Shown here one piece after another: positions 1-64,000 of a DNA stretch of 64,000 nucleotides. The translations under genes were made by a program, and so were the position numbers. The stretch is from Zygosaccharomyces rouxii (lineage: Eukaryota; Ascomycota; Saccharomycetes; Saccharomycetales; Saccharomycetaceae), in assembly GCF_000026365.1 (NCBI RefSeq), contig NC_012994.1, positions 496,001 to 560,000 of the forward strand. Direction: 5' to 3'. Position 1 is the first letter of the stretch; each line of letters begins with the position of its first letter. The notes under the pieces are model-generated. The model was given only the letters and a program-made list of their open reading frames with translations. It searched no databases and was not told the origin of the DNA.

Positions 1-298
1 GAATGAATGGAAGGGAAAGGAAGGACCAGGGAGCCGCGGAGACAGGGGCTCGGCGGCTATACAGGGCTGAATTGGGGAGGCGAGGGGAGGGCACCCGGAG
101 ATAGGTGCAGTCACAGCACACGACAAACCCCGGTTTCTTACCCGGCCCTGCTAGGCTGTTGAATTCAATAACATATATATAAGGGGAGAGTGAGGGAGAG
201 GAGCCAAGGGGCCAAGATTCATCTCGAGCTGGCTTGCCTTCCCCGCAAGCTGTATAGAGATACCTTAGTTGCCCTTTGTCTGTCTAAGAGAAGCAAGA
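1..298. promoter_or_regulatory. 5' region of the YMR027W-like gene
   Basis: No gene is seen here. The stretch is more GC-rich than most intergenic DNA in the window. It carries AGGGG stress-element-like motifs and a perfect Reb1-type site, TTACCCGG, at 138-145. A TATATATAA-like element lies near 172-182. It is the probable promoter of the plus-strand gene that follows. The left edge is cut by the window, so the divergent or upstream neighbour is not visible. Confidence 0.55.
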
Positions 299-1669
299 AT
301 GATAGCGGAAAGATTCAGAACCAGCGATAAGAACACCTTCGGTGAGTATACTGCCCACAGTCGTTGGCCCATCCTTGTCCAGAATGCTGTAGATGACATT
401 GGTGAAGAGTTGAAGAATCACAGCGGGGAGTCTAAGAAGCAAGGTGAGATCATCGAAGCTCAATTGAAGGAACTGCTCGAGGAAGTCAAGAACAATTCAA
501 AATTAAGACCTTTCACACAGCAAGAGACTGCAATTGCCGGCGTGCCCGCTAGTTTTAACGAACATTTAACCGACACGCGCAATGAGGGAGTTACGTGGTT
601 TGATGCCGAATGGTTATTTGCCGAAATTTACATGTACCGTCGTATCAATGTTTTATTCAGGTCTCAACCACTGTGGGCTAAATTCGATATCTTCGACAGG
701 GTTAAGCAGGCGACATTCCATTCGTCATTCCACGGTGTCGTAGAACTGGCACTGCGTTATAAAACGCTAAGTGCTCAATTACGTCAGAATGGCGGGGACA
801 GCGAAGCGCTACAAATTCTGTTCAAGGAATTTATCGACATTTCCCTTTGGGGTAATGCGACTGATCTTTCGCTTTTGACCAATGCCACTTTAGAAGACAT
901 CAAATCTATCCAAGGTGCACAGGCCAGGAAAAATGCCGAATCCAAGATCATCGTTGATGACACCACCAAGGCATGGCAAGTTTTGCAGAAGAGCGGACCG
1001 GATGCGCGTGTAGATTTCGTTCTCGACAATTCAGGATTTGAACTGTATGCAGATCTGGTGCTTGCCGCATTTTTGATCAATTCCAAATTGGCCAAGCAAT
1101 GCGTTTTCCACGGTAAGGATATTCCATATATGGTCAGTGATGCTCTCTACAAAGATCTGCTCGCGCTTCTAGACAATATGAAAGATACCAAGTTTTTCCC
1201 CGCAGAGGATAGCGCATCTAGAGAAGCCCTCAACGGGTTCGCTCAAGACATTGAAAAATTTCTTGCCAATGGCCAATTGCAATTCCGTGCAAATCCATTT
1301 TGGACCACGGAACTAGATTACTGGAACATCGATCCCTCAGAAACCAAATACGGTGGTGCTGAAGTCCACAAGGATTTATCGGAGTCTGATTTGGTGATCT
1401 TCAAAGGTGACTTGAATTACAGAAAATTGACAGGTGACAGAAAATGGCCTCGCACTACAGCATGGTCAGAGGCAATTGGTCCCTTGGCCAATAACGGTAT
1501 TACTCTGTTGAGTTTGAGAACTTGCAAGGCGGACGTCCAAGTCGGGTTATCACAAGGTCTTGACGAAAAATTATCGCAAGAATGGGAGAAAGACCACCCA
1601 GGCAAAGGCTCATGGTGGACCAGCAGTGGTAAGTGGGCAGTCATATCTTTCAATTCCTCTTCTCATTAA
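299..1669 (+). CDS. HRT2: DUF89/ARMT1-family metal-dependent phosphatase (YMR027W ortholog)
   Basis: This is a 456-residue DUF89 (damage-control phosphatase) protein. Family members are metal-dependent phosphatases acting on sugar phosphates such as fructose-1-phosphate; this is family knowledge, and substrate is not visible here. The sequence shows the acidic-Asn motif [16 protein letters not shown] in the middle and [13 protein letters not shown] towards the C-terminus, which are the metal and phosphate site signatures. It is collinear with Sc YMR027W over its whole length. The frame is open upstream to a TTG at 269, but the ATG at 299 matches the Sc N-terminus (…RF.T.DK.TFGEYTA.) and is preferred. 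It is followed by the convergent gene MPE1, as expected for interleaved YMR/YKL ancestral order. Confidence 0.93.
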
Positions 1670-1753
1670 TGACCGTATATACATTCATTCTATTTGATCG
1701 TTTACTTAAGAAACCTAAAAAAAAACAGAAAAAAAGAAAAAAAAGTATAATTT

Positions 1754-3112
1754 CTATTTCTTATCCGGTGACGGTGTGCTACGTGGTGGTGGTGGTGCCA
1801 TGAATGGCATTGGAGGCGGGAACATCGGAAAGGGCGGCATACCGAATGGAACCGGTGGCATTGGTAACGGTGGTGCTGGTGGTTTCACCTGTGAATCACC
1901 ATTACCACCACCACTAACGTTACCGTTGGCACCCTCACCATCTGATTTACCGTCGACCTTCAACCTTTTATTTGGCGAGTCCTCTTGCTCGCCGTCGCGC
2001 TTATTAGCGCCCAGGTGGCCGCCTTTACCGTCGTCCCTCTCCTTGAGAAACTCTTGCACTTGCTTTGCCTTTTCTTCGTCTTCTACAAGCGAATCTAGTA
2101 GTACACCTTCCGCATGGCAGTTCGGGCATACAAAATCACTCTCTAGCAAGGAGTCTTCAAGAGCGGTCTTGGAGAATACTGTGTTGCAACATTTACTCGT
2201 CCGTACGGGACCTCTTAGTAAACCTTCTGTCAAAGGACATTTTAGATCTGCTGGTAAATCTTTAAAATGACCCTTCTGCCAAGGATTATCAGTACCATTA
2301 ATCAGCCTGTTTTGCTGCTTTCTCTGATAATCTTCCCACGACTGCTGGTCTGCCACTTGTACAACGAACTTACCATCATCCGTAACCATGATTTTCCTCT
2401 GTGCCATTTCCTCCGGTGACATATTCTCAGAGTCAATTTCAACACTCTTCAAAAACTTCTTGGGGATACCAGTCGTACGCCTAATTCTTTTACCTTCAAA
2501 ATTTGGATCATTGTTTGTAGGACAATTTTTGATCCAGTGGTCTCTTGCACCACATCTGTAACACATATACCCTGGCGGTGGTGGCCCTTCATTTTCGGCA
2601 GCGTTTGGATTATGTGATTTGTAAAAGACAGGCGTTGCCGCAGACATCTCCTGTTGAGTCTGCTCCCATTGATTCTCTTGATTTGCAAACATATTGGCAA
2701 TTCTTTCCTCTTCTGTGACACCACTGACTGCACCAGCTGCGCTCGTTGAAGAACCGCCGTTGCTCACTGGTTTCTTTTGATAGACTCTGGGTCTACCAGT
2801 GACATATCTGGTAGCATTCCCTAGTGCTGCAGTGGCACCACCTCTATGCATACTATGCACTGAAAACGCCTTTACAGCCGGTGATCGCCTTGCAATAACA
2901 CTGCTGGATCTCGGTATAACTTGGGAGTCGTCTTCGTACTCTTCATTAGTGTCAGGGTTGTAAAGTCTTAGCTGGAAATCCGTACCATCACCAAGCTTAT
3001 TCTCTTGAATTATCTCTCTTTTCAGATCAAATACCGTCAGCCCTGTACCATCGAACAAAATCCTATCGATATCCTTTTGAGATCTAAACTTGTAGAAAAT
3101 CGTACTACTCAT
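1754..3112 (-). CDS. MPE1: Mpe1, mRNA cleavage and polyadenylation factor subunit
   Basis: This 452-residue protein is a core subunit of the cleavage and polyadenylation factor (CPF), acting in nuclear pre-mRNA 3'-end formation. The N-terminal 80 residues are a ubiquitin-like DWNN domain beginning with IFYKFRSQKD. A CCHC zinc knuckle follows (C184, C187, H192, C197). A RING/U-box-like domain lies at about 292-332, with CPLTEGLLRGPVRTSKCCN and a later CPNC pair. The C-terminus is Pro/Met-rich and low complexity (PPFPMFPPPMPF type), which gives simple-sequence GGTGGT DNA at the 3' end. The order of domains matches Sc Mpe1 (YKL059C). It is divergent from TOA2 across a 204-bp shared promoter. Confidence 0.97.
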   Translation of the reverse strand: MSSTIFYKFRSQKDIDRILFDGTGLTVFDLKREIIQENKLGDGTDFQLRLYNPDTNEEYEDDSQVIPRSSSVIARRSPAVKAFSVHSMHRGGATAALGNATRYVTGRPRVYQKKPVSNGGSSTSAAGAVSGVTEEERIANMFANQENQWEQTQQEMSAATPVFYKSHNPNAAENEGPPPPGYMCYRCGARDHWIKNCPTNNDPNFEGKRIRRTTGIPKKFLKSVEIDSENMSPEEMAQRKIMVTDDGKFVVQVADQQSWEDYQRKQQNRLINGTDNPWQKGHFKDLPADLKCPLTEGLLRGPVRTSKCCNTVFSKTALEDSLLESDFVCPNCHAEGVLLDSLVEDEEKAKQVQEFLKERDDGKGGHLGANKRDGEQEDSPNKRLKVDGKSDGEGANGNVSGGGNGDSQVKPPAPPLPMPPVPFGMPPFPMFPPPMPFMAPPPPRSTPSPDKK

Positions 3113-3185
3113 AATGAAGAGGAACGGTCCAGGGTTCCAAAATGGGCTTCTTCCTTAACTGTTCTTTAAAATTTGGTCAAAGTTC

Positions 3186-3215
3186 TTCAACTTGACATCA
3201 ATTTTTCAAGTTGAA
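3186..3215. repeat. 10-bp inverted repeat in the MPE1/TOA2 promoter
   Basis: TTCAACTTGA at 3186-3195 is mirrored exactly by TCAAGTTGAA at 3206-3215, with a 10-nt spacer. It sits between two divergent transcription-machinery genes. It could be a dimeric factor site; no factor is assigned. Confidence 0.6.
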
Positions 3216-3316
3216 TGGTTCCTAAGGATGAAAACAAAACTCTTAATAATGGAGGTAAGTTAAGCCAAAGAAAAGATAAGAAGGGTCCGTTAGAATCGCC
3301 GATATACTTTTAGACA

Positions 3317-3685
3317 ATGGCAGTACCAGGATATTACGAACTGTATCGAAGAAGCACTGTAGGAAACAGTTTAGTCGATGCATTAGACACAATGATTAGT
3401 GACGGTAGAATAGAGGCATCACTAGCGATGCGTGTGCTAGAAACGTTTGATAGGGTAGTAGCAGAGACTCTCAGGGACAATACGCAGTCTAAATTAACAG
3501 TAAAGGGGAATTTGGATACCTACGGATTCTGTGACGATGTTTGGACTTTTATAGTGAAAAATTGTCAAGTTACGGTGGAAGGTAGCCATGAAGGTAGTGG
3601 ACATATGGGTGGTAGCGATGGTCAATCTACTATTGCAGTGGACAAATTGAGAATAGTGGCATGTAATTCAAAACGTAGTGAATAA
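3317..3685 (+). CDS. TOA2: TFIIA small subunit (Toa2)
   Basis: The product is 122 residues, the same length as the Sc protein as I recall it. It starts MAVPGYYELYRRSTVGNSL, the hallmark N-terminal helix of the TFIIA gamma/small subunit. TFIIA binds TBP-TATA and stabilises the preinitiation complex in the nucleus. The N-terminal half is the four-helix-bundle part (LVDALDTMISDGRIEASLAMRVLETFD) and the C-terminal half the beta-barrel (FCDDVWTFIVKNCQV). A Gly/Ser-rich insertion (EGSHEGSGHMGGSDGQST) precedes the last beta strand. It is divergent from MPE1, as YKL058W is from YKL059C. Confidence 0.97.
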   Translation: MAVPGYYELYRRSTVGNSLVDALDTMISDGRIEASLAMRVLETFDRVVAETLRDNTQSKLTVKGNLDTYGFCDDVWTFIVKNCQVTVEGSHEGSGHMGGSDGQSTIAVDKLRIVACNSKRSE

Positions 3686-3972
3686 TCAACTGGTGTGAAC
3701 ACCTACGTTTACCATTCTTACTTTATTTGCCTCCCGTCCCTCTATCCATTATAATGATTGATTTGTGTAGCAATAGAAATTCAGAGAATTTAATGTACTA
3801 GTTTATTATAATTGATTTGAAATTGATTAATATTGGAATCAATTTTTGTATTATTCATAGCGACGGAAGAATTTTTCAGTTATAAGTTGAACTTATCGTC
3901 ATTTCAATGGGTTTATATACTTGTGCGTATAACTAGTGCTAAACAAAAGAAAATCTCATCAACACTATTATC

Positions 3973-5082
3973 ATGTCACTGAGTCAAGAGTACGAGTCGT
4001 TATTGAGGACTTATCGGGATAAGATCGAACATTCTAGTCTAAGACAGGATACGACTGAGTATCAAAGTTTAGTTACAAAGACTATTGAAAAACTGTTATC
4101 ATTGAAAAACTCCATCTATGGTGATCTAGCTCTGTTTAGTAGTAATGAAACTGTTGATGACATCTCCACCAAGTCGTTAAAACTGTTATCAATCGATTTC
4201 TATCTGGCGTTATTGTTCTCCAGAAAGCAGATGGTTCAATTAAATGATCCTCTGGCAAGACAGAAGATGAAGTTGAAGTTCCTGGAGAAAACTGTTCAGC
4301 TGTTCATGCAATTTCTAACCACACTACAAGATTACGAAATTCTGGATCCATTTCTATCTAAAAAGATTGATTCGCTAGAGGATACATATAACCCATCATT
4401 ACAGGAACTATATCAACAACCTGCCCACGGTGAAGATTTATCAGGAGCTCAAAAGAGAAGACAGCAGAAAATTGAGATGTTTCGCCAGAGTAAAACTATA
4501 AACGAAAAACTGGAGTTTATTGAGTCCAAATACAAATCCAATGAAATTAGTAGTGATGATGATGAACAAATGAGAAAACTCTATATTAAAAGACTACAGA
4601 GCCATAGTTATCAGGCTTTCAATGAGATGGAACAGATTCTATATGAACTGGAATTATTGAGAAATTTCACCAAATCAGGAGGAGATCCCACAGCTCAACA
4701 GCTGGAGCCACCTTCGGAAAGGAATTCAGATAGCGGTAAAGATTCCTCTGGTTATACTGAGAAATTGGAACTGCTGAATAAACCACTCCTCTCAAAACAA
4801 GGTAAAGTGTTGAGAAATTTTACCCTCGTAGATAAAAGGACACAACTCCAAAATAAGGTGCGCGGTTATGGTCAATATGGACCAACAATGTCTGTGGAAG
4901 AACTCCTACAGAAGGAATTTGAAGAAAATAGAGTTCTTCAAGGTGGTGAAGAAGCTACCAATGAAAATGTTAATGAAGATGACTTGAATTGGCAGGACCA
5001 GGAAACCTATAAAGCTCGCCAATGGGATGAATTTAAGGAAAGTGTAGCAAGAGGTAGCGGGAACACTATGAACAGAGGTTGA
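3973..5082 (+). CDS. TAP42: Tap42, PP2A-phosphatase regulatory protein in TOR signalling
   Basis: This 369-residue protein belongs to the TAP42/alpha4 family. It binds PP2A-type catalytic subunits (Pph21, Pph22, Sit4) directly and acts downstream of TORC1. The N-terminal 230 residues are predicted helical (TPR-like). The conserved basic segment SGAQKRRQQKIEMFRQSK lies near 155-172. The C-terminal motif YGPTMSVEELLQKEFE followed by acidic residues and QETYKARQWDEFKE is diagnostic. Length is close to Sc Tap42 (YMR028W). Its stop lies only 56 bp from that of the convergent NUP120. Confidence 0.96.
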   Translation: MSLSQEYESLLRTYRDKIEHSSLRQDTTEYQSLVTKTIEKLLSLKNSIYGDLALFSSNETVDDISTKSLKLLSIDFYLALLFSRKQMVQLNDPLARQKMKLKFLEKTVQLFMQFLTTLQDYEILDPFLSKKIDSLEDTYNPSLQELYQQPAHGEDLSGAQKRRQQKIEMFRQSKTINEKLEFIESKYKSNEISSDDDEQMRKLYIKRLQSHSYQAFNEMEQILYELELLRNFTKSGGDPTAQQLEPPSERNSDSGKDSSGYTEKLELLNKPLLSKQGKVLRNFTLVDKRTQLQNKVRGYGQYGPTMSVEELLQKEFEENRVLQGGEEATNENVNEDDLNWQDQETYKARQWDEFKESVARGSGNTMNRG

Positions 5083-5138
5083 GGGAAAGAAGACGTAATT
5101 TTGTATATATATATATTATTTATGGTTTAAAAATTATT

Positions 5139-8100
5139 TTAAAGCCTTCGGAGTTCAGCTTTTAGTTCACCTAGTGTTACAATATTACAACCATTGAGCA
5201 ACCACTGATCTTGTTCATCGTCAAACGTTGATAACGTATTGATTATCAACAGAAAACATTTTCTCTTTGTCTCAGGATCATAACCTGCTTTTTGAACATA
5301 TTCATAGAGTGCCTCCACTGCTGATCTTTCATGCTTATTAACTACACGGAAACTGTAGAGTTTTTTCAAATTAGTCCAATTATTCTCTCTACTATGTGAT
5401 AATATGATCTTGTCTATTATTTGGTAATCGTCTGGTGGTAAATATAGTGGACCCTTATCATTAGAATGACACAGTTTTAATAACGTAGCAAAAAATGGCC
5501 CACTTTGTTGTGTACTCTCCAAAATTGATCTATAGTAGTTGGTTTTCACTTCTCGTGATAAAACAGGGCTCAATCTTAATACATCGAGAGCTTCGGCAAA
5601 CATATCGAAATAGAAAAGTAAATCCAAATATTGAACTATTTGAGCCTGTTTGAAATCATGAGGTTCATCAATGCTAATATCTTTCATAGAATATTCGATA
5701 GATCTTTTGATAGATTTGAGAGCATATTCATAATTGCCAATATCTGCGAAAAGTAGAGACAATTCGTATTCGAAACTTGAATGCTTGTAAGGAACCGTGA
5801 ATGAAAAGATCAAAGGTGCCCAGATGCTACTCGAATCGTTGTCTTGAAGTTCTTTCAAACAATCAGGTAAGGAATCTGCAATTGTATCAGGATAATCATG
5901 CAAATGGAAATAATCAAATGCTTGACCATATTGCTCACAGGAAAACAAGATTGTCGCTATGAGAAATTCTTGTACTTTATTACCACGAACATGGAATGGC
6001 CAACCTACGTTTTGTAACAAAAATTTAGGAGAGAGCAAATTTTGCTTGTTAGAAACACCAGATTCTAAAATGAAGGATTTGTAGAAACCCAAGAAATAGG
6101 GACTCATCGATATGGGGCTTTCATAAAATTCAGATAGTGCATATTTCAAATAATTATGCAATTCGGTGTAGGACAGCAGATTTATACCACACCCGTGATC
6201 TGTAGTTCTAGTTAACAATTCCTTTGCCAATAATGACTTATCAATGTTGAACAATTCCAAGAAAAGAGATTGTTTAAAATGGTAGTCCAATAGAGATGTA
6301 ATCTGTTTTTCAAAAGCCGTAAAATCGAAATCTAGGAAGGCAAAAGTTAACAGTATCTGCAAAACAAAGTGACGCTGAATGGTGACTTGTTGACGCAGGC
6401 CTTCCAATGTGACCACAGTTGCTAAACTATCCATAGTTATCGAATCCACGAATTCACTGGGGTTAACCACCGAGGGTTCCAAATTGTTTTCAATAAATTC
6501 ATTCAGTGTAGGGATGATATCAAATGAGCTCAACTCATTGAATAAAAGCTTTAAATTGGAAAGTTCGAATTTGTTTTCAAGGCAAGTTTTGAATATATCG
6601 GTAAATTTTTCATTGGGTGATAAATTCCCAGCAACAGCACCACTTACAATTCCAATGAACCTTTCAGAAACATCCTTGAGCACATCCTTAGATATCGTGG
6701 AGGAGAACCCATGTAGTGTTTTCAAATATCTAGTTAATTCGTCATCATTTAATTCACTGTGGATGTTATAATAAATATTTTCCAGGGGTGTATTGGTCTT
6801 GTAAACTGAATGGTTGTATTTTTGCAAACTGTTAACCAAAATTATCTCATCCCTATAGATTGTCAGAGAAGATACTTCATCAGACTTGCTCTTTAGGTCT
6901 TTCAAAACAGTCTCTAAATTGGCCAAATAGTCCATTAATTCTGATTCACCAGGGAGCATTATAATGTTATTTTCATTCAAGATTTTCTGAGCTCTTTCAA
7001 AAAGACGTGATTCATAGCGAGATTTCAAATTAAAAAGGCCTTTTTCAGCATCGCTATTGACATTCAAGTCTTGTTCCGATTCAATATCGCTTAGAGATCT
7101 ATTCGTCGCTTCTATCCATTCATGGGCTTGTAAGTCCTGGTCTAAAATGTTCAAGATCTGTAATTTGCTTACCGTACCACTTTTCCACAATACAACTAGA
7201 TTAGCGTAACTGTAGGTCAAATTGAGGTCGAGAGGCTTGAGGAGTGTCATATCGACCAGAGACCATATAGAGGAGGAGGAAAGATTGGCGGCAAAGACCC
7301 CCTTACTAGTAAAATTAATTCTTCCTCTGCCACCAGGAGTCAAAGTTCCTATTTCAAAGATACCATTCCCAAAGGGAAGATACACCATCAGATAGTTACT
7401 GAATAACGACATAAAACGACCAGGGTTTTCATAGGAACTTATATCTACATTTTCAAAATGGTGCTCTTTAGAAAAGTCATAATCTTGTACCAAGCTGAAA
7501 GTCGTAATATCCCATATTCTCAAATGACAATGTTGAGTCAAAATGACTAGGTATCTTTGTTCATACAAAATACAGCTGACTGCCTTTTCAGATCTATGAG
7601 AATTCCTGCCAGAAAACAAACTAGTAATACTTTGCAAATAAGAATTATCATTGAATAAAATGGGTTCCACGTCAGTATCGTTCAATTGTTTCAATCCGAG
7701 CAGTCCACCATCATCCAAAAATGCCACTAAAAATTGGGGTGATACAGAGAACAACAAGTGTGGAACTCTGACGGTGAAATCATAAGGATTGAAAGCCTTA
7801 AACCAGTCGTGATCGAGACGTTCGTTTGGAGAAAAGATGTATTTCAACGGCAGCTCAATTAAAAGGTAAATACCGTTTTGCAATATCGTATTAATTAACA
7901 GACATCCATTGAATTCTTGAATCGTTAACGTATGGTGTTGATTCATCGTAGGCTCAGGTAAAAATAAATTGATAGTCTTGTTAAAAAGGTTTTTTTCCAC
8001 AGGATATAGTGTTATAACGGTGTTAGCCATGGACAGATGGTAAGAGATATGATTGCTATTGGAAAGTTCCACAGTAGAGGCGAAACTGCTTCTAATATCA

Positions 8101-8231
8101 TCATCTGAATTTTTAACACCGTGACTTATACCATTTTCTGAGTTTCCAAGGTATAAATTGATAACATTTTCATCAACTGCACTGTCCTTCAATTGAAGTA
8201 GATCTGCATCAACTTTAGATAGTAATAGCAT
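5139..8231 (-). CDS. NUP120: Nup120, Y-complex nucleoporin
   Basis: This 1030-residue protein is the Nup120/Nup160 member of the Y-shaped (Nup84) nuclear pore scaffold. It has an N-terminal beta-propeller with WD-like strands (for example LVILTQHCHLRIWDITTFSLV near 230-250) followed by a long alpha-helical stack. No FG repeats are visible, as expected for a scaffold nucleoporin. The length is very near that of Sc Nup120 (YKL057C), and its position between TAP42 and FAR8 fits the merged YMR/YKL order. The ATG at 8231 is the first in-frame Met. Identification rests on length, architecture and synteny together with recognisable local sequence. Confidence 0.92.
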   Translation of the reverse strand: MLLLSKVDADLLQLKDSAVDENVINLYLGNSENGISHGVKNSDDDIRSSFASTVELSNSNHISYHLSMANTVITLYPVEKNLFNKTINLFLPEPTMNQHHTLTIQEFNGCLLINTILQNGIYLLIELPLKYIFSPNERLDHDWFKAFNPYDFTVRVPHLLFSVSPQFLVAFLDDGGLLGLKQLNDTDVEPILFNDNSYLQSITSLFSGRNSHRSEKAVSCILYEQRYLVILTQHCHLRIWDITTFSLVQDYDFSKEHHFENVDISSYENPGRFMSLFSNYLMVYLPFGNGIFEIGTLTPGGRGRINFTSKGVFAANLSSSSIWSLVDMTLLKPLDLNLTYSYANLVVLWKSGTVSKLQILNILDQDLQAHEWIEATNRSLSDIESEQDLNVNSDAEKGLFNLKSRYESRLFERAQKILNENNIIMLPGESELMDYLANLETVLKDLKSKSDEVSSLTIYRDEIILVNSLQKYNHSVYKTNTPLENIYYNIHSELNDDELTRYLKTLHGFSSTISKDVLKDVSERFIGIVSGAVAGNLSPNEKFTDIFKTCLENKFELSNLKLLFNELSSFDIIPTLNEFIENNLEPSVVNPSEFVDSITMDSLATVVTLEGLRQQVTIQRHFVLQILLTFAFLDFDFTAFEKQITSLLDYHFKQSLFLELFNIDKSLLAKELLTRTTDHGCGINLLSYTELHNYLKYALSEFYESPISMSPYFLGFYKSFILESGVSNKQNLLSPKFLLQNVGWPFHVRGNKVQEFLIATILFSCEQYGQAFDYFHLHDYPDTIADSLPDCLKELQDNDSSSIWAPLIFSFTVPYKHSSFEYELSLLFADIGNYEYALKSIKRSIEYSMKDISIDEPHDFKQAQIVQYLDLLFYFDMFAEALDVLRLSPVLSREVKTNYYRSILESTQQSGPFFATLLKLCHSNDKGPLYLPPDDYQIIDKIILSHSRENNWTNLKKLYSFRVVNKHERSAVEALYEYVQKAGYDPETKRKCFLLIINTLSTFDDEQDQWLLNGCNIVTLGELKAELRRL

Positions 8232-8599
8232 GCTAATTCTACTGGATACAATCCAGATAACTTAGTTAACAGCCAGGTGACCTGTGAATTCTCGACAAAG
8301 TCAATTTATCTTATATACTCGTAGTGTTTTTAAAGGTTAGGTAGAACCTGATCATCGTCAACTCTAACTATTTTTTTTCAAGATCTTTAGGGTTTAAGGT
8401 AGCCCTAACATCCTTATACTTTACTCACTACGGACGAACAGATGTAATAAGCTATCGTCTACAAGGATGAATGATGATATGTACTGCTATTAAACTACTA
8501 CTACTATATTACACGCCATTACTACCGTTGTATTCTTATTATCGTTAATCTAATTGCATTATTATTTTTATTTTTATTTTTCATTATTGTTATTCATAA
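8232..8599. other. Intergenic, NUP120 promoter and FAR8 3' flank
   Basis: 368 bp without a gene. The left part is the NUP120 promoter. The right part is an ACT/ATT-rich low-complexity stretch (about 8490-8595) leading into the FAR8 stop. No RNA gene or strong motif is seen. Confidence 0.5.
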
Positions 8600-10294
8600 T
8601 TAATTTTCTCCCAATTCCTGAATTTCGTTTAATTTCATTCTTCCGCTATTATCCGCCGAAATTATGACCTTATGGTTATCGATTTCCGTATCTTGCAAGA
8701 CAATTGGGTTTCTATCCATTGGTCTTAGACCCGAATCCATAAGTGATTGTGTATTTTCATCCAATTCCACTTCATCATTGACGTGATTGTACCTTTTAAT
8801 TACAGAATTGAAATCCTTGATATTTCTCAATTCAATATAACCATCATCGTATGCCAATGCAACGTAATCTTTTGGAGAATTGAAAATTACACTTGTTGGT
8901 TGTGATCTTAGGGACTGTTTCAAAATAATTTTCTTCTGATCAAATGAATATATCAGCAACAATTCCTGAATCAATATTAACAATTTAGAACTTTTTTTAT
9001 TCAAATATAACATCGCATCTGAATCAGATGCAATATTTTTCGAAAGATGTTTCCTAATATCAATTTTCTGCAGTTGTTTACCTTGGAAGCTGTATATGAC
9101 CAGCTCATCAGGGTTCCTGTTGAGAACGATTAGACTTTTTTCAGTCATGCCAAATTTAGCATCCCAAACCTTCTTGTTTGTGTTAAAGTAATAACTCTTA
9201 CCTATGGAGATCTTCGAAGAATCAGGTGATATTGAAATTTCTTTCAAATATATTCTTCCCTTTAGCGCCAATAACAGCCAGCTGTTTTTGAAATCCCATG
9301 CATTTACCTGATTAAATTGCAAATTTTCACCAAATAATTTTAGAGCAGCAATCGGGTGATCTTCCACTGTTGTCTTCCGCAATTTGATACCTTCATTATC
9401 TAATGTTAAGAATTTTTCATTGTCCACCCAAAAGATGTCTAATAATTCGGATGATAAACCTTCATACTTATGGTATTGATCATTTTCCCAATCCAAAGAT
9501 TTGTTAACAAACCTTTGGCTCAACTCACCTGATTTCGAATATGCTATTACTTTATTACCGTGAACTTTTAATCTAACAATTGCAGAGCGATCAGTGCTTC
9601 CCTGTACTAAACTAACTCTTTCCTCCTGCGGCTGTTCCTCCTTAGCATCTAAAGGCTGAACTTTTTCGGATGTGAATAAAGACGAAGAACGATGACGTTT
9701 GGTGAAGTCCGAGGACTCCTCTGCTTCCTGTTGTTCATTTTCTGACCCAACTACAACAGTACCGGCGTCCGATCTTTCATCAATTTCAGCGCCTCCTAAA
9801 TCTTCATGTTGTGTCACCTCCTGTAGCGAATCCACTTGATGCAAATCTATTCTTTGGTGTTCTGCATTATCGTTATCGACTAGAGGCTGAGATTGATTAT
9901 CTCTACTCTGATTAAACCCCATTTTTTCCAATTCATGAACAGGATCCTTCTTCTCATTTAAAGTTTCCATTTGAGAGCCTAGATTAGGACTTTTAAAAAG
10001 GTATATGATTTCCTTGACATTTTCCTGCACGGCAGCCTTTGATTTGATCAGTGGTGAGGTATCGCTTTTATCGAGTGTTCTTAGTATTTCTGGTTCGGGA
10101 TTTGGATCCAATTTCATCAACCTATACCTCAAATCTTTATTTTCACCTTCTAAGTGGGCAATACGTGCCTTCATTTCTGATCTTTCCAATTCCCAAGAAA
10201 TTCTGTCACGTTCGTTCTTGGTAAATTCCGTTTGCAAATAATGCATTATGCCAGGTAATGTATAGGTTGGATGCATGGGAAATTGGCTATTCAT
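8600..10294 (-). CDS. FAR8: Far8, striatin-like subunit of the Far (STRIPAK) complex
   Basis: This 564-residue protein has a striatin-type N-terminus: [20 protein letters not shown], then a coiled coil of charged heptads up to about residue 60. A disordered, Gln/Glu/Asp-rich linker spans about 120-230. A C-terminal WD40-like beta-propeller follows (for example [24 protein letters not shown]). Far8 is part of the Far3-7-8-9-10-11 complex that supports pheromone arrest and antagonises TORC2 signalling with PP2A. Placement between NUP120 and TMA19 fits YMR029C. It is somewhat longer than I recall for the Sc protein, mainly through the linker. Confidence 0.9.
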
Positions 10295-10647
10295 GGTGAA
10301 GGGATCAAGGGAATTAGGATCACTCCTTTGTCTTGTTTTACCTTTTAAGATTGTGGTTTTAACCTTGTTTACTTCTCCTTATACTCGCTTAGAGCTACAT
10401 GTAAGCCTGACGCATAAATCACGTGGTGAAATACGATGAATAAAAGTGGCCAATATCAATCATATTTCTACACAATGATCAGTTGAATGATGAGTGTAAA
10501 CTGACCATGGTCGCTTAGTGTTTCTATACAATCATTAATACGAGCTAAGCGTATTTTTTTTCTTTTAACAGCTGATACACGCGCATGTGTATACATATAT
10601 ATATAAGTATAATATGTTATAGTTTGTAAAAACCCCGAGAAATCTGC
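10295..10647. other. Intergenic, FAR8 promoter and TMA19 3' flank
   Basis: 353 bp. It contains a Cbf1-like E-box variant (ATCACGTGG near 10417) and alternating purine-pyrimidine ACGCGCATGTGTATACATATATATATA near 10575-10605. No gene was found. Confidence 0.45.
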
Positions 10648-11151
10648 TTAGATCTTTTCTTCAGAGACACCGTGTTTCCAGATGGCAACGAATGGAGTGA
10701 CACCGTCTTCACGGTAGTTCAACATAACAACCATAGCATCTGGGTCCATAGATTCACCGGTGAAAAATTCCCAGTCGTTGAAAGAACCCAAGATCTTCTT
10801 GACATAAGCTTGAGCACCCTTTTCAAAGACAGGGATGGCGTCTGGGTTGGTTTCTTGCAATTTAGCCTTGACAGCCTTCATGTAACCCTTGATGTAAGAA
10901 ACGAAGGATTTTTTGTCGAAACCAGTTTGTTGCAAACGGAAAGAGTGGACAACGTTGTTAACAACTTCAGCACTGTCTTCAACACCTTCCTCACCACCTT
11001 CAGATGATGGGTTAGCACCGATATCGATGTTTTCACCACCGACCTTCACCATGGAACAGTCAGCTTCGTAAACAGCACCTTCGACTTCGCTGACGTCGTA
11101 AGCATCAGACAACAATTCGTCACCAGAGAAAATGTCCTTGTAGATAATCAT
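10648..11151 (-). CDS. TMA19: Tma19, translationally controlled tumour protein homolog (TCTP)
   Basis: The product is 167 residues, the family length. It starts MIIYKDIFSGDELLSDAYDV, the invariant TCTP N-terminus, and contains the second TCTP signature region (VVNNVVHSFRLQQTGFDKKSF) and the C-terminal FVAIWKHGVSEEKI. TCTP associates with ribosomes and moves to mitochondria under stress. Codon choice is strongly biased to preferred yeast codons (GGT, AAG, GTC, TTG), which implies high expression. The promoter carries an RRPE-like palindrome and a GATGA repeat (separate entry). It is the ortholog of Sc YKL056C. Confidence 0.98.
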   Translation of the reverse strand: MIIYKDIFSGDELLSDAYDVSEVEGAVYEADCSMVKVGGENIDIGANPSSEGGEEGVEDSAEVVNNVVHSFRLQQTGFDKKSFVSYIKGYMKAVKAKLQETNPDAIPVFEKGAQAYVKKILGSFNDWEFFTGESMDPDAMVVMLNYREDGVTPFVAIWKHGVSEEKI

Positions 11152-11225
11152 TATAGCAGGTTAATTAGAAAAATGTAGGCGATGATTTCTTATCTGTGAA
11201 TTAAGAAATACGAATTGGTATAAGA

Positions 11226-11265
11226 GATGAGATGAGTTCTTCTGCTTTAAAAGTGAAATTTTTCA
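11226..11265 (-). promoter_or_regulatory. RRPE-like and GATGA-repeat module of TMA19
   Basis: The plus strand shows GATGAGATGAG at 11226-11236 and TGAAATTTTTCA at 11254-11265 (TGAAAAATTTCA on the gene strand). These resemble PAC and RRPE, the two motifs that mark ribosome-biogenesis promoters in yeast. The module is 75-115 bp upstream of the ATG. A 21-T tract follows at 11286-11306, a likely nucleosome-depleting element. Confidence 0.6.
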
Positions 11266-11382
11266 CCTTTGATGTCTCGAAAAATTTTTTTTTTTTTTTT
11301 TTTTTTAAAACACTTCGTAACAGATGACTGAAAAATCCAGCGATGAGATAAGCCCGTGAATAGACGGCTATAAGAATAAGCA

Positions 11383-12192
11383 TCATTTATAATTACCATC
11401 ACTGTAAATGGACCAGACGCTCGATGCAATCTCTTGAGGCGTTGATCTGCGGTTACTAGTTGCCATCAGATTCATCAGTGCCGTTTGAGCTGTATCATCT
11501 AGTCCCTTGATCATGTCAGTACCGTTGACTAATCCCGGCGCAATAGTATTCACACGGATTCCCCAATTAGAGACTTCTTGTGACAGCACTTTTGAGTAAT
11601 GAGAAATTGCTGCCTTTGATGCACTGTAGATGGACGTACCTTTTACTGCTAGCTCTGTTTCACCAAGAACTGATGAGATGTTTACTATCTGTAAAGGTAG
11701 AGCGCCCGAATGACTACGTTGACGAATCATAGATCTTGTTGCCAAATCACACATGGAGACTGTACTCAAAAAATTAATATTCATTATCCGTTGCATCTCC
11801 TCAGTTGAAGTTCTTAGACTTATTGAGCTTTGAGTAGTACCAGCACAATTTACCACTAGACTTAGACAATAGCGTTGATGAGGTGAGTTCCACGAATTGA
11901 AACCCATCAATGGGAACATAGATTCTAACCTTTGTGGATAATATTCAATCCCAAAATGACTCTTCTGTGCGACCCATTGTGGCCACTGTGATAAATCTAT
12001 CGCTAGGGATCTATGCCTTTGGTTTTCTTTTACGCTTTGAAGATGGTCCCCCAATTTAATCCCTGCAATGGATTCCCTTGACGACCCAATACATATACAG
12101 GAAATACCTTGACTTGAAAGTTTTTGCACAATTGCCTTACCAATACCCCTGGTGGCACCAGTAACAATGGCAACGGGTTCTAAATGAACCAT
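11383..12192 (-). CDS. OAR1: Oar1, mitochondrial 3-oxoacyl-[acyl-carrier-protein] reductase
   Basis: This 269-residue short-chain dehydrogenase/reductase acts in mitochondrial type II fatty-acid synthesis, which supplies lipoic acid. The Rossmann motif TGATRGIGKA lies at residues 12-21. The catalytic set is visible: the NFLS segment, Ser in VNISSVLGE, and YSASKAA for Tyr and Lys. The end of the protein (STPQEIASSVWSIYSDGN) aligns with Sc Oar1 (YKL055C). Insertions between the early strands, relative to bacterial FabG, are shared with the yeast protein. The stop codon is about 230 bp from the TMA19 start, so the TMA19 promoter lies in that gap. Confidence 0.95.
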   Translation of the reverse strand: MVHLEPVAIVTGATRGIGKAIVQKLSSQGISCICIGSSRESIAGIKLGDHLQSVKENQRHRSLAIDLSQWPQWVAQKSHFGIEYYPQRLESMFPLMGFNSWNSPHQRYCLSLVVNCAGTTQSSISLRTSTEEMQRIMNINFLSTVSMCDLATRSMIRQRSHSGALPLQIVNISSVLGETELAVKGTSIYSASKAAISHYSKVLSQEVSNWGIRVNTIAPGLVNGTDMIKGLDDTAQTALMNLMATSNRRSTPQEIASSVWSIYSDGNYK

Positions 12193-12455
12193 CCTTTGTC
12201 CACTTATGAAGTTCTCATTGAATCAAAAAAAATAAAAGACGTAAATGACAAAGAAAAGTCAAATTACACAACACATTTACATCTTATAGATAATTGACGT
12301 ATACACATATGCAAGGACTTTGCTCGAGGAACAAAGAGCAGACAAATCATCTTTCACAAATAGGACCAGAAGAAATAATAATAATAATAGTACTAAGAAA
12401 AAAAAAAGGACAAAAATTTGTCGAGTGAACGCTTCAAATTCAATCTAACTTAAAA

Positions 12456-14729
12456 TTAGTAAAAGCCTCTTGAAGCCTGAGAAGTGTAGTCGTAACCAGT
12501 GTAACCATATGGCAAGCCTTGCTGAGCGGCGGCAGCGGCGGCGGCGGCAGCAGCAGCTTGTTGCTGTTGTTGGAATTGATAGTACTGTTGGAATTGCAAC
12601 TGTTGTGGGTTCAAAGGTTGTTGACCGTTTTGCAGTTGATTCTGTTGAGTTGGTTGAGATTGTTGTTGAACATCTTCACCCTGTTGGGATGGTGAGTGAC
12701 CGGGACTTTGTTGACCTTGTTGAACATTTCTACCTTGGGTTTGTCTCTGTGGTTGGTAGTAGTTGTAACCAGCCTTTGGCACTTGGTATGGATATTGACC
12801 AGCCATGCCGTATTGAGGTTGAGCATAAGGGAAGGATTGTTGGTAGAAATGAGCATAGTAAGGTAAGAAAGAACCACCATATGGTTGTTGTTGTTGTGGT
12901 TGAGCGTGACCAGCAACAGGTGAAGCCGTAGCAGTACTTGCGGTTGTCATGTCAGCGGCAGGTGCAGCTGCATAACCTTGTGGAATACTGTATTGACTTG
13001 CAGTACCAGTGCCAAAACCTGCTTGAGCAGATGGTTGTGATGGTTGTTGATAAGCTTGTTGCTGACCGTAGGCGTAACTTGGAGAATCAAACATACCTGG
13101 ATAAGTGTATCCAGGGAATTGATTTTGATACATGTAGTACTGTTGTTGAGCAGCAGTGGCAGCAGCGGCAGCATTTGCATTTGCACTTGCATTTGCGTTT
13201 GCGTTTGGTTGACCAACTGCAGCCTGTTGACCAGACAATTGCTGTGGAGCATGTTGAGGGGTCTGGCTTTGAGCGTACTGCTGTTGTTGAGCAAAGTACT
13301 GCTGCTGTTGTTGCTGCTGTTGCTGCTGTTGTTGCTGGTAGTAAGCCTCTTGTTGTTGTTGTTGCTGTGGTTTACCGGCTTCAACACCAACAGTTGGCTG
13401 TTGTTGTTGTTGCTTTACTTTAGAACCATCGTTGACTTCAGTAGCAACTGCCTGAGCAGTTTGAGAAGGTTCTTGTGGTTCAGAAGTGGCTGCCACTTCT
13501 TGTTCATCAATTTGTACTTGGTTACTAGTAATTTCTCTGGTGTCCTTTTGTTCTTCTGGTCTGTTGTGTTGTGCAGTGTCCTCTTGATTTGTACCCTGAG
13601 ATTGGAATTCAATTGGACTCTGGTCTTGTTGTTGTGTTTGTTGTTGTTCTTGTTGTTGTGCTTGTAGTTGTTCCTGTTGTTGTTGTTGTTGTTCTGATAA
13701 TTTAGAGGCAGTATCTTCATGTTGAGCATCGGCCTTCTTGCCCTGGTTGTTAGTTGCCTTATCATTTGTCTCTGAAACGGGTTCCCTCTGTGCCTGGCCC
13801 GCGGCGGGAGTCTCAGTTTCCTTTGCAACTTCATTGATCTCTTTCTTGAGACCACCCACATTGTTTAGTGATGATTGCTTCTTTTGAACTACCTTTGGTT
13901 TTGGTGCTGCTATGGCAGCCCAAGACATCTTTTTAGGTTTTTCATTATGTGCTGCATTGCCTGTCGAAGCAGTAGCTGTTGCATGAGTAGAACTTTGTGC
14001 CGTGCTAGTAGCTGAAGCTGAAGCCTCTACGCCATCAGTCTTAGTCTCAGATGCCTGTACCGTTGTCGCTGATGGTTCTTCTGGCGAACTCTCTGGTCGT
14101 TGCTGTTGCTGATCTTCCTCTTCCTCTTCTTCTTGTTGATGCTTTTTAGAATCGGAAGATGCCACTGCCGCCCAGGAACCACCGCCCGATGCAGGCTTCC
14201 CGCGAGAAATCGCTGCCCTTGCATTATCGGATGGCAACGATGGTTTACCGTTTTGTTGTTGTTGTTGTTGCTGTTGTTGCTTTTTACTCTTTGCATTACT
14301 ACCACCACTACTACTGTGAGTACCATTATTATCCCTGGAATACCTAGAACCCGAACCTTGTCCTGCCTTTGTATGATGATGTGAGCTGCTACCACCATGG
14401 TGTCCATCCAGGTCTTGTGCATGATAATGTTGTTGTTGTAGTTGGTGTTGCTGCTGTTCCTTTTGCAGCTGCTGTTGTTGCTCTAGTCGTTTTTCTAGTC
14501 TTTCCTTTTTAGATGGTTTCTTTACTTCGTCCCACCTAGTCACAGCACCAGATGTAATCTTATCAATTATTGTTTCCAAATCATCATATTCATGAACCAA
14601 ATCAATTAGATCGTCATTGGTCCAGTCAGGAAACAGTTCTGTTAGAGTCTCTAATTTGAATTTGATTTCTGGATTTACCCTCGAGTTCTTTCCGTTATGA
14701 CTATTTGATTTCCTAGATTGCGCCGACAT
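12456..14729 (-). CDS. DEF1: Def1, RNA polymerase II degradation factor
   Basis: This 757-residue protein promotes ubiquitin-dependent removal of stalled RNA polymerase II. A CUE ubiquitin-binding domain lies at about residues 20-65 (FKLETLTELFPDWTNDDLID). Next come a disordered Ser/Gln/Glu-rich middle and a very Gln-rich C-terminal half. The C-terminal half has several uninterrupted polyQ runs and, near residue 725, a polyAla run of about a dozen residues following QQQQQ. The Sc protein is cytoplasmic and is activated by proteasomal removal of its Q-rich C-terminus. The CAG/CAA (CTG/TTG on plus strand) tracts make this region prone to length change. It corresponds to YKL054C. Confidence 0.95.
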   Translation of the reverse strand: MSAQSRKSNSHNGKNSRVNPEIKFKLETLTELFPDWTNDDLIDLVHEYDDLETIIDKITSGAVTRWDEVKKPSKKERLEKRLEQQQQLQKEQQQHQLQQQHYHAQDLDGHHGGSSSHHHTKAGQGSGSRYSRDNNGTHSSSGGSNAKSKKQQQQQQQQQNGKPSLPSDNARAAISRGKPASGGGSWAAVASSDSKKHQQEEEEEEDQQQQRPESSPEEPSATTVQASETKTDGVEASASATSTAQSSTHATATASTGNAAHNEKPKKMSWAAIAAPKPKVVQKKQSSLNNVGGLKKEINEVAKETETPAAGQAQREPVSETNDKATNNQGKKADAQHEDTASKLSEQQQQQQEQLQAQQQEQQQTQQQDQSPIEFQSQGTNQEDTAQHNRPEEQKDTREITSNQVQIDEQEVAATSEPQEPSQTAQAVATEVNDGSKVKQQQQQPTVGVEAGKPQQQQQQEAYYQQQQQQQQQQQQQYFAQQQQYAQSQTPQHAPQQLSGQQAAVGQPNANANASANANAAAAATAAQQQYYMYQNQFPGYTYPGMFDSPSYAYGQQQAYQQPSQPSAQAGFGTGTASQYSIPQGYAAAPAADMTTASTATASPVAGHAQPQQQQPYGGSFLPYYAHFYQQSFPYAQPQYGMAGQYPYQVPKAGYNYYQPQRQTQGRNVQQGQQSPGHSPSQQGEDVQQQSQPTQQNQLQNGQQPLNPQQLQFQQYYQFQQQQQAAAAAAAAAAAQQGLPYGYTGYDYTSQASRGFY

Positions 14730-15611
14730 CTTGTCTGTATGTGTGTATGTGTGTATATTATGTGCAAATTAAAATTGGAAACAAAGGGGATGAATAACTT
14801 ATATGACAAACCTCTTTAATTCTAATTACCAATTCTAAAATGAAAATGTTATTGGGTGAAAGTTGTAAATGATCTTAAAAGAGAAATCTGATCGATCCTA
14901 ATATGTGCAAGCTTCTCCTAAAGATTCTGTACTTAACCCAGAAACTTAAAAAAAATATTATAATGGTAGAATCTAATTCAATTCAATTGTAGCAGGTGTA
15001 AAAGACGAAAAGTTCAAATATCAAGTGCCTCAATGGATTTATACTTGTTCTTTTCTTTTTCTTTTTTTTTCCTCTTCTTTCTGTTTCTCTGTCAATGATC
15101 TATATTGAACGAAATGAAGAAAAAAAGTGATTGAGTAACACAACCTTTAAACTTTCCTGGATCAGCTCAGTTCTCTTTGCCTTTTCTTTCTATTATTTTA
15201 ATGCAATCTAACCTTTGTTTAAACAAAGTGTGGCAAACCGAACTAAGTAAACTTTTAAAAATTCGTCAAATTGTTAGTTCTTTCACTTGAGGTGGCATAA
15301 TTTTTTTTTTTCCTTCTCAAGTGGAATTCGACCATGTAAGAGAAAAGGAAAAAAAAAAAAAAAAAAAAAGCGATCCGGGTAAACATTACCCGGTTCTATA
15401 CTCGAGTGTCGCTACGTACGAATGCGACCAGACTACCCATGTGAGACAGCTATATGGAAAAGCTGGGCGGTAAAAAGTGATTATAACAGAGCCTCCTCGA
15501 CCACTGTAATCCATTACATGCTCTACTGATTAAATCTATACAAACAAACACACACACCCACCCACACATATATACAGGACAATATATTACGACATGAATT
15601 CTTGACAAGTA
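14730..15611. other. Intergenic, DEF1 promoter and MDM35 3' flank
   Basis: 882 bp without a gene I can support. It holds pyrimidine tracts around 15050-15080, an A21 tract at 15349-15369, and the Reb1 palindrome listed separately. A CA-rich run near 15547-15568 contains ACACCCACCCA at 15554-15564, which fits a loose Rap1 consensus. The CA run lies about 50 bp beyond the MDM35 stop. The long distance to the DEF1 ATG leaves room for an unannotated non-coding transcript. Confidence 0.5.
15375..15393. promoter_or_regulatory. Perfect inverted pair of Reb1 sites
   Basis: CCGGGTAA at 15375-15382 and TTACCCGG at 15386-15393 form a perfect 8-bp inverted repeat with a 3-nt spacer (ACA). Each arm is a full Reb1 consensus. 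It adjoins an A21 tract at 15349-15369, a typical barrier or terminator arrangement in yeast. Confidence 0.75.
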
Positions 15612-15869
15612 CTAATCCTCATCCTTAATGGCACCTCCTTCCTCGAAGGGCGCTTCCTTACGAGCCTCATCGAGGGCAGGCTTTATGCCCTGCTTAATGA
15701 GATGGGCATCAACACAGGCTGTATAGCTGTACCACTGTTCAGAACATTCGTTTTCAACGGATTTACCCTTGAGGAATTTCTCACTATACCATTCGTTAAA
15801 GCAGTCGTCGTATTTTTTCTTTAATTCAGTGCATTCAGGTGCAAAACTAGCCGACATTACGTTACCCAT
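15612..15869 (-). CDS. MDM35: Mdm35, twin CX9C intermembrane-space protein
   Basis: This 85-residue protein starts [16 protein letters not shown] and carries two perfect CX9C motifs (C13-C23 and C52-C62), the substrate pattern of the Mia40 import pathway. Mdm35 partners the Ups1/Ups2 lipid-transfer proteins that move phosphatidic acid and phosphatidylserine in the mitochondrial intermembrane space. The open frame continues 11 codons further upstream to a GTG at 15902, but the ATG at 15869 gives the family N-terminus. Orthologous to Sc YKL053C-A, it is the last gene of the first synteny block. Confidence 0.96.
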
Positions 15870-17128
15870 TCTATTTAAAAAGCACGACTTACTTAGGCTC
15901 ACTCGGTCTGGCTTCGCTTTACGATCATTGCCGGTTTTCTTGCAATGGTAGAAAAGAAGAGGATCAACATACTGTCTTGAGCCGGGTAAATCCCGTGGGA
16001 AACAAAATAAACCAGGATCACATGACTTTGATATCCGGTACTGGGTCCCGTTGTTTCACGATGACAGGGATGAAACACGATAGCCTCGCAACTTGCCGCT
16101 GAGCTCCAGCGAGTACATCTACTCTGGAGCTGCACCCTCAAATGCTCGTATGGTACCAACCTCAACTGTATTTTGCTATTGTGTTACCCCATTGTGGCAC
16201 CATTGTTTCACTACTGCAATGAAACAGTAACTCCGCCCTTCTCAGGCTCAGCGGCAAGACTTCGGCCTTCACACTGCCTTACACCAAGAACTTTCGATCG
16301 CTACTCGCTGCGAGTATGTGTTGCACCCCACGGTCTCTGTATACCCCGCAGACCCCAATTCGGCGGCTCGCTCAGATCTCTCCTCGACTCCCTACTCTCC
16401 CTTATTCATGTGACAGAATTCCCCGACCCCATCCCCATCTCCATCCCCTTTCGTCCCAGCTGACAAATCCCTTTCGGACATTACCCAATCGACATTCGAA
16501 AAAAAAAATGCGCGATGCCGTATATCATCATCCCCTCATATGCACAACAGCAGAAAAAAAGAAAGGGCCAGCCGCTAAAAGCCGTACTTCCTTTCTTCTC
16601 CGTTACCTCCCTATGTGCCCAAAGGTAAACAGACGAAACTTGCCTGATACTTATTAATGCGAATAGCTCATCACAGGGGTTTAAGAGGGATAAAAGCCAT
16701 ACCTCGGGTACACACACTTACATGGTACATGAAATACATGACATAGAAAAGGCAAAACGGTAAAAATCACCAGTCTCTCTCCGTTATTGCCGCTACTACC
16801 TGCCGCTAGTCTCGCTGTTTTAAGCCTATACATAGAAGCAAGATATATCACCGACTTGTCCGTGAACAATCACATTTTGTAAACAAGCGCTTACTAGCTT
16901 ACTACCGACAATCCTCTACACCCTCTCGTTTAGTATAAAACTCTCCCGCGTAAAACTGAAAAAAAAAAAGACGCTACCACGGCAATTTCTGAGAACGCCA
17001 AGAAAATAATCTCGGGCCTTGCGCTATTCGATGACAGTTACATATAAAAGAACAAGGCCAGGAACCCATCGCTAGGCATTACATAGAAACGGAGAAAATT
17101 AATAGAGAACTAAGGAATAACAAGCAGT
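15870..17128. other. Long intergenic region between MDM35 and the sphingolipid desaturase
   Basis: 1259 bp between divergent genes. It contains a Reb1-type site (CCGGGTAA, 15983-15990), four TGAAACA elements (separate entry), and a C-rich stretch on the plus strand at about 16320-16460 with repeated CCCCATC-like units. CCCCT stress-element motifs lie near 16445 and 16532. TATA-like elements lie near 16934 (TATAAAAC) and 17044 (TATAAAAG); the latter is about 85 bp upstream of the desaturase ATG. Frames of 60-113 codons exist in the C-rich part, but none looks like a protein. Confidence 0.55.
16052..16226. promoter_or_regulatory. Two inverted pairs of TGAAACA (Ste12-type pheromone response elements)
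   Basis: TGTTTCA at 16052-16058 faces TGAAACA at 16071-16077, with a 12-nt spacer. A second TGTTTCA at 16204-16210 faces TGAAACA at 16220-16226, with a 9-nt spacer. TGAAACA is the core Ste12 pheromone response element in Sc. Four exact copies in 175 bp, in two convergent pairs, is unlikely by chance. The target gene (MDM35, 183-357 bp away, or the desaturase, about 0.9-1.1 kb away) cannot be decided from sequence. Confidence 0.5.
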
Positions 17129-18325
17129 ATGACAACCATAACGCATAGAGGACTGGAAATTAGGACAGATGAGATGGAAGTACCAGAGGCAACAGCGCCT
17201 CTAGACGTGCTACACAACTATTACTGGGTTTCTACCAAGGAGCCACATGCGATAAGGAGAAAAGCCATTTTAAAGGCACATCCCGAAGTCAAAAAATTAA
17301 TGGGACATGAACCATTAACCAAATATCTTGCTACAATTGTAGTGTTAACACAACTAGGTATCGCTTACTATTTGCGTAGTGGTCACAGTTGGTTGAAGAC
17401 GGTTTTTTTAGCATACGTGATTGGAGCAACTTTGACGAATAACATGTATTTGGCAGTTCATGAAATTACGCATAATTTAGCATTCAAAAAGCCATTGTAC
17501 AACAAAATGTTTGCAATTTTCGTCAATACCCCGGTGCCGCTTCCCTACGCGGCAGATTTCGGCCCCTACCACCAACTACACCACAAATTTCTAGGCGATG
17601 AGCTTTACGATACAGATATACCCACAGAGTTTGAAGCGAAATTTTTGAAGGGCCGCGTGGGGAAATTTTTTTTCGTCTTATTCCAAGCACTATTCTTTGC
17701 CTTAAGACCAATGTTTGTGGTCGCCATCTCTTTGACTAACTTCCACATTGCAAATATCACTTATCAGATTGTGGTTGACATCCTTTGGATTCGTTATTTC
17801 GGAATTCAGTCATTCCTTTATCTTGGATTCTCCAGTCTTTTAGCAGGTTCGTTTCATCCATTGTCTGGTCATTTCATTGCCGAACACTTTCTTTTCGACA
17901 TTGACGAAGCGTTAAAAGGCGGTAAAGAAACTTTCAAGTATACAAATGGTGAAGAACAGCAATACTCCGAAGCACAGAAGAATGAGCTAGAAAGTATAAG
18001 ACCGGAAGTTGAGTTTAAAAGGGAATATGCATTAGAAACTTACTCTTACTACGGAATTTTAAACCTCTTTGTATGGAATGCAGGTCTTCACAACGAACAT
18101 CATGATTTCCCATTTATCCCATGGTCAAGACTTTGGGCTTTGCACAATATGGCACCAGAATTTTATAAACCACTACCAAGACACGAATCTTGGTGTAAGG
18201 CAATCTTTGATTTCGTCTTCAGGGCAGATTTGAATTTTTACAGCAGAGTTAAAAGAGCAAATCCTCAAATAACCAAGGAGAAGGAACTAAAGAAACAGAA
18301 GGAAATGCAAAAATCGAAGTTTTAG
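17129..18325 (+). CDS. DES1: Sphingolipid (dihydroceramide) delta-4 desaturase
   Basis: This 398-residue membrane enzyme belongs to the DES/DEGS family, which inserts the 4,5-trans double bond in the long-chain base of dihydroceramide in the ER. The N-terminal family signature YYWVSTKEPHAIRRKAILKAHPEVKKLMG (written in parts: YYWVSTKEPHAIRR at 31-44, then HPEVKKLMG at 51-59) is present. All three histidine boxes that bind the di-iron centre are intact: HEITH 111-115, HQLHH 148-152, HNEHH 321-325. Hydrophobic segments lie near 65-82, 92-110, 180-200 and 206-240. The C-terminus is Lys-rich. Sc has no such enzyme; other fungi use it on the way to glucosylceramide. The gene lies at the junction of two conserved synteny blocks and next to two TSC3 copies. 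No glucosylceramide synthase or delta-8 desaturase is in the window. Confidence 0.95.
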   Translation: MTTITHRGLEIRTDEMEVPEATAPLDVLHNYYWVSTKEPHAIRRKAILKAHPEVKKLMGHEPLTKYLATIVVLTQLGIAYYLRSGHSWLKTVFLAYVIGATLTNNMYLAVHEITHNLAFKKPLYNKMFAIFVNTPVPLPYAADFGPYHQLHHKFLGDELYDTDIPTEFEAKFLKGRVGKFFFVLFQALFFALRPMFVVAISLTNFHIANITYQIVVDILWIRYFGIQSFLYLGFSSLLAGSFHPLSGHFIAEHFLFDIDEALKGGKETFKYTNGEEQQYSEAQKNELESIRPEVEFKREYALETYSYYGILNLFVWNAGLHNEHHDFPFIPWSRLWALHNMAPEFYKPLPRHESWCKAIFDFVFRADLNFYSRVKRANPQITKEKELKKQKEMQKSKF

Positions 18326-18438
18326 TTTGTTTTGTTTGTTTGAGATTTTAAAGCGCCCAATGATATGATGAAGATATAACCTAAGATAGTGAATTAATAT
18401 AATAATAAGTCCTAAGTAGTTAATGAATCGTTTGTACG

Positions 18439-18470
<32 letters not shown>

Positions 18471-18777
18471 CCATTTTTCCATTTTTCTTATTGCGCGTTC
18501 TCCAGATGTTCTCCGTATACTGATATGCGATGCATGCTATGAGGCTGGTATCATTAGAAACCCACAAGAGGGTTTAGCAATTAAACAATTATAAAATGTC
18601 ATCATTAATTTTCCTGGGTATATATCGATTCGTAGTAACATCACTTAATGTATTCCTTTGTCCCCTTACCATGCGCCAGTATCCTGACTCAAAGTAATTA
18701 TCATAAAATCAAATCATAAGGCCCGCCTATTGGTCTTTAATAAAGATTATCATTAGCTATCAATCGAACCTATCATG
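18326..18777. other. Convergent 3' region of the desaturase and first TSC3
   Basis: 452 bp without a gene. It contains an uninterrupted T30 tract at 18441-18470, the longest homopolymer in the window. The plus strand shows ATCGAACC near 18763, which is not part of a tRNA (no acceptor or A-box context). Confidence 0.5.
18441..18470. repeat. T30 homopolymer tract
   Basis: Thirty consecutive T on the plus strand, about 115 bp after the desaturase stop, in the convergent 3' region. Confidence 0.9.
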
Positions 18778-19011
18778 TCAAAGCAGTAGACAGTATTTGA
18801 CAATACCGAACAAACCGAGACTCACTATGGTAAGACAAAAAGTGTGCAACAAAAATGCGTCTCCTTGCGTGATGACATAGAATGGTAAGTGGATGTAATA
18901 GTTGAAAAAAGTTTTGTGTAGAATTTTGGACCACAGATTTACACGTTCGTTGAGACGTTTATTTCTTTGAGCATTGGTTTCCACATATTCCATGGTATGG
19001 CTAGCTGGCAT
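18778..19011 (-). CDS. TSC3: Tsc3-like small subunit of serine palmitoyltransferase, copy A
   Basis: This 77-residue single-pass membrane protein resembles Sc Tsc3 (YBR058C-A), which activates the Lcb1-Lcb2 serine palmitoyltransferase in the ER, the first step of sphingolipid synthesis. The family core is clear: a hydrophilic N-terminus, then YYIHLPFYVITQGDAFLLHT followed by LTIVSLGLFGIVKYC as the membrane helix. A gapless alignment with the second copy gives 43 of 77 identical residues by eye. The gene next in order after the second copy is AKL1, as in Sc, so this is the native TSC3 locus with a tandem duplication. It is convergent with the desaturase. Which copy is ancestral cannot be told. 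Confidence 0.9.
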   Translation of the reverse strand: MPASHTMEYVETNAQRNKRLNERVNLWSKILHKTFFNYYIHLPFYVITQGDAFLLHTFCLTIVSLGLFGIVKYCLLL

Positions 19012-19663
19012 AACGATTGTATAATTTGTATTTTACCGTGGGTATTGTAGCGATCGATTCTGGATAAAGGGAGAAGAAGGAGGTGTAGAAAAAAAAAAAA
19101 AAAACTAAAAAAAAATGTCAAAGGAATGAGTCTATTGGAAGAAGTAAGGCGGTCGTAACAAGGAAGCCCTTAATTGATCACTATTTCCAGTATATCGAAA
19201 GTTTTAGTCTGTTTGTCTGTTATGTACTTTGTTATGTAGCTTCTAAGTTCAATTCAAGCTAAGCGAGGCAAAAATTTTTATAGAGTCATAAGTTAGGAAG
19301 CAGACCTTTCGAAAACAGACAGAACGACAAAAACAACAACATTTTATTATTTATAATCTCGTTTAATTTAATTTAATTTAATTTAATTTAATTTTTTATT
19401 GCTCTGCATCGCATCGCATTACTTTACACCATAATGTATGCTATTCTCCTAATGTCATATGTAATTATTCAATGGTAGCGTTTAAGCAGACGAATAGACG
19501 ATATCGTTATCCCCAGATTATTAGCCGCTAGCCGACATGGCTGATAAAAAGAATACTTGAACTGTCTTATCTAATCCGATTTTTCTTAAATTTTTCATCC
19601 CTTCTTGTTTTATTCTATTTTCTTATATTACAGACTTTCTTCACCCATATCAATTCCTCTTAA
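19012..19663. other. Intergenic between the two TSC3 copies
   Basis: 652 bp forming the promoter of copy A and the 3' flank of copy B. It contains a pentanucleotide array of TTTAA, six units at 19362-19391, followed by GCATC repeats near 19406-19417. An A/T-rich run with A16-type tracts lies near 19087. No further gene was found. The sequence just upstream of copy A shares short blocks (ATTTTACCG, GGTATTGTAG) with that upstream of copy B, a trace of the duplication. Confidence 0.5.
19362..19391. repeat. TTTAA pentanucleotide tandem repeat
   Basis: Six perfect units of TTTAA in the promoter of the first TSC3 copy. Confidence 0.9.
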
Positions 19664-19897
19664 CTAAAATAAAATGCAGTATTTAACCACACCAAACACA
19701 CCAAGACTCATTAGCGTTAAGAAAAAAGTGTGGAGCCAAAATGCGTCTAATTTTGTCAAACCGTAAAATGGTAAATGGACATAGTAGGCCCAGTACGTTC
19801 TGCGTAAGAATTGAGCAACAGGATTTGGATAAATATTCAATCGTTGTGAACGCTGGGCGCTCGTTTCCACATAATACATCGTACTGCGGGAAGTCAT
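19664..19897 (-). CDS. TSC3: Tsc3-like small subunit of serine palmitoyltransferase, copy B
   Basis: A second 77-residue Tsc3-like protein. The core reads YYVHLPFYGLTKLDAFWLHT followed by LTLMSLGVFGVVKYC, and the N-terminus (MTSRSTMYYVETSAQR) is collinear with copy A (MPASHTMEYVETNAQR). The ATG at 19897 was chosen over an upstream in-frame TTG because it gives exactly the same length as copy A. Differences cluster in residues 22-37 and in the loop at 46-50, just before the membrane helix. In mammals, small subunits with small differences in the membrane region change the acyl-CoA preference of serine palmitoyltransferase, so divergence here may have functional meaning (inference). Confidence 0.9.
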   Translation of the reverse strand: MTSRSTMYYVETSAQRSQRLNIYPNPVAQFLRRTYWAYYVHLPFYGLTKLDAFWLHTFFLTLMSLGVFGVVKYCILF

Positions 19898-20730
19898 ATT
19901 TACCGCAAGCAATGCTCGAGTATTGTAGGTATAGCAGGTATAGTACTCGTTGTAGTATCGGAGGGTAGTATTGAAATACGGGAAAGCGGGGGAAAAAACT
20001 TTGTAATAGCTAGGGGAATTATAGTGTTTTTTCCGTCTTGTTTACTTTGCTTAACTTTCCTTTATTTCAACCAAAGAAGCTCTTCAATAAATATCACCAG
20101 TGTCAATGGGAACAGTTGTACTAGTAGAAGAGAAGTATGTCGAGTATTTTATTCCCCTCTGCGCGTTGTGATTTTAAATTTTGCTCGGTACGGTGAACCA
20201 AACTGCTGAGTGAAGAAAAAGAAAACAAAAGGAAAAAAAAAACAGCTAATTAACAACTAGAAGTTTAGCTACAATTGCATAATAAGATCTTGTTCCATGC
20301 AGCATTCAAGATATTTTTAAATAAGAAAATTATAAGCTTGGCCTTCTGCTGTGCATTCCGAGTTCTGTGGCTGTGTGATGGTTGTTGTAACGAGCCCCGA
20401 GATTATAAAAGGAAAAAAATCTTGGCATATCAATGCCGTGTTTTCTTGGCAAACACGATTTGTTGTTTAAGCTGTTACTAATTACACGTGTAGAAGGGAA
20501 ATACTAGGATATGATCTGGTGAACTCGTTAGTTAGAGGTAAAATTATAAAATTCTGCAATATGTTCAAGGGCGCCTCGGTCTTCGCCAAGTAATAAATCA
20601 AATGTCTACTATACGGAAGCATCGGAAAATGGTACAGCTGAAGCGACCGCCGACAATTCGGAAGGGGAAGGAAAGTAGAACATTTGAATGACGATGACGG
20701 ATACACAGCCATAGTCATTTGGTACTATAA
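19898..20730. other. Intergenic, TSC3 copy B promoter and AKL1 3' flank
   Basis: 833 bp without a gene I can support. A CACGTG E-box lies near 20486. Two adjacent hairpins lie at 20424-20457: GGCAT/ATGCC with a 4-nt loop, then CGTGTTT/AAACACG with a 7-nt loop. They may belong to a transcript 3' end or a small structured RNA. No snoRNA C/D boxes were recognised. Confidence 0.45.
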
Positions 20731-23700
20731 TTATTCCTTTTTCTTATCAGGTCCTCTAAAGACAGAAAAAATTGATCTTCTCTTCGCTGATAAGGCTGCT
20801 TCTCCCTTTACTGCCTCCTTACGAATCTTTTCAAGATCTAAGGATTGGCGTGCTTTAGCAAATGACCTTCTCACTTCTCCACCACCGCTTCCGCTTGCTG
20901 GACCACTAGCGTTAACGCTAGTATTGCTGCTATTCTTGTGTGCATTCTTATACCTGTCTAAGTCGTTGTTTTGCAGTGATGGGGGTGATCCGGAGCTGGC
21001 ATTGGTACCGGCATTAGAACTTGTTCCGCCCGCGTTAGCGCTGCCACTACCTGCGCTTGTACCATTATTAGTAGTATTGTTATTGTTGTTACTGTTACTG
21101 TTATTGTTGTTACTATTGTTGTTGTTGTTGTCGTTGTTACTGTTTGCATTGTTGTTGCTGTGCCTACGAATATCGCCATGCGGTCTTCTAGGTGGGTCAG
21201 CTACATCTTGTCTCCTTGTCGCTTCTTTTGTCGGTGGTCTTTGGGTTTCTGGCGATGAAAAATGAACCTCTTGATACTTTAAATCTAGTGATCGACGTAA
21301 GCTTCCGGTACTCGAATCGATGGTTTGACGAATGGGTTTTTCAGGTGGTTGGGTCAATTTCTCATTGCTCGCCGGTGGTTGTTGAGTTCTATCTCTTTCT
21401 CTTCTTGCATCATCTAGATCAATTTGAATACTTTCACTCGACGCCGTACTACTTACTGTACTCGCAGAATCGAATGTATCGCGTTTTATATGTGATATTG
21501 GCTTTGGTGGGTCGTTGGAGTTTAGATCGAATTCGTCGTAGCTTAAATCCAAGTTTTTACTCGGAGTTCTCTCTAATTGGGGTGAATCCGTTTTTGGTCT
21601 ATGATCACTGCCGCCTCTTTTATGCAATGATTGCTTTAAATCTAGACCGTCATGACTTTGGTAATCCTGCCATGTCTTCGGATGTGGTGGTTTTGGCGGT
21701 GGATTCTCCGGTGGCTGTACTAAATCAGATGAATCAACGGTAGTTGCATGTTGAGGTAGTTGTCTAACTTGTTCCACCGGCGGCTGTTGTTGTTGTTGTT
21801 GTTGATGATGATGCTGTGGTGCAGGTACAAACCCCTGTTTTGCTTGTTGTTGTGATGGCAAAGGTCTTGGCACCTGTTGTTGTGGTTGCTGTTGTAAAGC
21901 AATTTGTGACATGGGATTCTGAGCTGACAACGAAGCATTTGGTCCCACAGAAGGGGATGGATAATAAGGCGAGGTACCAGATTGAGGTTGCTGTGGAGGC
22001 ACTTGATAGTTAAATCTCATGTGTGATTGTGGTTGAGGTACATCAGAAATCTTTTTAAGTGGAATTGGTTGTGCTTGTCCCTGTACAGATACTGGTGAAT
22101 CCACATGTTGGTAAAACATATTTTGATTAAAATTCATTTTTGGTTGAGCCTGTGGTACGGGGCCCACCTGTGGTAATTGCGGTTGTGGTTGTGAAATAGT
22201 GAATTGAGAGTCATCAGCTGGCGAGTGGGCATCCACAAAATATTCAGGTCTACTACCAAGTTCAGGCTGAATTGAAATTGGAGTTCCTCTAGGGGCAACG
22301 TTAACACCACCAGCGCCCCCGGGGAGCGCACCAGCGTTACCAGGAATTGGCATCGGACCAGGTGCCTGAGGAACAGGAGCAGCAGGAGCCACCGGAGCAG
22401 CTCCCATTGGTGTACCTGAAGATGACAACGGTCCTGGTTGTCCCTGACCGAATCCTTGAGCCATCATGGGAAAAGGATTATTGGATTTATGCTGTTTAAT
22501 AATACCTGGAGATTGTTCCGACCTTGCTGTTTGTTCAACGGCTAATATATCCGAATATTTAACATCTTGTATTGGCGGACCACCTGATAAGGATTTACCT
22601 GAGGAGTATGAACTCATACTCCTTTGATTTGGCGGGCTGAAATGTGAATCTCTATCTGTCATAGAAACAGACGCAAATTGTTTAGGTTCAGCATCTAAAT
22701 TAGCATCTGATTCATTTTCAAATTCATTACTTGGCAGATTTTTTCTACTTGCACTTGATGGATTTCTTGAAGGTTTTGTACTTGAAAAAACACTTTTCCT
22801 ATGATCTGAAAATTCATCGGAGGAACTAACACTTTCCTTTGACTTCATTGGCTGCTGTTGTTGTTGTTGTTGTAGTTGTTGTTGATGTAGACCAACTTCC
22901 GCTGGAATCTTGGAGGAAACTTCAAAAGATGTAATTAGTAAATCGTTCAAAAGTTTCTCTTCCACTGCATTGAGACGTCCATTATTTTCCAGTTTCTTTT
23001 GTTGCAATAGATACATTTGATATTGAACGTTTTGTAATTTAGTTTGAAATTCTGTGTATTTTTCAAAATTGTAAGGTCCTAACCCATATTTATCTTCAAT
23101 AGGGACTTCACAACCAATGACGCTACAGATGTGATGCATGACTTGATATATGTTTGGTCTCACATATGGATTTTCCGCTAACATGATAATAATCAGATTG
23201 ATCAATTTGGATGAATATTTATTAGCTGGAAATTCATATTTGGAATGTAAAATGGAAAATTGACCAGTCATTTCAAAAGGTGTAATAAAAAAAAGCAATT
23301 TGTAAAGGAAGATTCCCAGTGCCCATATATCAGATTTTTCATTAATGGGCAAACATCTATAAAGATCTATCATTTCTGGTGACCTGTACTGAGGAGTCGT
23401 ATTCACATAGATGTTTTGAGTTAAAATGGCAATGTCTTGATGCGTTGTCACTAATGGGAAACATGTTGATGTTGATCCAAAGTCACATAGTTTAAAATTG
23501 TTCTGGGCATCTACCAACACATTTTCAATCTTAATATCCCTATGGATCAAAGGTATCGGCAAATAATGCATTTGAGAAATTGCCAAAGTCGTATCGTACA
23601 TGACCTTTAAAATCTCCTTTTCTGTCAATCTGGTAGCTAACCTTTGGTTCATATAATCTAAAAGAGAATTATTCGGGCACAATTCCATTAGCAGTAAAAC

Positions 23701-24078
23701 CTCATAACCAACTTGCCCGGAAGTTCTTCTACTCGCATTCGAATCGTAGTACTGTATGATAGCCTTGGCTCCTCTTAACTGCTTCATCACTTCCACTTCA
23801 TTTCTCATTTCCGAAAGTCCATTTTCATCAGGTACCAATACCCTCTTCAGACATGCAATGTCCCCAGGTTGAAGTGGCGCCTTGCTACCATTATTAAATT
23901 CACCCAAAAATTTGATGTATTTCACCGAATAAATCTGGGCAAATCCACCTTCAGCAATAAAACTTATTATTTCCACCTGTTGATTCCCCACAGCTACAAC
24001 AGTACCCGGGGCGTACCCGTCCACTACTGGCTTAGTCACAGATGATGCCGTCTTTGCAGCATCACTAGTGGCAGGCAT
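20731..24078 (-). CDS. AKL1: Akl1, Ark/Prk-family serine-threonine kinase
   Basis: This 1115-residue kinase belongs to the Ark1/Prk1/Akl1 (NAK) family that regulates actin patches and endocytosis. The kinase domain occupies about residues 25-305, with the Gly-rich loop IAEGGFAQIYSVKY, the catalytic LIHRDIKIENVL and DFGST. The rest is a disordered Pro/Gln/Ser-rich tail with polyQ near residue 400. A Pro/Met-rich segment spans about 560-740, and an Asn-rich run of mixed N and S lies near 1020-1050. The tail ends in a basic segment (KEAVKGEAALSAKRRSIFSVF). The frame opens with TTG at 24117; the ATG at 24078 fits the Sc protein start. Its position between TSC3 and ORC2 matches YBR059C. Confidence 0.95.
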   Translation of the reverse strand: MPATSDAAKTASSVTKPVVDGYAPGTVVAVGNQQVEIISFIAEGGFAQIYSVKYIKFLGEFNNGSKAPLQPGDIACLKRVLVPDENGLSEMRNEVEVMKQLRGAKAIIQYYDSNASRRTSGQVGYEVLLLMELCPNNSLLDYMNQRLATRLTEKEILKVMYDTTLAISQMHYLPIPLIHRDIKIENVLVDAQNNFKLCDFGSTSTCFPLVTTHQDIAILTQNIYVNTTPQYRSPEMIDLYRCLPINEKSDIWALGIFLYKLLFFITPFEMTGQFSILHSKYEFPANKYSSKLINLIIIMLAENPYVRPNIYQVMHHICSVIGCEVPIEDKYGLGPYNFEKYTEFQTKLQNVQYQMYLLQQKKLENNGRLNAVEEKLLNDLLITSFEVSSKIPAEVGLHQQQLQQQQQQQPMKSKESVSSSDEFSDHRKSVFSSTKPSRNPSSASRKNLPSNEFENESDANLDAEPKQFASVSMTDRDSHFSPPNQRSMSSYSSGKSLSGGPPIQDVKYSDILAVEQTARSEQSPGIIKQHKSNNPFPMMAQGFGQGQPGPLSSSGTPMGAAPVAPAAPVPQAPGPMPIPGNAGALPGGAGGVNVAPRGTPISIQPELGSRPEYFVDAHSPADDSQFTISQPQPQLPQVGPVPQAQPKMNFNQNMFYQHVDSPVSVQGQAQPIPLKKISDVPQPQSHMRFNYQVPPQQPQSGTSPYYPSPSVGPNASLSAQNPMSQIALQQQPQQQVPRPLPSQQQAKQGFVPAPQHHHQQQQQQQPPVEQVRQLPQHATTVDSSDLVQPPENPPPKPPHPKTWQDYQSHDGLDLKQSLHKRGGSDHRPKTDSPQLERTPSKNLDLSYDEFDLNSNDPPKPISHIKRDTFDSASTVSSTASSESIQIDLDDARRERDRTQQPPASNEKLTQPPEKPIRQTIDSSTGSLRRSLDLKYQEVHFSSPETQRPPTKEATRRQDVADPPRRPHGDIRRHSNNNANSNNDNNNNNSNNNNSNSNNNNNTTNNGTSAGSGSANAGGTSSNAGTNASSGSPPSLQNNDLDRYKNAHKNSSNTSVNASGPASGSGGGEVRRSFAKARQSLDLEKIRKEAVKGEAALSAKRRSIFSVFRGPDKKKE

Positions 24079-24583
24079 ATCTCTCTTTTCTCTATCTTTA
24101 TATCTGTCTGTTGACAAAAACCTCTATACTTCTTAAAAGCAAGCTATTCCTACTGCCCACTCACTGTAACAACGAGCAGTGTTATAATGCTAGTTTAAAG
24201 ACCTTTCTTGTTGTGAGCCTACTCTTTAGCTCTTCTCCCCCTTTCCGTGCGTCGAGGGAAAATTGGTGAAAAACGGTAAAGACGATCCAACAAAGCCGAT
24301 GAAAACTATATAATTATTAAGAGAACCCAATCGTCCTTGGAATGGACTCAGCGTAAGGTACATAAGGATAAATAAATAGTACTTATACGACATTTCTTTA
24401 TCTTGACTGTTTTGTCATAGTCTTCGCTGACATCTGTGAATTCATTGTATATGCTGATTCTTGTACAAGCTGTGTGGGCCTAACGTCTTGTGAAGAAGAG
24501 GAAAAAAAGACACCTCGGAGGGTAACCTGGAGGGATGCAGTGGTATATTTATATATCAGTAAACCCTGGACTGTCCTTCAAGC
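24079..24583. other. Intergenic, AKL1 promoter and ORC2 3' flank
   Basis: 505 bp between two minus-strand genes. No gene or clear motif was found apart from A/T-rich stretches (for example TATATTTATATATCAG near 24543). Confidence 0.45.
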
Positions 24584-26395
24584 TCATATGCTTTGCATTA
24601 CTGTTGATAACAACTTGTTTATCTCTGAGTAATTGTAAGGAATCCAAACGTGTTCCGTACCCGCTGGATTCTTTGAGATGGCGGCCATCTTATGTTCAAC
24701 AAATTCCGTAAGCATGCTTCTCAAAGAAATTTCATTACTCGCGACGAATTCTGCTGAACACAGATGTAGAAGCTGCTTTAGTTCTACGCCCACTGTCGGC
24801 GATCCACGCTTCGTTGGCGGTACTTGGCCTCTAGCGTTTGATGCATGCGAGTTCATATTAGAGATTTGTGTCTCTAATAGAACCTTGTACATTCTCTTCG
24901 TGTTGTGCGTTAGAGATTCTAACACGAATTTAGCACCTTCAGCACCGCTTGCAGAGTTGTTTCTATTCATCTTCATAACGTCTTTGAACGATGATTCTAC
25001 CGCTAATGGTTCGTAATTGGAAACATCGTGAAAAACAAAGTTGTAATTTTGGGCTTTGAAATTATCCCATAGAATGGGAGCATAAATATGATCCGTGGAT
25101 GCTACGAGGGCGACTTGTCGTATCAGTGCCAAATAGCATAACATCGTTTGGAAATTGTCCTTTCTTAGACTTGGTCCATCTAAATTGTGAATTACAATAA
25201 CTAGTTTAATGTCCGGTGGTTCATTTTTGTAAAGTTCAATCATTTTTTGAATTTGCAAAATTACGTGGTTCCCCCAATACTTGGTCTCATTTCGACTTAG
25301 TTCCTGTGGTAAGAGCGCCCGTGAAATATCCTTAAAGACGTCTCTGTAATTACACGTCGGATTGTACCCATTAACAACCACACATGGAACCCCCACACTG
25401 CTTTCGTCAGAAACCAGATTAGGAGCAAGGTATTCAAATACGTATCTTTCCAAAAATTCTCTTTTAGAACCTACCCCATAGAATAAAAGTGAAAAACCTT
25501 GAGTTAATTCAAACCAGTATTGTGGAAACAACCTAGTTTGAATTTCATAGAGTCCATCACGGGCGGCTCTGTGTAGTTTTCCGTGAAACGTATTAGAAAT
25601 TAATGCAAATTCTTCTCTAGTGACATCTGTTGCCATACTCATGGTGTTCTTAGATTTCTGACTACCACGCAATTGCTTCCTTTGATCAAAATATCCTTCA
25701 AAAGTATCGAAAAATGAACTCATCGATTTATCCGTCGTAGTCGGTACATATTTTTCCTTGGCAGTTGGCAATGGGGTGGGGACGAAATTTCTACTCAATT
25801 TTAGATTTTCACTCGATGCTGTATTCTTGTATTCATCCAAATTGCTTAAAATGACTTTTTTCAATGGTGATGTAAAGTCATGCTCCGTACTCAAAGTCTT
25901 CTTGGGCGTTTTCTTCTGAGGAGTAGTTGTTATAGATACTTCATTTTCACTCTCAGTAGTCTTTACGGGACTGGCCAACACGGGAATTGGAGTTTCTGAT
26001 CTAGACGGCAGTCTCCGATGGCGCTTGTTCTCCCTATCTAATTTATCTTCTTCATCTCCATTGGATACGTAGGCGTCACCACCATCGTCATTATTATCTT
26101 CTTCCTCTTCTTTATCATCATTTTGAGACTTCGTCCTGCGAGACTCACTGCGTTTTCTTTTACCAATTGGTGATTCTGACGATGATAGATCGGAGGACTC
26201 TTGCCAAATGCCGCCAGGAGTTGGACTCCTTTCAATTCTTTCCAATAAATTCTTCTTCGGAGATCTCTTTCGATCAAGTCCATCTGGAACCGGAGTAGAT
26301 CTCCTCTTAGAGACTACACGGCAAGTAACTTTACCTCTTGCCTTAGAAGGTGACGATAATATATCGACATGCTTAACGATACCGTCATCAGACAT
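24584..26395 (-). CDS. ORC2: Orc2, origin recognition complex subunit 2
   Basis: This 603-residue protein has a disordered, charged N-terminal third with many SP/TP sites (for example RSPTPGG, STPVPD), probable CDK targets that in Sc help prevent re-replication. The conserved C-terminal ORC2 domain follows, including LLFYGVGSKREFLERYVFEYL and VVNGYNPTCNYRDVFKDI, a degenerate AAA+-like fold, and the C-terminal winged-helix region. It acts at replication origins in the nucleus. The frame opens with TTG two codons upstream; the ATG at 26395 was chosen. It is the ortholog of YBR060C. Confidence 0.96.
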   Translation of the reverse strand: MSDDGIVKHVDILSSPSKARGKVTCRVVSKRRSTPVPDGLDRKRSPKKNLLERIERSPTPGGIWQESSDLSSSESPIGKRKRSESRRTKSQNDDKEEEEDNNDDGGDAYVSNGDEEDKLDRENKRHRRLPSRSETPIPVLASPVKTTESENEVSITTTPQKKTPKKTLSTEHDFTSPLKKVILSNLDEYKNTASSENLKLSRNFVPTPLPTAKEKYVPTTTDKSMSSFFDTFEGYFDQRKQLRGSQKSKNTMSMATDVTREEFALISNTFHGKLHRAARDGLYEIQTRLFPQYWFELTQGFSLLFYGVGSKREFLERYVFEYLAPNLVSDESSVGVPCVVVNGYNPTCNYRDVFKDISRALLPQELSRNETKYWGNHVILQIQKMIELYKNEPPDIKLVIVIHNLDGPSLRKDNFQTMLCYLALIRQVALVASTDHIYAPILWDNFKAQNYNFVFHDVSNYEPLAVESSFKDVMKMNRNNSASGAEGAKFVLESLTHNTKRMYKVLLETQISNMNSHASNARGQVPPTKRGSPTVGVELKQLLHLCSAEFVASNEISLRSMLTEFVEHKMAAISKNPAGTEHVWIPYNYSEINKLLSTVMQSI

Positions 26396-27401
26396 ATTCA
26401 ATAGATGCTTAGATCGATAAAGATCAAAAGCTGGAATTGGTTATATGATAGCTATATTCATTGTTCAGCCTTTATTAAAGGAAATCCGAATTTTTTTTTT
26501 CAATGTACTCCGATGATCACTTGGTGAGGCATAGTAGCCGTAAAAAGTAGAATTTTAGTAAAATACTGTATAGAATACTGAGCAGGCAGACCATGCTAAG
26601 AGACTATCAAGCTCCTGTGTGCTTCTCAGATTCAGGCAATCAAAACTGTGTTTAGTAGGCAAAACCGGGGGAATTGATAACATAAATCTCTGTTCTGCTC
26701 TTGTGATAAAGAACATACTTGATCTTGACCAGAAGCAGAGATAAGGGAGATGCTATTAAAACGGTTCTTATCCCCCCTATAACCCTACAAATACAGATCA
26801 GCAAGTAACATTTGCCCAATCTGTTGCAATCTTTACTTACATGAAATGAATCGTATACTATACATGCTGATTCCTTCGGCGCTTACTTCATCGCGGTGCG
26901 ACTATGGACAATTAGACAAAAGCCTCGAAGAGACAATGCATGGATTCTTTAAAGCACCAAGGAAGGTTAAAATTGGCACTTCATAATACATATGAAACTC
27001 TTAAAGTAAAATTCATCTCAATTAGAAGGAAGAGAAAAATAAATCACGTGACTATACTAGATTTCATTGACATACTATAAACCATCAAACAGAATATTAC
27101 AAGAGCCATATCTACTACGACCAGCTTGGAGATCCCCTTGTGATTGAACCTGAACACTCTAATTAAAATAGTTTATACTGTGTATATCTCAAGCTGTTAC
27201 CCGCATATAGGTTTAGGTGTGGCGTACAGATGTTTTGAAAATTTTCCAATATTTCCTAGTTCGCCTTCGAGATGAGATGAGATAAAGTAAAAACCTTGAA
27301 GCACTAATTGATCACAATCTATTATCAATAGTCTTAGCACACAAGTGTAAGTCTTTTTGACTCTCTGATCTCTTTAAGTCAAAAAACAACAACAAACAAC
27401 A
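26396..27401. other. Long divergent region between ORC2 and KRS1
   Basis: 1006 bp, longer than usual here. It contains a palindromic Cbf1-type site TCACGTGA (27044-27051), a Reb1-type TTACCCG (27197-27203) and the KRS1 RRPE/GATGA module (separate entry). A minus-strand stretch at about 26700-26745 resembles part of the 5' end of U2 snRNA but lacks the branch-site recognition sequence (see findings). No tRNA boxes were seen. Confidence 0.5.
27236..27283 (+). promoter_or_regulatory. RRPE and GATGA-repeat module of KRS1
   Basis: TGAAAATTTTCC at 27236-27247 is an RRPE-type element. It is followed by GATGAGATGAGAT at 27271-27283, a tandem version of the PAC core. Reb1-type TTACCCG lies 33 bp upstream. 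The KRS1 ATG is 118 bp downstream of the repeat. The arrangement matches those at TMA19 and BMS1. Confidence 0.65.
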
Positions 27402-29186
27402 ATGTCTCAGGAGCAAGCCAATGCTGCCGCTGAAGCGGTTGCCAATTTGCATCTAGATGATGCTACCGGTGAAATGGTTTCTAAATCTGAATTGAAAAAA
27501 CGTCAGAAGCAAAGACAAGTGGAAGCCAAGAGAGCTGCCAAGAAGGCTACCGCTCAACCACCAGCTCCATCTAAAAAGAAGAAAGATGAAGCATTGGCGG
27601 ATTTATCACCATCTCAATATTTTGAAATGAGAAGTCGTCAAATCTTGGAACTAAGAAAATCTCATCAACCAAATCCTTACCCACACAAATTCTTCACAAC
27701 TACATCTTTGGCTGATTTCTTATCTAAGTACGCTTACTTGCAAAGAGGTGAAACTTTGAAGGAGGAAAAAGTTGCCATTGCAGGTAGAATTCACGCAAAG
27801 AGAGAATCTGGTTCTAAATTGAAATTTTACGTCTTGCACGGTGATGGTGCTGAAGTTCAATTGATGGCTCAATTGCAAGACTACCACGATCCTGAAGCTT
27901 ATGAAAAGGATCATGATCTCTTGAAGAGAGGTGATATTGTCGGTGTTGAAGGTTACGTCGGTAGAACTCAACCAAAGAAAGGTGGTGAAGGTGAAGTTTC
28001 CGTCTTTGTTAGCCGTATTCAATTGTTAACTCCATGTTTGCACATGTTGCCAGCTGATCACTTTGGTTTCAAAGACCAAGAAACCCGTTACAGAAAGCGT
28101 TATTTGGATTTGATCATGAACAAGGGTTCTAGAGACCGTTTCATCACTCGTTCCAAGATCATTTCTTTTATCAGAAGATTCTTAGATTCGAAAAATTTCA
28201 TCGAAGTGGAAACACCAATGATGAATGTCATCGCTGGTGGTGCCACAGCCAAGCCATTCGTTACTCACCATAATGACTTGGATATGGATATGTATATGAG
28301 AATTGCACCAGAATTGTTCTTGAAGGAATTAGTTGTTGGTGGTATGGAGCGTGTTTATGAAATTGGTAGGCAATTCAGAAATGAAGGTATTGATATGACC
28401 CACAACCCAGAATTTACCACTTGTGAATTTTATCAAGCATTTGCAGATGTTTACGATTTAATGGATATGACTGAATTGTTGTTCTCCGAAATGGTTAAGG
28501 AAATTACCGGTTCTTATGAGATTAAGTACCACCCAGATCCTCACAACCCAGAAAAGGAGATGTCCTTGAACTTCGCTAGACCATGGAAGAGAATCCACAT
28601 GATTGAAGCATTGGAAGAAAGGTTCAACACCAAGTTCCCAGCTGGTGACCAATTGCACACTAAGGAAACTGGTGAATTTTTGAAGAACCTTTTGGCTGCC
28701 AACAAGATGGATTGCCCACCACCTTTGACCAACGCTCGTATGTTGGACAAGCTTGTTGGTGAATTGGAAGACACCTGTATCAACCCAACTTTCATTTTTG
28801 GTCACCCTCAAATGATGTCCCCATTGGCTAAATACTCTAGAGATATGCCAGGTTTGTGTGAACGTTTCGAAGTTTTCGTTGCTACCAAAGAAATCTGTAA
28901 CGCCTACACCGAGTTAAACGATCCATTTGACCAAAGAGCACGTTTCGAAGAACAAGCTAGACAAAAGGACCAAGGTGATGACGAAGCTCAGTTAGTCGAT
29001 GAAACCTTCTGTAACGCTCTAGAATACGGTCTACCACCAACTGGTGGTTGGGGTTGCGGTATCGATAGATTGGCAATGTTCTTGACCGACTCCAACACTA
29101 TTAGAGAAGTGCTTTTGTTCCCAACTTTGAAACCTGATGTCCTAAGGGAGGAAGTTAAGAAGGAGGAAGTTAAGCCTTCCGCTTAA
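27402..29186 (+). CDS. KRS1: Cytosolic lysyl-tRNA synthetase (Krs1)
   Basis: This 594-residue class IIb aminoacyl-tRNA synthetase charges tRNA-Lys in the cytosol. A basic, Lys-rich N-terminal extension (about 1-75, [20 protein letters not shown]) is typical of eukaryotic LysRS and binds tRNA. An OB-fold anticodon-binding domain spans about 120-225. The catalytic core has motif 2 ([16 protein letters not shown]) and motif 3 ([19 protein letters not shown]). Codon use is highly biased, implying strong expression. Its neighbours ORC2 (YBR060C) and ENA (YDR038C type) fit the unduplicated order around YDR037W. Confidence 0.98.
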
Positions 29187-29319
29187 GAGGAATGATACTA
29201 TGAAGAATTACAATAATACTAGAAAGGAACATAAAAAAATTACTAACTTGTTCATATAAATAAGATATATGTCGAGAGACCTGTATAACTATTAGCGATA
29301 TTGCGAATTAAATCAGTTA

Positions 29320-32300
29320 TTAATGCGAAACTTTCTGCGAAAGAATCTCGGATTGAGAAGTAAAAGTGCTGTAGGCCTCGAATGGATCGTGGAGAGCATT
29401 TTTCTCGAGATCTGCCTCAGGGTTCTGTGCTCTTGCTTGACCTCTGAAATAGAGTCTCTTGCCAAATTTCCACAATTCCGCTCCGATCCAAAATACAAAT
29501 GTAAATCCAATGGAGATCCCCCATTCATAACCAATGGACTTATGTAAAAAGACACTGGTATTGATGACAGGAATGTAAACTACTGGAAATGCACCAGCAA
29601 ATCCAACTACAATGGACCAAAACAAAAATTTGTTTTCATAAACGTCTCTGAAGAATTGGCGACAGGGCTCATCAGTCTCAGGTTGTCTTCTAAAGAAAGA
29701 CCTCCTCATATCAACCACTTCCCAAGCAAGTACAAGAGCACACCACGTCATAGTGGCAAATGCACATGAACGTGCTCTGAACACATCATGACAAGGACTC
29801 GTATAACTCTTGTTACAGTTGCGCGCTAAGTTACCAGCGTCCTTACCATAAAGCACGGTGGTGAAGCTTCCCATACAGACTGCAGCTATGATGACACCAT
29901 AGCTAATCATGTCAAAAATCACCTCCCAAGTAAAGATTCCTGCGCTTGAGTCATTAGGAGGTCTTTCCATGAGATCTGGAGCTGCCCTCTCAAGACCCAA
30001 ACCCATGGCTGGGAAGCAAGACGTGAATACAATGATCCATAGCACTTCTACGGGAGAAAGAGCAAATACTGATTTGCCATCCTCATCCTGGAATGCCAGA
30101 CCAACGACGAGGTATAGAGCTTGCGCTACGTTCTCCGCAAGTAATTGCAATACAAACTTTTGGATATTATCAGTCATTCTACGTCCTTCTTCCACAGCAT
30201 TGAGAATAGAGGAAAAATTATCATCACTGAGCACAATATCAGAAGCATCCTTGGCAACATCTGAACCGTTTAATCCCATAGAGATCCCGACATTAGCCAT
30301 CTTTAAAGAGGGCGAATCGTTGACACCATCACCGGTCATAGCACAGAACTTCCCACGACGGTGCAAGGCTTCAATCATACGAACTTTTGTTTGAGGCGAG
30401 CATCTTGAAATGACTAGAGGTAAAACTGGAAGTTCATCAACCTGGTTTTCATCTAGACTATCGAATTGTGAACCAGTCATTACCATAACGTCAACAACTT
30501 CTTTAGGATAATGGTAAAGATTGGTGGGCAGGATGCCCACCTCTTGAGCAATGGCTTTAGCAGTACCTGGGAAATCACCAGTCAACATGTGGACATTAAT
30601 ACCGGCCTTGTGAAATTTTTTAACGGCACCCAATGATTCTGGTCTTGGAGGATCATAAATACCAATCAGTCCCAAGAAGCACAATCCAGCTTCTACTTTA
30701 GAACGTTTTTCTATTGGCTCTTCCTTTCCCATGACTTTCTTTGCGAATGCCAGCACTCTTAGACCGCCAGATGATAGTGAATCGACATTATTAAGAATGC
30801 CTTCCACGTCTTTTTCAGTTAGTGGTACCATACCGCCAGATGTATCACCGTACCAATATTCACAACAATCTAGAACACTTTCAAAGGCTCCCTTAGTGTA
30901 AACACAACGTGATTTGTCCTGGTTACTTTCAAACACAGCGGACATCCTTTTGATTGTTGAATCAAAGGGAAACTCTTTAACATTCTGGAACTCTTGACTT
31001 CTTTCTTCTCTGCCGCCCATTTCGGCAACAAACGTCTGAATTGCGACTTCAGTGGGATCACCTTGACCAACCCAATTTTCCTTCTCATCATCCCACCTCA
31101 CCTTTGCCACATTTGCCAATGCGGCTGTATCTAACCATTGGGTGAAATACGAACGCTGCATGTCTTCAGGAAGCTTATTGTCGTTGTAAAGATTGACAAA
31201 ATCTTGTAAAATGCCAACATCTTCATCATTATTATGGGCAAATTCGTGTGGTGATAGACGAGGAATAATTTTAATACATGAGTCCTTACCAACACTCTCA
31301 ACTAATACAGTACCAAACCCGGGAACCCAAATTTGACGGGGAACCATTAACCCTTGAGTCAAAGTACCGGTCTTATCCGAGCAAATATCGGTCACTGCTC
31401 CCAGTGCCTCCAATGAGTCCAAACTTCTGACCAAAACATTTCTGGTGACCATGACAGCGGCTCCAACAGACATAGTGATTGTTAGGACTACCACCAGAGA
31501 AGAGGGAATCATTGACAATGCCACGCAAACGGCATAAATGGCTACACCACGATCGACATTAAACTTTTGAGATGCCATAACAACAATGGCAAATAGGACA
31601 GCGATAAAGAACAAAAGAATTGCCAATTTAGATAGTTTACGATGCAATGGTGTCCCAATTGTAGTACCTAAAAATACACCAGCGGTATTATGAACCGTCC
31701 TGTAGGCATTGACAACCCAAGATTTGGCCGGATCTCTAGACACAATAGTTTGCTTACTACGTAACGAATCTGCAACTTTACCAATTTCAGTATCCAATCC
31801 TGTGCGGATCACGATTCCCCTAGCACGTCCTTTGACCACAGACGAAGAGGAATAAGCTAGATTGAGCCTATCACCAACGGGTGTATCCTTGTCACTGTCG
31901 TACACAGCCTGATAATCCTTAGCTACTGGTAATGATTCTCCTGTCAAAAGAGCTTCATCGGTTTCAAAATTACTGGCTTCCATCAATCTCAGATCAGCGG
32001 GAACGCTATCGCCGACGCGAACTTCACATATATCACCAACAACCACTGTTGCAGACTCCACACTTACATGTTTTCCCTCCCTGATCACGGTAGCAGTAGG
32101 GGAAGTCAATGATTTCAAAGAGTTCATTGTTTTGGATGCCTTAAACTCTTGGAACACTCCAATGCTTACATTTACACCGACGACAAACGCAATCACACCA
32201 CCTGTAATCCAATCTCTAATGGCGAAAGATATCACCATTGATATGAAAAGAACCATAACCATCGCATTACATACCTGATGAATGACAAGAGACTTGTAGT

Positions 32301-32466
32301 CGATCCCAGTGTCTTCTCCTAGGTTGTTCGGACCTCCATGTTTCAGCCGTGCGTGTGCTTCATTTGCATTGAGTCCGTGTTCCGTATCGGTGCCTACGAC
32401 TTGGGCAGTCTGTGCAATATCAAGAGTGTGGAACAAATCGTTTTCCTTCACTTCATTCAAATTCAT
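29320..32466 (-). CDS. ENA1: ENA-type P-type Na+(K+)-exporting ATPase
   Basis: This 1048-residue type IID P-type ATPase pumps Na+, Li+ or K+ out across the plasma membrane, which matters for salt and alkaline tolerance. TGES lies at 175-178, the phosphorylated Asp motif DKTGTLT starts at 364, and TGDGVNDSPSLK is present in the hinge. Membrane segments near 60-105, 275-335 and a C-terminal set fit a ten-helix topology. Sc carries a tandem array of ENA genes at YDR038C-YDR040C; only one copy is present here. The promoter, shared on one side with TRM7's 3' end, has a palindromic element (separate entry). Confidence 0.96.
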   Translation of the reverse strand: MNLNEVKENDLFHTLDIAQTAQVVGTDTEHGLNANEAHARLKHGGPNNLGEDTGIDYKSLVIHQVCNAMVMVLFISMVISFAIRDWITGGVIAFVVGVNVSIGVFQEFKASKTMNSLKSLTSPTATVIREGKHVSVESATVVVGDICEVRVGDSVPADLRLMEASNFETDEALLTGESLPVAKDYQAVYDSDKDTPVGDRLNLAYSSSSVVKGRARGIVIRTGLDTEIGKVADSLRSKQTIVSRDPAKSWVVNAYRTVHNTAGVFLGTTIGTPLHRKLSKLAILLFFIAVLFAIVVMASQKFNVDRGVAIYAVCVALSMIPSSLVVVLTITMSVGAAVMVTRNVLVRSLDSLEALGAVTDICSDKTGTLTQGLMVPRQIWVPGFGTVLVESVGKDSCIKIIPRLSPHEFAHNNDEDVGILQDFVNLYNDNKLPEDMQRSYFTQWLDTAALANVAKVRWDDEKENWVGQGDPTEVAIQTFVAEMGGREERSQEFQNVKEFPFDSTIKRMSAVFESNQDKSRCVYTKGAFESVLDCCEYWYGDTSGGMVPLTEKDVEGILNNVDSLSSGGLRVLAFAKKVMGKEEPIEKRSKVEAGLCFLGLIGIYDPPRPESLGAVKKFHKAGINVHMLTGDFPGTAKAIAQEVGILPTNLYHYPKEVVDVMVMTGSQFDSLDENQVDELPVLPLVISRCSPQTKVRMIEALHRRGKFCAMTGDGVNDSPSLKMANVGISMGLNGSDVAKDASDIVLSDDNFSSILNAVEEGRRMTDNIQKFVLQLLAENVAQALYLVVGLAFQDEDGKSVFALSPVEVLWIIVFTSCFPAMGLGLERAAPDLMERPPNDSSAGIFTWEVIFDMISYGVIIAAVCMGSFTTVLYGKDAGNLARNCNKSYTSPCHDVFRARSCAFATMTWCALVLAWEVVDMRRSFFRRQPETDEPCRQFFRDVYENKFLFWSIVVGFAGAFPVVYIPVINTSVFLHKSIGYEWGISIGFTFVFWIGAELWKFGKRLYFRGQARAQNPEADLEKNALHDPFEAYSTFTSQSEILSQKVSH

Positions 32467-32606
32467 TCTGTTTGGCCTTTTAAACCAAATCTAGAGAAAG
32501 ACTCCCCTCACATCCCATTCTGGTGATATCTATCCGCCTTTTATACCCTTCATATGTAGGGAACTTTGGAGGGGAGATTTACAGGGTCCAGTTTCCAGAA
32601 ATCATT

Positions 32607-32629
32607 CCGAAAATCGGACGCCCGTCCGA
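32607..32629. promoter_or_regulatory. CCG/CGG palindromic element in the ENA promoter
   Basis: TCGGACG at 32614-32620 mirrors CGTCCGA at 32623-32629 across CC, giving a perfect 16-bp palindrome with CGG-N8-CCG geometry. It is preceded by CCG at 32607-32609, so CCG-N5-CGG is also present. Such CGG pairs are typical targets of Zn2Cys6 regulators. The ENA start is about 140 bp away on the minus strand. An AGGGG stress-element motif lies near 32572. Confidence 0.55.
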
Positions 32630-32765
32630 CTATTGAGGAGAAAATGAGAGAACGTGCCCCCATGCGTCCGTAATACACGTATCAATACGTTTATCTAATT
32701 ACTAATTTTACAGAATGCCACCTTATCGTTGCTACTATCTAACCATACACAATCAAATGCAAATC

Positions 32766-33641
32766 TCATACGGCGCGAGTGAGTCTTCCTGACCGTTTAA
32801 GCTCTAATGCTCGCTTGTAAGGGGGGTTCGTTGGGCCTTGTACAGGGTCCAAAGAAGTGGCTGAGGGTTCCACGTGGTATGTGGCGTCAGAATCGAAGCT
32901 CTCTAGTGAACCGCAGGCCATGAAGGGTGCAATGGTTCGATTCTCATTAGATCCGACAGGGCAATCTTGAAAGAACTCTACAACACTACTGTTGGTATCT
33001 AACGATGGTTGCCAGCCTTCAGGCGGATTGTAGCCTTGACAAACTACGAACGCCTCTAGGGATGAACCTCTTGATGATCTCGGCTTTGCACACGTTACTT
33101 GGTCAAACAGGTACCCTAGTTGTGCATATATCAAATCGATATCTCTTCCGCGGAATATCTTTGCTACAAATGTTCCGCCTCTTTTCAGGATGCAAACTGT
33201 CAGCTGTAGGGCACTCATAATCAACTGCTGCTGCACGTATTCATCCAAGTCGTGCAAACCAGTAACATCAGGCGCACCATCACTACAAACAAAATCAGCT
33301 CTGTGATTACCAAAGAGCTCTAGGATTTGATGCAATGTTCTTGGATGGGTAATATCAGCTTGTAGAGTGGTCACATGGTCGATTGGCATCATAGCCTGTA
33401 GATCGACCGCAACAATCTGCCTATCGGTATAATCATCTTTATCAAACAGTTTCCTCGAGAGTACCTGAGACCACGAACCAGGGGCAGCGCATAGATCAAC
33501 GACTCTTTTCAAATTGGGGTCATCGAGGAAATGGAATTCCTCGTTGAGCTGTAAGAGTTTGAAAGCTGAGCGAGCTCGGTATCCTTGCTCTTTGGCCTTT
33601 CGGTAATACAAATCACGCTTGTCCTTACTACTTTTACCCAT
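32766..33641 (-). CDS. TRM7: Trm7, tRNA anticodon-loop 2'-O-methyltransferase
   Basis: This 291-residue FtsJ/RrmJ-family methyltransferase methylates the 2'-OH of positions 32 and 34 in certain tRNAs, including tRNA-Phe, using S-adenosylmethionine. It starts [29 protein letters not shown] in the family pattern (first part [13 protein letters not shown]), and has the SAM-binding motif [18 protein letters not shown] and SDGAPDVTG, with [10 protein letters not shown] for the catalytic Lys. The frame extends to a TTG at 33674, but the ATG at 33641 matches the family start. It corresponds to YBR061C and is divergent from RSM10. Confidence 0.96.
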
Positions 33642-33854
33642 GAAGAAATATAGGAACCAACAACAGCTTCTCAAGCATTCTGTTTAGTATTGTTCTTGAT
33701 TTATGCATGTTTTTCTCTTCTATGATTTTTTCAACTAATTTTTCACCGATGTCTAGTATGAAAAAAAAAAAAAAGAAGCATGGTTGAAGCTTAAGAATAT
33801 AAGTAAATTCATCGTTATAGTGGCAGTAGAAGCTCCCCCAGTGCCAATTTCAAC

Positions 33855-34502
33855 ATGTTAAGGAGATCTCTTTACCTATCCAGGTTTATCAGATGGCAGT
33901 CTAACTCTGCAGAAATTCCATCAGGCGTGCCTCCATTTGCACAACGTTCACCATTGACTAAGGAAAATGCTAGCGAAAAACCATTGCCTATTAACGTAGA
34001 AGCTGTTTACCATGCTCCATTAAAGATTCCAATTCAATACGGTGATCTAGTCGCAGATTTACAACTGCGCTCCTATGATCATGAAAGTTTAGACTTCTTT
34101 GCAGATTTTATCATGAGAACTGGATTTTACTTGGGGATGCCATTGACTGGTCCTAAACCATTCCCAACGAGAAGAGAACGTTGGACCGTTATTAGGTCAC
34201 CATTCGTACACGCAAAATCCAAGGAAAATTTCGAAAGACACACCCATAAGAGACTAATTCGTGTTTGGGACAGTAATCCTGAAGTTGTACAGATGTGGTT
34301 ATCATATATTACCAAACACTCAGTAGCGGGCGTCGGTGCCAAGTGTAACGTTTACCAACGTGCTGGGTTATCATTGGACATGGATAATGCAGCTAGCGAA
34401 CTACAGCAATCACCAGTCGGTGAAAGTCATAATATGGATGAGGCCGTTGGTGAAAAAGTGTTGGAACTATTGAACAGCGATGAATTCAAGAAACATCTAT
34501 AA
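33855..34502 (+). CDS. RSM10: Mitochondrial small-subunit ribosomal protein uS10m (Rsm10)
   Basis: This 215-residue protein is a mitochondrial member of the S10 ribosomal family. The first 25 residues ([15 protein letters not shown]) are basic and serine-rich, typical of a cleaved mitochondrial presequence. The S10 core includes [56 protein letters not shown] (in parts: [19 protein letters not shown], then [15 protein letters not shown]). It is the ortholog of YDR041W, lying between TRM7 and the YBR062C homolog as expected for the merged order. Confidence 0.95.
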
Positions 34503-34577
34503 CAACCTTCTATTTTTTTTCCTTCTTCTTTAATATCTTGTACATATAACAAATATACACTGCGTTTTTTCCCTATT

Positions 34578-35153
34578 TTACCCAAACATACCCCAGTCCT
34601 CTTCTAGTTCTACTTGACTAGTATCTATCCCCGGCTTGTGCGACATTACATCGTCCCTACATAGTGGGCAACTGGTACTCTTGGATAACCAGACGCTAAT
34701 GCATTCTAAATCAAACTTGTGGTTACAATGTGGTAATTCAGCAACCAATGGATGATCATCCTCCTTATAGGTACAGCAACAGATTGGACAACTATCATCT
34801 TCTTTGATTTTCGATGCTGGGATTCGAGGCAAGGAGTCGATAAACGATTCAGAACAACCCTTCTTATCCGATTGTTCCATTTGTTCCATCCATTCTTGTT
34901 GTAAAGACGCGGGAATCATTTGTGAAAGTAGAAGAAGCAGCATACTGTTATCAACATCTTCTTCACTGTTATTATTGCCAAATGTCTGGAATAATTCTTG
35001 GAACTGTGATCTCGTCTCACGTCTATCGACACTGGCACTTCTAGCGTCTTCTGAATTCTCCCTTGAGAGTCCATGCTCCTCTAGAGAAAAGTGTTAGTCA
35101 TTTGCAAATATGAAGGATTTATTTAGACTATTCATACCTTCATAAGTCGACAT
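34578..35153 (-). CDS. RING-H2 finger protein, spliced (YBR062C ortholog)
   Basis: This is a two-exon gene: exon 1 at 35138-35153, intron at 35081-35137, exon 2 at 34578-35080, giving 172 residues. Splicing joins MSTYE to EEHGLSREN, which aligns with the Sc protein's N-terminus (MSTYEEEHG). A C3H2C3 RING follows near the C-terminus: CPICCCTYKEDDHPLVAELP, then CNHKFDLECISVWLSKSTSCPLCRD (key residues C-x2-C, H, C, C-x2-C). It ends in the conserved ELEEDWGMFG. RING-H2 proteins of this kind are ubiquitin ligases; the substrate is unknown. The Met at 34943 that would open a shorter frame is internal. Confidence 0.93.
35081..35137 (-). other. Spliceosomal intron in the YBR062C homolog (57 nt)
   Basis: The 5' splice site is GTATGA, the branch region TGACTAAC, and the 3' splice site CTCTAG. 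The 5' site and the first branch base both depart from the yeast consensus (GTATGT, TACTAAC). Sc YBR062C has an intron at the same place as I recall it. Confidence 0.85.
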
Positions 35154-35315
35154 CTTCTACCTTTATTCTACCACTTATGCTTTGCAATCGACTATAGTTA
35201 GTTACTGATTCATGTACGCGAAGATCTTCTCAGTTTGTATAGTAAACATAACAAAACTCGAAGATTCTATAGAGAAGGGAAAAAACCTACCACTACAAAT
35301 CACCACTTAGCATCA

Positions 35316-36419
35316 ATGAGTAATGGTCCTAAGCCAGATGCAGCCAAGGTAAGAAGGGATTCACTTTTGCAGCGAAACATGCTGCTCAGTATGAGACTTA
35401 ACAACAGCGGTAATAATGAAAACCAACAAATTGGTCAATTAACCTCTGAAAAGAATAATGGGAATTGGAGGAAGACCCTGGGAGTACCGAGAAAACTTTC
35501 CATACGATCCAGTAAAGTTGGCTCTCCCATTACAGGGAAAGTAAACAATACAACTCATGGTAATCCTAATGTTAACGGGAAGAGGTATTCACCACAACAT
35601 TCACCGAAGTTGAATCTGAAGTCGTTATCACTTAAGGATTTCGAAATTGGTAAAAAATTGGGTAAGGGTAAGTTTGGTAGAGTTTATTGCGTAAGGCATA
35701 AGGTTACAGGGTTCATATGTGCCATGAAAGTCATGGAAAAGCAAGAGATCATGCAATATAACGTTCAAAAACAATTCAGGAGAGAAGTTGAAATTCAAAG
35801 CTCTTTGAACCACCAAAATTTAACTAAATTGTACGGTTACTTCCACGATGATAAACGTGTATATCTGCTGATGGAATATTTGGTCAATGGTGAATTATAC
35901 AAACTACTAAGGGCCAAGGGACCATTAGACGATATTTTTGCTTCTCACTACGTGTATCAAATGGCAGATGCTCTTGACTATATGCATCAAAGGAATATAA
36001 TACATCGTGATGTGAAGCCTGAAAATATACTGATTGGATTTGACAATACTGTGAAATTGACTGATTTTGGCTGGAGTATCATCAATCCTCGTGGCACCAA
36101 AAGGAAGACCATGTGTGGTACCCTTGACTATTTATCTCCAGAACTCATAGCTTCTAAAGAATATGATGATAAAGTGGACGTTTGGGCTCTTGGTGTATTA
36201 ACATTTGAATTGGTGGTGAATTCACCACCTTTTGAAGAAGATTCTAAAGAACTTACATCCAAGAGAATTGTCAGAGGTGATTTAAAGTTTCCCAATCACA
36301 TATCTTCAGATGCGCAAGATTTAATTACTAAACTACTACGACATAATTCAAAGGATAGAATATCACTACGTGAAGTGAAGCAGCATCCATGGATAACGAA
36401 AAACAGACCATTTTGGTGA
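35316..36419 (+). CDS. IPL1: Ipl1, Aurora kinase
   Basis: This 367-residue Aurora kinase is the catalytic subunit of the chromosomal passenger complex, correcting kinetochore-microtubule attachments. The kinase domain spans about 109-360: GKGKFG 116-121, catalytic Lys in AMKVM (K138), HRDVKPEN from 230, DFG 250-252. The Aurora activation loop [14 protein letters not shown] has the phosphorylatable Thr at about 265. The N-terminal 100 residues are basic and disordered. The frame opens with TTG at 35235; the ATG at 35316 gives the same length as Sc Ipl1 as I recall it. Convergent MRH4 ends 55 bp after its stop. It is the ortholog of YPL209C. Confidence 0.97.
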
Positions 36420-36474
36420 TTTCAATACCACTATCATTTTTGCCAAATATATCGTATTTACAAGCATTATCTAA

Positions 36475-38094
36475 TCATACCAACGCCATGTTCTTTCTTG
36501 CAACTTTTGGTACCGCTTTGGCCCAAGATTTTGTAGATTTATCAACAATCATAAATACTCTACCACCTTGACGCATCCTACCTGTTCTCCCCACCCTATG
36601 CACTAGATCAATAGAAGTTTTAGGGACATCAAAGAGAATCACGTTACGAAGAGCTTGAAAGTTAAGTCCTCTCGCCATAAGATCCGTAGTGATAAGTACT
36701 TTGAGCTTTTGAGAAAGTGCACCCTGGCTTTTAATCCTAGAGGGTATTGTAATATTGGAATCCGGTATTTGAAAGCTTTTCGTAGATTCCTGTGTATCTG
36801 TTTTTGGCTCTTCAGCGGTTAGTGGTTTGGGAGGTTGAATAAAAGCTTGAATCTTTTTAGACCGTTCCTCTACACTATCGTCACCGCTCAACCCAACACA
36901 TGTGTGACCATAATTTTGGGTTAATTTTTCCACTAATATGGGGACATCTCTCTTTTCATTGACAAATACAATACACCTCTTGTCGAGATTTGGTTCAGTA
37001 CCATCGTTAGTGATCGCGTAAAGTATCTGAGCCAAAGCTCTAACTTTTGAATTCTTATAAGGGCTAACAGCTGCATCAATTACTTTGAAATCAAGAGAGT
37101 TGGGTAACTTGTGTAATCTGGGGGTCGTTATAGGTACGACGGTGGGAAATAAACGTTGTAGGGTCTTATTAAACTCGTTGGGAATCGTAGCGGAACAAAA
37201 AACTACATGGTTGGCATTTGGTAATTTTCTAATGGCCGCATAGGTGTCTTCAACCCATGATTGATCCAATAAAGTATCTGCTTCGTCTAGAGCAACGAAT
37301 TTCACTTGAGACAATATTCTATCAGGTCTACTGATCATATTGATGTGAAATAGAGAAAGTAATTTGGCAGGAGTCGTCACCAATATATCTATTCTATTTT
37401 TGACGGCTTCCAAAAATTCTACATGTGGCATCCCACTACGCCATCTGAAAGTGTGCATGCCCAATGATTCCTCCGCTTTTGAGATAGTATTATAAACTTG
37501 ATCTACTAATTCATGCGTAGGAACCAAGATGACTGATCGAATAATTGCCTTCTCTTGAAAACGTTTCCAACGTTCTGGGTCCTCCTCTTCTTGTCTCTTC
37601 AAATAATCCAGCATTGGAGCAAAATATGCTATGGTTTTACCAGAACCTGTCTCTGCAGCAATCGCATGTGTTTGTAATTTCGGATCCATCAAAGAAGATG
37701 ACAATTTTTTAACAGAAATTACTTGAATTGGAGACGGCCTTATGCTATTCAAATCCTCACCTTTGACCAGGGATTCCTGGAAGATCAATTGCTTAACGGC
37801 CTGTCTGACCTGCGGTAAAAGCTTCAAATGCTCAAATTCTGTAATTTTTGAAATTAATCTGGCAGCACTTTCAGAATTAGCAGCTTCATTTTCTTTCAAT
37901 CCACTAAAGTTCCCATAATTGAATACCGTTGATTTTGAGCCTTTCTTCTTTGATGATCCCACTGCAGAAGCTAATTTTAGCCCTTTCTTCGAAAAAGAAC
38001 TTCGCTTAGAACCCTTGGAATAGTACCGTACAAAGCACCCTAGTACATTTTGTTGCCAGGAACTCAACCGCATTAATGTCGAAGTTCGAATCAT
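36475..38094 (-). CDS. MRH4: Mrh4, mitochondrial DEAD-box RNA helicase
   Basis: This 539-residue helicase acts in assembly of the mitochondrial large ribosomal subunit. A basic N-terminus (MIRTSTLMRLSSWQ…RYYSKGSKRSS) looks like a mitochondrial targeting sequence. Helicase motifs appear in order: Walker A as AETGSGKT (motif I), TPAKLL (Ib), DEAD in VALDEADTLL (II), SAT (III), then LITTDLMARGLNF and HRVGRTGRM (V and VI). It is the ortholog of YGL064C. In Sc that gene lies beside PUS2 (YGL063W), the duplicate of PUS1, which is nearby here, consistent with an unduplicated genome. Confidence 0.96.
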   Translation of the reverse strand: MIRTSTLMRLSSWQQNVLGCFVRYYSKGSKRSSFSKKGLKLASAVGSSKKKGSKSTVFNYGNFSGLKENEAANSESAARLISKITEFEHLKLLPQVRQAVKQLIFQESLVKGEDLNSIRPSPIQVISVKKLSSSLMDPKLQTHAIAAETGSGKTIAYFAPMLDYLKRQEEEDPERWKRFQEKAIIRSVILVPTHELVDQVYNTISKAEESLGMHTFRWRSGMPHVEFLEAVKNRIDILVTTPAKLLSLFHINMISRPDRILSQVKFVALDEADTLLDQSWVEDTYAAIRKLPNANHVVFCSATIPNEFNKTLQRLFPTVVPITTPRLHKLPNSLDFKVIDAAVSPYKNSKVRALAQILYAITNDGTEPNLDKRCIVFVNEKRDVPILVEKLTQNYGHTCVGLSGDDSVEERSKKIQAFIQPPKPLTAEEPKTDTQESTKSFQIPDSNITIPSRIKSQGALSQKLKVLITTDLMARGLNFQALRNVILFDVPKTSIDLVHRVGRTGRMRQGGRVFMIVDKSTKSWAKAVPKVARKNMALV

Positions 38095-38139
38095 GAAGTT
38101 TAGACCTCTTCTCTACCGCTAAACATTACTTTATAGTTG

Positions 38140-38203
38140 AGCTCATCGCTTAGATTTCAAAATTCGTTAGTAGCGATGGTGCTTCAACATGGAAAAATTT
38201 TGC
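38140..38203. promoter_or_regulatory. PAC and RRPE elements between MRH4 and SRP72
   Basis: AGCTCATCGC at 38140-38149 is a perfect PAC on the minus strand. GGAAAAATTTTGC at 38191-38203 is an RRPE-like element. The 203-bp region is shared by the two divergent genes, so either could be the target. Confidence 0.6.
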
Positions 38204-38297
38204 AAGTCATAAGCATAAGTAAACTATGAAGCCATTAACCACCACATCGAATTCGACCTTTTTTTTGGGAAGTTAGGCGGTTTGAAAGCTTATAGGG

Positions 38298-40202
38298 ATG
38301 GCTAAAGACAACTTGACACGATTGCTGAGTCAATTGAATGTTCATTCGGCTCAGGGTGAGTCTTCTAAAGTGCAAGAGACCTGTGTAGAACTGTTGGAAA
38401 ACGGATGCTCAGAACCTGGATCAATTCTTAAGAATCTACTGGTGTCAATTATCCAACAAGATGCGTACCAATTGGGGCTAGATATGCTTAAAAATTACAA
38501 GCACATTGATGAGAAATTTGGTTCAGAATTCGCGCTTGAGAAATTGTACATCTTTTACAAATTGAACAAATTGAAGGAATTCCAAGAACTTTATTCAGTC
38601 CTCAACCCTACTAGCATTGACACTGTTCTAAAGCAGAATGAACGCCAAACTGCACCATTGAGAGGTGTCTTACATGTGAGAGCCCAGTTCTGTTATAAAA
38701 ATGGATTTTACGACGAAGCTTTCAAGATCTACCACTATTTGGCAACACATAACGAAAAAGGTATTGACGATGAATTGGAGCTGGCCTGTAACGTGAGAGC
38801 CCCCTTGACTGTGACACCCGAACTCAGATCCAATTTGAAGTTACCTTTGGCACCTGAGGATTCTTCCTCATCCTATGATTTGATGTTTAACGATTCGATG
38901 ATCCAATGCTCTCTAGGTCTTTACGATGAATCTCTTGAATTGTTGACGAAAGCTCACGAATTAGCCAAACAAGAAGGTAACGAATCGGATTTAGATGCCA
39001 TTCAATTACAGCTGGCGTACGTTTACCAGTTGAAAGGTGATAAGGTTAGCTGTAAACAAAACTTAAATGATCTGTTGAACAGATCAGATTCTAGCTCCCC
39101 CATCAATTTGCTTGCAAAAAACAATTTAGGAGCATTTCAAGATTTTTCCAAATATACCACGAATTTGAATTTAACTTTAAGAGAATTGAACGTAGAGAAC
39201 TTTACCGCCATTGATCAAAAACATTTTACCAAGCAGCAATGGCTCCTTCTGCATAATAACTTTTTATTTCTGCATCTTTTCAACAATAACAATATACAAC
39301 CAAAATCTACCATCGTGTCACGTACGTTGAGTAACTATAAGAGTTTAGTCGAAGATATCAATCTGGAAACTTATAGTACTCAAGCAAAGAAAGCATACCA
39401 TCACGCAATTACCATGATCAAAAGTACTGTTGAAGGTAGCACCATCGGATTTGTTCTACTGGCAGTCCAGCTACTTGTCGTTCAAAAGGAATGGGATAAT
39501 GCCATCAGGCTCGGTGAAATGTTTTTGAACAAATGTTGGGAAAACTCTAAGATTATTCCTGATGGTAAACATCATATTGTGTGCTACATTCTCTTCCTTC
39601 TTTACAGTACGACAGCTAGGGGCCATTCAAAGACAATTTTACTGCAAAAATTAGCTAATGAGACTAAAGTTTTACCCAGGGATGTTGAATTCTGGAAGCA
39701 TGTTTCCTTCCAGTATTTAGAGTGTGGTGATTTGAAAAATAGTAGGAAACTATTAAAACAAATTACCGGATACATTCCTGATGATGAAATTATCCGTCAA
39801 GTCTTAGCAGACGATGATCTAAATGTGGAAAATGGTTATGAAATCACTAGCGGTATCGATGTGGCTGCTCTTGTAGGTGCTGGCGTAACCCCACTAGAGA
39901 GTAATCGTATCAAGAAGGATACTCGTTCTAACAAGATACAGAAGAAGCGTCTTGATATTAGGAAGAAGAGAAGAGCCCAAAAAGCAAAGAAACTTTTGGC
40001 AACTCGTACTGTTACCAGATCGCTAGATCCTGAAAGGTGGTTACCATTGAAAGATAGGTCTACATACAGACCCAAGAAGAAACAACAGGGGAAACAGACA
40101 CAAGGTGGTGCCATGAATAAAAAAGCCGAACAGAGTCTTGACATTTCTAAAAAATCGAAGAAATCTAACGCATCTAAAGGTAAGAAGAAATCTCGTAAAT
40201 GA
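38298..40202 (+). CDS. SRP72: Srp72, signal recognition particle subunit
   Basis: This 634-residue protein is a core SRP protein needed for targeting secretory proteins to the ER. It has N-terminal TPR-type helical repeats (for example DEAFKIYHYLA, YDESLELLTKAHELAK) and a strongly basic C-terminal tail. The tail contains the SRP72 RNA-binding signature (RKKRRAQKAKKL and DPERWLPLKDRSTYRPKKK) and ends in a Lys/Ser run. It is the ortholog of YPL210C. Its stop is 86 bp from that of the convergent NIP7. Confidence 0.96.
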   Translation: MAKDNLTRLLSQLNVHSAQGESSKVQETCVELLENGCSEPGSILKNLLVSIIQQDAYQLGLDMLKNYKHIDEKFGSEFALEKLYIFYKLNKLKEFQELYSVLNPTSIDTVLKQNERQTAPLRGVLHVRAQFCYKNGFYDEAFKIYHYLATHNEKGIDDELELACNVRAPLTVTPELRSNLKLPLAPEDSSSSYDLMFNDSMIQCSLGLYDESLELLTKAHELAKQEGNESDLDAIQLQLAYVYQLKGDKVSCKQNLNDLLNRSDSSSPINLLAKNNLGAFQDFSKYTTNLNLTLRELNVENFTAIDQKHFTKQQWLLLHNNFLFLHLFNNNNIQPKSTIVSRTLSNYKSLVEDINLETYSTQAKKAYHHAITMIKSTVEGSTIGFVLLAVQLLVVQKEWDNAIRLGEMFLNKCWENSKIIPDGKHHIVCYILFLLYSTTARGHSKTILLQKLANETKVLPRDVEFWKHVSFQYLECGDLKNSRKLLKQITGYIPDDEIIRQVLADDDLNVENGYEITSGIDVAALVGAGVTPLESNRIKKDTRSNKIQKKRLDIRKKRRAQKAKKLLATRTVTRSLDPERWLPLKDRSTYRPKKKQQGKQTQGGAMNKKAEQSLDISKKSKKSNASKGKKKSRK

Positions 40203-40288
40203 TGTAAGTATGTATGACACAGATGTAATATTATACAATAGTAATTTATCTTATTATTATCCCTCTCGCTGATTCTTTTATTTGTTCT

Positions 40289-40834
40289 TCAAGTGAAGAG
40301 TGTATCTTCATCTCTCAAATACTCACCAATATCTGCTTGTCTGAATGCCACAATCCCTGTAGGTTGCATATCCCTACATTCATTGGTACTCTTGGAACTT
40401 ACACCAAATCCTAATGGTATATCGTTCATGGAATACACTATAACACCTGCGTGTTCTGGTATATCTTCCGACATTTTACCAATATGAGCTTTCAAAACGT
40501 GGTTACCATACAAAAAGGGCATTTCACCATTAGGTTTAATCCAGACCTTGTATTTGGCATTTGGTGCTAGTATGGGTAATGCAGTAACATGAATTCTAAA
40601 TTTACCAGTCTTCGTAAACTTACCCAAACAAGTACCTAGTGAGATTAAATTAGGTCTTGCTACACTAGTAGCTAGTTTGGAAACATTCTCAGGCACGTAG
40701 TAGACTCTATCCTTCTGTAATCTGAATACATGAGGTTGGTCTTTACTATCCACCAAATTGGATATACTTCTACCAATGTAACCTGCAAGCTTCTCAAACA
40801 AAACTCTAGTCTCTTCTTCTGTAAGCTGCCTCAT
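40289..40834 (-). CDS. NIP7: Nip7, 60S ribosome biogenesis factor
   Basis: This 181-residue protein is a nucleolar factor for 27S pre-rRNA processing and 60S assembly. It is the length of Nip7 in eukaryotes. It starts [21 protein letters not shown], with an N-terminal alpha/beta domain and a C-terminal PUA RNA-binding domain (from about residue 95; [20 protein letters not shown] and [18 protein letters not shown]). It is the ortholog of YPL211W and divergent from PUS1 across a region rich in ribosome-biogenesis promoter elements. Confidence 0.98.
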
Positions 40835-41224
40835 TATAGATGTATACTGAAATAGTTGACAGGATAAGCAATGGTTATACTGATTAGCAGTTTATCGAGA
40901 TTTGTATGTTTTTTCTATGTCTAGCTCATCGCATCGGATTCTTGAAAATTTTCCAATGGGTAGGCGGTATATGATCACGTGAAATTTATTTAAAGGCTAT
41001 AAAGGCCGGAGATATTACCTAAGTGGCTTATATAGATGCTATATCGCACAGTTAATCATCAATGCATTTCAATTAAGTTCTTTGCCAAGTCTTCCTTCTA
41101 CTAGGTGACCTTTTCTATTGTAAGCGTTCAATCTATTCTATTGACATGAAAAATTTGCAAAGCGATGAGCTTCGAACACTTTAAACAATACCAAAGCTAG
41201 GTTACATACAAAGTGCTCTTGAAG
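40835..41224. promoter_or_regulatory. Bidirectional NIP7/PUS1 promoter with two PAC-RRPE modules
   Basis: On the NIP7 side, AGCTCATCGC (40923-40932) is a PAC in that gene's direction and TGAAAATTTTCC (40943-40954) an RRPE. On the PUS1 side, TGAAAAATTT (41147-41156) is an RRPE and GCGATGAGCT (41162-41171) a perfect PAC. A palindromic Cbf1-type TCACGTGA lies between them at 40975-40982. Each gene thus has its own copy of the pair. Confidence 0.8.
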
Positions 41225-42909
41225 ATGTCTGAAGACGGTTTAAAACCAGTTTATGATGATCAAGTGGATGAAGAGGCTTACAAGCGTGGTCCTCAATATA
41301 AGTGGACCAAAGCCAGGAAGTCAGATTACAAAGATGGTGATGACTCCAATGGAGAGGCTCCACCAGAGAAGAAAGTGTATGTATGTGATTAGTGGTAAAC
41401 ATTCATTATTGTGAATTTAGTGTACTAACATTTCAATTAATCTGCAGGAAATATGAGGATAAACCGCTTAACGATGAGAATGGTAAACCGGTAGAGAAGG
41501 AACGCAGACTGCCCAAACGTAAAGTAGCAGTTATGATCGGTTACTGCGGAACTGGATATCATGGTATGCAGCACAATCCACCAAATTTGACAATTGAATC
41601 CGAGTTGTTTACAGCATTTGTCGAGGCAGGCGCTATTTCAAAGGCAAATTCCACTGATTTAAAGAAAAATGGATTTATGAGAGCCGCTAGAACCGACAAA
41701 GGTGTACATGCTGGTGGTAACTTAATATCCTTAAAATTAATCATTGAAGACCCTCAAATCAAAGAAAAAATCAATGAGAAATTGCCAGAAGGTATCCGTG
41801 TCTGGGATATTAAGCGCGTTAATAAGGCATTCGACTGTAGAAAGATGTGCAGTTCTCGTTGGTACGAATATCTACTGCCTACTTACTCCTTGATCGGCCC
41901 CAAACCGGGCTCGACACTATATGACACCATTGAACAAGGTAAGCAAGAATTACCAGGTGTATTAGATGAGGATGATGAATCCAAACAATTTTGGTCAGAA
42001 GTAGACAAAGACGCTCGTGAACAATTCAGTGAAGATGAGTTACAAACTATTAAATCTTACGTGCCACCACCAAAGGATCAATTTGACGGAACTGACCCAA
42101 CGTATCACAAGGTGAAAAGATACAAACAGATGGAAAACCTACATCGTAGACAATACCGTATATCGCAGGAAAAACTGAAAAAATTCAGATCTACCATGGA
42201 ACAGTATTTGGGAGCCCATAATTTCCACAACTTTACTCTGGGTAAAGATTTCAAAGAATCAAGTGCCGTCAGATACATGAAAGAAATTAAAGTGTCAGAA
42301 CCATTTGTCATCGGTGATGCTAAAACTGAATGGGTGTCCATTAAGATTCATGGTCAGTCATTCATGCTACATCAAATTAGAAAAATGATTTCAATGGCCA
42401 CTTTGATGACTAGATGCGGTTGTCCAACAGACAGAATTTCAGAGGCATATGGACCACAGAAACTGAACATTCCCAAGGCCCCTGCACTGGGATTGTTATT
42501 AGAATCCCCCGTATTCGACGGATACAACACCAGATTGGAAAAATTTGGTTATGAACGTATAGACTTTGCTAATTACCAAAATGAAATGGATAGCTTTAAG
42601 ATGAAGAACATCTACGATAAAATCTACAAAGAGGAAGTGGATGAAAATGTCTTCAACGCTTTTTTCAGCTACATCGATAATTTTGATAGAGTTACAGGCG
42701 CTAAAGGTGAAGAAACTGTAGATAAAACTGGAACATCAGTACAGAAGAGCATCTTTGAATTTTTATCTGCAAAAGGTATACCATCCTCTGCTGCTACTAA
42801 TACTGACACTTCGAAGAAAGATACGAGTGAGGCACCAAAGGAGATCCCTGTTGCAACCACAGGTACAGAGGATGAGTCCCAGGTGACACCACAGGAGGCA
42901 GAAAACTAA
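41225..42909 (+). CDS. PUS1: Pus1, tRNA pseudouridine synthase, spliced
   Basis: This is a two-exon gene: exon 1 at 41225-41376, intron at 41377-41447, exon 2 at 41448-42909, giving 537 residues. Exon 1 encodes MSEDGLKPVYDDQVDEEAYK…, which matches the Sc N-terminus. The join reads PPEKKV-KYEDKPLN. TruA-family motifs follow: KVAVMIGYCGTGYHGMQ and the catalytic Asp segment RAARTDKGVHAGGN. HQIRKMI completes the active site. Pus1 modifies several positions of nuclear tRNAs and U2 snRNA. A Sc intron at this position is not known to me. It is the ortholog of YPL212C (and of its duplicate PUS2). Confidence 0.95.
41377..41447 (+). other. Spliceosomal intron in PUS1 (71 nt)
   Basis: The 5' splice site is GTATGT, the branch point a perfect TACTAAC at 41423-41429, and the 3' splice site TGCAG. 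Only this choice among the overlapping GTATGT candidates keeps the frame. Without splicing, exon 1 reads into TAG after 55 codons. Confidence 0.93.
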
Positions 42910-43097
42910 ATAGGGTCTAACTTATATAAAAATATTGTAAAATAGCCTTGTATTTTTTCCTTAGTACGCAGGTTTTTCAGTTTGATCTTCGGAGCGACAT
43001 GAAAATTTGACAAGAGTTAACAAGCTCATCATCAATCAATATATCAACCAATCAGTAGAAGAATTCAATTGAAGAGGAAATTCCTTAGGATTTGTCG

Positions 43098-44420
43098 ATG
43101 TTCAGATTGCAATCGAGACAACTTACCACTAGTGCTATAGCGAGAGCTGCACCTGCTCGTGGTAAAGCTCAAGGTTTTGCCAAAAAAACATCAGGAAACA
43201 AAACGACTGCGAGGAGAATTACACCAGATACTCTTTACAAGAATTGGCAAGATACAGTCCATACAGCTCGTTTAAATCGTTATGCAGTACCAGTAGAAAT
43301 TCCAACGTTCAAAAGTAGCGAATTACAGAGCTTGTTGAATAAAGTCACATTTTACTCTAGTCAACAATACCGTTCCTTATATCATTTGGGAGCCTTCAAG
43401 AAGAGCCAATTCAACGAATTGTTTCCCAAACCAATCTCTTTTGTACGTGAAGAAAGTACTCAAAAATTGATCGGATTGCTTCAAAATTCTTCAAATAAAA
43501 GATTTGTGCTAACGGGTGAACCGGGTGTTGGTAAAAGTGTGCTTTTGAGTCAAGCACAGGCATATGCAGCGGAGTCTGGTCAAATTATATTAAATTTCTC
43601 ACAACCATATTTGTTTTTGAATGGTAGAAACGATTTCTTTTACGATGCGAATTTAAAGCAATATGTCCAACCCATGTATTTGAAGAGTTTATTAAGAAAG
43701 ATTTTAAAATCCAATGATGAAAACTTACTACGTTCTATAACTTTGAAATCTGATTACAAGTTTTCTAATGCCGATCCTAAGGATGCCGCTGTTAAGAAAT
43801 TTATCACATTTACCAAGGATAAGAACAATTTATTTGACCTGTTAACAGTCAAGACACACGCTAGAAATCGTGGTACCCTTTTCCAAGGTTTGTTAAATGA
43901 GTTGGTTCAACAAAGTCAAGTACCTGTTTTTTTCTCCGTGGATAATTTCTCTCGTATGTTGACAGAATCATTTTCGGCTTATAAAGATGTACACGGCAAA
44001 AACATTCCATTACTGGATTTGCAAGTTGGTAAGGCTATCATGGAAGTGATCGGTGGTGATATCAAATTTACTAATGATCAATCCAGTGTGGTTTTGGCCA
44101 TTTCTGGTGTTGATAAAACCAACAGAACGTTACCAGTTGGTCTAAATAAATTACCGGCTGATCCATATCTGAAGAGAAAGCATTTGGACCCTGACTTTGC
44201 TGCTATTTTACAAAAAGGTAAGGTACAAGAATTTGAAGTACCTAAATTAAGCAAAGAGGAAGTGAAACAGTTGGTAGAATTCTATTTGAAATCTGAACTA
44301 TTCCTAAACAAAGATATTCAAAGTAAATCTGTGGAAAAATTAGTAGATGAGAAGTATTTCTTGAGCGGAAATGGTAACTCAAGAGAACTTTTGAAAAGTA
44401 TCGTCTTGATGCATTTGTGA
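43098..44420 (+). CDS. RSM23: Rsm23, mitochondrial ribosomal protein mS29 (DAP3 family)
   Basis: This 440-residue GTP-binding mitochondrial small-subunit protein belongs to the DAP3 family. The start (MFRLQSRQLTTSAIARAAPARG) is an Arg-rich mitochondrial presequence. A P-loop, TGEPGVGKSVLL, lies at about 143-154, followed by DAP3-type segments (VFFSVDNFSRMLTESFS). The frame opens with TTG at 43092; the ATG at 43098 was chosen. It is the ortholog of YGL129C. It converges with CEG1, stops 86 bp apart. Confidence 0.95.
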   Translation: MFRLQSRQLTTSAIARAAPARGKAQGFAKKTSGNKTTARRITPDTLYKNWQDTVHTARLNRYAVPVEIPTFKSSELQSLLNKVTFYSSQQYRSLYHLGAFKKSQFNELFPKPISFVREESTQKLIGLLQNSSNKRFVLTGEPGVGKSVLLSQAQAYAAESGQIILNFSQPYLFLNGRNDFFYDANLKQYVQPMYLKSLLRKILKSNDENLLRSITLKSDYKFSNADPKDAAVKKFITFTKDKNNLFDLLTVKTHARNRGTLFQGLLNELVQQSQVPVFFSVDNFSRMLTESFSAYKDVHGKNIPLLDLQVGKAIMEVIGGDIKFTNDQSSVVLAISGVDKTNRTLPVGLNKLPADPYLKRKHLDPDFAAILQKGKVQEFEVPKLSKEEVKQLVEFYLKSELFLNKDIQSKSVEKLVDEKYFLSGNGNSRELLKSIVLMHL

Positions 44421-44506
44421 AAAGACAGTGTTAATATCTATATGTACACTTGTAAATATTAATGAACTAGAAAATAATAAAAAATTCGTCAAATTGGATC
44501 TAGTAA

Positions 44507-45856
44507 TTATTCAGACCACTCCTCGTCAACATAGTTTGGCTGACCTTGTGGTTCAGATCCGACATCATTGGAAGGACGATGGTTCTGAGGTGGAAGTTGG
44601 CCAGAGGTTCCTTCAGGCGGCCTACCATTCTGTCTTCTCATTTCCCATCTTTGCTTTATGCTTGATATCACTTCCGCCAAATCTTCTAACTTTACGGAAT
44701 CACTGATACTTTCTAAAACCCTTTGTACCACTGAGGTATGATTACCGTTTAATTTGTCATCTCTAAATCTTAAAAGTTTCCAAGCACCAGTCTCTTGATC
44801 TTTTGTACATTCCACAATTCTACCATTTAAAGGCTGTTCTAAATTCTTCAGCTCCTGCCATTGTTCATCTGATAACGTCAATTCAGCAAATTTCTTGTAA
44901 GTCCTTTCCAATAATTCCAATTCTTTCTTACTGAACGGACAATCAAATCTCTGTAATTTGGAATTTACATCGGCACCACCTTGCCACACGTATAGATCAA
45001 AAATTGGCTTAGCCTCATAATTGTGATACCATCTGCTAGGGTCTTTCTTGGGTAAAGTTTCATCTTCCACCAGGGGGATGTTTAAGATTAATTTAAAATC
45101 TACAGAATTCTCTTCTTCAGGTTTCCATTTCAATAAAAGCGAATCTTTACCACCAACAAAATAAGGTGTCTTTACAGGCGTGAAAATTAAACCATCAGAC
45201 ATATGTGGTAACTTCTCTAAACTATTCGCCACTTTCAGAAGATCATAGCTAAAGCTCATGTGCTTCATGGATATTTTGAATGGAAATGTCACACATTGGT
45301 CAGGATATACCAGCCTTAAATCAAAATATGGTTTGAAAAATTCTTTACCCAAGTGAGCTAGTCTGGAACTAGTTGGTGATGGTGTCAAACACCTACCATT
45401 TATCGCCAAGCAATCAAACATTAGATATCTCAATTCTTTTAATTTAGTCATTGGGTTCGTTTGTATGACCAATTCACCATCTAATAGGGTACCATCCTGT
45501 AAGGTCTCGAGTAGCTCTTTCTTATCCTTGTGGGGTAATCTGGGGAATCTAAAACCATTCACCAAGTAGAAATTGTTTTCTCTGTCAATCATAAAACAAC
45601 CTTGTTCTCTAGTAACTGGATTTATCAAAATCAACATTAAAACACGAAGACCATCAGTCTTTTCACAAACGTAGTAGTCTTGTTCTAAAAGCTTATCTTC
45701 TATGTCAGCATGCTGGAAAGATACGGGTTGGGAACCTGGGAAGGTCTTCGCAGGTTTTGGCGAATTGAGAAGCTTGCACATCATCATTCGCAGATCTTGA
45801 GTCACATTGCTGGGTTGTATAATACCAGGTACCTCTGGCGAGTTTCTAGAGTCCAT
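44507..45856 (-). CDS. CEG1: Ceg1, mRNA guanylyltransferase
   Basis: This 449-residue capping enzyme transfers GMP to the 5' end of nascent RNA polymerase II transcripts, working with Cet1. The nucleotidyltransferase motif I, CEKTDGLRVLM, places the GMP-accepting Lys at residue 66. Motif III (FYLVNGFRFPRLP region), IIIa (LRYLMFDCLAINGR), IV (SDGLIFTPVKTPY) and V (LLKWKPEEENSVDFKL) follow in order. The C-terminal OB-fold part includes IVECTKDQETGAWKLLRFRDDK (in parts: IVECTKD, WKLLRFRDDK). The tail is Pro/Gly-rich. It is the ortholog of YGL130W. Confidence 0.97.
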   Translation of the reverse strand: MDSRNSPEVPGIIQPSNVTQDLRMMMCKLLNSPKPAKTFPGSQPVSFQHADIEDKLLEQDYYVCEKTDGLRVLMLILINPVTREQGCFMIDRENNFYLVNGFRFPRLPHKDKKELLETLQDGTLLDGELVIQTNPMTKLKELRYLMFDCLAINGRCLTPSPTSSRLAHLGKEFFKPYFDLRLVYPDQCVTFPFKISMKHMSFSYDLLKVANSLEKLPHMSDGLIFTPVKTPYFVGGKDSLLLKWKPEEENSVDFKLILNIPLVEDETLPKKDPSRWYHNYEAKPIFDLYVWQGGADVNSKLQRFDCPFSKKELELLERTYKKFAELTLSDEQWQELKNLEQPLNGRIVECTKDQETGAWKLLRFRDDKLNGNHTSVVQRVLESISDSVKLEDLAEVISSIKQRWEMRRQNGRPPEGTSGQLPPQNHRPSNDVGSEPQGQPNYVDEEWSE

Positions 45857-46056
45857 TTTGAATCAAATATAGTGTCCTCGAGTTGAATTTTTTCAGTTTT
45901 AAAGTGTATTGGACAAGGCTTAACATGATTTTTTATTCATCGCTTAAAACTATCTTACCTACTAAAAACTACTATTAACTTTCTGATGAATATACATCTT
46001 ATCCTACCGTCGAAAATTCGATCAATTCTCAATATCTAAGCTCTTAAAGACCTCTT

Positions 46057-49000
46057 ATGACTGGTGGAGAGTTCTTAAGTCTGCCGAGACGGCGTACTAC
46101 TGGCAAGAGTGTTAATTATAATGAGAAGGAAGCAGACGCTGAAATGGCTAAACGTATTGAGCAGTTAGAAGAGGCAAGAGCTTCTAATAAGTCTAGTAAA
46201 CCTAAAAAAGGTAGAGGAGGTGGGATTGCCACAAATTGCAGTCCTAATAGTACGGATAAGATAAAGTATCAGAAATTTCTTAACGATAAATCGATTGGAT
46301 GGAATTTCATACCATCAGTGCCTCCATTCTTTAGGAAAGCCAGTAGGTTCTCTACAATATTGGACTTAGAAAATGCATATGTGGATATTGAGGAACAATC
46401 ATTATACAACCCTGATTCTGTACTGATAAAGGCCAATGATACTATTTATATGGTTTCAGAACCTCCAGGTGAACCATATTACATTGGAAGAGTGGTAGAA
46501 TTTGTTAGTAAACCGGAATTTAGAACCATAATATCCAAAGCCTCTAAGGATGTGAAAAAATTTCCAGTCAAGTTTTTCCAAGTGAGAATGAATTGGTTTT
46601 ATCGTTCAAGAGACATTCAAAATCGACTTAATAACGTGCAACCGCGCTTGATTTATGCATCGCTTCATCAAGATGTTTGCCCAATTGAGTCATATCGAGG
46701 TAAGTGTACAGTAGTGCACCAAAATGATATTAACACAGTTGCGGTTGACAAATTTGACTTTCTCACTAGATCAAATAATTTTTATTTTAGCCAACTTTTT
46801 GATCGTTACACAAGAAAGTACTATAAGGTTATTACCACAGATGACCTCTTGAAATTACAGAGTTTTTCACCTTTCTTGGTTGTATTGAATAGAAGATTTC
46901 GATACCTCTTTGTTGAAGAGAATTACCCATTGGAAGAAATAATTGAGAAGTACATCCTGAAGAAAGATGAAGGTGCCAAAAAAGATGACGAACTTTGGAG
47001 TGACCGCTGTAGCATATGCAGGGAATGGTGTAGTAAGTCTATGAGTTTAAAATGTGAGGAATGTACACAGGCTGTTCACCTATATTGCCTGGATACGCCT
47101 CTGGATAGAAAACCCAACAAGGGCGTTGTTTGGTTTTGCTTCAAATGTATCAAGAAGCAAGAAGGTTCCGAAGAGGCACTTAAAGAGCTGGAAAAAGATC
47201 AATTGGAGGAAAAAGAGTTTTTTGATTCCTCTAGACAGGTGCTAAACGAAGTAGCCCAAAAGGAGCTTCGAGAAGGTAATTTTTCAAGTAAAAATTGTTG
47301 TTGGTTTCAATATGCAGGTCAAACAATGGTTAATCATTTGAAGGATTTAATGTATGAACATTTATCTCTCCCGTATCCTATGAAATTCTCTAGAGTTGGA
47401 TCCAGGTACCAATGGTCTGGTTGCAACAATGAGGAAGAATCTACTTCTCGATCGTATTCGCCTGATTTCCAGCAGGAAGAAAGAGGAACAGATACAACTA
47501 GTCAGTTGCTTTGGGATATGAAGAACTCAAAAACTAGTCCCGATGAAGTAGATAGATACGTGGAAAGGTGTAAAGCAGAATATCCGCCTAAATTGAATAT
47601 GTTACCTGAAAGCTGTAATTTTCTAGATTTGGCGGTAACGACTCTTATGAAAAATGATTTTGATACTGAATTAGCATTCAAGAAATGTGGTGAGCTGGCC
47701 TCTCGAGAATCATTGCAAGAGCCTACGTTTACCCCTGAGGAAGTTAAACAATTTGAAGATGCGATAGCTGAATTTGGGAGTGAGCTGCACCCTGTCAGTG
47801 AACGTGTAAAAACCCAACCTTCGTCCATGATTGTTAGATATTACTACCACTGGAAGAAAACTCCGAATGGTAAAAGGATCTGGGGTAATTTCAAAGGACG
47901 TAAAAAAAATATTGGTAGAGAACAGTTACATGTTGAGAATCTTAATTCTATTGTCCAACGTGAGGAACGAAAATCTAAGAGGGATCGGAAACCAACCAAA
48001 TTAGCTCTTGAATCTGAAAGTTATAAATCCCAGGAAGGTTGGAAGTACTTAGATGATTCTTCCTTTGAAACTGAGAATGCTCCATCATTGAAACCATGTT
48101 TTCAATGCATGTTTTGTGAAATAGACTACTCTCCCATGTGGTATAAAGTTACTGGAGGATCTGACGATGATTACATCAAGAAAAGAATGCAAACTGGAGT
48201 TAATGAAAAAACAGAGACGTCTGAAAAGAATCTACCCGTAACTAAGGGTTCTAAATCGAAGGATAAAGAAAACAAAGATAAAAAATTAGACGCCTTATGC
48301 ATACGATGTGCACGTATTTGGAGAAGATATGGGGTGGAATGGCAACCTCCTTTGACAGTTTTAAAACGTCTGAATGGGCCAAGTGCTGCAAGTTTATATG
48401 CTACTTTGGAATTAGTATTCAACGAAACCAATAACAACGTTCTGAAATTGTCTTCTCAGCAAGCTCACAACAAGTGTTTAGAATGGGAACTCGTCCAGGA
48501 TTCGGAACTAATCACCAGGCAACGAGGAGATATGATTAGTGTGCCTGAACGTTTAACTAAACTAAAGAAAAGTTCCATGGCGGCTCGCATGCAACTCTAT
48601 AAAATGGTTAAGAGGCCATTTGACAAAGCCGCTTGGAGTAAAGATCGCATGCTTTCAGACCTGCAAAAATACTTGGAACAGCAGCAACCCAAGAAACCAA
48701 AAGTAATACCAACCATTAATAATATCGTGAATGATCCAAATGATATTGCACAGCAGGATCGACCTAGGGCTAATAAAACAGACACAACTAAAAAGAATGA
48801 ATCAAGTAATAAAGTCGAGCCTAAAAAAGAACAAGTATTCGGTATCAGTGACGAGTTAAAACAAAACCTGTCCTCCAATGGAGATCTGCAAGTGCATGTT
48901 CCATTGAATGGAGGGGATTGCGGAAAAATTACACTCGATTCTGAAGCGAAGTATTTACAATTAGATGAAAAAATCTACGGTGAACTTAATTCTCGATTGG

Positions 49001-50487
49001 ATCATTCTCGTAAAAGGTTTAATTCTGATGATTTAAGTCAAGGAAGTCACCAAAAAAAGAGGTTAAAATCTCATGATGGTTTACATTTCAGCAAGGATTT
49101 TAAAACTTGGAATAGTAAAAATATATCTGTTATCACAGATGAAAAGGATACTGCACGCATACTGAACATGTATCATCAATTAGATCCTTTCCAGTCGAAT
49201 TTTTCTCACGAGCATCAACCTGAAAACGGATCAGAAGATTCTATGCCAATACAGAAGTCTGTCTCGATAGAAGGCAATTCGTTCCAATCTGATTTCGAAA
49301 AACCCAAAGATTTTTGTAATGTATGTGGAGAAAGCTTCGATCAAACTTTAGACGAAGAAATTAATTGTTATAGCTGTGGTTTGAGTGTTCATTATTACTG
49401 TTACGGTGTAAAAATACCCGCTGATGCTTCGCGGAAAAGGAAACTGAAATTTTATAAATGGTACTGTGATCCGTGCTCTAATGAAATTCATCCAATCGTT
49501 TCAACAAATTATAAGTGTGATCTCTGCTATGTCAAAAAGTTTGAAGATAGCCTTTGTAGGGGGCACCTTGATTGTCCAGATCCCAATGCCCTAAAATGCA
49601 CTACATCTGGTTCCTGGTGTCATATCCTCTGTGCAGTTTTCAATCCCGACATAAAGTTTGGATGTGCCACTAACCTTCAACCAGTAATTAATGCTAATCA
49701 TGTCATTGCAAAGAATATTGGGCAAGTTTGTTCTATTTGCAAACTTGAAGGGGGTGGGCCCATAAAGTGTTCTCTATGTTCAATAAAATTTCATATTACC
49801 TGTGCTAGGTCTACCCCTGGGTTTTATTTGAAAATGATGATGATTAAGAGTACAAATATTATAGAAGATAAAAAAATCATTCGTGGGATATACGATGAAG
49901 AGTATTCTATAACCCCTGTGGCATTATGTGGGAACCATCAAAGCGAGCTTCATGAAATAAAAGATTTCTATCCATTAAACTGGAAAATGGATGAGAACTC
50001 GAAGACTTTATTGCAGCTGTACTGTGAAAACTATAAGGAAAATCCTAGGATGAGTACAGTATCCACAAGATACCTAGAACAACAAAGTATCTGGGGAGAA
50101 AATTTATTTGACCATCTCGATGGGTTGGAACAAGGAAAAATGGCTCGTGAGCTGGCAATAAATTCGGAAAAGGATAAATTGATTAAAAACGAGGTTAAAA
50201 TCTGCTCTAATTGCGGGACTGACAGGAGCATCTTTTGGTATGATCAAAATATCTGTCATGCTTGCCACATATCCCCAAAGTTAGGTAAGTTCAATGCGAA
50301 TATGCCAACTCAAGATCAGGTAGGTCCACGTATTAGCAAAGAGGATGCGGCTAAAGTTCTTGATGTTCTCATGCCAATGGAGACTGTAGTCAAAAATGTG
50401 AAGGAAGAGAAAAAAGTGCCCAAGTCTTTGACTGCCAAAGGCTCTTCCAAAAAGACAAAATGGGTCAAAGAAACACCGGGGCCATGA
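46057..50487 (+). CDS. SNT2: Snt2, PHD-finger chromatin protein and putative ubiquitin ligase
   Basis: This 1476-residue nuclear protein is a partner of Rpd3 and Ecm5 in the Snt2C histone deacetylase complex, linked to oxidative stress and histone turnover. A BAH domain lies at about 110-270. PHD1 is at about 317-365 (CSICREWCSKSMSLKCEEC). A SANT-like segment lies near 560-605 (FEDAIAEFGSELHPVSER). A GATA-like zinc pair follows at about 686-760 (CFQCMFC…CIRC). PHD2 and an extended PHD lie near 1088-1320 (CNVCGESFDQ; CSICKLEGGGPIKC). A C-terminal CSNCGTDRSIFWYDQNICHAC lies near 1390 (key CxxC pairs). It is the ortholog of YGL131C. Confidence 0.95.
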   Translation: MTGGEFLSLPRRRTTGKSVNYNEKEADAEMAKRIEQLEEARASNKSSKPKKGRGGGIATNCSPNSTDKIKYQKFLNDKSIGWNFIPSVPPFFRKASRFSTILDLENAYVDIEEQSLYNPDSVLIKANDTIYMVSEPPGEPYYIGRVVEFVSKPEFRTIISKASKDVKKFPVKFFQVRMNWFYRSRDIQNRLNNVQPRLIYASLHQDVCPIESYRGKCTVVHQNDINTVAVDKFDFLTRSNNFYFSQLFDRYTRKYYKVITTDDLLKLQSFSPFLVVLNRRFRYLFVEENYPLEEIIEKYILKKDEGAKKDDELWSDRCSICREWCSKSMSLKCEECTQAVHLYCLDTPLDRKPNKGVVWFCFKCIKKQEGSEEALKELEKDQLEEKEFFDSSRQVLNEVAQKELREGNFSSKNCCWFQYAGQTMVNHLKDLMYEHLSLPYPMKFSRVGSRYQWSGCNNEEESTSRSYSPDFQQEERGTDTTSQLLWDMKNSKTSPDEVDRYVERCKAEYPPKLNMLPESCNFLDLAVTTLMKNDFDTELAFKKCGELASRESLQEPTFTPEEVKQFEDAIAEFGSELHPVSERVKTQPSSMIVRYYYHWKKTPNGKRIWGNFKGRKKNIGREQLHVENLNSIVQREERKSKRDRKPTKLALESESYKSQEGWKYLDDSSFETENAPSLKPCFQCMFCEIDYSPMWYKVTGGSDDDYIKKRMQTGVNEKTETSEKNLPVTKGSKSKDKENKDKKLDALCIRCARIWRRYGVEWQPPLTVLKRLNGPSAASLYATLELVFNETNNNVLKLSSQQAHNKCLEWELVQDSELITRQRGDMISVPERLTKLKKSSMAARMQLYKMVKRPFDKAAWSKDRMLSDLQKYLEQQQPKKPKVIPTINNIVNDPNDIAQQDRPRANKTDTTKKNESSNKVEPKKEQVFGISDELKQNLSSNGDLQVHVPLNGGDCGKITLDSEAKYLQLDEKIYGELNSRLDHSRKRFNSDDLSQGSHQKKRLKSHDGLHFSKDFKTWNSKNISVITDEKDTARILNMYHQLDPFQSNFSHEHQPENGSEDSMPIQKSVSIEGNSFQSDFEKPKDFCNVCGESFDQTLDEEINCYSCGLSVHYYCYGVKIPADASRKRKLKFYKWYCDPCSNEIHPIVSTNYKCDLCYVKKFEDSLCRGHLDCPDPNALKCTTSGSWCHILCAVFNPDIKFGCATNLQPVINANHVIAKNIGQVCSICKLEGGGPIKCSLCSIKFHITCARSTPGFYLKMMMIKSTNIIEDKKIIRGIYDEEYSITPVALCGNHQSELHEIKDFYPLNWKMDENSKTLLQLYCENYKENPRMSTVSTRYLEQQSIWGENLFDHLDGLEQGKMARELAINSEKDKLIKNEVKICSNCGTDRSIFWYDQNICHACHISPKLGKFNANMPTQDQVGPRISKEDAAKVLDVLMPMETVVKNVKEEKKVPKSLTAKGSSKKTKWVKETPGP

Positions 50488-50523
50488 TAACTATGTTATC
50501 TCAATAATATCAATTTATATATT

Positions 50524-51228
50524 TCATACTCCACCGGAAAGTAATTTTTCTATTCTGGAAATTTCATCCAAGGATGTAGCATTGGCCAATTGTTCGTTGA
50601 GCTCTTTCTTTCTTTCTTCACTCATCTTACCAATTACCATGTGCATCATCTCCAGATCCTTATCTCTAGGCATGATGTCAGAATCTTTTTTCAAATCAAT
50701 ACTTCTATCTGACAATTCTACGCTCTTTGAATGCTTTCTTTCTTGATCACTCACACGACTATAGTCTAGTATCTGTAAGCTTGGTATAAGTCGAAGCACA
50801 TATTCTCTGTAACCCTCTAAGTGAATAACTCTGTTACCTCTCAATTGAAGACTCCGTAGGGATTTTGGACAGTTTTGCAGCCCATTCAACTGTTCAAACG
50901 ATACTATGTTATTGTTACAAATAACTAGATGGACTAGATGGCGTGGTAAGTAATCGCCATTTAATTGTGAGATTTGGTTTCTTGACAACAGTAAAGTGTG
51001 AATGTCCTTATTATCTCGTAAGTATGGGAACTCCGTCAATTCGTTATTTGTTAAATCTAATATTTGAACTGGATGAGGTAAATGTCTAAGGCTTATAGTC
51101 ATTAGTTCTGAATCAGTTTCCAGTTGCATGTTTCTCAGAATTACGCACTTGTCTGTATTGAATCTACCATTAAAATGATCAACATAGTATGTAGGTGCAT
51201 CGATCACCACACTTGGAGTAAATTTCAT
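50524..51228 (-). CDS. LEA1: Lea1, U2 snRNP A' protein
   Basis: This 234-residue leucine-rich-repeat protein is a component of the U2 snRNP in the spliceosome. The repeats (VQILDLTNNELTEFPYL, IHTLLLSRNQISQLN, LVHLVICNNNIVSFEQL, LRSLQLRGNRVIHLEGY) are followed by the U2A' capping segment YVLRLIPSLQILDYSRVSDQE. The frame opens with TTG two codons upstream; the ATG at 51228 was chosen. It is the ortholog of YPL213W. A perfect PAC (GCGATGAGAT, 51334-51343) and an RRPE-like TGAATTTTTCA (51306-51316) lie in its promoter. Confidence 0.96.
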   Translation of the reverse strand: MKFTPSVVIDAPTYYVDHFNGRFNTDKCVILRNMQLETDSELMTISLRHLPHPVQILDLTNNELTEFPYLRDNKDIHTLLLSRNQISQLNGDYLPRHLVHLVICNNNIVSFEQLNGLQNCPKSLRSLQLRGNRVIHLEGYREYVLRLIPSLQILDYSRVSDQERKHSKSVELSDRSIDLKKDSDIMPRDKDLEMMHMVIGKMSEERKKELNEQLANATSLDEISRIEKLLSGGV

Positions 51229-52342
51229 GGTCAAAGGGCTCGATCTCAGGCTATCTATAGTATTGAATTGTTATAATATCTTGCATTATCAACGGGCAAT
51301 GCTCATGAATTTTTCAGGTATTAGGGTTCTTATGCGATGAGATTAGGGCTAGGGACATTGGAATATTGAGAATTCAATTGACAGAATACCACATAATGAT
51401 TTGTATAACTTTGAAAGCCTTGTATTATTTATTTAGTATGCTTCACCTCATCAGCAGCACTTACCGCATGTGTTCCCGTATGTGTTCCCGTATGTGTTCC
51501 TTGCATATATCTGAGTCATACAATTGGTACTTAATATAAAGCAACTGGAGAACTTTATATTTAAGGAGTAAATCACCAACAATTGTTATAGATTAAACTT
51601 GGACAGTCTCAAAAGCATATGCTCTAATATTTCCTTGGCCTGTACCTCATGAGCACTAATTTCTTGTAGAGTAAAATGTAAATCATACTAATTCTTTTGC
51701 AAGACTTCAAATTATAGACGCTGCTCTGAAAGGCGGTGGTACTACCGCAGTTGTTCGTAAATCTTTAGTGGTTAGGTTTATTTTCGAGTTTTTGGATGGG
51801 ATTAAAGTTGAGCTTATTAGAATGACGTTTGATGGACTATTGAGTTATTTAGGCAAATTGTAGATGCATCAAAGTAGTTGATAGTTATTGAATCCATGTT
51901 TGAATGGTAAGCCAAGAAGTTCTATAAATCTTCAGAGGTTCACTATATTTTGAACGCTAGAAAGGTAACTATTTTGGAATTGCAGTAGCCTCACACATAC
52001 GCCCCAACCGCCAACTTACCTTATTCTTCTGTGAGCAGCAGGAAGCACCAAGAAGATAATCTAAGATCAATTGCTGAAGTAGTAAGGTTTTATCTAAGTA
52101 GAAACCCGAACATTTAGCCGCCGATAGTTTATATGCTTTCATAGGGCATACTTTCGGGGCTTTATTCTTTATGTCTTTAAGCAGCGAATTCCAACATGCA
52201 CCTAAGAGAACAAGGATTATTGAGTCAAATTATGGGATACCAATGAAAAGAATATAAATAACCCTACTCTGACAATTGATTCTTCCTCAAATATGCCAAA
52301 GAAATAAGACAGGAATTGCAATTGAGTTTGATCGGATTCAAA
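51229..52342. other. Long divergent region between LEA1 and THI6
   Basis: 1114 bp without a supported gene. It contains the LEA1 PAC/RRPE pair and a 12-bp tandem repeat (ATGTGTTCCCGT, 51468-51501, about 2.8 units). A 62-codon plus-strand open frame without an early ATG spans 51675-51863 (see findings). Expected thiamine-regulated elements of THI6 must lie in the right part, but none was recognised with confidence. Confidence 0.5.
51468..51501. repeat. 12-bp tandem repeat ATGTGTTCCCGT
   Basis: Two full units (51468-51479, 51480-51491) and a partial third (51492-51500). Confidence 0.85.
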
Positions 52343-53971
52343 ATGGTGTTTGCGAAAGATGAGGTGGATTATTCCCTGTACCTAGTGACAGATTCTACTA
52401 TGCTCCCTGAAGGGACGACACTTTATTCACAGGTGGAAAATGCTCTAGAGAATGGTGTAAGTCTTGTCCAATTGCGTGAGAAAAACGTTGATACAAAGAA
52501 ATTCATTGAAGAAGCTATTGAGATTCAAAAACTATGTAAAAAGTTTGAGGTCCCGCTGATCATTAACGATCGTATTGATGTGGCTTTAGCAATTGATGCT
52601 GATGGTGTTCATGTCGGTCAGGATGATATGCCAATCCCTATGGTTCGTAAACTGGTTGGCCCTGATAAAATCATTGGTTGGAGTGTTGGATACACTCATG
52701 AAGTTGAGCAATTGGCTCAATGGGGGCCAGACTATGTCGATTATATTGGGATTGGAATGGTATTCCCCACAAATACCAAGAAGAATGCAAAAAAGTCACC
52801 AATGGGACCCCGTGGTGTCGCTAGAATTCTAGATGCTCTAGAAAATAATAATGTGGATTGGTGCAGGACTGTTGCCATTGGTGGGTTACATCCAGATAAT
52901 ATTAGCAGAGTGCTGTACCAATGCAATTCTCTGAGTGGTCAGAGATCAATAGATGGTATCTCTGTGGTGAGTGATATTATGGCGGCTAAGGATGCAGGTG
53001 CGGCTACTAAAAATTTACGGGATATTCTTGACAAAGGTTATTACTCGTTTGTGAATCTTCAACTGTCCATCAAGACAATTTATGACCTCGATTTTAGCTC
53101 TCATACCAAACGTTTCTTGGAGCAGGTTGCTAAAAACAGACCTCTTGTACAACACATTACCAATAAGGTTCATCAAAATTTTGGTGCAAATGTAACATTA
53201 GCAATTGGATCTTCCCCCATTATGTCAGAGATTAAAGAAGAGGCGAATGACTTGGCACATATTCCTCATGCCGCATTGCTTGTGAACACCGGTTCTGTGG
53301 CACCATTGGAGGTTGTAAAGACCGCCATTCAAGCTTACAACGATGTTAAAAGACCTATTGTCTTTGATCCAGTCGGTTACAGTGCAACCACAACTAGAAT
53401 AGTTCTGAATGACACTTTACTAGCCTCTGGTCAATTTACTTGTATCAAGGGTAACACTGGTGAAATTTTATCTTTAGCTGGTTTCTCAGGGAAGATGAGG
53501 GGTGTTGACGCACATGAGGGAGATTTTGATAAGAATCTTTTAGCGCAAGCGACTCGTGAGGTTGCATTTAGGTTTAGAACTATTGCTGTTTGCACGGGAG
53601 AATTGGATTTCATAGCTGATGGAACATTGGGTGGCACGTATTCTCTATCCGATGGTACTAAGGATCGGGTACTCAAGGATCTTCCCTGTGTTGTCGTGAG
53701 TAACGGTCCAATTCCTTTAATGGGCGATATCACTGCCAGTGGATGTTCTTTGGGTTCAACTATTGCATCACTTCTCGGCGGTGCAAATAGTGACGAGAAT
53801 CCATTTGAACTGGTAGTTGCCGCCGTGGAGCTTTACAAAGAGGCTGGGAGATTGGCTTCGTTGTCCAGTGAGGGTTCAGGTAGCTTTCACGTACAATTAA
53901 TCGATAAATTGTACAACTGCTTCCGCAGTAACCCAAGGACTTGGGCGCCCAAAGTTGAAACTTTGAATTGA
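52343..53971 (+). CDS. THI6: Thi6, bifunctional thiamine phosphate synthase and hydroxyethylthiazole kinase
   Basis: This 542-residue fusion enzyme of thiamine biosynthesis acts in the cytosol. Residues 1-235 are thiamine phosphate synthase: YSLYLVTDSTM, LVQLREKNVDT, INDRIDVALAIDADGVHVGQDDM (in parts: INDRIDVAL, DGVHVGQDDM) and IGGLHPDNI. Residues 255-540 are hydroxyethylthiazole kinase: RPLVQHITNKVHQNFGANVTL (first part PLVQHITNKV), VFDPVGYSATTTR, IKGNTGEIL and GCSLGSTIA. The frame extends 9 codons upstream to TTG; the ATG at 52343 fits the family. It is the ortholog of YPL214C, convergent with CBP3. Confidence 0.97.
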   Translation: MVFAKDEVDYSLYLVTDSTMLPEGTTLYSQVENALENGVSLVQLREKNVDTKKFIEEAIEIQKLCKKFEVPLIINDRIDVALAIDADGVHVGQDDMPIPMVRKLVGPDKIIGWSVGYTHEVEQLAQWGPDYVDYIGIGMVFPTNTKKNAKKSPMGPRGVARILDALENNNVDWCRTVAIGGLHPDNISRVLYQCNSLSGQRSIDGISVVSDIMAAKDAGAATKNLRDILDKGYYSFVNLQLSIKTIYDLDFSSHTKRFLEQVAKNRPLVQHITNKVHQNFGANVTLAIGSSPIMSEIKEEANDLAHIPHAALLVNTGSVAPLEVVKTAIQAYNDVKRPIVFDPVGYSATTTRIVLNDTLLASGQFTCIKGNTGEILSLAGFSGKMRGVDAHEGDFDKNLLAQATREVAFRFRTIAVCTGELDFIADGTLGGTYSLSDGTKDRVLKDLPCVVVSNGPIPLMGDITASGCSLGSTIASLLGGANSDENPFELVVAAVELYKEAGRLASLSSEGSGSFHVQLIDKLYNCFRSNPRTWAPKVETLN

Positions 53972-54029
53972 AATTATTTTATCTAATCTATTTACAGAAA
54001 ATGTACAAGATCGCTTTACCTCTCCATGA

Positions 54030-55040
54030 TTAGTTTTTGTAGGATAGCCGACTTCTGTCACTTGGCAGAATTTTTGGATCATTATCGATGGATTCGTATT
54101 TCTCAATAGTCTTCTGCTTCAACTGTGCTTCCTGTTCAGCGGTCAACCTTTCAACGGTTTCATCAGGTGGTACAAATTTGAAAGAACCAACAGCGAAATC
54201 TCTGTCAGACATTCTGCTCAAAACGTAAAGTTGAGAGCGAACGTATCTAACCATGGCTTCCAAATGGACCATGTCGATGTTTTTTCTACCACCAAACAAA
54301 TTTCTCCAAAGGGCGGCAGCCAAAGTAGCATCATCCGTATAGAAACCTTCGTCATAAGCAAAAACAGCACCGCGCAACTGAGTGTTAAAATCTTTCAGGT
54401 ATTGATCCACAATTCTACCCGTGGTGACATTCATCTCATCGAATAATCTAGCTTCAATGTCTGTAAAGGTTCTATCCACCAATTTCTGTTGATAATTCCT
54501 ACCGTATTTGAAAGGCATTGCACGCATACGAACAAAAAGCAGCCATTCGTGTAATATGGTAATTTGGAACCACTGTGAGAAAGTACGTGGCAGTTTTAAA
54601 TCTTGATAGAAAAATTTGGCGGTCTCAGATAACTTTTCACCCTCGTATTGCAATGCAACATTTTTACAAAGTGCGTAGTAATATGAACCTGCTACTGGAC
54701 CTGATCTAACTTTATCCATATCCAAATTTAACGTCCTAATGACCAATTCACCAAAAGCTTCTTTCCATTTAGGTAGTTGGTAATCTTTGGATTCGTATTT
54801 AGAATCTGATAACAGTGTCTTCTTCTTACCGGGTCTTACGGGGGCATAGTTCGTAAAATCGATTGGTTTAGAGTTTAAATGAGACTGTCTAGCAAGATCT
54901 TCTGGTGATTTCAGTTCTTCGGGTTTAGGATTCTTTTCATTCAATAGTCTCGAAGATTGATGCAGCAGAGCTCTGCTTCTTAAGGGAATTGATCTTGCTT
55001 GATTCAATACACCATTGCGAGCTAACACAATCTGAATCAT
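54030..55040 (-). CDS. CBP3: Cbp3, mitochondrial cytochrome b translation and assembly factor
   Basis: This 336-residue member of the ubiquinol-cytochrome c chaperone family works with Cbp6 at the mitoribosome exit tunnel to promote COB translation and complex III assembly. The N-terminus is Arg-rich (MIQIVLARNGVLNQARSIPLRSRALLHQSS, first part MIQIVLARNGVLNQARS), a mitochondrial presequence. The core includes CKNVALQYEGEKLSETAKFFYQ (key segment LPRTFSQWFQITILHEWLLF after it) and GAVFAYDEGFYTDDATLAAA. The length is nearly that of Sc Cbp3 (YPL215W). Confidence 0.96.
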   Translation of the reverse strand: MIQIVLARNGVLNQARSIPLRSRALLHQSSRLLNEKNPKPEELKSPEDLARQSHLNSKPIDFTNYAPVRPGKKKTLLSDSKYESKDYQLPKWKEAFGELVIRTLNLDMDKVRSGPVAGSYYYALCKNVALQYEGEKLSETAKFFYQDLKLPRTFSQWFQITILHEWLLFVRMRAMPFKYGRNYQQKLVDRTFTDIEARLFDEMNVTTGRIVDQYLKDFNTQLRGAVFAYDEGFYTDDATLAAALWRNLFGGRKNIDMVHLEAMVRYVRSQLYVLSRMSDRDFAVGSFKFVPPDETVERLTAEQEAQLKQKTIEKYESIDNDPKILPSDRSRLSYKN

Positions 55041-55289
55041 CTTTGCGAAGTACTCACTCTCTTGATAACTAGACGTCTGATAGACCCCGGATTACAACGC
55101 TATAAAATCTTTCAGCTTGGTGATATTTTTCATGTTGACCTTAAAGATAGGTTTTAAAATACACGTGATCATTTCGAACTCCTTATACAAAATATTACTA
55201 TAACGATTTTCTGAAATTACAAAAGGGAGCTGCTTGATTGCCTATCCTTCTATTTTATTATTGGCTTTTATGTCTGTGTCCTTGTGGTT

Positions 55290-58200
55290 TTAGTTGGTTG
55301 CGGTGGCAGCGGTTGTCCTTGAAGTCTGGTCCATGATTTCTTTTAATTTAGCATCTACTGTTTCTACAATTTTGATCTTTTGCTTACCCGAGGCATTCTT
55401 GCGTAAAGCGGTACCCAGGATCTTGGTAGAGAGTTGGTTCTTCCAGCTTATGGTGTCTTCCATCGCAACGAAATGTCTGTGATTGAGAAGGTCGGTTAAG
55501 ATTTCTGCCTGCTTATTGAGCTTATCGTTACGAATGCTCTTGAGACGCTTCTTCTTAGCACGAGCTTGAAGTTTCCCACCGCCTGAACTTGTCGTATCGC
55601 CATCAGCGGCAGTGGCAGCTTGTCTCTTTGCTAATAGTTCATCTCTACGATCCTCGAGTTCTTGAATCGAATTGAGAATCTTTCTAGTCTTTGAGGAATC
55701 GTCTAATTTCATAATCTTTTCGGCAATTTCTTCTAGCTCCTCTTCATCTCTTTCTCCTTCATCTTTTTCTCCTTCCTCCTCCTCATCTTCTTGTTGTTCC
55801 TCGTTGTTTCTCTCATTGTTTTCAGCATCATCGTTATTACCATTGATATTGTTATTTGCCTCCTTCGCTGGTGCATCAAAATTTAGTTCTTCTTCTGTAA
55901 ATTCGTATTCTTGCAACTCTTTAAATAATCTCTCCTCTTCTTCATCATAGACAAATAGGTGAAGCACTTTGTCACGTATGGAATAAACGATATCCAAAGT
56001 GTCTTCCATCGTCTTAAACTGTTTCAAAAGATCATGCTCCCTACGACCCCAGTTGTCGAACCAATCAATTAACCTCCTCACGTCTTCCACTCTGTCCACA
56101 GAGTACCATTGATCCTCTGAGAGTAATAGACAATCGGGGGTCTCGTCGATGATCTTCTTTTGAATAGAATTCAATTCGATCAAGGAATTTACGATACCAT
56201 TACAATCACATATTTCAACTTCGTTACCGCCTTCCACATATCTGTAGGATCCTTCAGGTGTTTTATAAACGTGGAAAACTTCCTTAGTGGCATATGCTTT
56301 ACCATGTTCTTCGGCAAGTTTCTTCCACTGGTTCAATTCATCATTCGATATTTGTAAGAAAAATTCTGCTGCGTCAGCTGCGGGGCCTTGTATCCATAAC
56401 CTTCCTGAATGATAACTTAAATCTTCGGTATTTTCCACATTGCCTAGAGGAACACCGCATAGATCCATCCAATAGTATCTATTACCGTACCTGTCAAGTC
56501 CCAATGTTCTCAATCGTTGTAAATCGTTTTCCATCAATTTTTTATCCAAGAAATTTTTATCCTTTTGAAGTCGTTCTAGTTTTTCCATTTGAACTGCGAT
56601 CCTTGCCTTGTGGCTCTCAATTGCAGGTTCGTCCCCGGTTCCGGCCTGTTCCAAAGCCTGCAGGTCCACATTTAGCAAGTTAAGATAGGAAGTTTCAGCT
56701 TTGAGATCTTTGGCAAACCTGAATCTTTCACTACGTATTTGACCGCAAAGGTCCATTGATTCCTCCACAGCCGTTTTGATATCGGCAGAAAAATTGGAAA
56801 GTAAATCTACTAGAATCCAAATGCAGTTTAATTTTTCTTCCAAAGACAATTGGAAACAAAAATTTCTCCAAAGTTGTTTGGGCAATTGTGTGGCAGATAT
56901 GTCTGAAGGTACTAATTTCTCCACCAATACCCGAATCACGTCGGTGTACAATGGAATATGCATACAATCTTGGAAGATACCCAGTAGTATTAAAGTCCAA
57001 TAGTGGTTATTAAACTGTCTCTTTGATAAACGTTCTGCCCAACCGACATTACGATAATTTAGACACTTTTCTAAAGTATCATTAATATCATCAAACTCGC
57101 TTTCTGCATCGTCTCCATCACCACTACCATCGCCCTGTTTATCCGTTTTAGAATTTTCTTGACCGTTAATATCATTGTTGTCTAGCCATTCTTCCATCAC
57201 CAAAGATGTCCAATCACCATCTTCATTAATGAAAAGACGTAGTAAAGCACTTATGCATTCAATTAGAAGCCCACAACCGTTGTGATTAACGTTGTCGATA
57301 ACTTCGTCGGACGCTGGATCATCTTTGGCGATGTAATGACGAACTCTTTCCGTGTCCCTCTGCTTTATAAATTCACGTATTTTTGGATTTCGTTGCCAGT
57401 CACTTTCATTTTCTGCGAACGAAGATTCACCGTGTTGATCTAAGAGCTCCACGTATACTATTTCACCTTTCAATTCACTTGGATCGGTGCATTTTAAAGA
57501 TGTTATCAATTGGTCCAAATTGAAATATGACAGACACATTTTGGGGGCAAAAGTACTTAAAAACTGGAACACCTGTAAAAGTTTTTGGGTCTCGCGGAAT
57601 GGCTTGAAAGATGAATTGTTCCTGTTAACTGGTACACTTTCCAAAAGGTTATTGTAATGGTATAAATTTTCAAAAACATGCGGAGGTCCCTGATATGGTA
57701 ACACTAGATCTTCTACAATGCTTGTAATGACATTCACTTGAGCAGTATTTTCTTGTGCCAAAGAATCCTCTCTTTCCTCTTCAGCTGTCCTTTTCCTTTT
57801 AGATGATGCTTCTTCTTCATGTTTGAGCCTTTGCTCCTCTTCAATTCTTTTATTTTCCTCTTCTTCACCTTGTAAATACTCAACTTCATCTTCTCTTTTA
57901 CGCTTACCCTTGGAAGCATCTTGCTTCACTACGGGTTCCTCGTCCTTGTATTTCAACATCTCAGGAGGCCAATCCATAGTTAAACCATACATCGGCAGAT
58001 ATTCTTCCTTGACTGCCCAAGGTGCCCCCATCTTCGTGGAAGCTCTTCTCAAAGTAATCTTACAAAAGCATTTAATAAGGTGTTTGGTAAATGTTGTACG
58101 ATCCCTGTATAGTTGTGATTGATCAGCAATTAATGATTTACTGCCTTGGGTTTCTTCTATAAGCATGTATTTGGAATGAGCAGGTGTGATAACTTCTCCC

Positions 58201-58739
58201 GTGTTTGGATCCTTTGATGCATTGAATTGAGCCTTTTCTTTGATGATATAAGGTCTTTGATATTGAATATGTGTAGAATCACCATTCTCCTTGTTAGCCC
58301 CATCATCAGGTTGCGGAGAAGGTTGAGATGGAGTTGCTGATAGTTCCTTATTGTTCTTGCGCAGATATACAACTTCACCGGGGAAGAAATCATTTTTAAA
58401 CTTTGCGTAAACTTGCTCCACTAGAGCATCTAATCTCTTAATTCCGTTAAAATGCAAAAATCTAGAAACCGGCTCTCTCAATTTTAATGGGAATCTTTCT
58501 TCAACATATCTAAACTCTGTCTCTTCGCTGTCCAATGCTTGGAAAAACGTTAAGCATGAAGTTCCAGTAATCTCACAAGTGAAATGGTGACGAGTGTAGA
58601 AATCCAATCTTTCCAAATATTCTTCATACGTAATGAACCATTCACCAGTCTCGTCAATATGCCAAACGTAAATGTTCAAATCTGTCGGTAAAGGCCTGGG
58701 ATCAGGTAGCATTATCGGTTTTCTCTTGTACAACACCAT
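55290..58739 (-). CDS. ITC1: Itc1, accessory subunit of the Isw2 chromatin remodeller
   Basis: This 1149-residue ACF1/Itc1-family protein targets the Isw2 ATPase to genes for repression. A WAC domain occupies about 22-125 (IYVWHIDETGEWFITYEEYL). A DDT domain lies near 360-420 (FKPFRETQKLLQVFQFLSTF). WHIM motifs follow, including LRTLGLDRYGNRYYWMDL. Acidic low-complexity stretches lie near 950-1010. The frame opens with a TTG followed by an Asn run from ATT repeats; the ATG at 58739 fits the family start (MVLYKRKPI). Sc has two duplicates, ITC1 (YGL133W) and YPL216W; a single copy here fits an unduplicated genome. Confidence 0.95.
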   Translation of the reverse strand: MVLYKRKPIMLPDPRPLPTDLNIYVWHIDETGEWFITYEEYLERLDFYTRHHFTCEITGTSCLTFFQALDSEETEFRYVEERFPLKLREPVSRFLHFNGIKRLDALVEQVYAKFKNDFFPGEVVYLRKNNKELSATPSQPSPQPDDGANKENGDSTHIQYQRPYIIKEKAQFNASKDPNTGEVITPAHSKYMLIEETQGSKSLIADQSQLYRDRTTFTKHLIKCFCKITLRRASTKMGAPWAVKEEYLPMYGLTMDWPPEMLKYKDEEPVVKQDASKGKRKREDEVEYLQGEEEENKRIEEEQRLKHEEEASSKRKRTAEEEREDSLAQENTAQVNVITSIVEDLVLPYQGPPHVFENLYHYNNLLESVPVNRNNSSFKPFRETQKLLQVFQFLSTFAPKMCLSYFNLDQLITSLKCTDPSELKGEIVYVELLDQHGESSFAENESDWQRNPKIREFIKQRDTERVRHYIAKDDPASDEVIDNVNHNGCGLLIECISALLRLFINEDGDWTSLVMEEWLDNNDINGQENSKTDKQGDGSGDGDDAESEFDDINDTLEKCLNYRNVGWAERLSKRQFNNHYWTLILLGIFQDCMHIPLYTDVIRVLVEKLVPSDISATQLPKQLWRNFCFQLSLEEKLNCIWILVDLLSNFSADIKTAVEESMDLCGQIRSERFRFAKDLKAETSYLNLLNVDLQALEQAGTGDEPAIESHKARIAVQMEKLERLQKDKNFLDKKLMENDLQRLRTLGLDRYGNRYYWMDLCGVPLGNVENTEDLSYHSGRLWIQGPAADAAEFFLQISNDELNQWKKLAEEHGKAYATKEVFHVYKTPEGSYRYVEGGNEVEICDCNGIVNSLIELNSIQKKIIDETPDCLLLSEDQWYSVDRVEDVRRLIDWFDNWGRREHDLLKQFKTMEDTLDIVYSIRDKVLHLFVYDEEEERLFKELQEYEFTEEELNFDAPAKEANNNINGNNDDAENNERNNEEQQEDEEEEGEKDEGERDEEELEEIAEKIMKLDDSSKTRKILNSIQELEDRRDELLAKRQAATAADGDTTSSGGGKLQARAKKKRLKSIRNDKLNKQAEILTDLLNHRHFVAMEDTISWKNQLSTKILGTALRKNASGKQKIKIVETVDAKLKEIMDQTSRTTAATATN

Positions 58740-58992
58740 CTTAATTGTATTATTATTATTATTGTTATTGTTATTATTCAAAAGTACCGAAAAAGATGGT
58801 AACGATATAATAAGTCAGATCAATCAATTTTCCTTAAAGCTTAACACTCTATATGTGATCTATGTCAATTTCCACATCCAATCTCATCCGAGGATCCAAC
58901 TACCTTGTGTATCTACCTATTCAATTACGTGAAAGAGAAAGTTTATTTTCCTTCGGTTCTTCCTTTTTTTCTATATACATATATATATATAT

Positions 58993-59043
58993 ATATCTGT
59001 ATATATGAATGTATATACAGATATTTAAAAAAAAAAAAAAAAA
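58993..59043. repeat. 13-bp inverted repeat followed by A17
   Basis: ATATCTGTATATA at 58993-59005 pairs exactly with TATATACAGATAT at 59012-59024 across a 6-nt loop. An A17 tract follows at 59027-59043, and a (TA)n tract lies just to the left. The sequence can form a cruciform in DNA or a hairpin in RNA from either strand. Confidence 0.8.
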
Positions 59044-59367
59044 TTCCAGTAAAAGAGGGCACCAATAATAAAAATTAAGAACTGGCGAAATACCACTGAC
59101 AATTATTGTACTATTTTTTACAATTTTGTGTTAAATTCCCGAAATTTTTCACTACTTGGACTCTTGATCTCGAAAGAAATGGCTCTACCACTATCTTAGC
59201 TTGAAAATTACACTTAAACTGGCTTCAAAATACCGAATTCTCCCCTCTTAGCAACAAAACTCGTCGATTGATCCTTATTATGCACTGTCTGTACCTTTGA
59301 TTCTCTACACAGTAACAATTATTAGGGCTTCATCGCTACTTTTTTAGGGCTTTGTAATATTTCAATA

Positions 59368-59410
59368 TGAAAAATTTTCCTCATCTCATCTCATCTCATC
59401 TCATCTCATC
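59368..59410 (+). promoter_or_regulatory. RRPE and six-unit CTCAT repeat in the BMS1 promoter
   Basis: TGAAAAATTTTCC at 59368-59380 is a perfect RRPE. Six tandem CTCAT units follow at 59380-59409. On the other strand these read as GATGAGATGAG…, an expansion of the PAC core. The ATG is 79 bp downstream of the repeat. Confidence 0.75.
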
Positions 59411-59488
59411 GAAAAAGTGACAATATTATAATCAGATATTGCAACTGTAGAACTGCTTGAAGCCTTCTCCCAGTGACATTAGACCAAG

Positions 59489-62400
59489 ATGTCGACGATG
59501 GAACAGTCTAATAAGGAGCATCGTCAAAGAAAGGAGAAGAATACGGCAAAGAAGAAGCTGCATACGCAGGGTCATAATGCTAAGGCCTTCGCAGTTGCCG
59601 CTCCTGGTAAGATGGCTAGGACCATGCAGAGGTCCAGCGATGTGAATGAGAGGAAATTGCACGTCCCCATGGTAGATCGTACACCTGAAGATGACCCCCC
59701 ACCAGTTATCGTAGCCGTTGTAGGGCCTCCTGGTACTGGTAAAACTGTTCTAATCAGATCGTTAGTTAGGAGACTTACTAAGACCGCATTGAGTGAGCTG
59801 AACGGTCCTATCACAGTTGTTTCCGGTAAACGTAGAAGGCTAACGTTTATAGAGTGTCCAGCGGATGATTTAAATGCGATGATGGATTTGGCTAAGATTG
59901 CAGATTTAGTATTAATGATGATAGACGGTAATTTTGGGTTTGAGATGGAAACGATGGAATTTCTGAATATCGCTCAGCAACATGGTATGCCTCGTGTGCT
60001 TGGTGTTGTAACCCATTTGGATCTTTTCAAATCGCAGTCTACTATGAGAGCTGCTAAGAAAAGATTAAAGCATAGATTTTGGACTGAAGTTTATCAAGGT
60101 GCTAAACTTTTCTACTTATCAGGTGTGGTTAACGGTAGGTACCCAGACCGTGAAATATTGAATTTGTCCAGATTTATTTCAGTTATGAAATTTAGACCTT
60201 TGAAATGGAGGAATGAGCATCCATATATGTTAGCAGACCGTATAACGGATTTAACCCACCCTGAAATAATCCACTCTCAAGGTACAAAAGTGGATCGTAA
60301 AGTTGCATTATATGGATATTTGCATGGTACAGCCCTGCCGGCAGACCCAGGTACTAAGGTTCACATTGCAGGTGTAGGTGATTTATCAATAGGGCAAGTG
60401 GAGAAATTGCCAGATCCATGTCCTACACCTTACTATCAACAGAAGATTGATGAATACGAAAGGGAGAAATTGAAAAGTGAAGGTGGTACAACTGGAACTA
60501 CAACTAGAAGGCGTAAGAGATTGGACGACAAGGATAAGTTGATTTATGCCCCCATGTCTGATGTAGGCGGTGTGTTAATGGATAAAGACGCAGTCTATAT
60601 TGATGTCGGTAAGAAGAATGAAGGCCCTAGTTTTGTACCAGGTCAAGAGAAAGGTGAAGGTGAAAGGCTCGTTACAAGTCTACAATCAGCGGATAAAAAT
60701 TACGCGGAGAGATTCGACGGTGTTGGATTACAGCTTTTCTCAAATGGTACTGAATACCATGCGCCGGAAGAGGGTTCTAGCGATGAAGATGCTGATGCTG
60801 ATGAGTCTGACAAAGAAGTTGCGGACAGCGGTAGATCATCTTTGAGACATGCTAAGACACATGGTAAATCCGTCCAAGATGTAGATAGAGAAGTGGACGA
60901 ATTACCAAGTGATGAGGATGAGGAAGATATGGAAGAAGGTTCAGAGGATGAAATGCCAAAATCTAGATTGGAAGAAATCGATTTCGATCGTGATTTAGAA
61001 GGTGATGGACATAGTGAAAAATTGGCCATGGAATCAGATTCGGAATTCGAGTTAAGTGAACCTGAAGGCGAAAGCTGGGAAGTTTCTACCGCTAGTAAAC
61101 TCAAGGGAAGTCAGAATCGTCGGAGGAAGTGGGATATTGGTAAATTGATCTACATGGATAATATTCCACCAAGAGAGTGTTTAAAAAGATGGAGAAATGA
61201 AGATGTAGGTGACGAAGAAGAAGAAGGAAGCGATATCGAACAAGACGAAGGTGAAGGTTTCTTCAAGAAGAACGATGGTTCTTTTTCCAAGGCGCATGAT
61301 TATGAAGGTGATCTAGAAAGGTTTTCTCCATATTTTGACAAGATTGAAAAATTGATGGAAAAATGGTCCTCTCTCGACTCTTTGAAAGATAGATTCATTG
61401 GTGTACCTAAGCCAGAGGACTCAAAAGAGGATGGAGTTTCTGATGAAGAGGGTAAAGATGAAGAAGTCTATGGAGATTTTGAAGACTTGGAAGGTCAAGA
61501 AGAACAACCATCTGAAAGTGATGGAGATGAAGGAGAACATGACAGTGAAGAAGACAGCGAGGACAATGAGTCTCAGGGTGGAGATCCTTCAGAAAACGAA
61601 AGCGAAGATTCATTTGCTGATTTTGAAAAGGAAGAGCAGAAAGATAATGGAGGTCAAAACAACAATCTTTCCGTTGAAGAAGAGCGTCAGCAAAATATGG
61701 CTAAGAAGGAGAAGCTGCGTTTTCAATTTGAAATGGAAGAAGGTGACAACTTCAAAGAGGATGATCCAGAGAATGAATATGACACCTGGTATGAGCTTCA
61801 AAAGGCTAAAATTGCTAAGCAATTAGAGATTAACAATGCGGAATTGGAGAACATGCCAGTTGAACAACGTCACAGGTTTGAAGGTTATAAGGCTGGTTCT
61901 TACGTTAGGATTGTATTCGAAAATGTACCAATGGAATTCATCGAGAATTTCGATTCGAGAGTCCCTATCATCATGGGTGGCTTGCTACCTACGGAATTGA
62001 AATTTGGCATTATTAACGCCAGAATTAGAAGACACCGTTGGCACAGAAAGATCTTAAAAACTAATGATCCATTAGTCTTGTCCCTGGGCTGGAGAAGATT
62101 CCAAACTTTACCCGTTTACACGACGACGGACTCGAGAACAAGAAATAGAATGTTAAAGTATACTCCAGAACATACTTACTGTTTCGCCAGTTTCTATGGA
62201 CCCCTCTGCTCTCCTAATACACCTTTCTGTGGTGTTCAAGTGGTCGCCAACAGTGAAACTGGAGGTGGTTTTAGAATCGCTGCCACTGGTATGGTTGAGG
62301 AAATTGATGCCAATGTAGAAATTGTGAAGAAATTAAAACTTGTTGGTTTCCCAAGTAAAGTATTCAAGAATACTGCTTTCATCAAGGACATGTTTTCCAG

Positions 62401-63088
62401 TGCCATGGAAATTGCCCGGTTCGAAGGTGCCCAGATCAAGACCGTCTCTGGTATTCGTGGTGAGATCAAAAGGGCACTGTCTAAGCCAGAAGGTCATTTT
62501 AGAGCTACTTTCGAAGATAAAATTCTCATGAGTGATATTGTGATTTTAAGATCATGGTATCCCGTTCATGTTAAGAGGTTTTACAATCCAGTGACTTCGT
62601 TATTATTGAAATCAAAGAATGAATGGAAGGGTATGAGACTCACTGGTAAGATTAGAGCCGATCAAGGAATTGAAACACCAGCTAACCCAGATAGTAATTA
62701 CCAGAAAGTGGAACGTGTAGAGAGGAAATTTAATGGTCTCAAGGTGCCTAAGGCAATTCAAAAGGACTTACCTTTCAAGTCTCAAGTTCATCAAATGAAG
62801 CCGCAAAAGAAGAAAACTTACATGGCTAAAAGAGCTGTGGTTCTCGGTGGAGAAGAAAAGAAGGCACGTACATTGATGCAACAGGTTTACACGCTCTCGA
62901 GAAGTAAAGATGAAAAGAAGAAGGCCAAGAAACAGGATGAACGTAAGGAAAGGTTGAAAAGATTGGCTAAAGCTGAAGAAGAAAAAGTCCAAAGAGACAA
63001 GAGGAAGAAGAAAGAGTATTTCACAACTCAAGGTAAGAAAAGATCTGGTGGAGAAACTGAAGGCGGTAGTTCAAAGAAGAGGAAATAA
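59489..63088 (+). CDS. BMS1: Bms1, GTPase of 40S ribosome assembly
   Basis: This 1199-residue nucleolar GTPase acts with Rcl1 in the small-subunit processome and early 40S maturation. The GTPase domain lies near 70-240: P-loop GPPGTGKTVLIRSL at about 78-91, then FIECPADDLNAMMDLAKIADL (key part IECPADDLNAM) and VVTHLDLFKS as the G4-like segment. A long acidic central region (about 420-770) separates it from the conserved C-terminal half (YVRIVFENVPMEFIENFD; LKLVGFPSKVFKNTAFIKDM). The C-terminus is Lys-rich. It is the ortholog of YPL217C. Confidence 0.97.
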   Translation: MSTMEQSNKEHRQRKEKNTAKKKLHTQGHNAKAFAVAAPGKMARTMQRSSDVNERKLHVPMVDRTPEDDPPPVIVAVVGPPGTGKTVLIRSLVRRLTKTALSELNGPITVVSGKRRRLTFIECPADDLNAMMDLAKIADLVLMMIDGNFGFEMETMEFLNIAQQHGMPRVLGVVTHLDLFKSQSTMRAAKKRLKHRFWTEVYQGAKLFYLSGVVNGRYPDREILNLSRFISVMKFRPLKWRNEHPYMLADRITDLTHPEIIHSQGTKVDRKVALYGYLHGTALPADPGTKVHIAGVGDLSIGQVEKLPDPCPTPYYQQKIDEYEREKLKSEGGTTGTTTRRRKRLDDKDKLIYAPMSDVGGVLMDKDAVYIDVGKKNEGPSFVPGQEKGEGERLVTSLQSADKNYAERFDGVGLQLFSNGTEYHAPEEGSSDEDADADESDKEVADSGRSSLRHAKTHGKSVQDVDREVDELPSDEDEEDMEEGSEDEMPKSRLEEIDFDRDLEGDGHSEKLAMESDSEFELSEPEGESWEVSTASKLKGSQNRRRKWDIGKLIYMDNIPPRECLKRWRNEDVGDEEEEGSDIEQDEGEGFFKKNDGSFSKAHDYEGDLERFSPYFDKIEKLMEKWSSLDSLKDRFIGVPKPEDSKEDGVSDEEGKDEEVYGDFEDLEGQEEQPSESDGDEGEHDSEEDSEDNESQGGDPSENESEDSFADFEKEEQKDNGGQNNNLSVEEERQQNMAKKEKLRFQFEMEEGDNFKEDDPENEYDTWYELQKAKIAKQLEINNAELENMPVEQRHRFEGYKAGSYVRIVFENVPMEFIENFDSRVPIIMGGLLPTELKFGIINARIRRHRWHRKILKTNDPLVLSLGWRRFQTLPVYTTTDSRTRNRMLKYTPEHTYCFASFYGPLCSPNTPFCGVQVVANSETGGGFRIAATGMVEEIDANVEIVKKLKLVGFPSKVFKNTAFIKDMFSSAMEIARFEGAQIKTVSGIRGEIKRALSKPEGHFRATFEDKILMSDIVILRSWYPVHVKRFYNPVTSLLLKSKNEWKGMRLTGKIRADQGIETPANPDSNYQKVERVERKFNGLKVPKAIQKDLPFKSQVHQMKPQKKKTYMAKRAVVLGGEEKKARTLMQQVYTLSRSKDEKKKAKKQDERKERLKRLAKAEEEKVQRDKRKKKEYFTTQGKKRSGGETEGGSSKKRK

Positions 63089-63168
63089 TAACAGTGAATG
63101 TATATATATGTGCATATATCAAAGATAGAAAAAATAAAAATATGATTTACTTCTTTCGTTAAATTATA

Positions 63169-63815
63169 TTAGATGTACTGGGATAACCATTGGAATGCAT
63201 CAGCGTAACCGTCTCTCATAACGACGGAACACATAAACACTTCCACAGGTCTTTGGCCTTCGACTCTGACATCACCAGTAGTGCTCATCAATCCTAGGGC
63301 AGAACGCAATTCTGCTTCAGAAACAGCATTTGCTGAATCGATCTTGTTACCCAAAATGACGAATGGAACGTTTCTTAATTCTGCAATGTTGAAAAGAGCA
63401 TCTAATTCAACACGAGCTTCGCCAAATCTTTCAGGATCAGCTGCATCCACTAGGAAAACAATACCATTCACTTCTGGGAAATAGTCTTTCCATAGACGAC
63501 GTGCTTGAACGTGACCACCAAGATCGAAAGTCGTGAATTTGACGTTACCAATGGCTAATTCTTCAGAGGTTGGGTGCCATGTAGGTTGTAAAGTTGCCAA
63601 TCTGTCATTTTTCAACATATGCAATAAAGTGGTCTTACCAGCATTATCCAAACCTAAAAACAAAAGTTTACCATGTTTGTTCCAAAGACCAAGAGAGGCC
63701 AAAACGTCTCTAACTGTATAATCACGATCCCATGTTAGTACTCAGTCAAAGCGATCAAAATAACTTCTTTTTTTTAGACTAGCTACATACACCACCCTAG
63801 CAAATCCCAAGCCAT
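63169..63815 (-). CDS. SAR1: Sar1, COPII small GTPase, spliced
   Basis: This is a two-exon gene: exon 1 at 63791-63815 (25 nt), intron at 63714-63790, exon 2 at 63169-63713, giving 189 residues. The spliced start reads [20 protein letters not shown], matching the membrane-inserting amphipathic helix of Sar1. The G motifs are present: [14 protein letters not shown] (P-loop), [21 protein letters not shown] (key DLGGH) and NKIDSANAV. Sar1 starts COPII coat assembly at the ER. Without the tiny first exon, the protein would lack the helix that inserts into the membrane. Sc SAR1 (YPL218W) has an intron at this place. Stop is 80 bp from that of BMS1. Confidence 0.96.
63714..63790 (-). other. Spliceosomal intron in SAR1 (77 nt)
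   Basis: The 5' splice site is GTATGT, the branch point TACTAAC, and the 3' splice site TACAG, all consensus. It interrupts a Phe codon (T|TT). Confidence 0.93.
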
Positions 63816-64000
63816 ATCTTCTATTGATGGAAAACTGACTTAACGGCCAATTCTTGATAGAGAATATGTATTACCGGTTCATAATATGAACACGAAAGTC
63901 TATATAATTTTGTTGATCAGGATGCCGCAAGACTTTGGAAAAAAAAAATTATGGAAGAATATAATCACGTGGGAGATTGGTATGGGGAGGGTAACACGTC
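63816..64000. other. Right-edge sequence upstream of SAR1
   Basis: 185 bp of SAR1 promoter with a Cbf1-like TCACGTGG near 63965. The next gene lies beyond the window. Confidence 0.4.

What the first reader, a model, noticed from the sequence alone, without database searches (positions are those of the whole stretch)
17129..19897. Sphingolipid mini-cluster: delta-4 desaturase beside two serine palmitoyltransferase small-subunit genes
Seen: a desaturase with all three His boxes of the DES/DEGS family lies directly next to two Tsc3-like genes. Known: serine palmitoyltransferase starts long-chain-base synthesis, and DES acts on the ceramide made from that base; Sc has no DES gene and only one TSC3. 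TSC3 followed by AKL1 and ORC2 is the conserved arrangement, so the desaturase is the newcomer or a relic lost elsewhere. Inference: the cluster may tune supply of a particular acyl-CoA-derived base for unsaturated ceramide, perhaps leading to glucosylceramide. I cannot recall this linkage being described.
Basis: partly seen in the sequence, partly recalled or inferred. Interest (0 to 1): 0.75.

Follow-up and report, generated by a model that had tools for sequence, protein, structure and literature searches.

The report
Ancestral yeast desaturase–TSC3 gene neighbourhood
A yeast close to Zygosaccharomyces rouxii keeps an old sphingolipid desaturase beside the gene for a small helper of sphingolipid synthesis; the pairing looks inherited rather than new, but here the helper gene is doubled and the enzymes that usually use the desaturase's product were not found in the genome.

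Summary
17129-18325(+) encodes an intact sphingolipid delta-4 desaturase (DES). 18778-19011(-) and 19664-19897(-) encode two Tsc3-like serine palmitoyltransferase (SPT) small subunits, the only two found in the genome. AKL1 and ORC2 follow.

The reading as a functional mini-cluster is mostly not supported. The DES tree fits vertical inheritance. In 6 of 6 Lachancea/Eremothecium species with both locus tags listed, exactly one gene number lies between DES and AKL1. DES-[TSC3]-AKL1 is thus most likely ancestral order (that the middle gene is TSC3 is inferred). DES and the nearer TSC3 are convergent, so they share no promoter.

Glucosylceramide as end product is contradicted. Genome searches found no GT21 glucosyltransferase, no delta-8 desaturase, no C9-methyltransferase candidate, and one Lag1-type ceramide synthase.

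What remains is modest but real. DES appears orphaned but keeps its catalytic residues; it has diverged faster in this lineage than the AKL1 kinase domain. It probably makes sphingosine-type ceramide for inositol-phosphoceramide. Two old Tsc3 paralogues under purifying selection serve what looks like one Lcb1/Lcb2 pair. They differ in the loop matching the acyl-CoA-selecting Met of human ssSPTa. Function is inferred, not shown.

The parts
17129..18325 (+). Sphingolipid delta-4 (dihydroceramide) desaturase, DES family, 398 aa, intact
   Evidence: Pfam PF08557 and PF00487 above cut-off; three His boxes kept; window differs at 7 of 95 columns that are at least 97% conserved in 115 relatives outside its clade; one copy in genome
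18778..19011 (-). TSC3-like SPT small subunit, copy A, 77 aa, next to DES
   Evidence: 8c80_D (yeast TSC3) E 3.1e-16; genome search
19664..19897 (-). TSC3-like SPT small subunit, copy B, 77 aa, next to AKL1
   Evidence: 8c80_D E 1.5e-18; close relatives P0121, P0122 and Z. rouxii ZYGR_0P02690
20731..24078 (-). AKL1-like kinase, 1115 aa; syntenic anchor
   Evidence: homologues named AKL1 in several yeasts
24584..26395 (-). ORC2; syntenic anchor
   Evidence: Pfam PF04084 and PF24882
15612..15869 (-). MDM35-like protein, left neighbour, divergent from DES
   Evidence: Pfam PF05254; the name MDM35 is recalled

Best explanation
The locus is an inherited gene neighbourhood, not a newly built cluster. 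The Saccharomycetaceae ancestor had DES, one gene (most likely TSC3) and AKL1 in a row. S. cerevisiae kept TSC3-AKL1 and lost DES. The window's yeast kept both and doubled TSC3. DES probably still puts a 4,5-trans double bond into dihydroceramide at the ER. With no glucosylceramide pathway found, its product most likely goes to inositol-phosphoceramide by the IPC synthase, or stays as a minor ceramide or sphingosine pool. The two Tsc3 proteins probably both activate the one Lcb1/Lcb2 enzyme as alternative subunits. Shown: gene identities, copy numbers, residues, searches without hits, tag spacing. Inferred: that the middle gene in relatives is TSC3, the reaction, the fate of the product, and subunit exchange.
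For: DES membership and intact catalytic residues. Tree: window and four unnamed sequences form a 100/100 clade inside a 100/99 group of 20 rows with Lachancea, Eremothecium and Saccharomycodes, apart from 15 other fungal rows. Locus tags: DES/AKL1 pairs LAMI_0C05490g/05446g, LANO_0A03114g/03070g, LADA_0B06766g/06722g, LALA0_S02e08504g/08460g, AGR025W/AGR027C, Ecym_2648/2650: one number between in 6 of 6; a tag step of 22 per gene is recalled. Two unnamed pairs share a contig length, 19302 (P0013/P0158) and 144696 (P0018/P0170). The W and C letters of AGR025W/AGR027C match the strands here. Genome: GT21 0 hits; GT2-type hits are two chitin synthases and one 342-aa ALG5-like protein; FA_desaturase 3 hits, namely an OLE1-like, a delta-12-like and DES; six CMAS hits, the best with Sterol_MT_C, so ERG6, the other five named by eye as ordinary methyltransferases. 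One Lcb2 and one Lcb1 identified, one Orm, an AUR1-sized PAP2_3 protein. S. cerevisiae turns sphingosine ceramide into IPC (PMC4647206, passages). Tsc3 copies: 43 of 77 residues identical, dN 0.35 with dS saturated.
Against: No relative's DNA was available, so TSC3 as the middle gene was not seen. The glucosylceramide-pathway misses rest on Pfam models and were not tested with a fungal positive control; the controls run were prokaryotes. Introns could hide a gene from the six-frame search. No lipid data. A review table lists Zygosaccharomyces as having GlcCer (PMC12942302); the species behind this in PMC4190384 are Z. cidri and Z. fermentati, now Lachancea.
Confidence: 0.75

Rival explanations
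1. Functional mini-cluster: DES and two Tsc3 copies are kept together by selection because the Tsc3 isoforms feed DES with a particular dihydrosphingosine chain length.
For: The DES-one gene-AKL1 spacing is retained in 6 of 6 species with tags, and the two Tsc3 copies differ in the loop matching the ssSPTa selectivity Met.
Against: S. cerevisiae keeps TSC3-AKL1 without DES. DES and the nearer TSC3 are convergent. A scan for seven recalled promoter motifs showed no motif common to all three genes. Neighbouring AKL1 and ORC2 have no known tie to this step, so conserved order alone explains the linkage.
Confidence: 0.1
2. DES has changed role after loss of the glucosylceramide pathway, for example to a bifunctional desaturase/C4-hydroxylase or a supplier of sphingosine signals under osmotic stress.
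For: Window-to-KLE distance over KLE inter-genus distance is 1.65 for DES against 1.12 for the AKL1 kinase domain; the clade's stem is 0.54; the clade shares V110, V136 and P137 where other rows have I, I and G in at least 98%. S. pombe Dsd1 gave both sphingosine and phytosphingosine products in S. cerevisiae (PMC4647206, passages).
Against: One control gene only. Most deviations at conserved columns are conservative and the His boxes are unchanged. Relaxed constraint gives the same rate signal.
Confidence: 0.2
3. Recent horizontal arrival of DES next to TSC3.
For: Its absence from S. cerevisiae (stated in PMC4647206).
Against: Tree position within the Saccharomycetaceae rows and conserved spacing to AKL1 in relatives.
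Confidence: 0.02

Closest known systems
Sphingolipid delta-4 (dihydroceramide) desaturase, DES/DEGS family; nearest named members from Lachancea and Eremothecium
   Same: Lipid_DES and FA_desaturase domains, three His boxes, 54 to 58% identity to Lachancea and Eremothecium members
   Different: Here no other enzyme of the glucosylceramide branch was found in the genome, whereas A. gossypii is annotated with delta-8 desaturase, ceramide glucosyltransferase and a cyclopropane-synthetase-type methyltransferase (PMC4190384, passages)
Yeast Tsc3, SPT small subunit (8c80_D)
   Same: 28 columns invariant over four aligned sequences including Sc Tsc3; same two-helix region and N-terminal M-x-Y motif
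   Different: Two tandem paralogues, 43 of 77 identical, with VITQGD and GLTKLD where S. cerevisiae has LMASFD
Human ssSPTa/ssSPTb
   Same: Two alternative small subunits for one Lcb2-type partner
   Different: Origin by a separate duplication (inferred); a chain-length effect is shown for ssSPTs, while Sc Tsc3 is reported to affect amino-acid choice (PMC10550967, passages)
S. pombe Dsd1
   Same: A yeast DES; absence of glucosylceramide synthase in S. pombe is recalled, not checked
   Different: Bifunctional desaturase/hydroxylase when expressed in S. cerevisiae (PMC4647206); not tested here

Membership tests
Sphingolipid delta-4 desaturase (DES) | N-terminal Lipid_DES domain followed by FA_desaturase domain | tested here: met
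   PF08557 at 29-63 and PF00487 at 88-347, both over cut-off
Sphingolipid delta-4 desaturase (DES) | Three His boxes HExxHN, HxxHH, HNEHHD | tested here: met
   residues 111, 148, 321; all boxes in 119 of 120 aligned rows, P0045 being the exception
Sphingolipid delta-4 desaturase (DES) | Groups with DES members of related fungi | tested here: met
   tree of window and 34 of the 120 listed relatives
Sphingolipid delta-4 desaturase (DES) | 4E desaturation of dihydroceramide | not testable with these tools
   needs lipid analysis
Tsc3 | Sequence match to yeast Tsc3 over most of its length | tested here: met
   copy A residues 6-76, copy B residues 4-76
Tsc3 | Pfam SPT_ssu-like PF11779 over its cut-off | tested here: not met
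   17.8 against 29.8 bits for B, not listed for A; S. cerevisiae Tsc3 itself was not scanned, so the model may simply not cover Tsc3
Tsc3 | Position beside AKL1 | tested here: met
   copy B precedes AKL1 in the window; S. cerevisiae order recalled
Tsc3 | Binds Lcb2 and raises SPT activity | not testable with these tools
   needs pull-down and assay
Fungal glucosylceramide pathway | Glucosylceramide synthase (CAZy GT21) | tested here: not met
   PF13506 0 hits in genome; PF13641 hits are chitin synthases and an ALG5-like protein
Fungal glucosylceramide pathway | Delta-8 sphingolipid desaturase with N-terminal cytochrome b5 | tested here: not met
   3 FA_desaturase hits, none of that build; 10 cytochrome b5 hits, of which the long frames L022, L025 and L028 were scanned and carry no desaturase domain
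Fungal glucosylceramide pathway | C9-methyltransferase (CMAS type) | tested here: not met
   6 PF02353 hits: ERG6 (Sterol_MT_C) and five others that look like COQ3, HMT1, BUD23, TGS1 and DIM1 by eye
Conserved functional cluster | Linkage shared by relatives beyond general gene order, or shared promoter | tested here: inconclusive
   Linkage to AKL1 shared by 6 of 6 species with both tags, but no shared promoter and no relatives' DNA to test unlinking

The most novel reading that the evidence does not exclude
In this yeast lineage the glucosylceramide branch was lost but its first enzyme was kept and retuned: DES makes sphingosine-based inositol-phosphoceramide (or a sphingosine signal), while two Tsc3 isoforms compete for one Lcb1/Lcb2 pair and set which base is made, a fungal parallel to human ssSPTa/ssSPTb.
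Probability: 0.2. Interest if true: 0.6.

Novelty: new variant of a known kind. Interest (0 to 1): 0.35.

Why it matters
The linkage itself is ordinary ancestral synteny. If the rest is true, a delta-4 desaturase survives without the pathway it is normally tied to, and a fungus carries two SPT small subunits for one catalytic pair. Both can be tested by gene deletion and lipid analysis in a tractable salt- and sugar-tolerant yeast, and would show what DES does outside glucosylceramide synthesis.

Tried and rejected
Horizontal arrival of DES: rejected on the tree and tag spacing. Route to glucosylceramide: rejected on genome searches, with the caveats given. More TSC3 copies elsewhere: none found. 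Two Lcb2 partners for two Tsc3 copies: only one Lcb2 and one Lcb1 recognised among the 9 PF00155 hits; 5 of these 9 were looked at as frames (L042-L046) and 2 of 9 searched against solved structures; the other 4 have frames of 412-469 aa, shorter than LCB genes. Recent tandem duplication: rejected, DNA similarity is confined to a 112-base stretch of the coding region (75%) and dS is saturated.

Led nowhere: the copy B homologue search gave 3 proteins only, all close kin, so the age of the duplication across species is unknown; copy A was not searched. The one named NCBI hit there, ZYGR_0P02690, is 66 aa and diverges at its C-terminus. Promoter motif scan showed no motif shared by all three genes; motifs were recalled. 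Structure prediction of DES gave mean pLDDT 78.5, and Foldseek against PDB gave one match at E up to 0.001 (8xks_K, TM 0.48, rmsd 11.9) and alkane monooxygenase AlkB at E 0.1: weak, not used. NCBIfam scan gave nothing for DES. No PDB sequence match for DES. Of ten paper searches, no listing or passage that I saw described a DES-TSC3 linkage or a TSC3 duplication; two searches returned no paper. The library is open-access only.

Rows dropped: P0019 (a 658-aa oomycete protein) was left out, which used 119 of the 120 listed relatives; the tree used 34 of 120, alignment A2 45 of 120, and the rate comparison 8 relatives having both genes. Homologue lists show the best 120 of 2801 and of 2036. Of 7 DES records with locus tags, L. 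fermentati had no AKL1 tag in the list and could not be paired.

Full report
What is there. The window holds DES at 17129-18325(+), two TSC3-like genes at 18778-19011(-) (copy A) and 19664-19897(-) (copy B), AKL1 at 20731-24078(-) and ORC2 at 24584-26395(-). DES has both DES-family Pfam domains over cut-off. The Tsc3 copies match solved yeast Tsc3 at E 3.1e-16 (A) and 1.5e-18 (B) but not the Pfam small-subunit model at cut-off.

Which organism. The window is 64 kb of contig 5 of a genome of 9,764,635 bases in 7 contigs. Copy B's relatives include a 66-aa protein of Z. rouxii, 96% identical over 64% of the query; the Z. bailii AKL1 is 58% identical. PMC3141009 (passages) reports one centromere loss in Z. 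rouxii. That this fits Z. rouxii, with seven chromosomes and about 9.8 Mb, is recalled. I treat the species as Z. rouxii or very close.

DES is intact and alone. All three His boxes are present. Of 95 columns conserved at 97% or more in 115 relatives outside its clade, the window differs at 7, among them I110V, I136V and G137P, which all five members of its clade share. Genome searches find one DES and three FA_desaturase genes in all; the other two are an OLE1-like protein with C-terminal cytochrome b5 and a delta-12-type desaturase, named by eye.

DES is old here. In a tree of the window and 34 of the 120 listed relatives, the window sits with four unnamed sequences (100/100), inside a group of 20 rows (100/99) with Lachancea, Eremothecium and Saccharomycodes, apart from 15 rows of other fungi. 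The fork joining it to the Lachancea, Kluyveromyces-like and Eremothecium rows is only 88/89.

The linkage is old too. Seven DES records carry locus tags; for six of these species one search lists the AKL1 tag: L. mirantina 05490/05446, L. nothofagi 03114/03070, L. dasiensis 06766/06722, L. lanzarotensis 08504/08460 (each differing by 44, two steps of 22; the step is recalled), E. gossypii AGR025W/AGR027C and E. cymbalariae 2648/2650. One number lies between in 6 of 6. Contig lengths agree for five of these pairs; for E. gossypii the longest contigs listed differ (1823962 and 1800949). Two unnamed pairs also share contig lengths. The middle gene is most likely TSC3, since TSC3 adjoins AKL1 in S. 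cerevisiae (recalled) and here; I could not read it. So the adjacency needs no special selection. DES and copy A are convergent and share no promoter; a scan for recalled motifs found none common to the three genes.

No glucosylceramide branch was found. GT21: 0 hits. GT2-type search: two chitin synthases and one ALG5-like protein. Delta-8 desaturase: none among 3 desaturase hits, nor in the three long cytochrome b5 frames scanned, two of which are lactate-dehydrogenase type. CMAS: six hits, ERG6 by its sterol methyltransferase domain and five others by eye. TLC: one 421-aa Lag1-like protein and two of 275 and 291 aa that I take for other TLC proteins by eye. Controls for these models were prokaryote genomes, so sensitivity for fungal genes was not proved. 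By contrast A. gossypii is annotated with delta-8 desaturase and ceramide glucosyltransferase (PMC4190384, passages). A 2026 review lists Zygosaccharomyces as having GlcCer (PMC12942302, passages), but the species named in PMC4190384, Z. cidri and Z. fermentati, are now Lachancea.

Likely fate of the product. PMC4647206 (passages) reports that S. cerevisiae converts sphingosine-containing ceramide to IPC. The window's genome has a PAP2_3 protein of AUR1 size. IPC is therefore the likeliest sink. Z. bailii complex sphingolipids are high (PMC3762712, passages), but no 4-ene bases are mentioned in what I saw.

Rate. The mean Kimura distance from window to eight Lachancea, Eremothecium and related sequences, divided by the mean between those genera, is 1.65 for DES and 1.12 for the AKL1 kinase domain. 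This suggests altered or relaxed constraint in this lineage; there is one control gene only.

The Tsc3 pair. The copies share 43 of 77 residues; dN is 0.35 and dS saturated, in the last 50 codons dN 0.28 and dS 2.6, so both have been under purifying selection. Their DNA similarity is confined to coding sequence, so the duplication is not recent. One Lcb2 (8c80_C, E 0) and one Lcb1 (8c82_B, E 3.8e-238) were recognised and one Orm. [quoted passage not shown] At that place copy A has I and copy B has L, in loops VITQGD and GLTKLD. Different effects on SPT are possible, not shown.

Verdict. Observation confirmed; cluster reading mostly ordinary synteny; glucosylceramide link contradicted; an apparently orphaned DES and a Tsc3 pair are the part worth testing.

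Noticed in passing
15612-17129: DES lies where two S. cerevisiae gene-order blocks meet: MDM35, DEF1, OAR1, TMA19, NUP120 (chromosome XI, recalled) on the left and TSC3, AKL1, ORC2 (chromosome II, recalled) on the right, so a rearrangement breakpoint may sit beside it in one of the lineages.
   Followed up: no
L034: Only one Orm gene was found in the genome, whereas S. cerevisiae has Orm1 and Orm2.
   Followed up: no
12456-14729: DEF1-like protein with very long glutamine-rich runs; AKL1 here also has long Gln and Asn runs.
   Followed up: no
18440-18472: A T run of roughly 30 bases lies between DES and copy A.
   Followed up: no
P0123 (ZYGR_0P02690): The annotated Z. rouxii copy B is 66 aa and departs from the window protein after about 48 residues, perhaps a wrongly placed intron in that annotation.
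   Followed up: no
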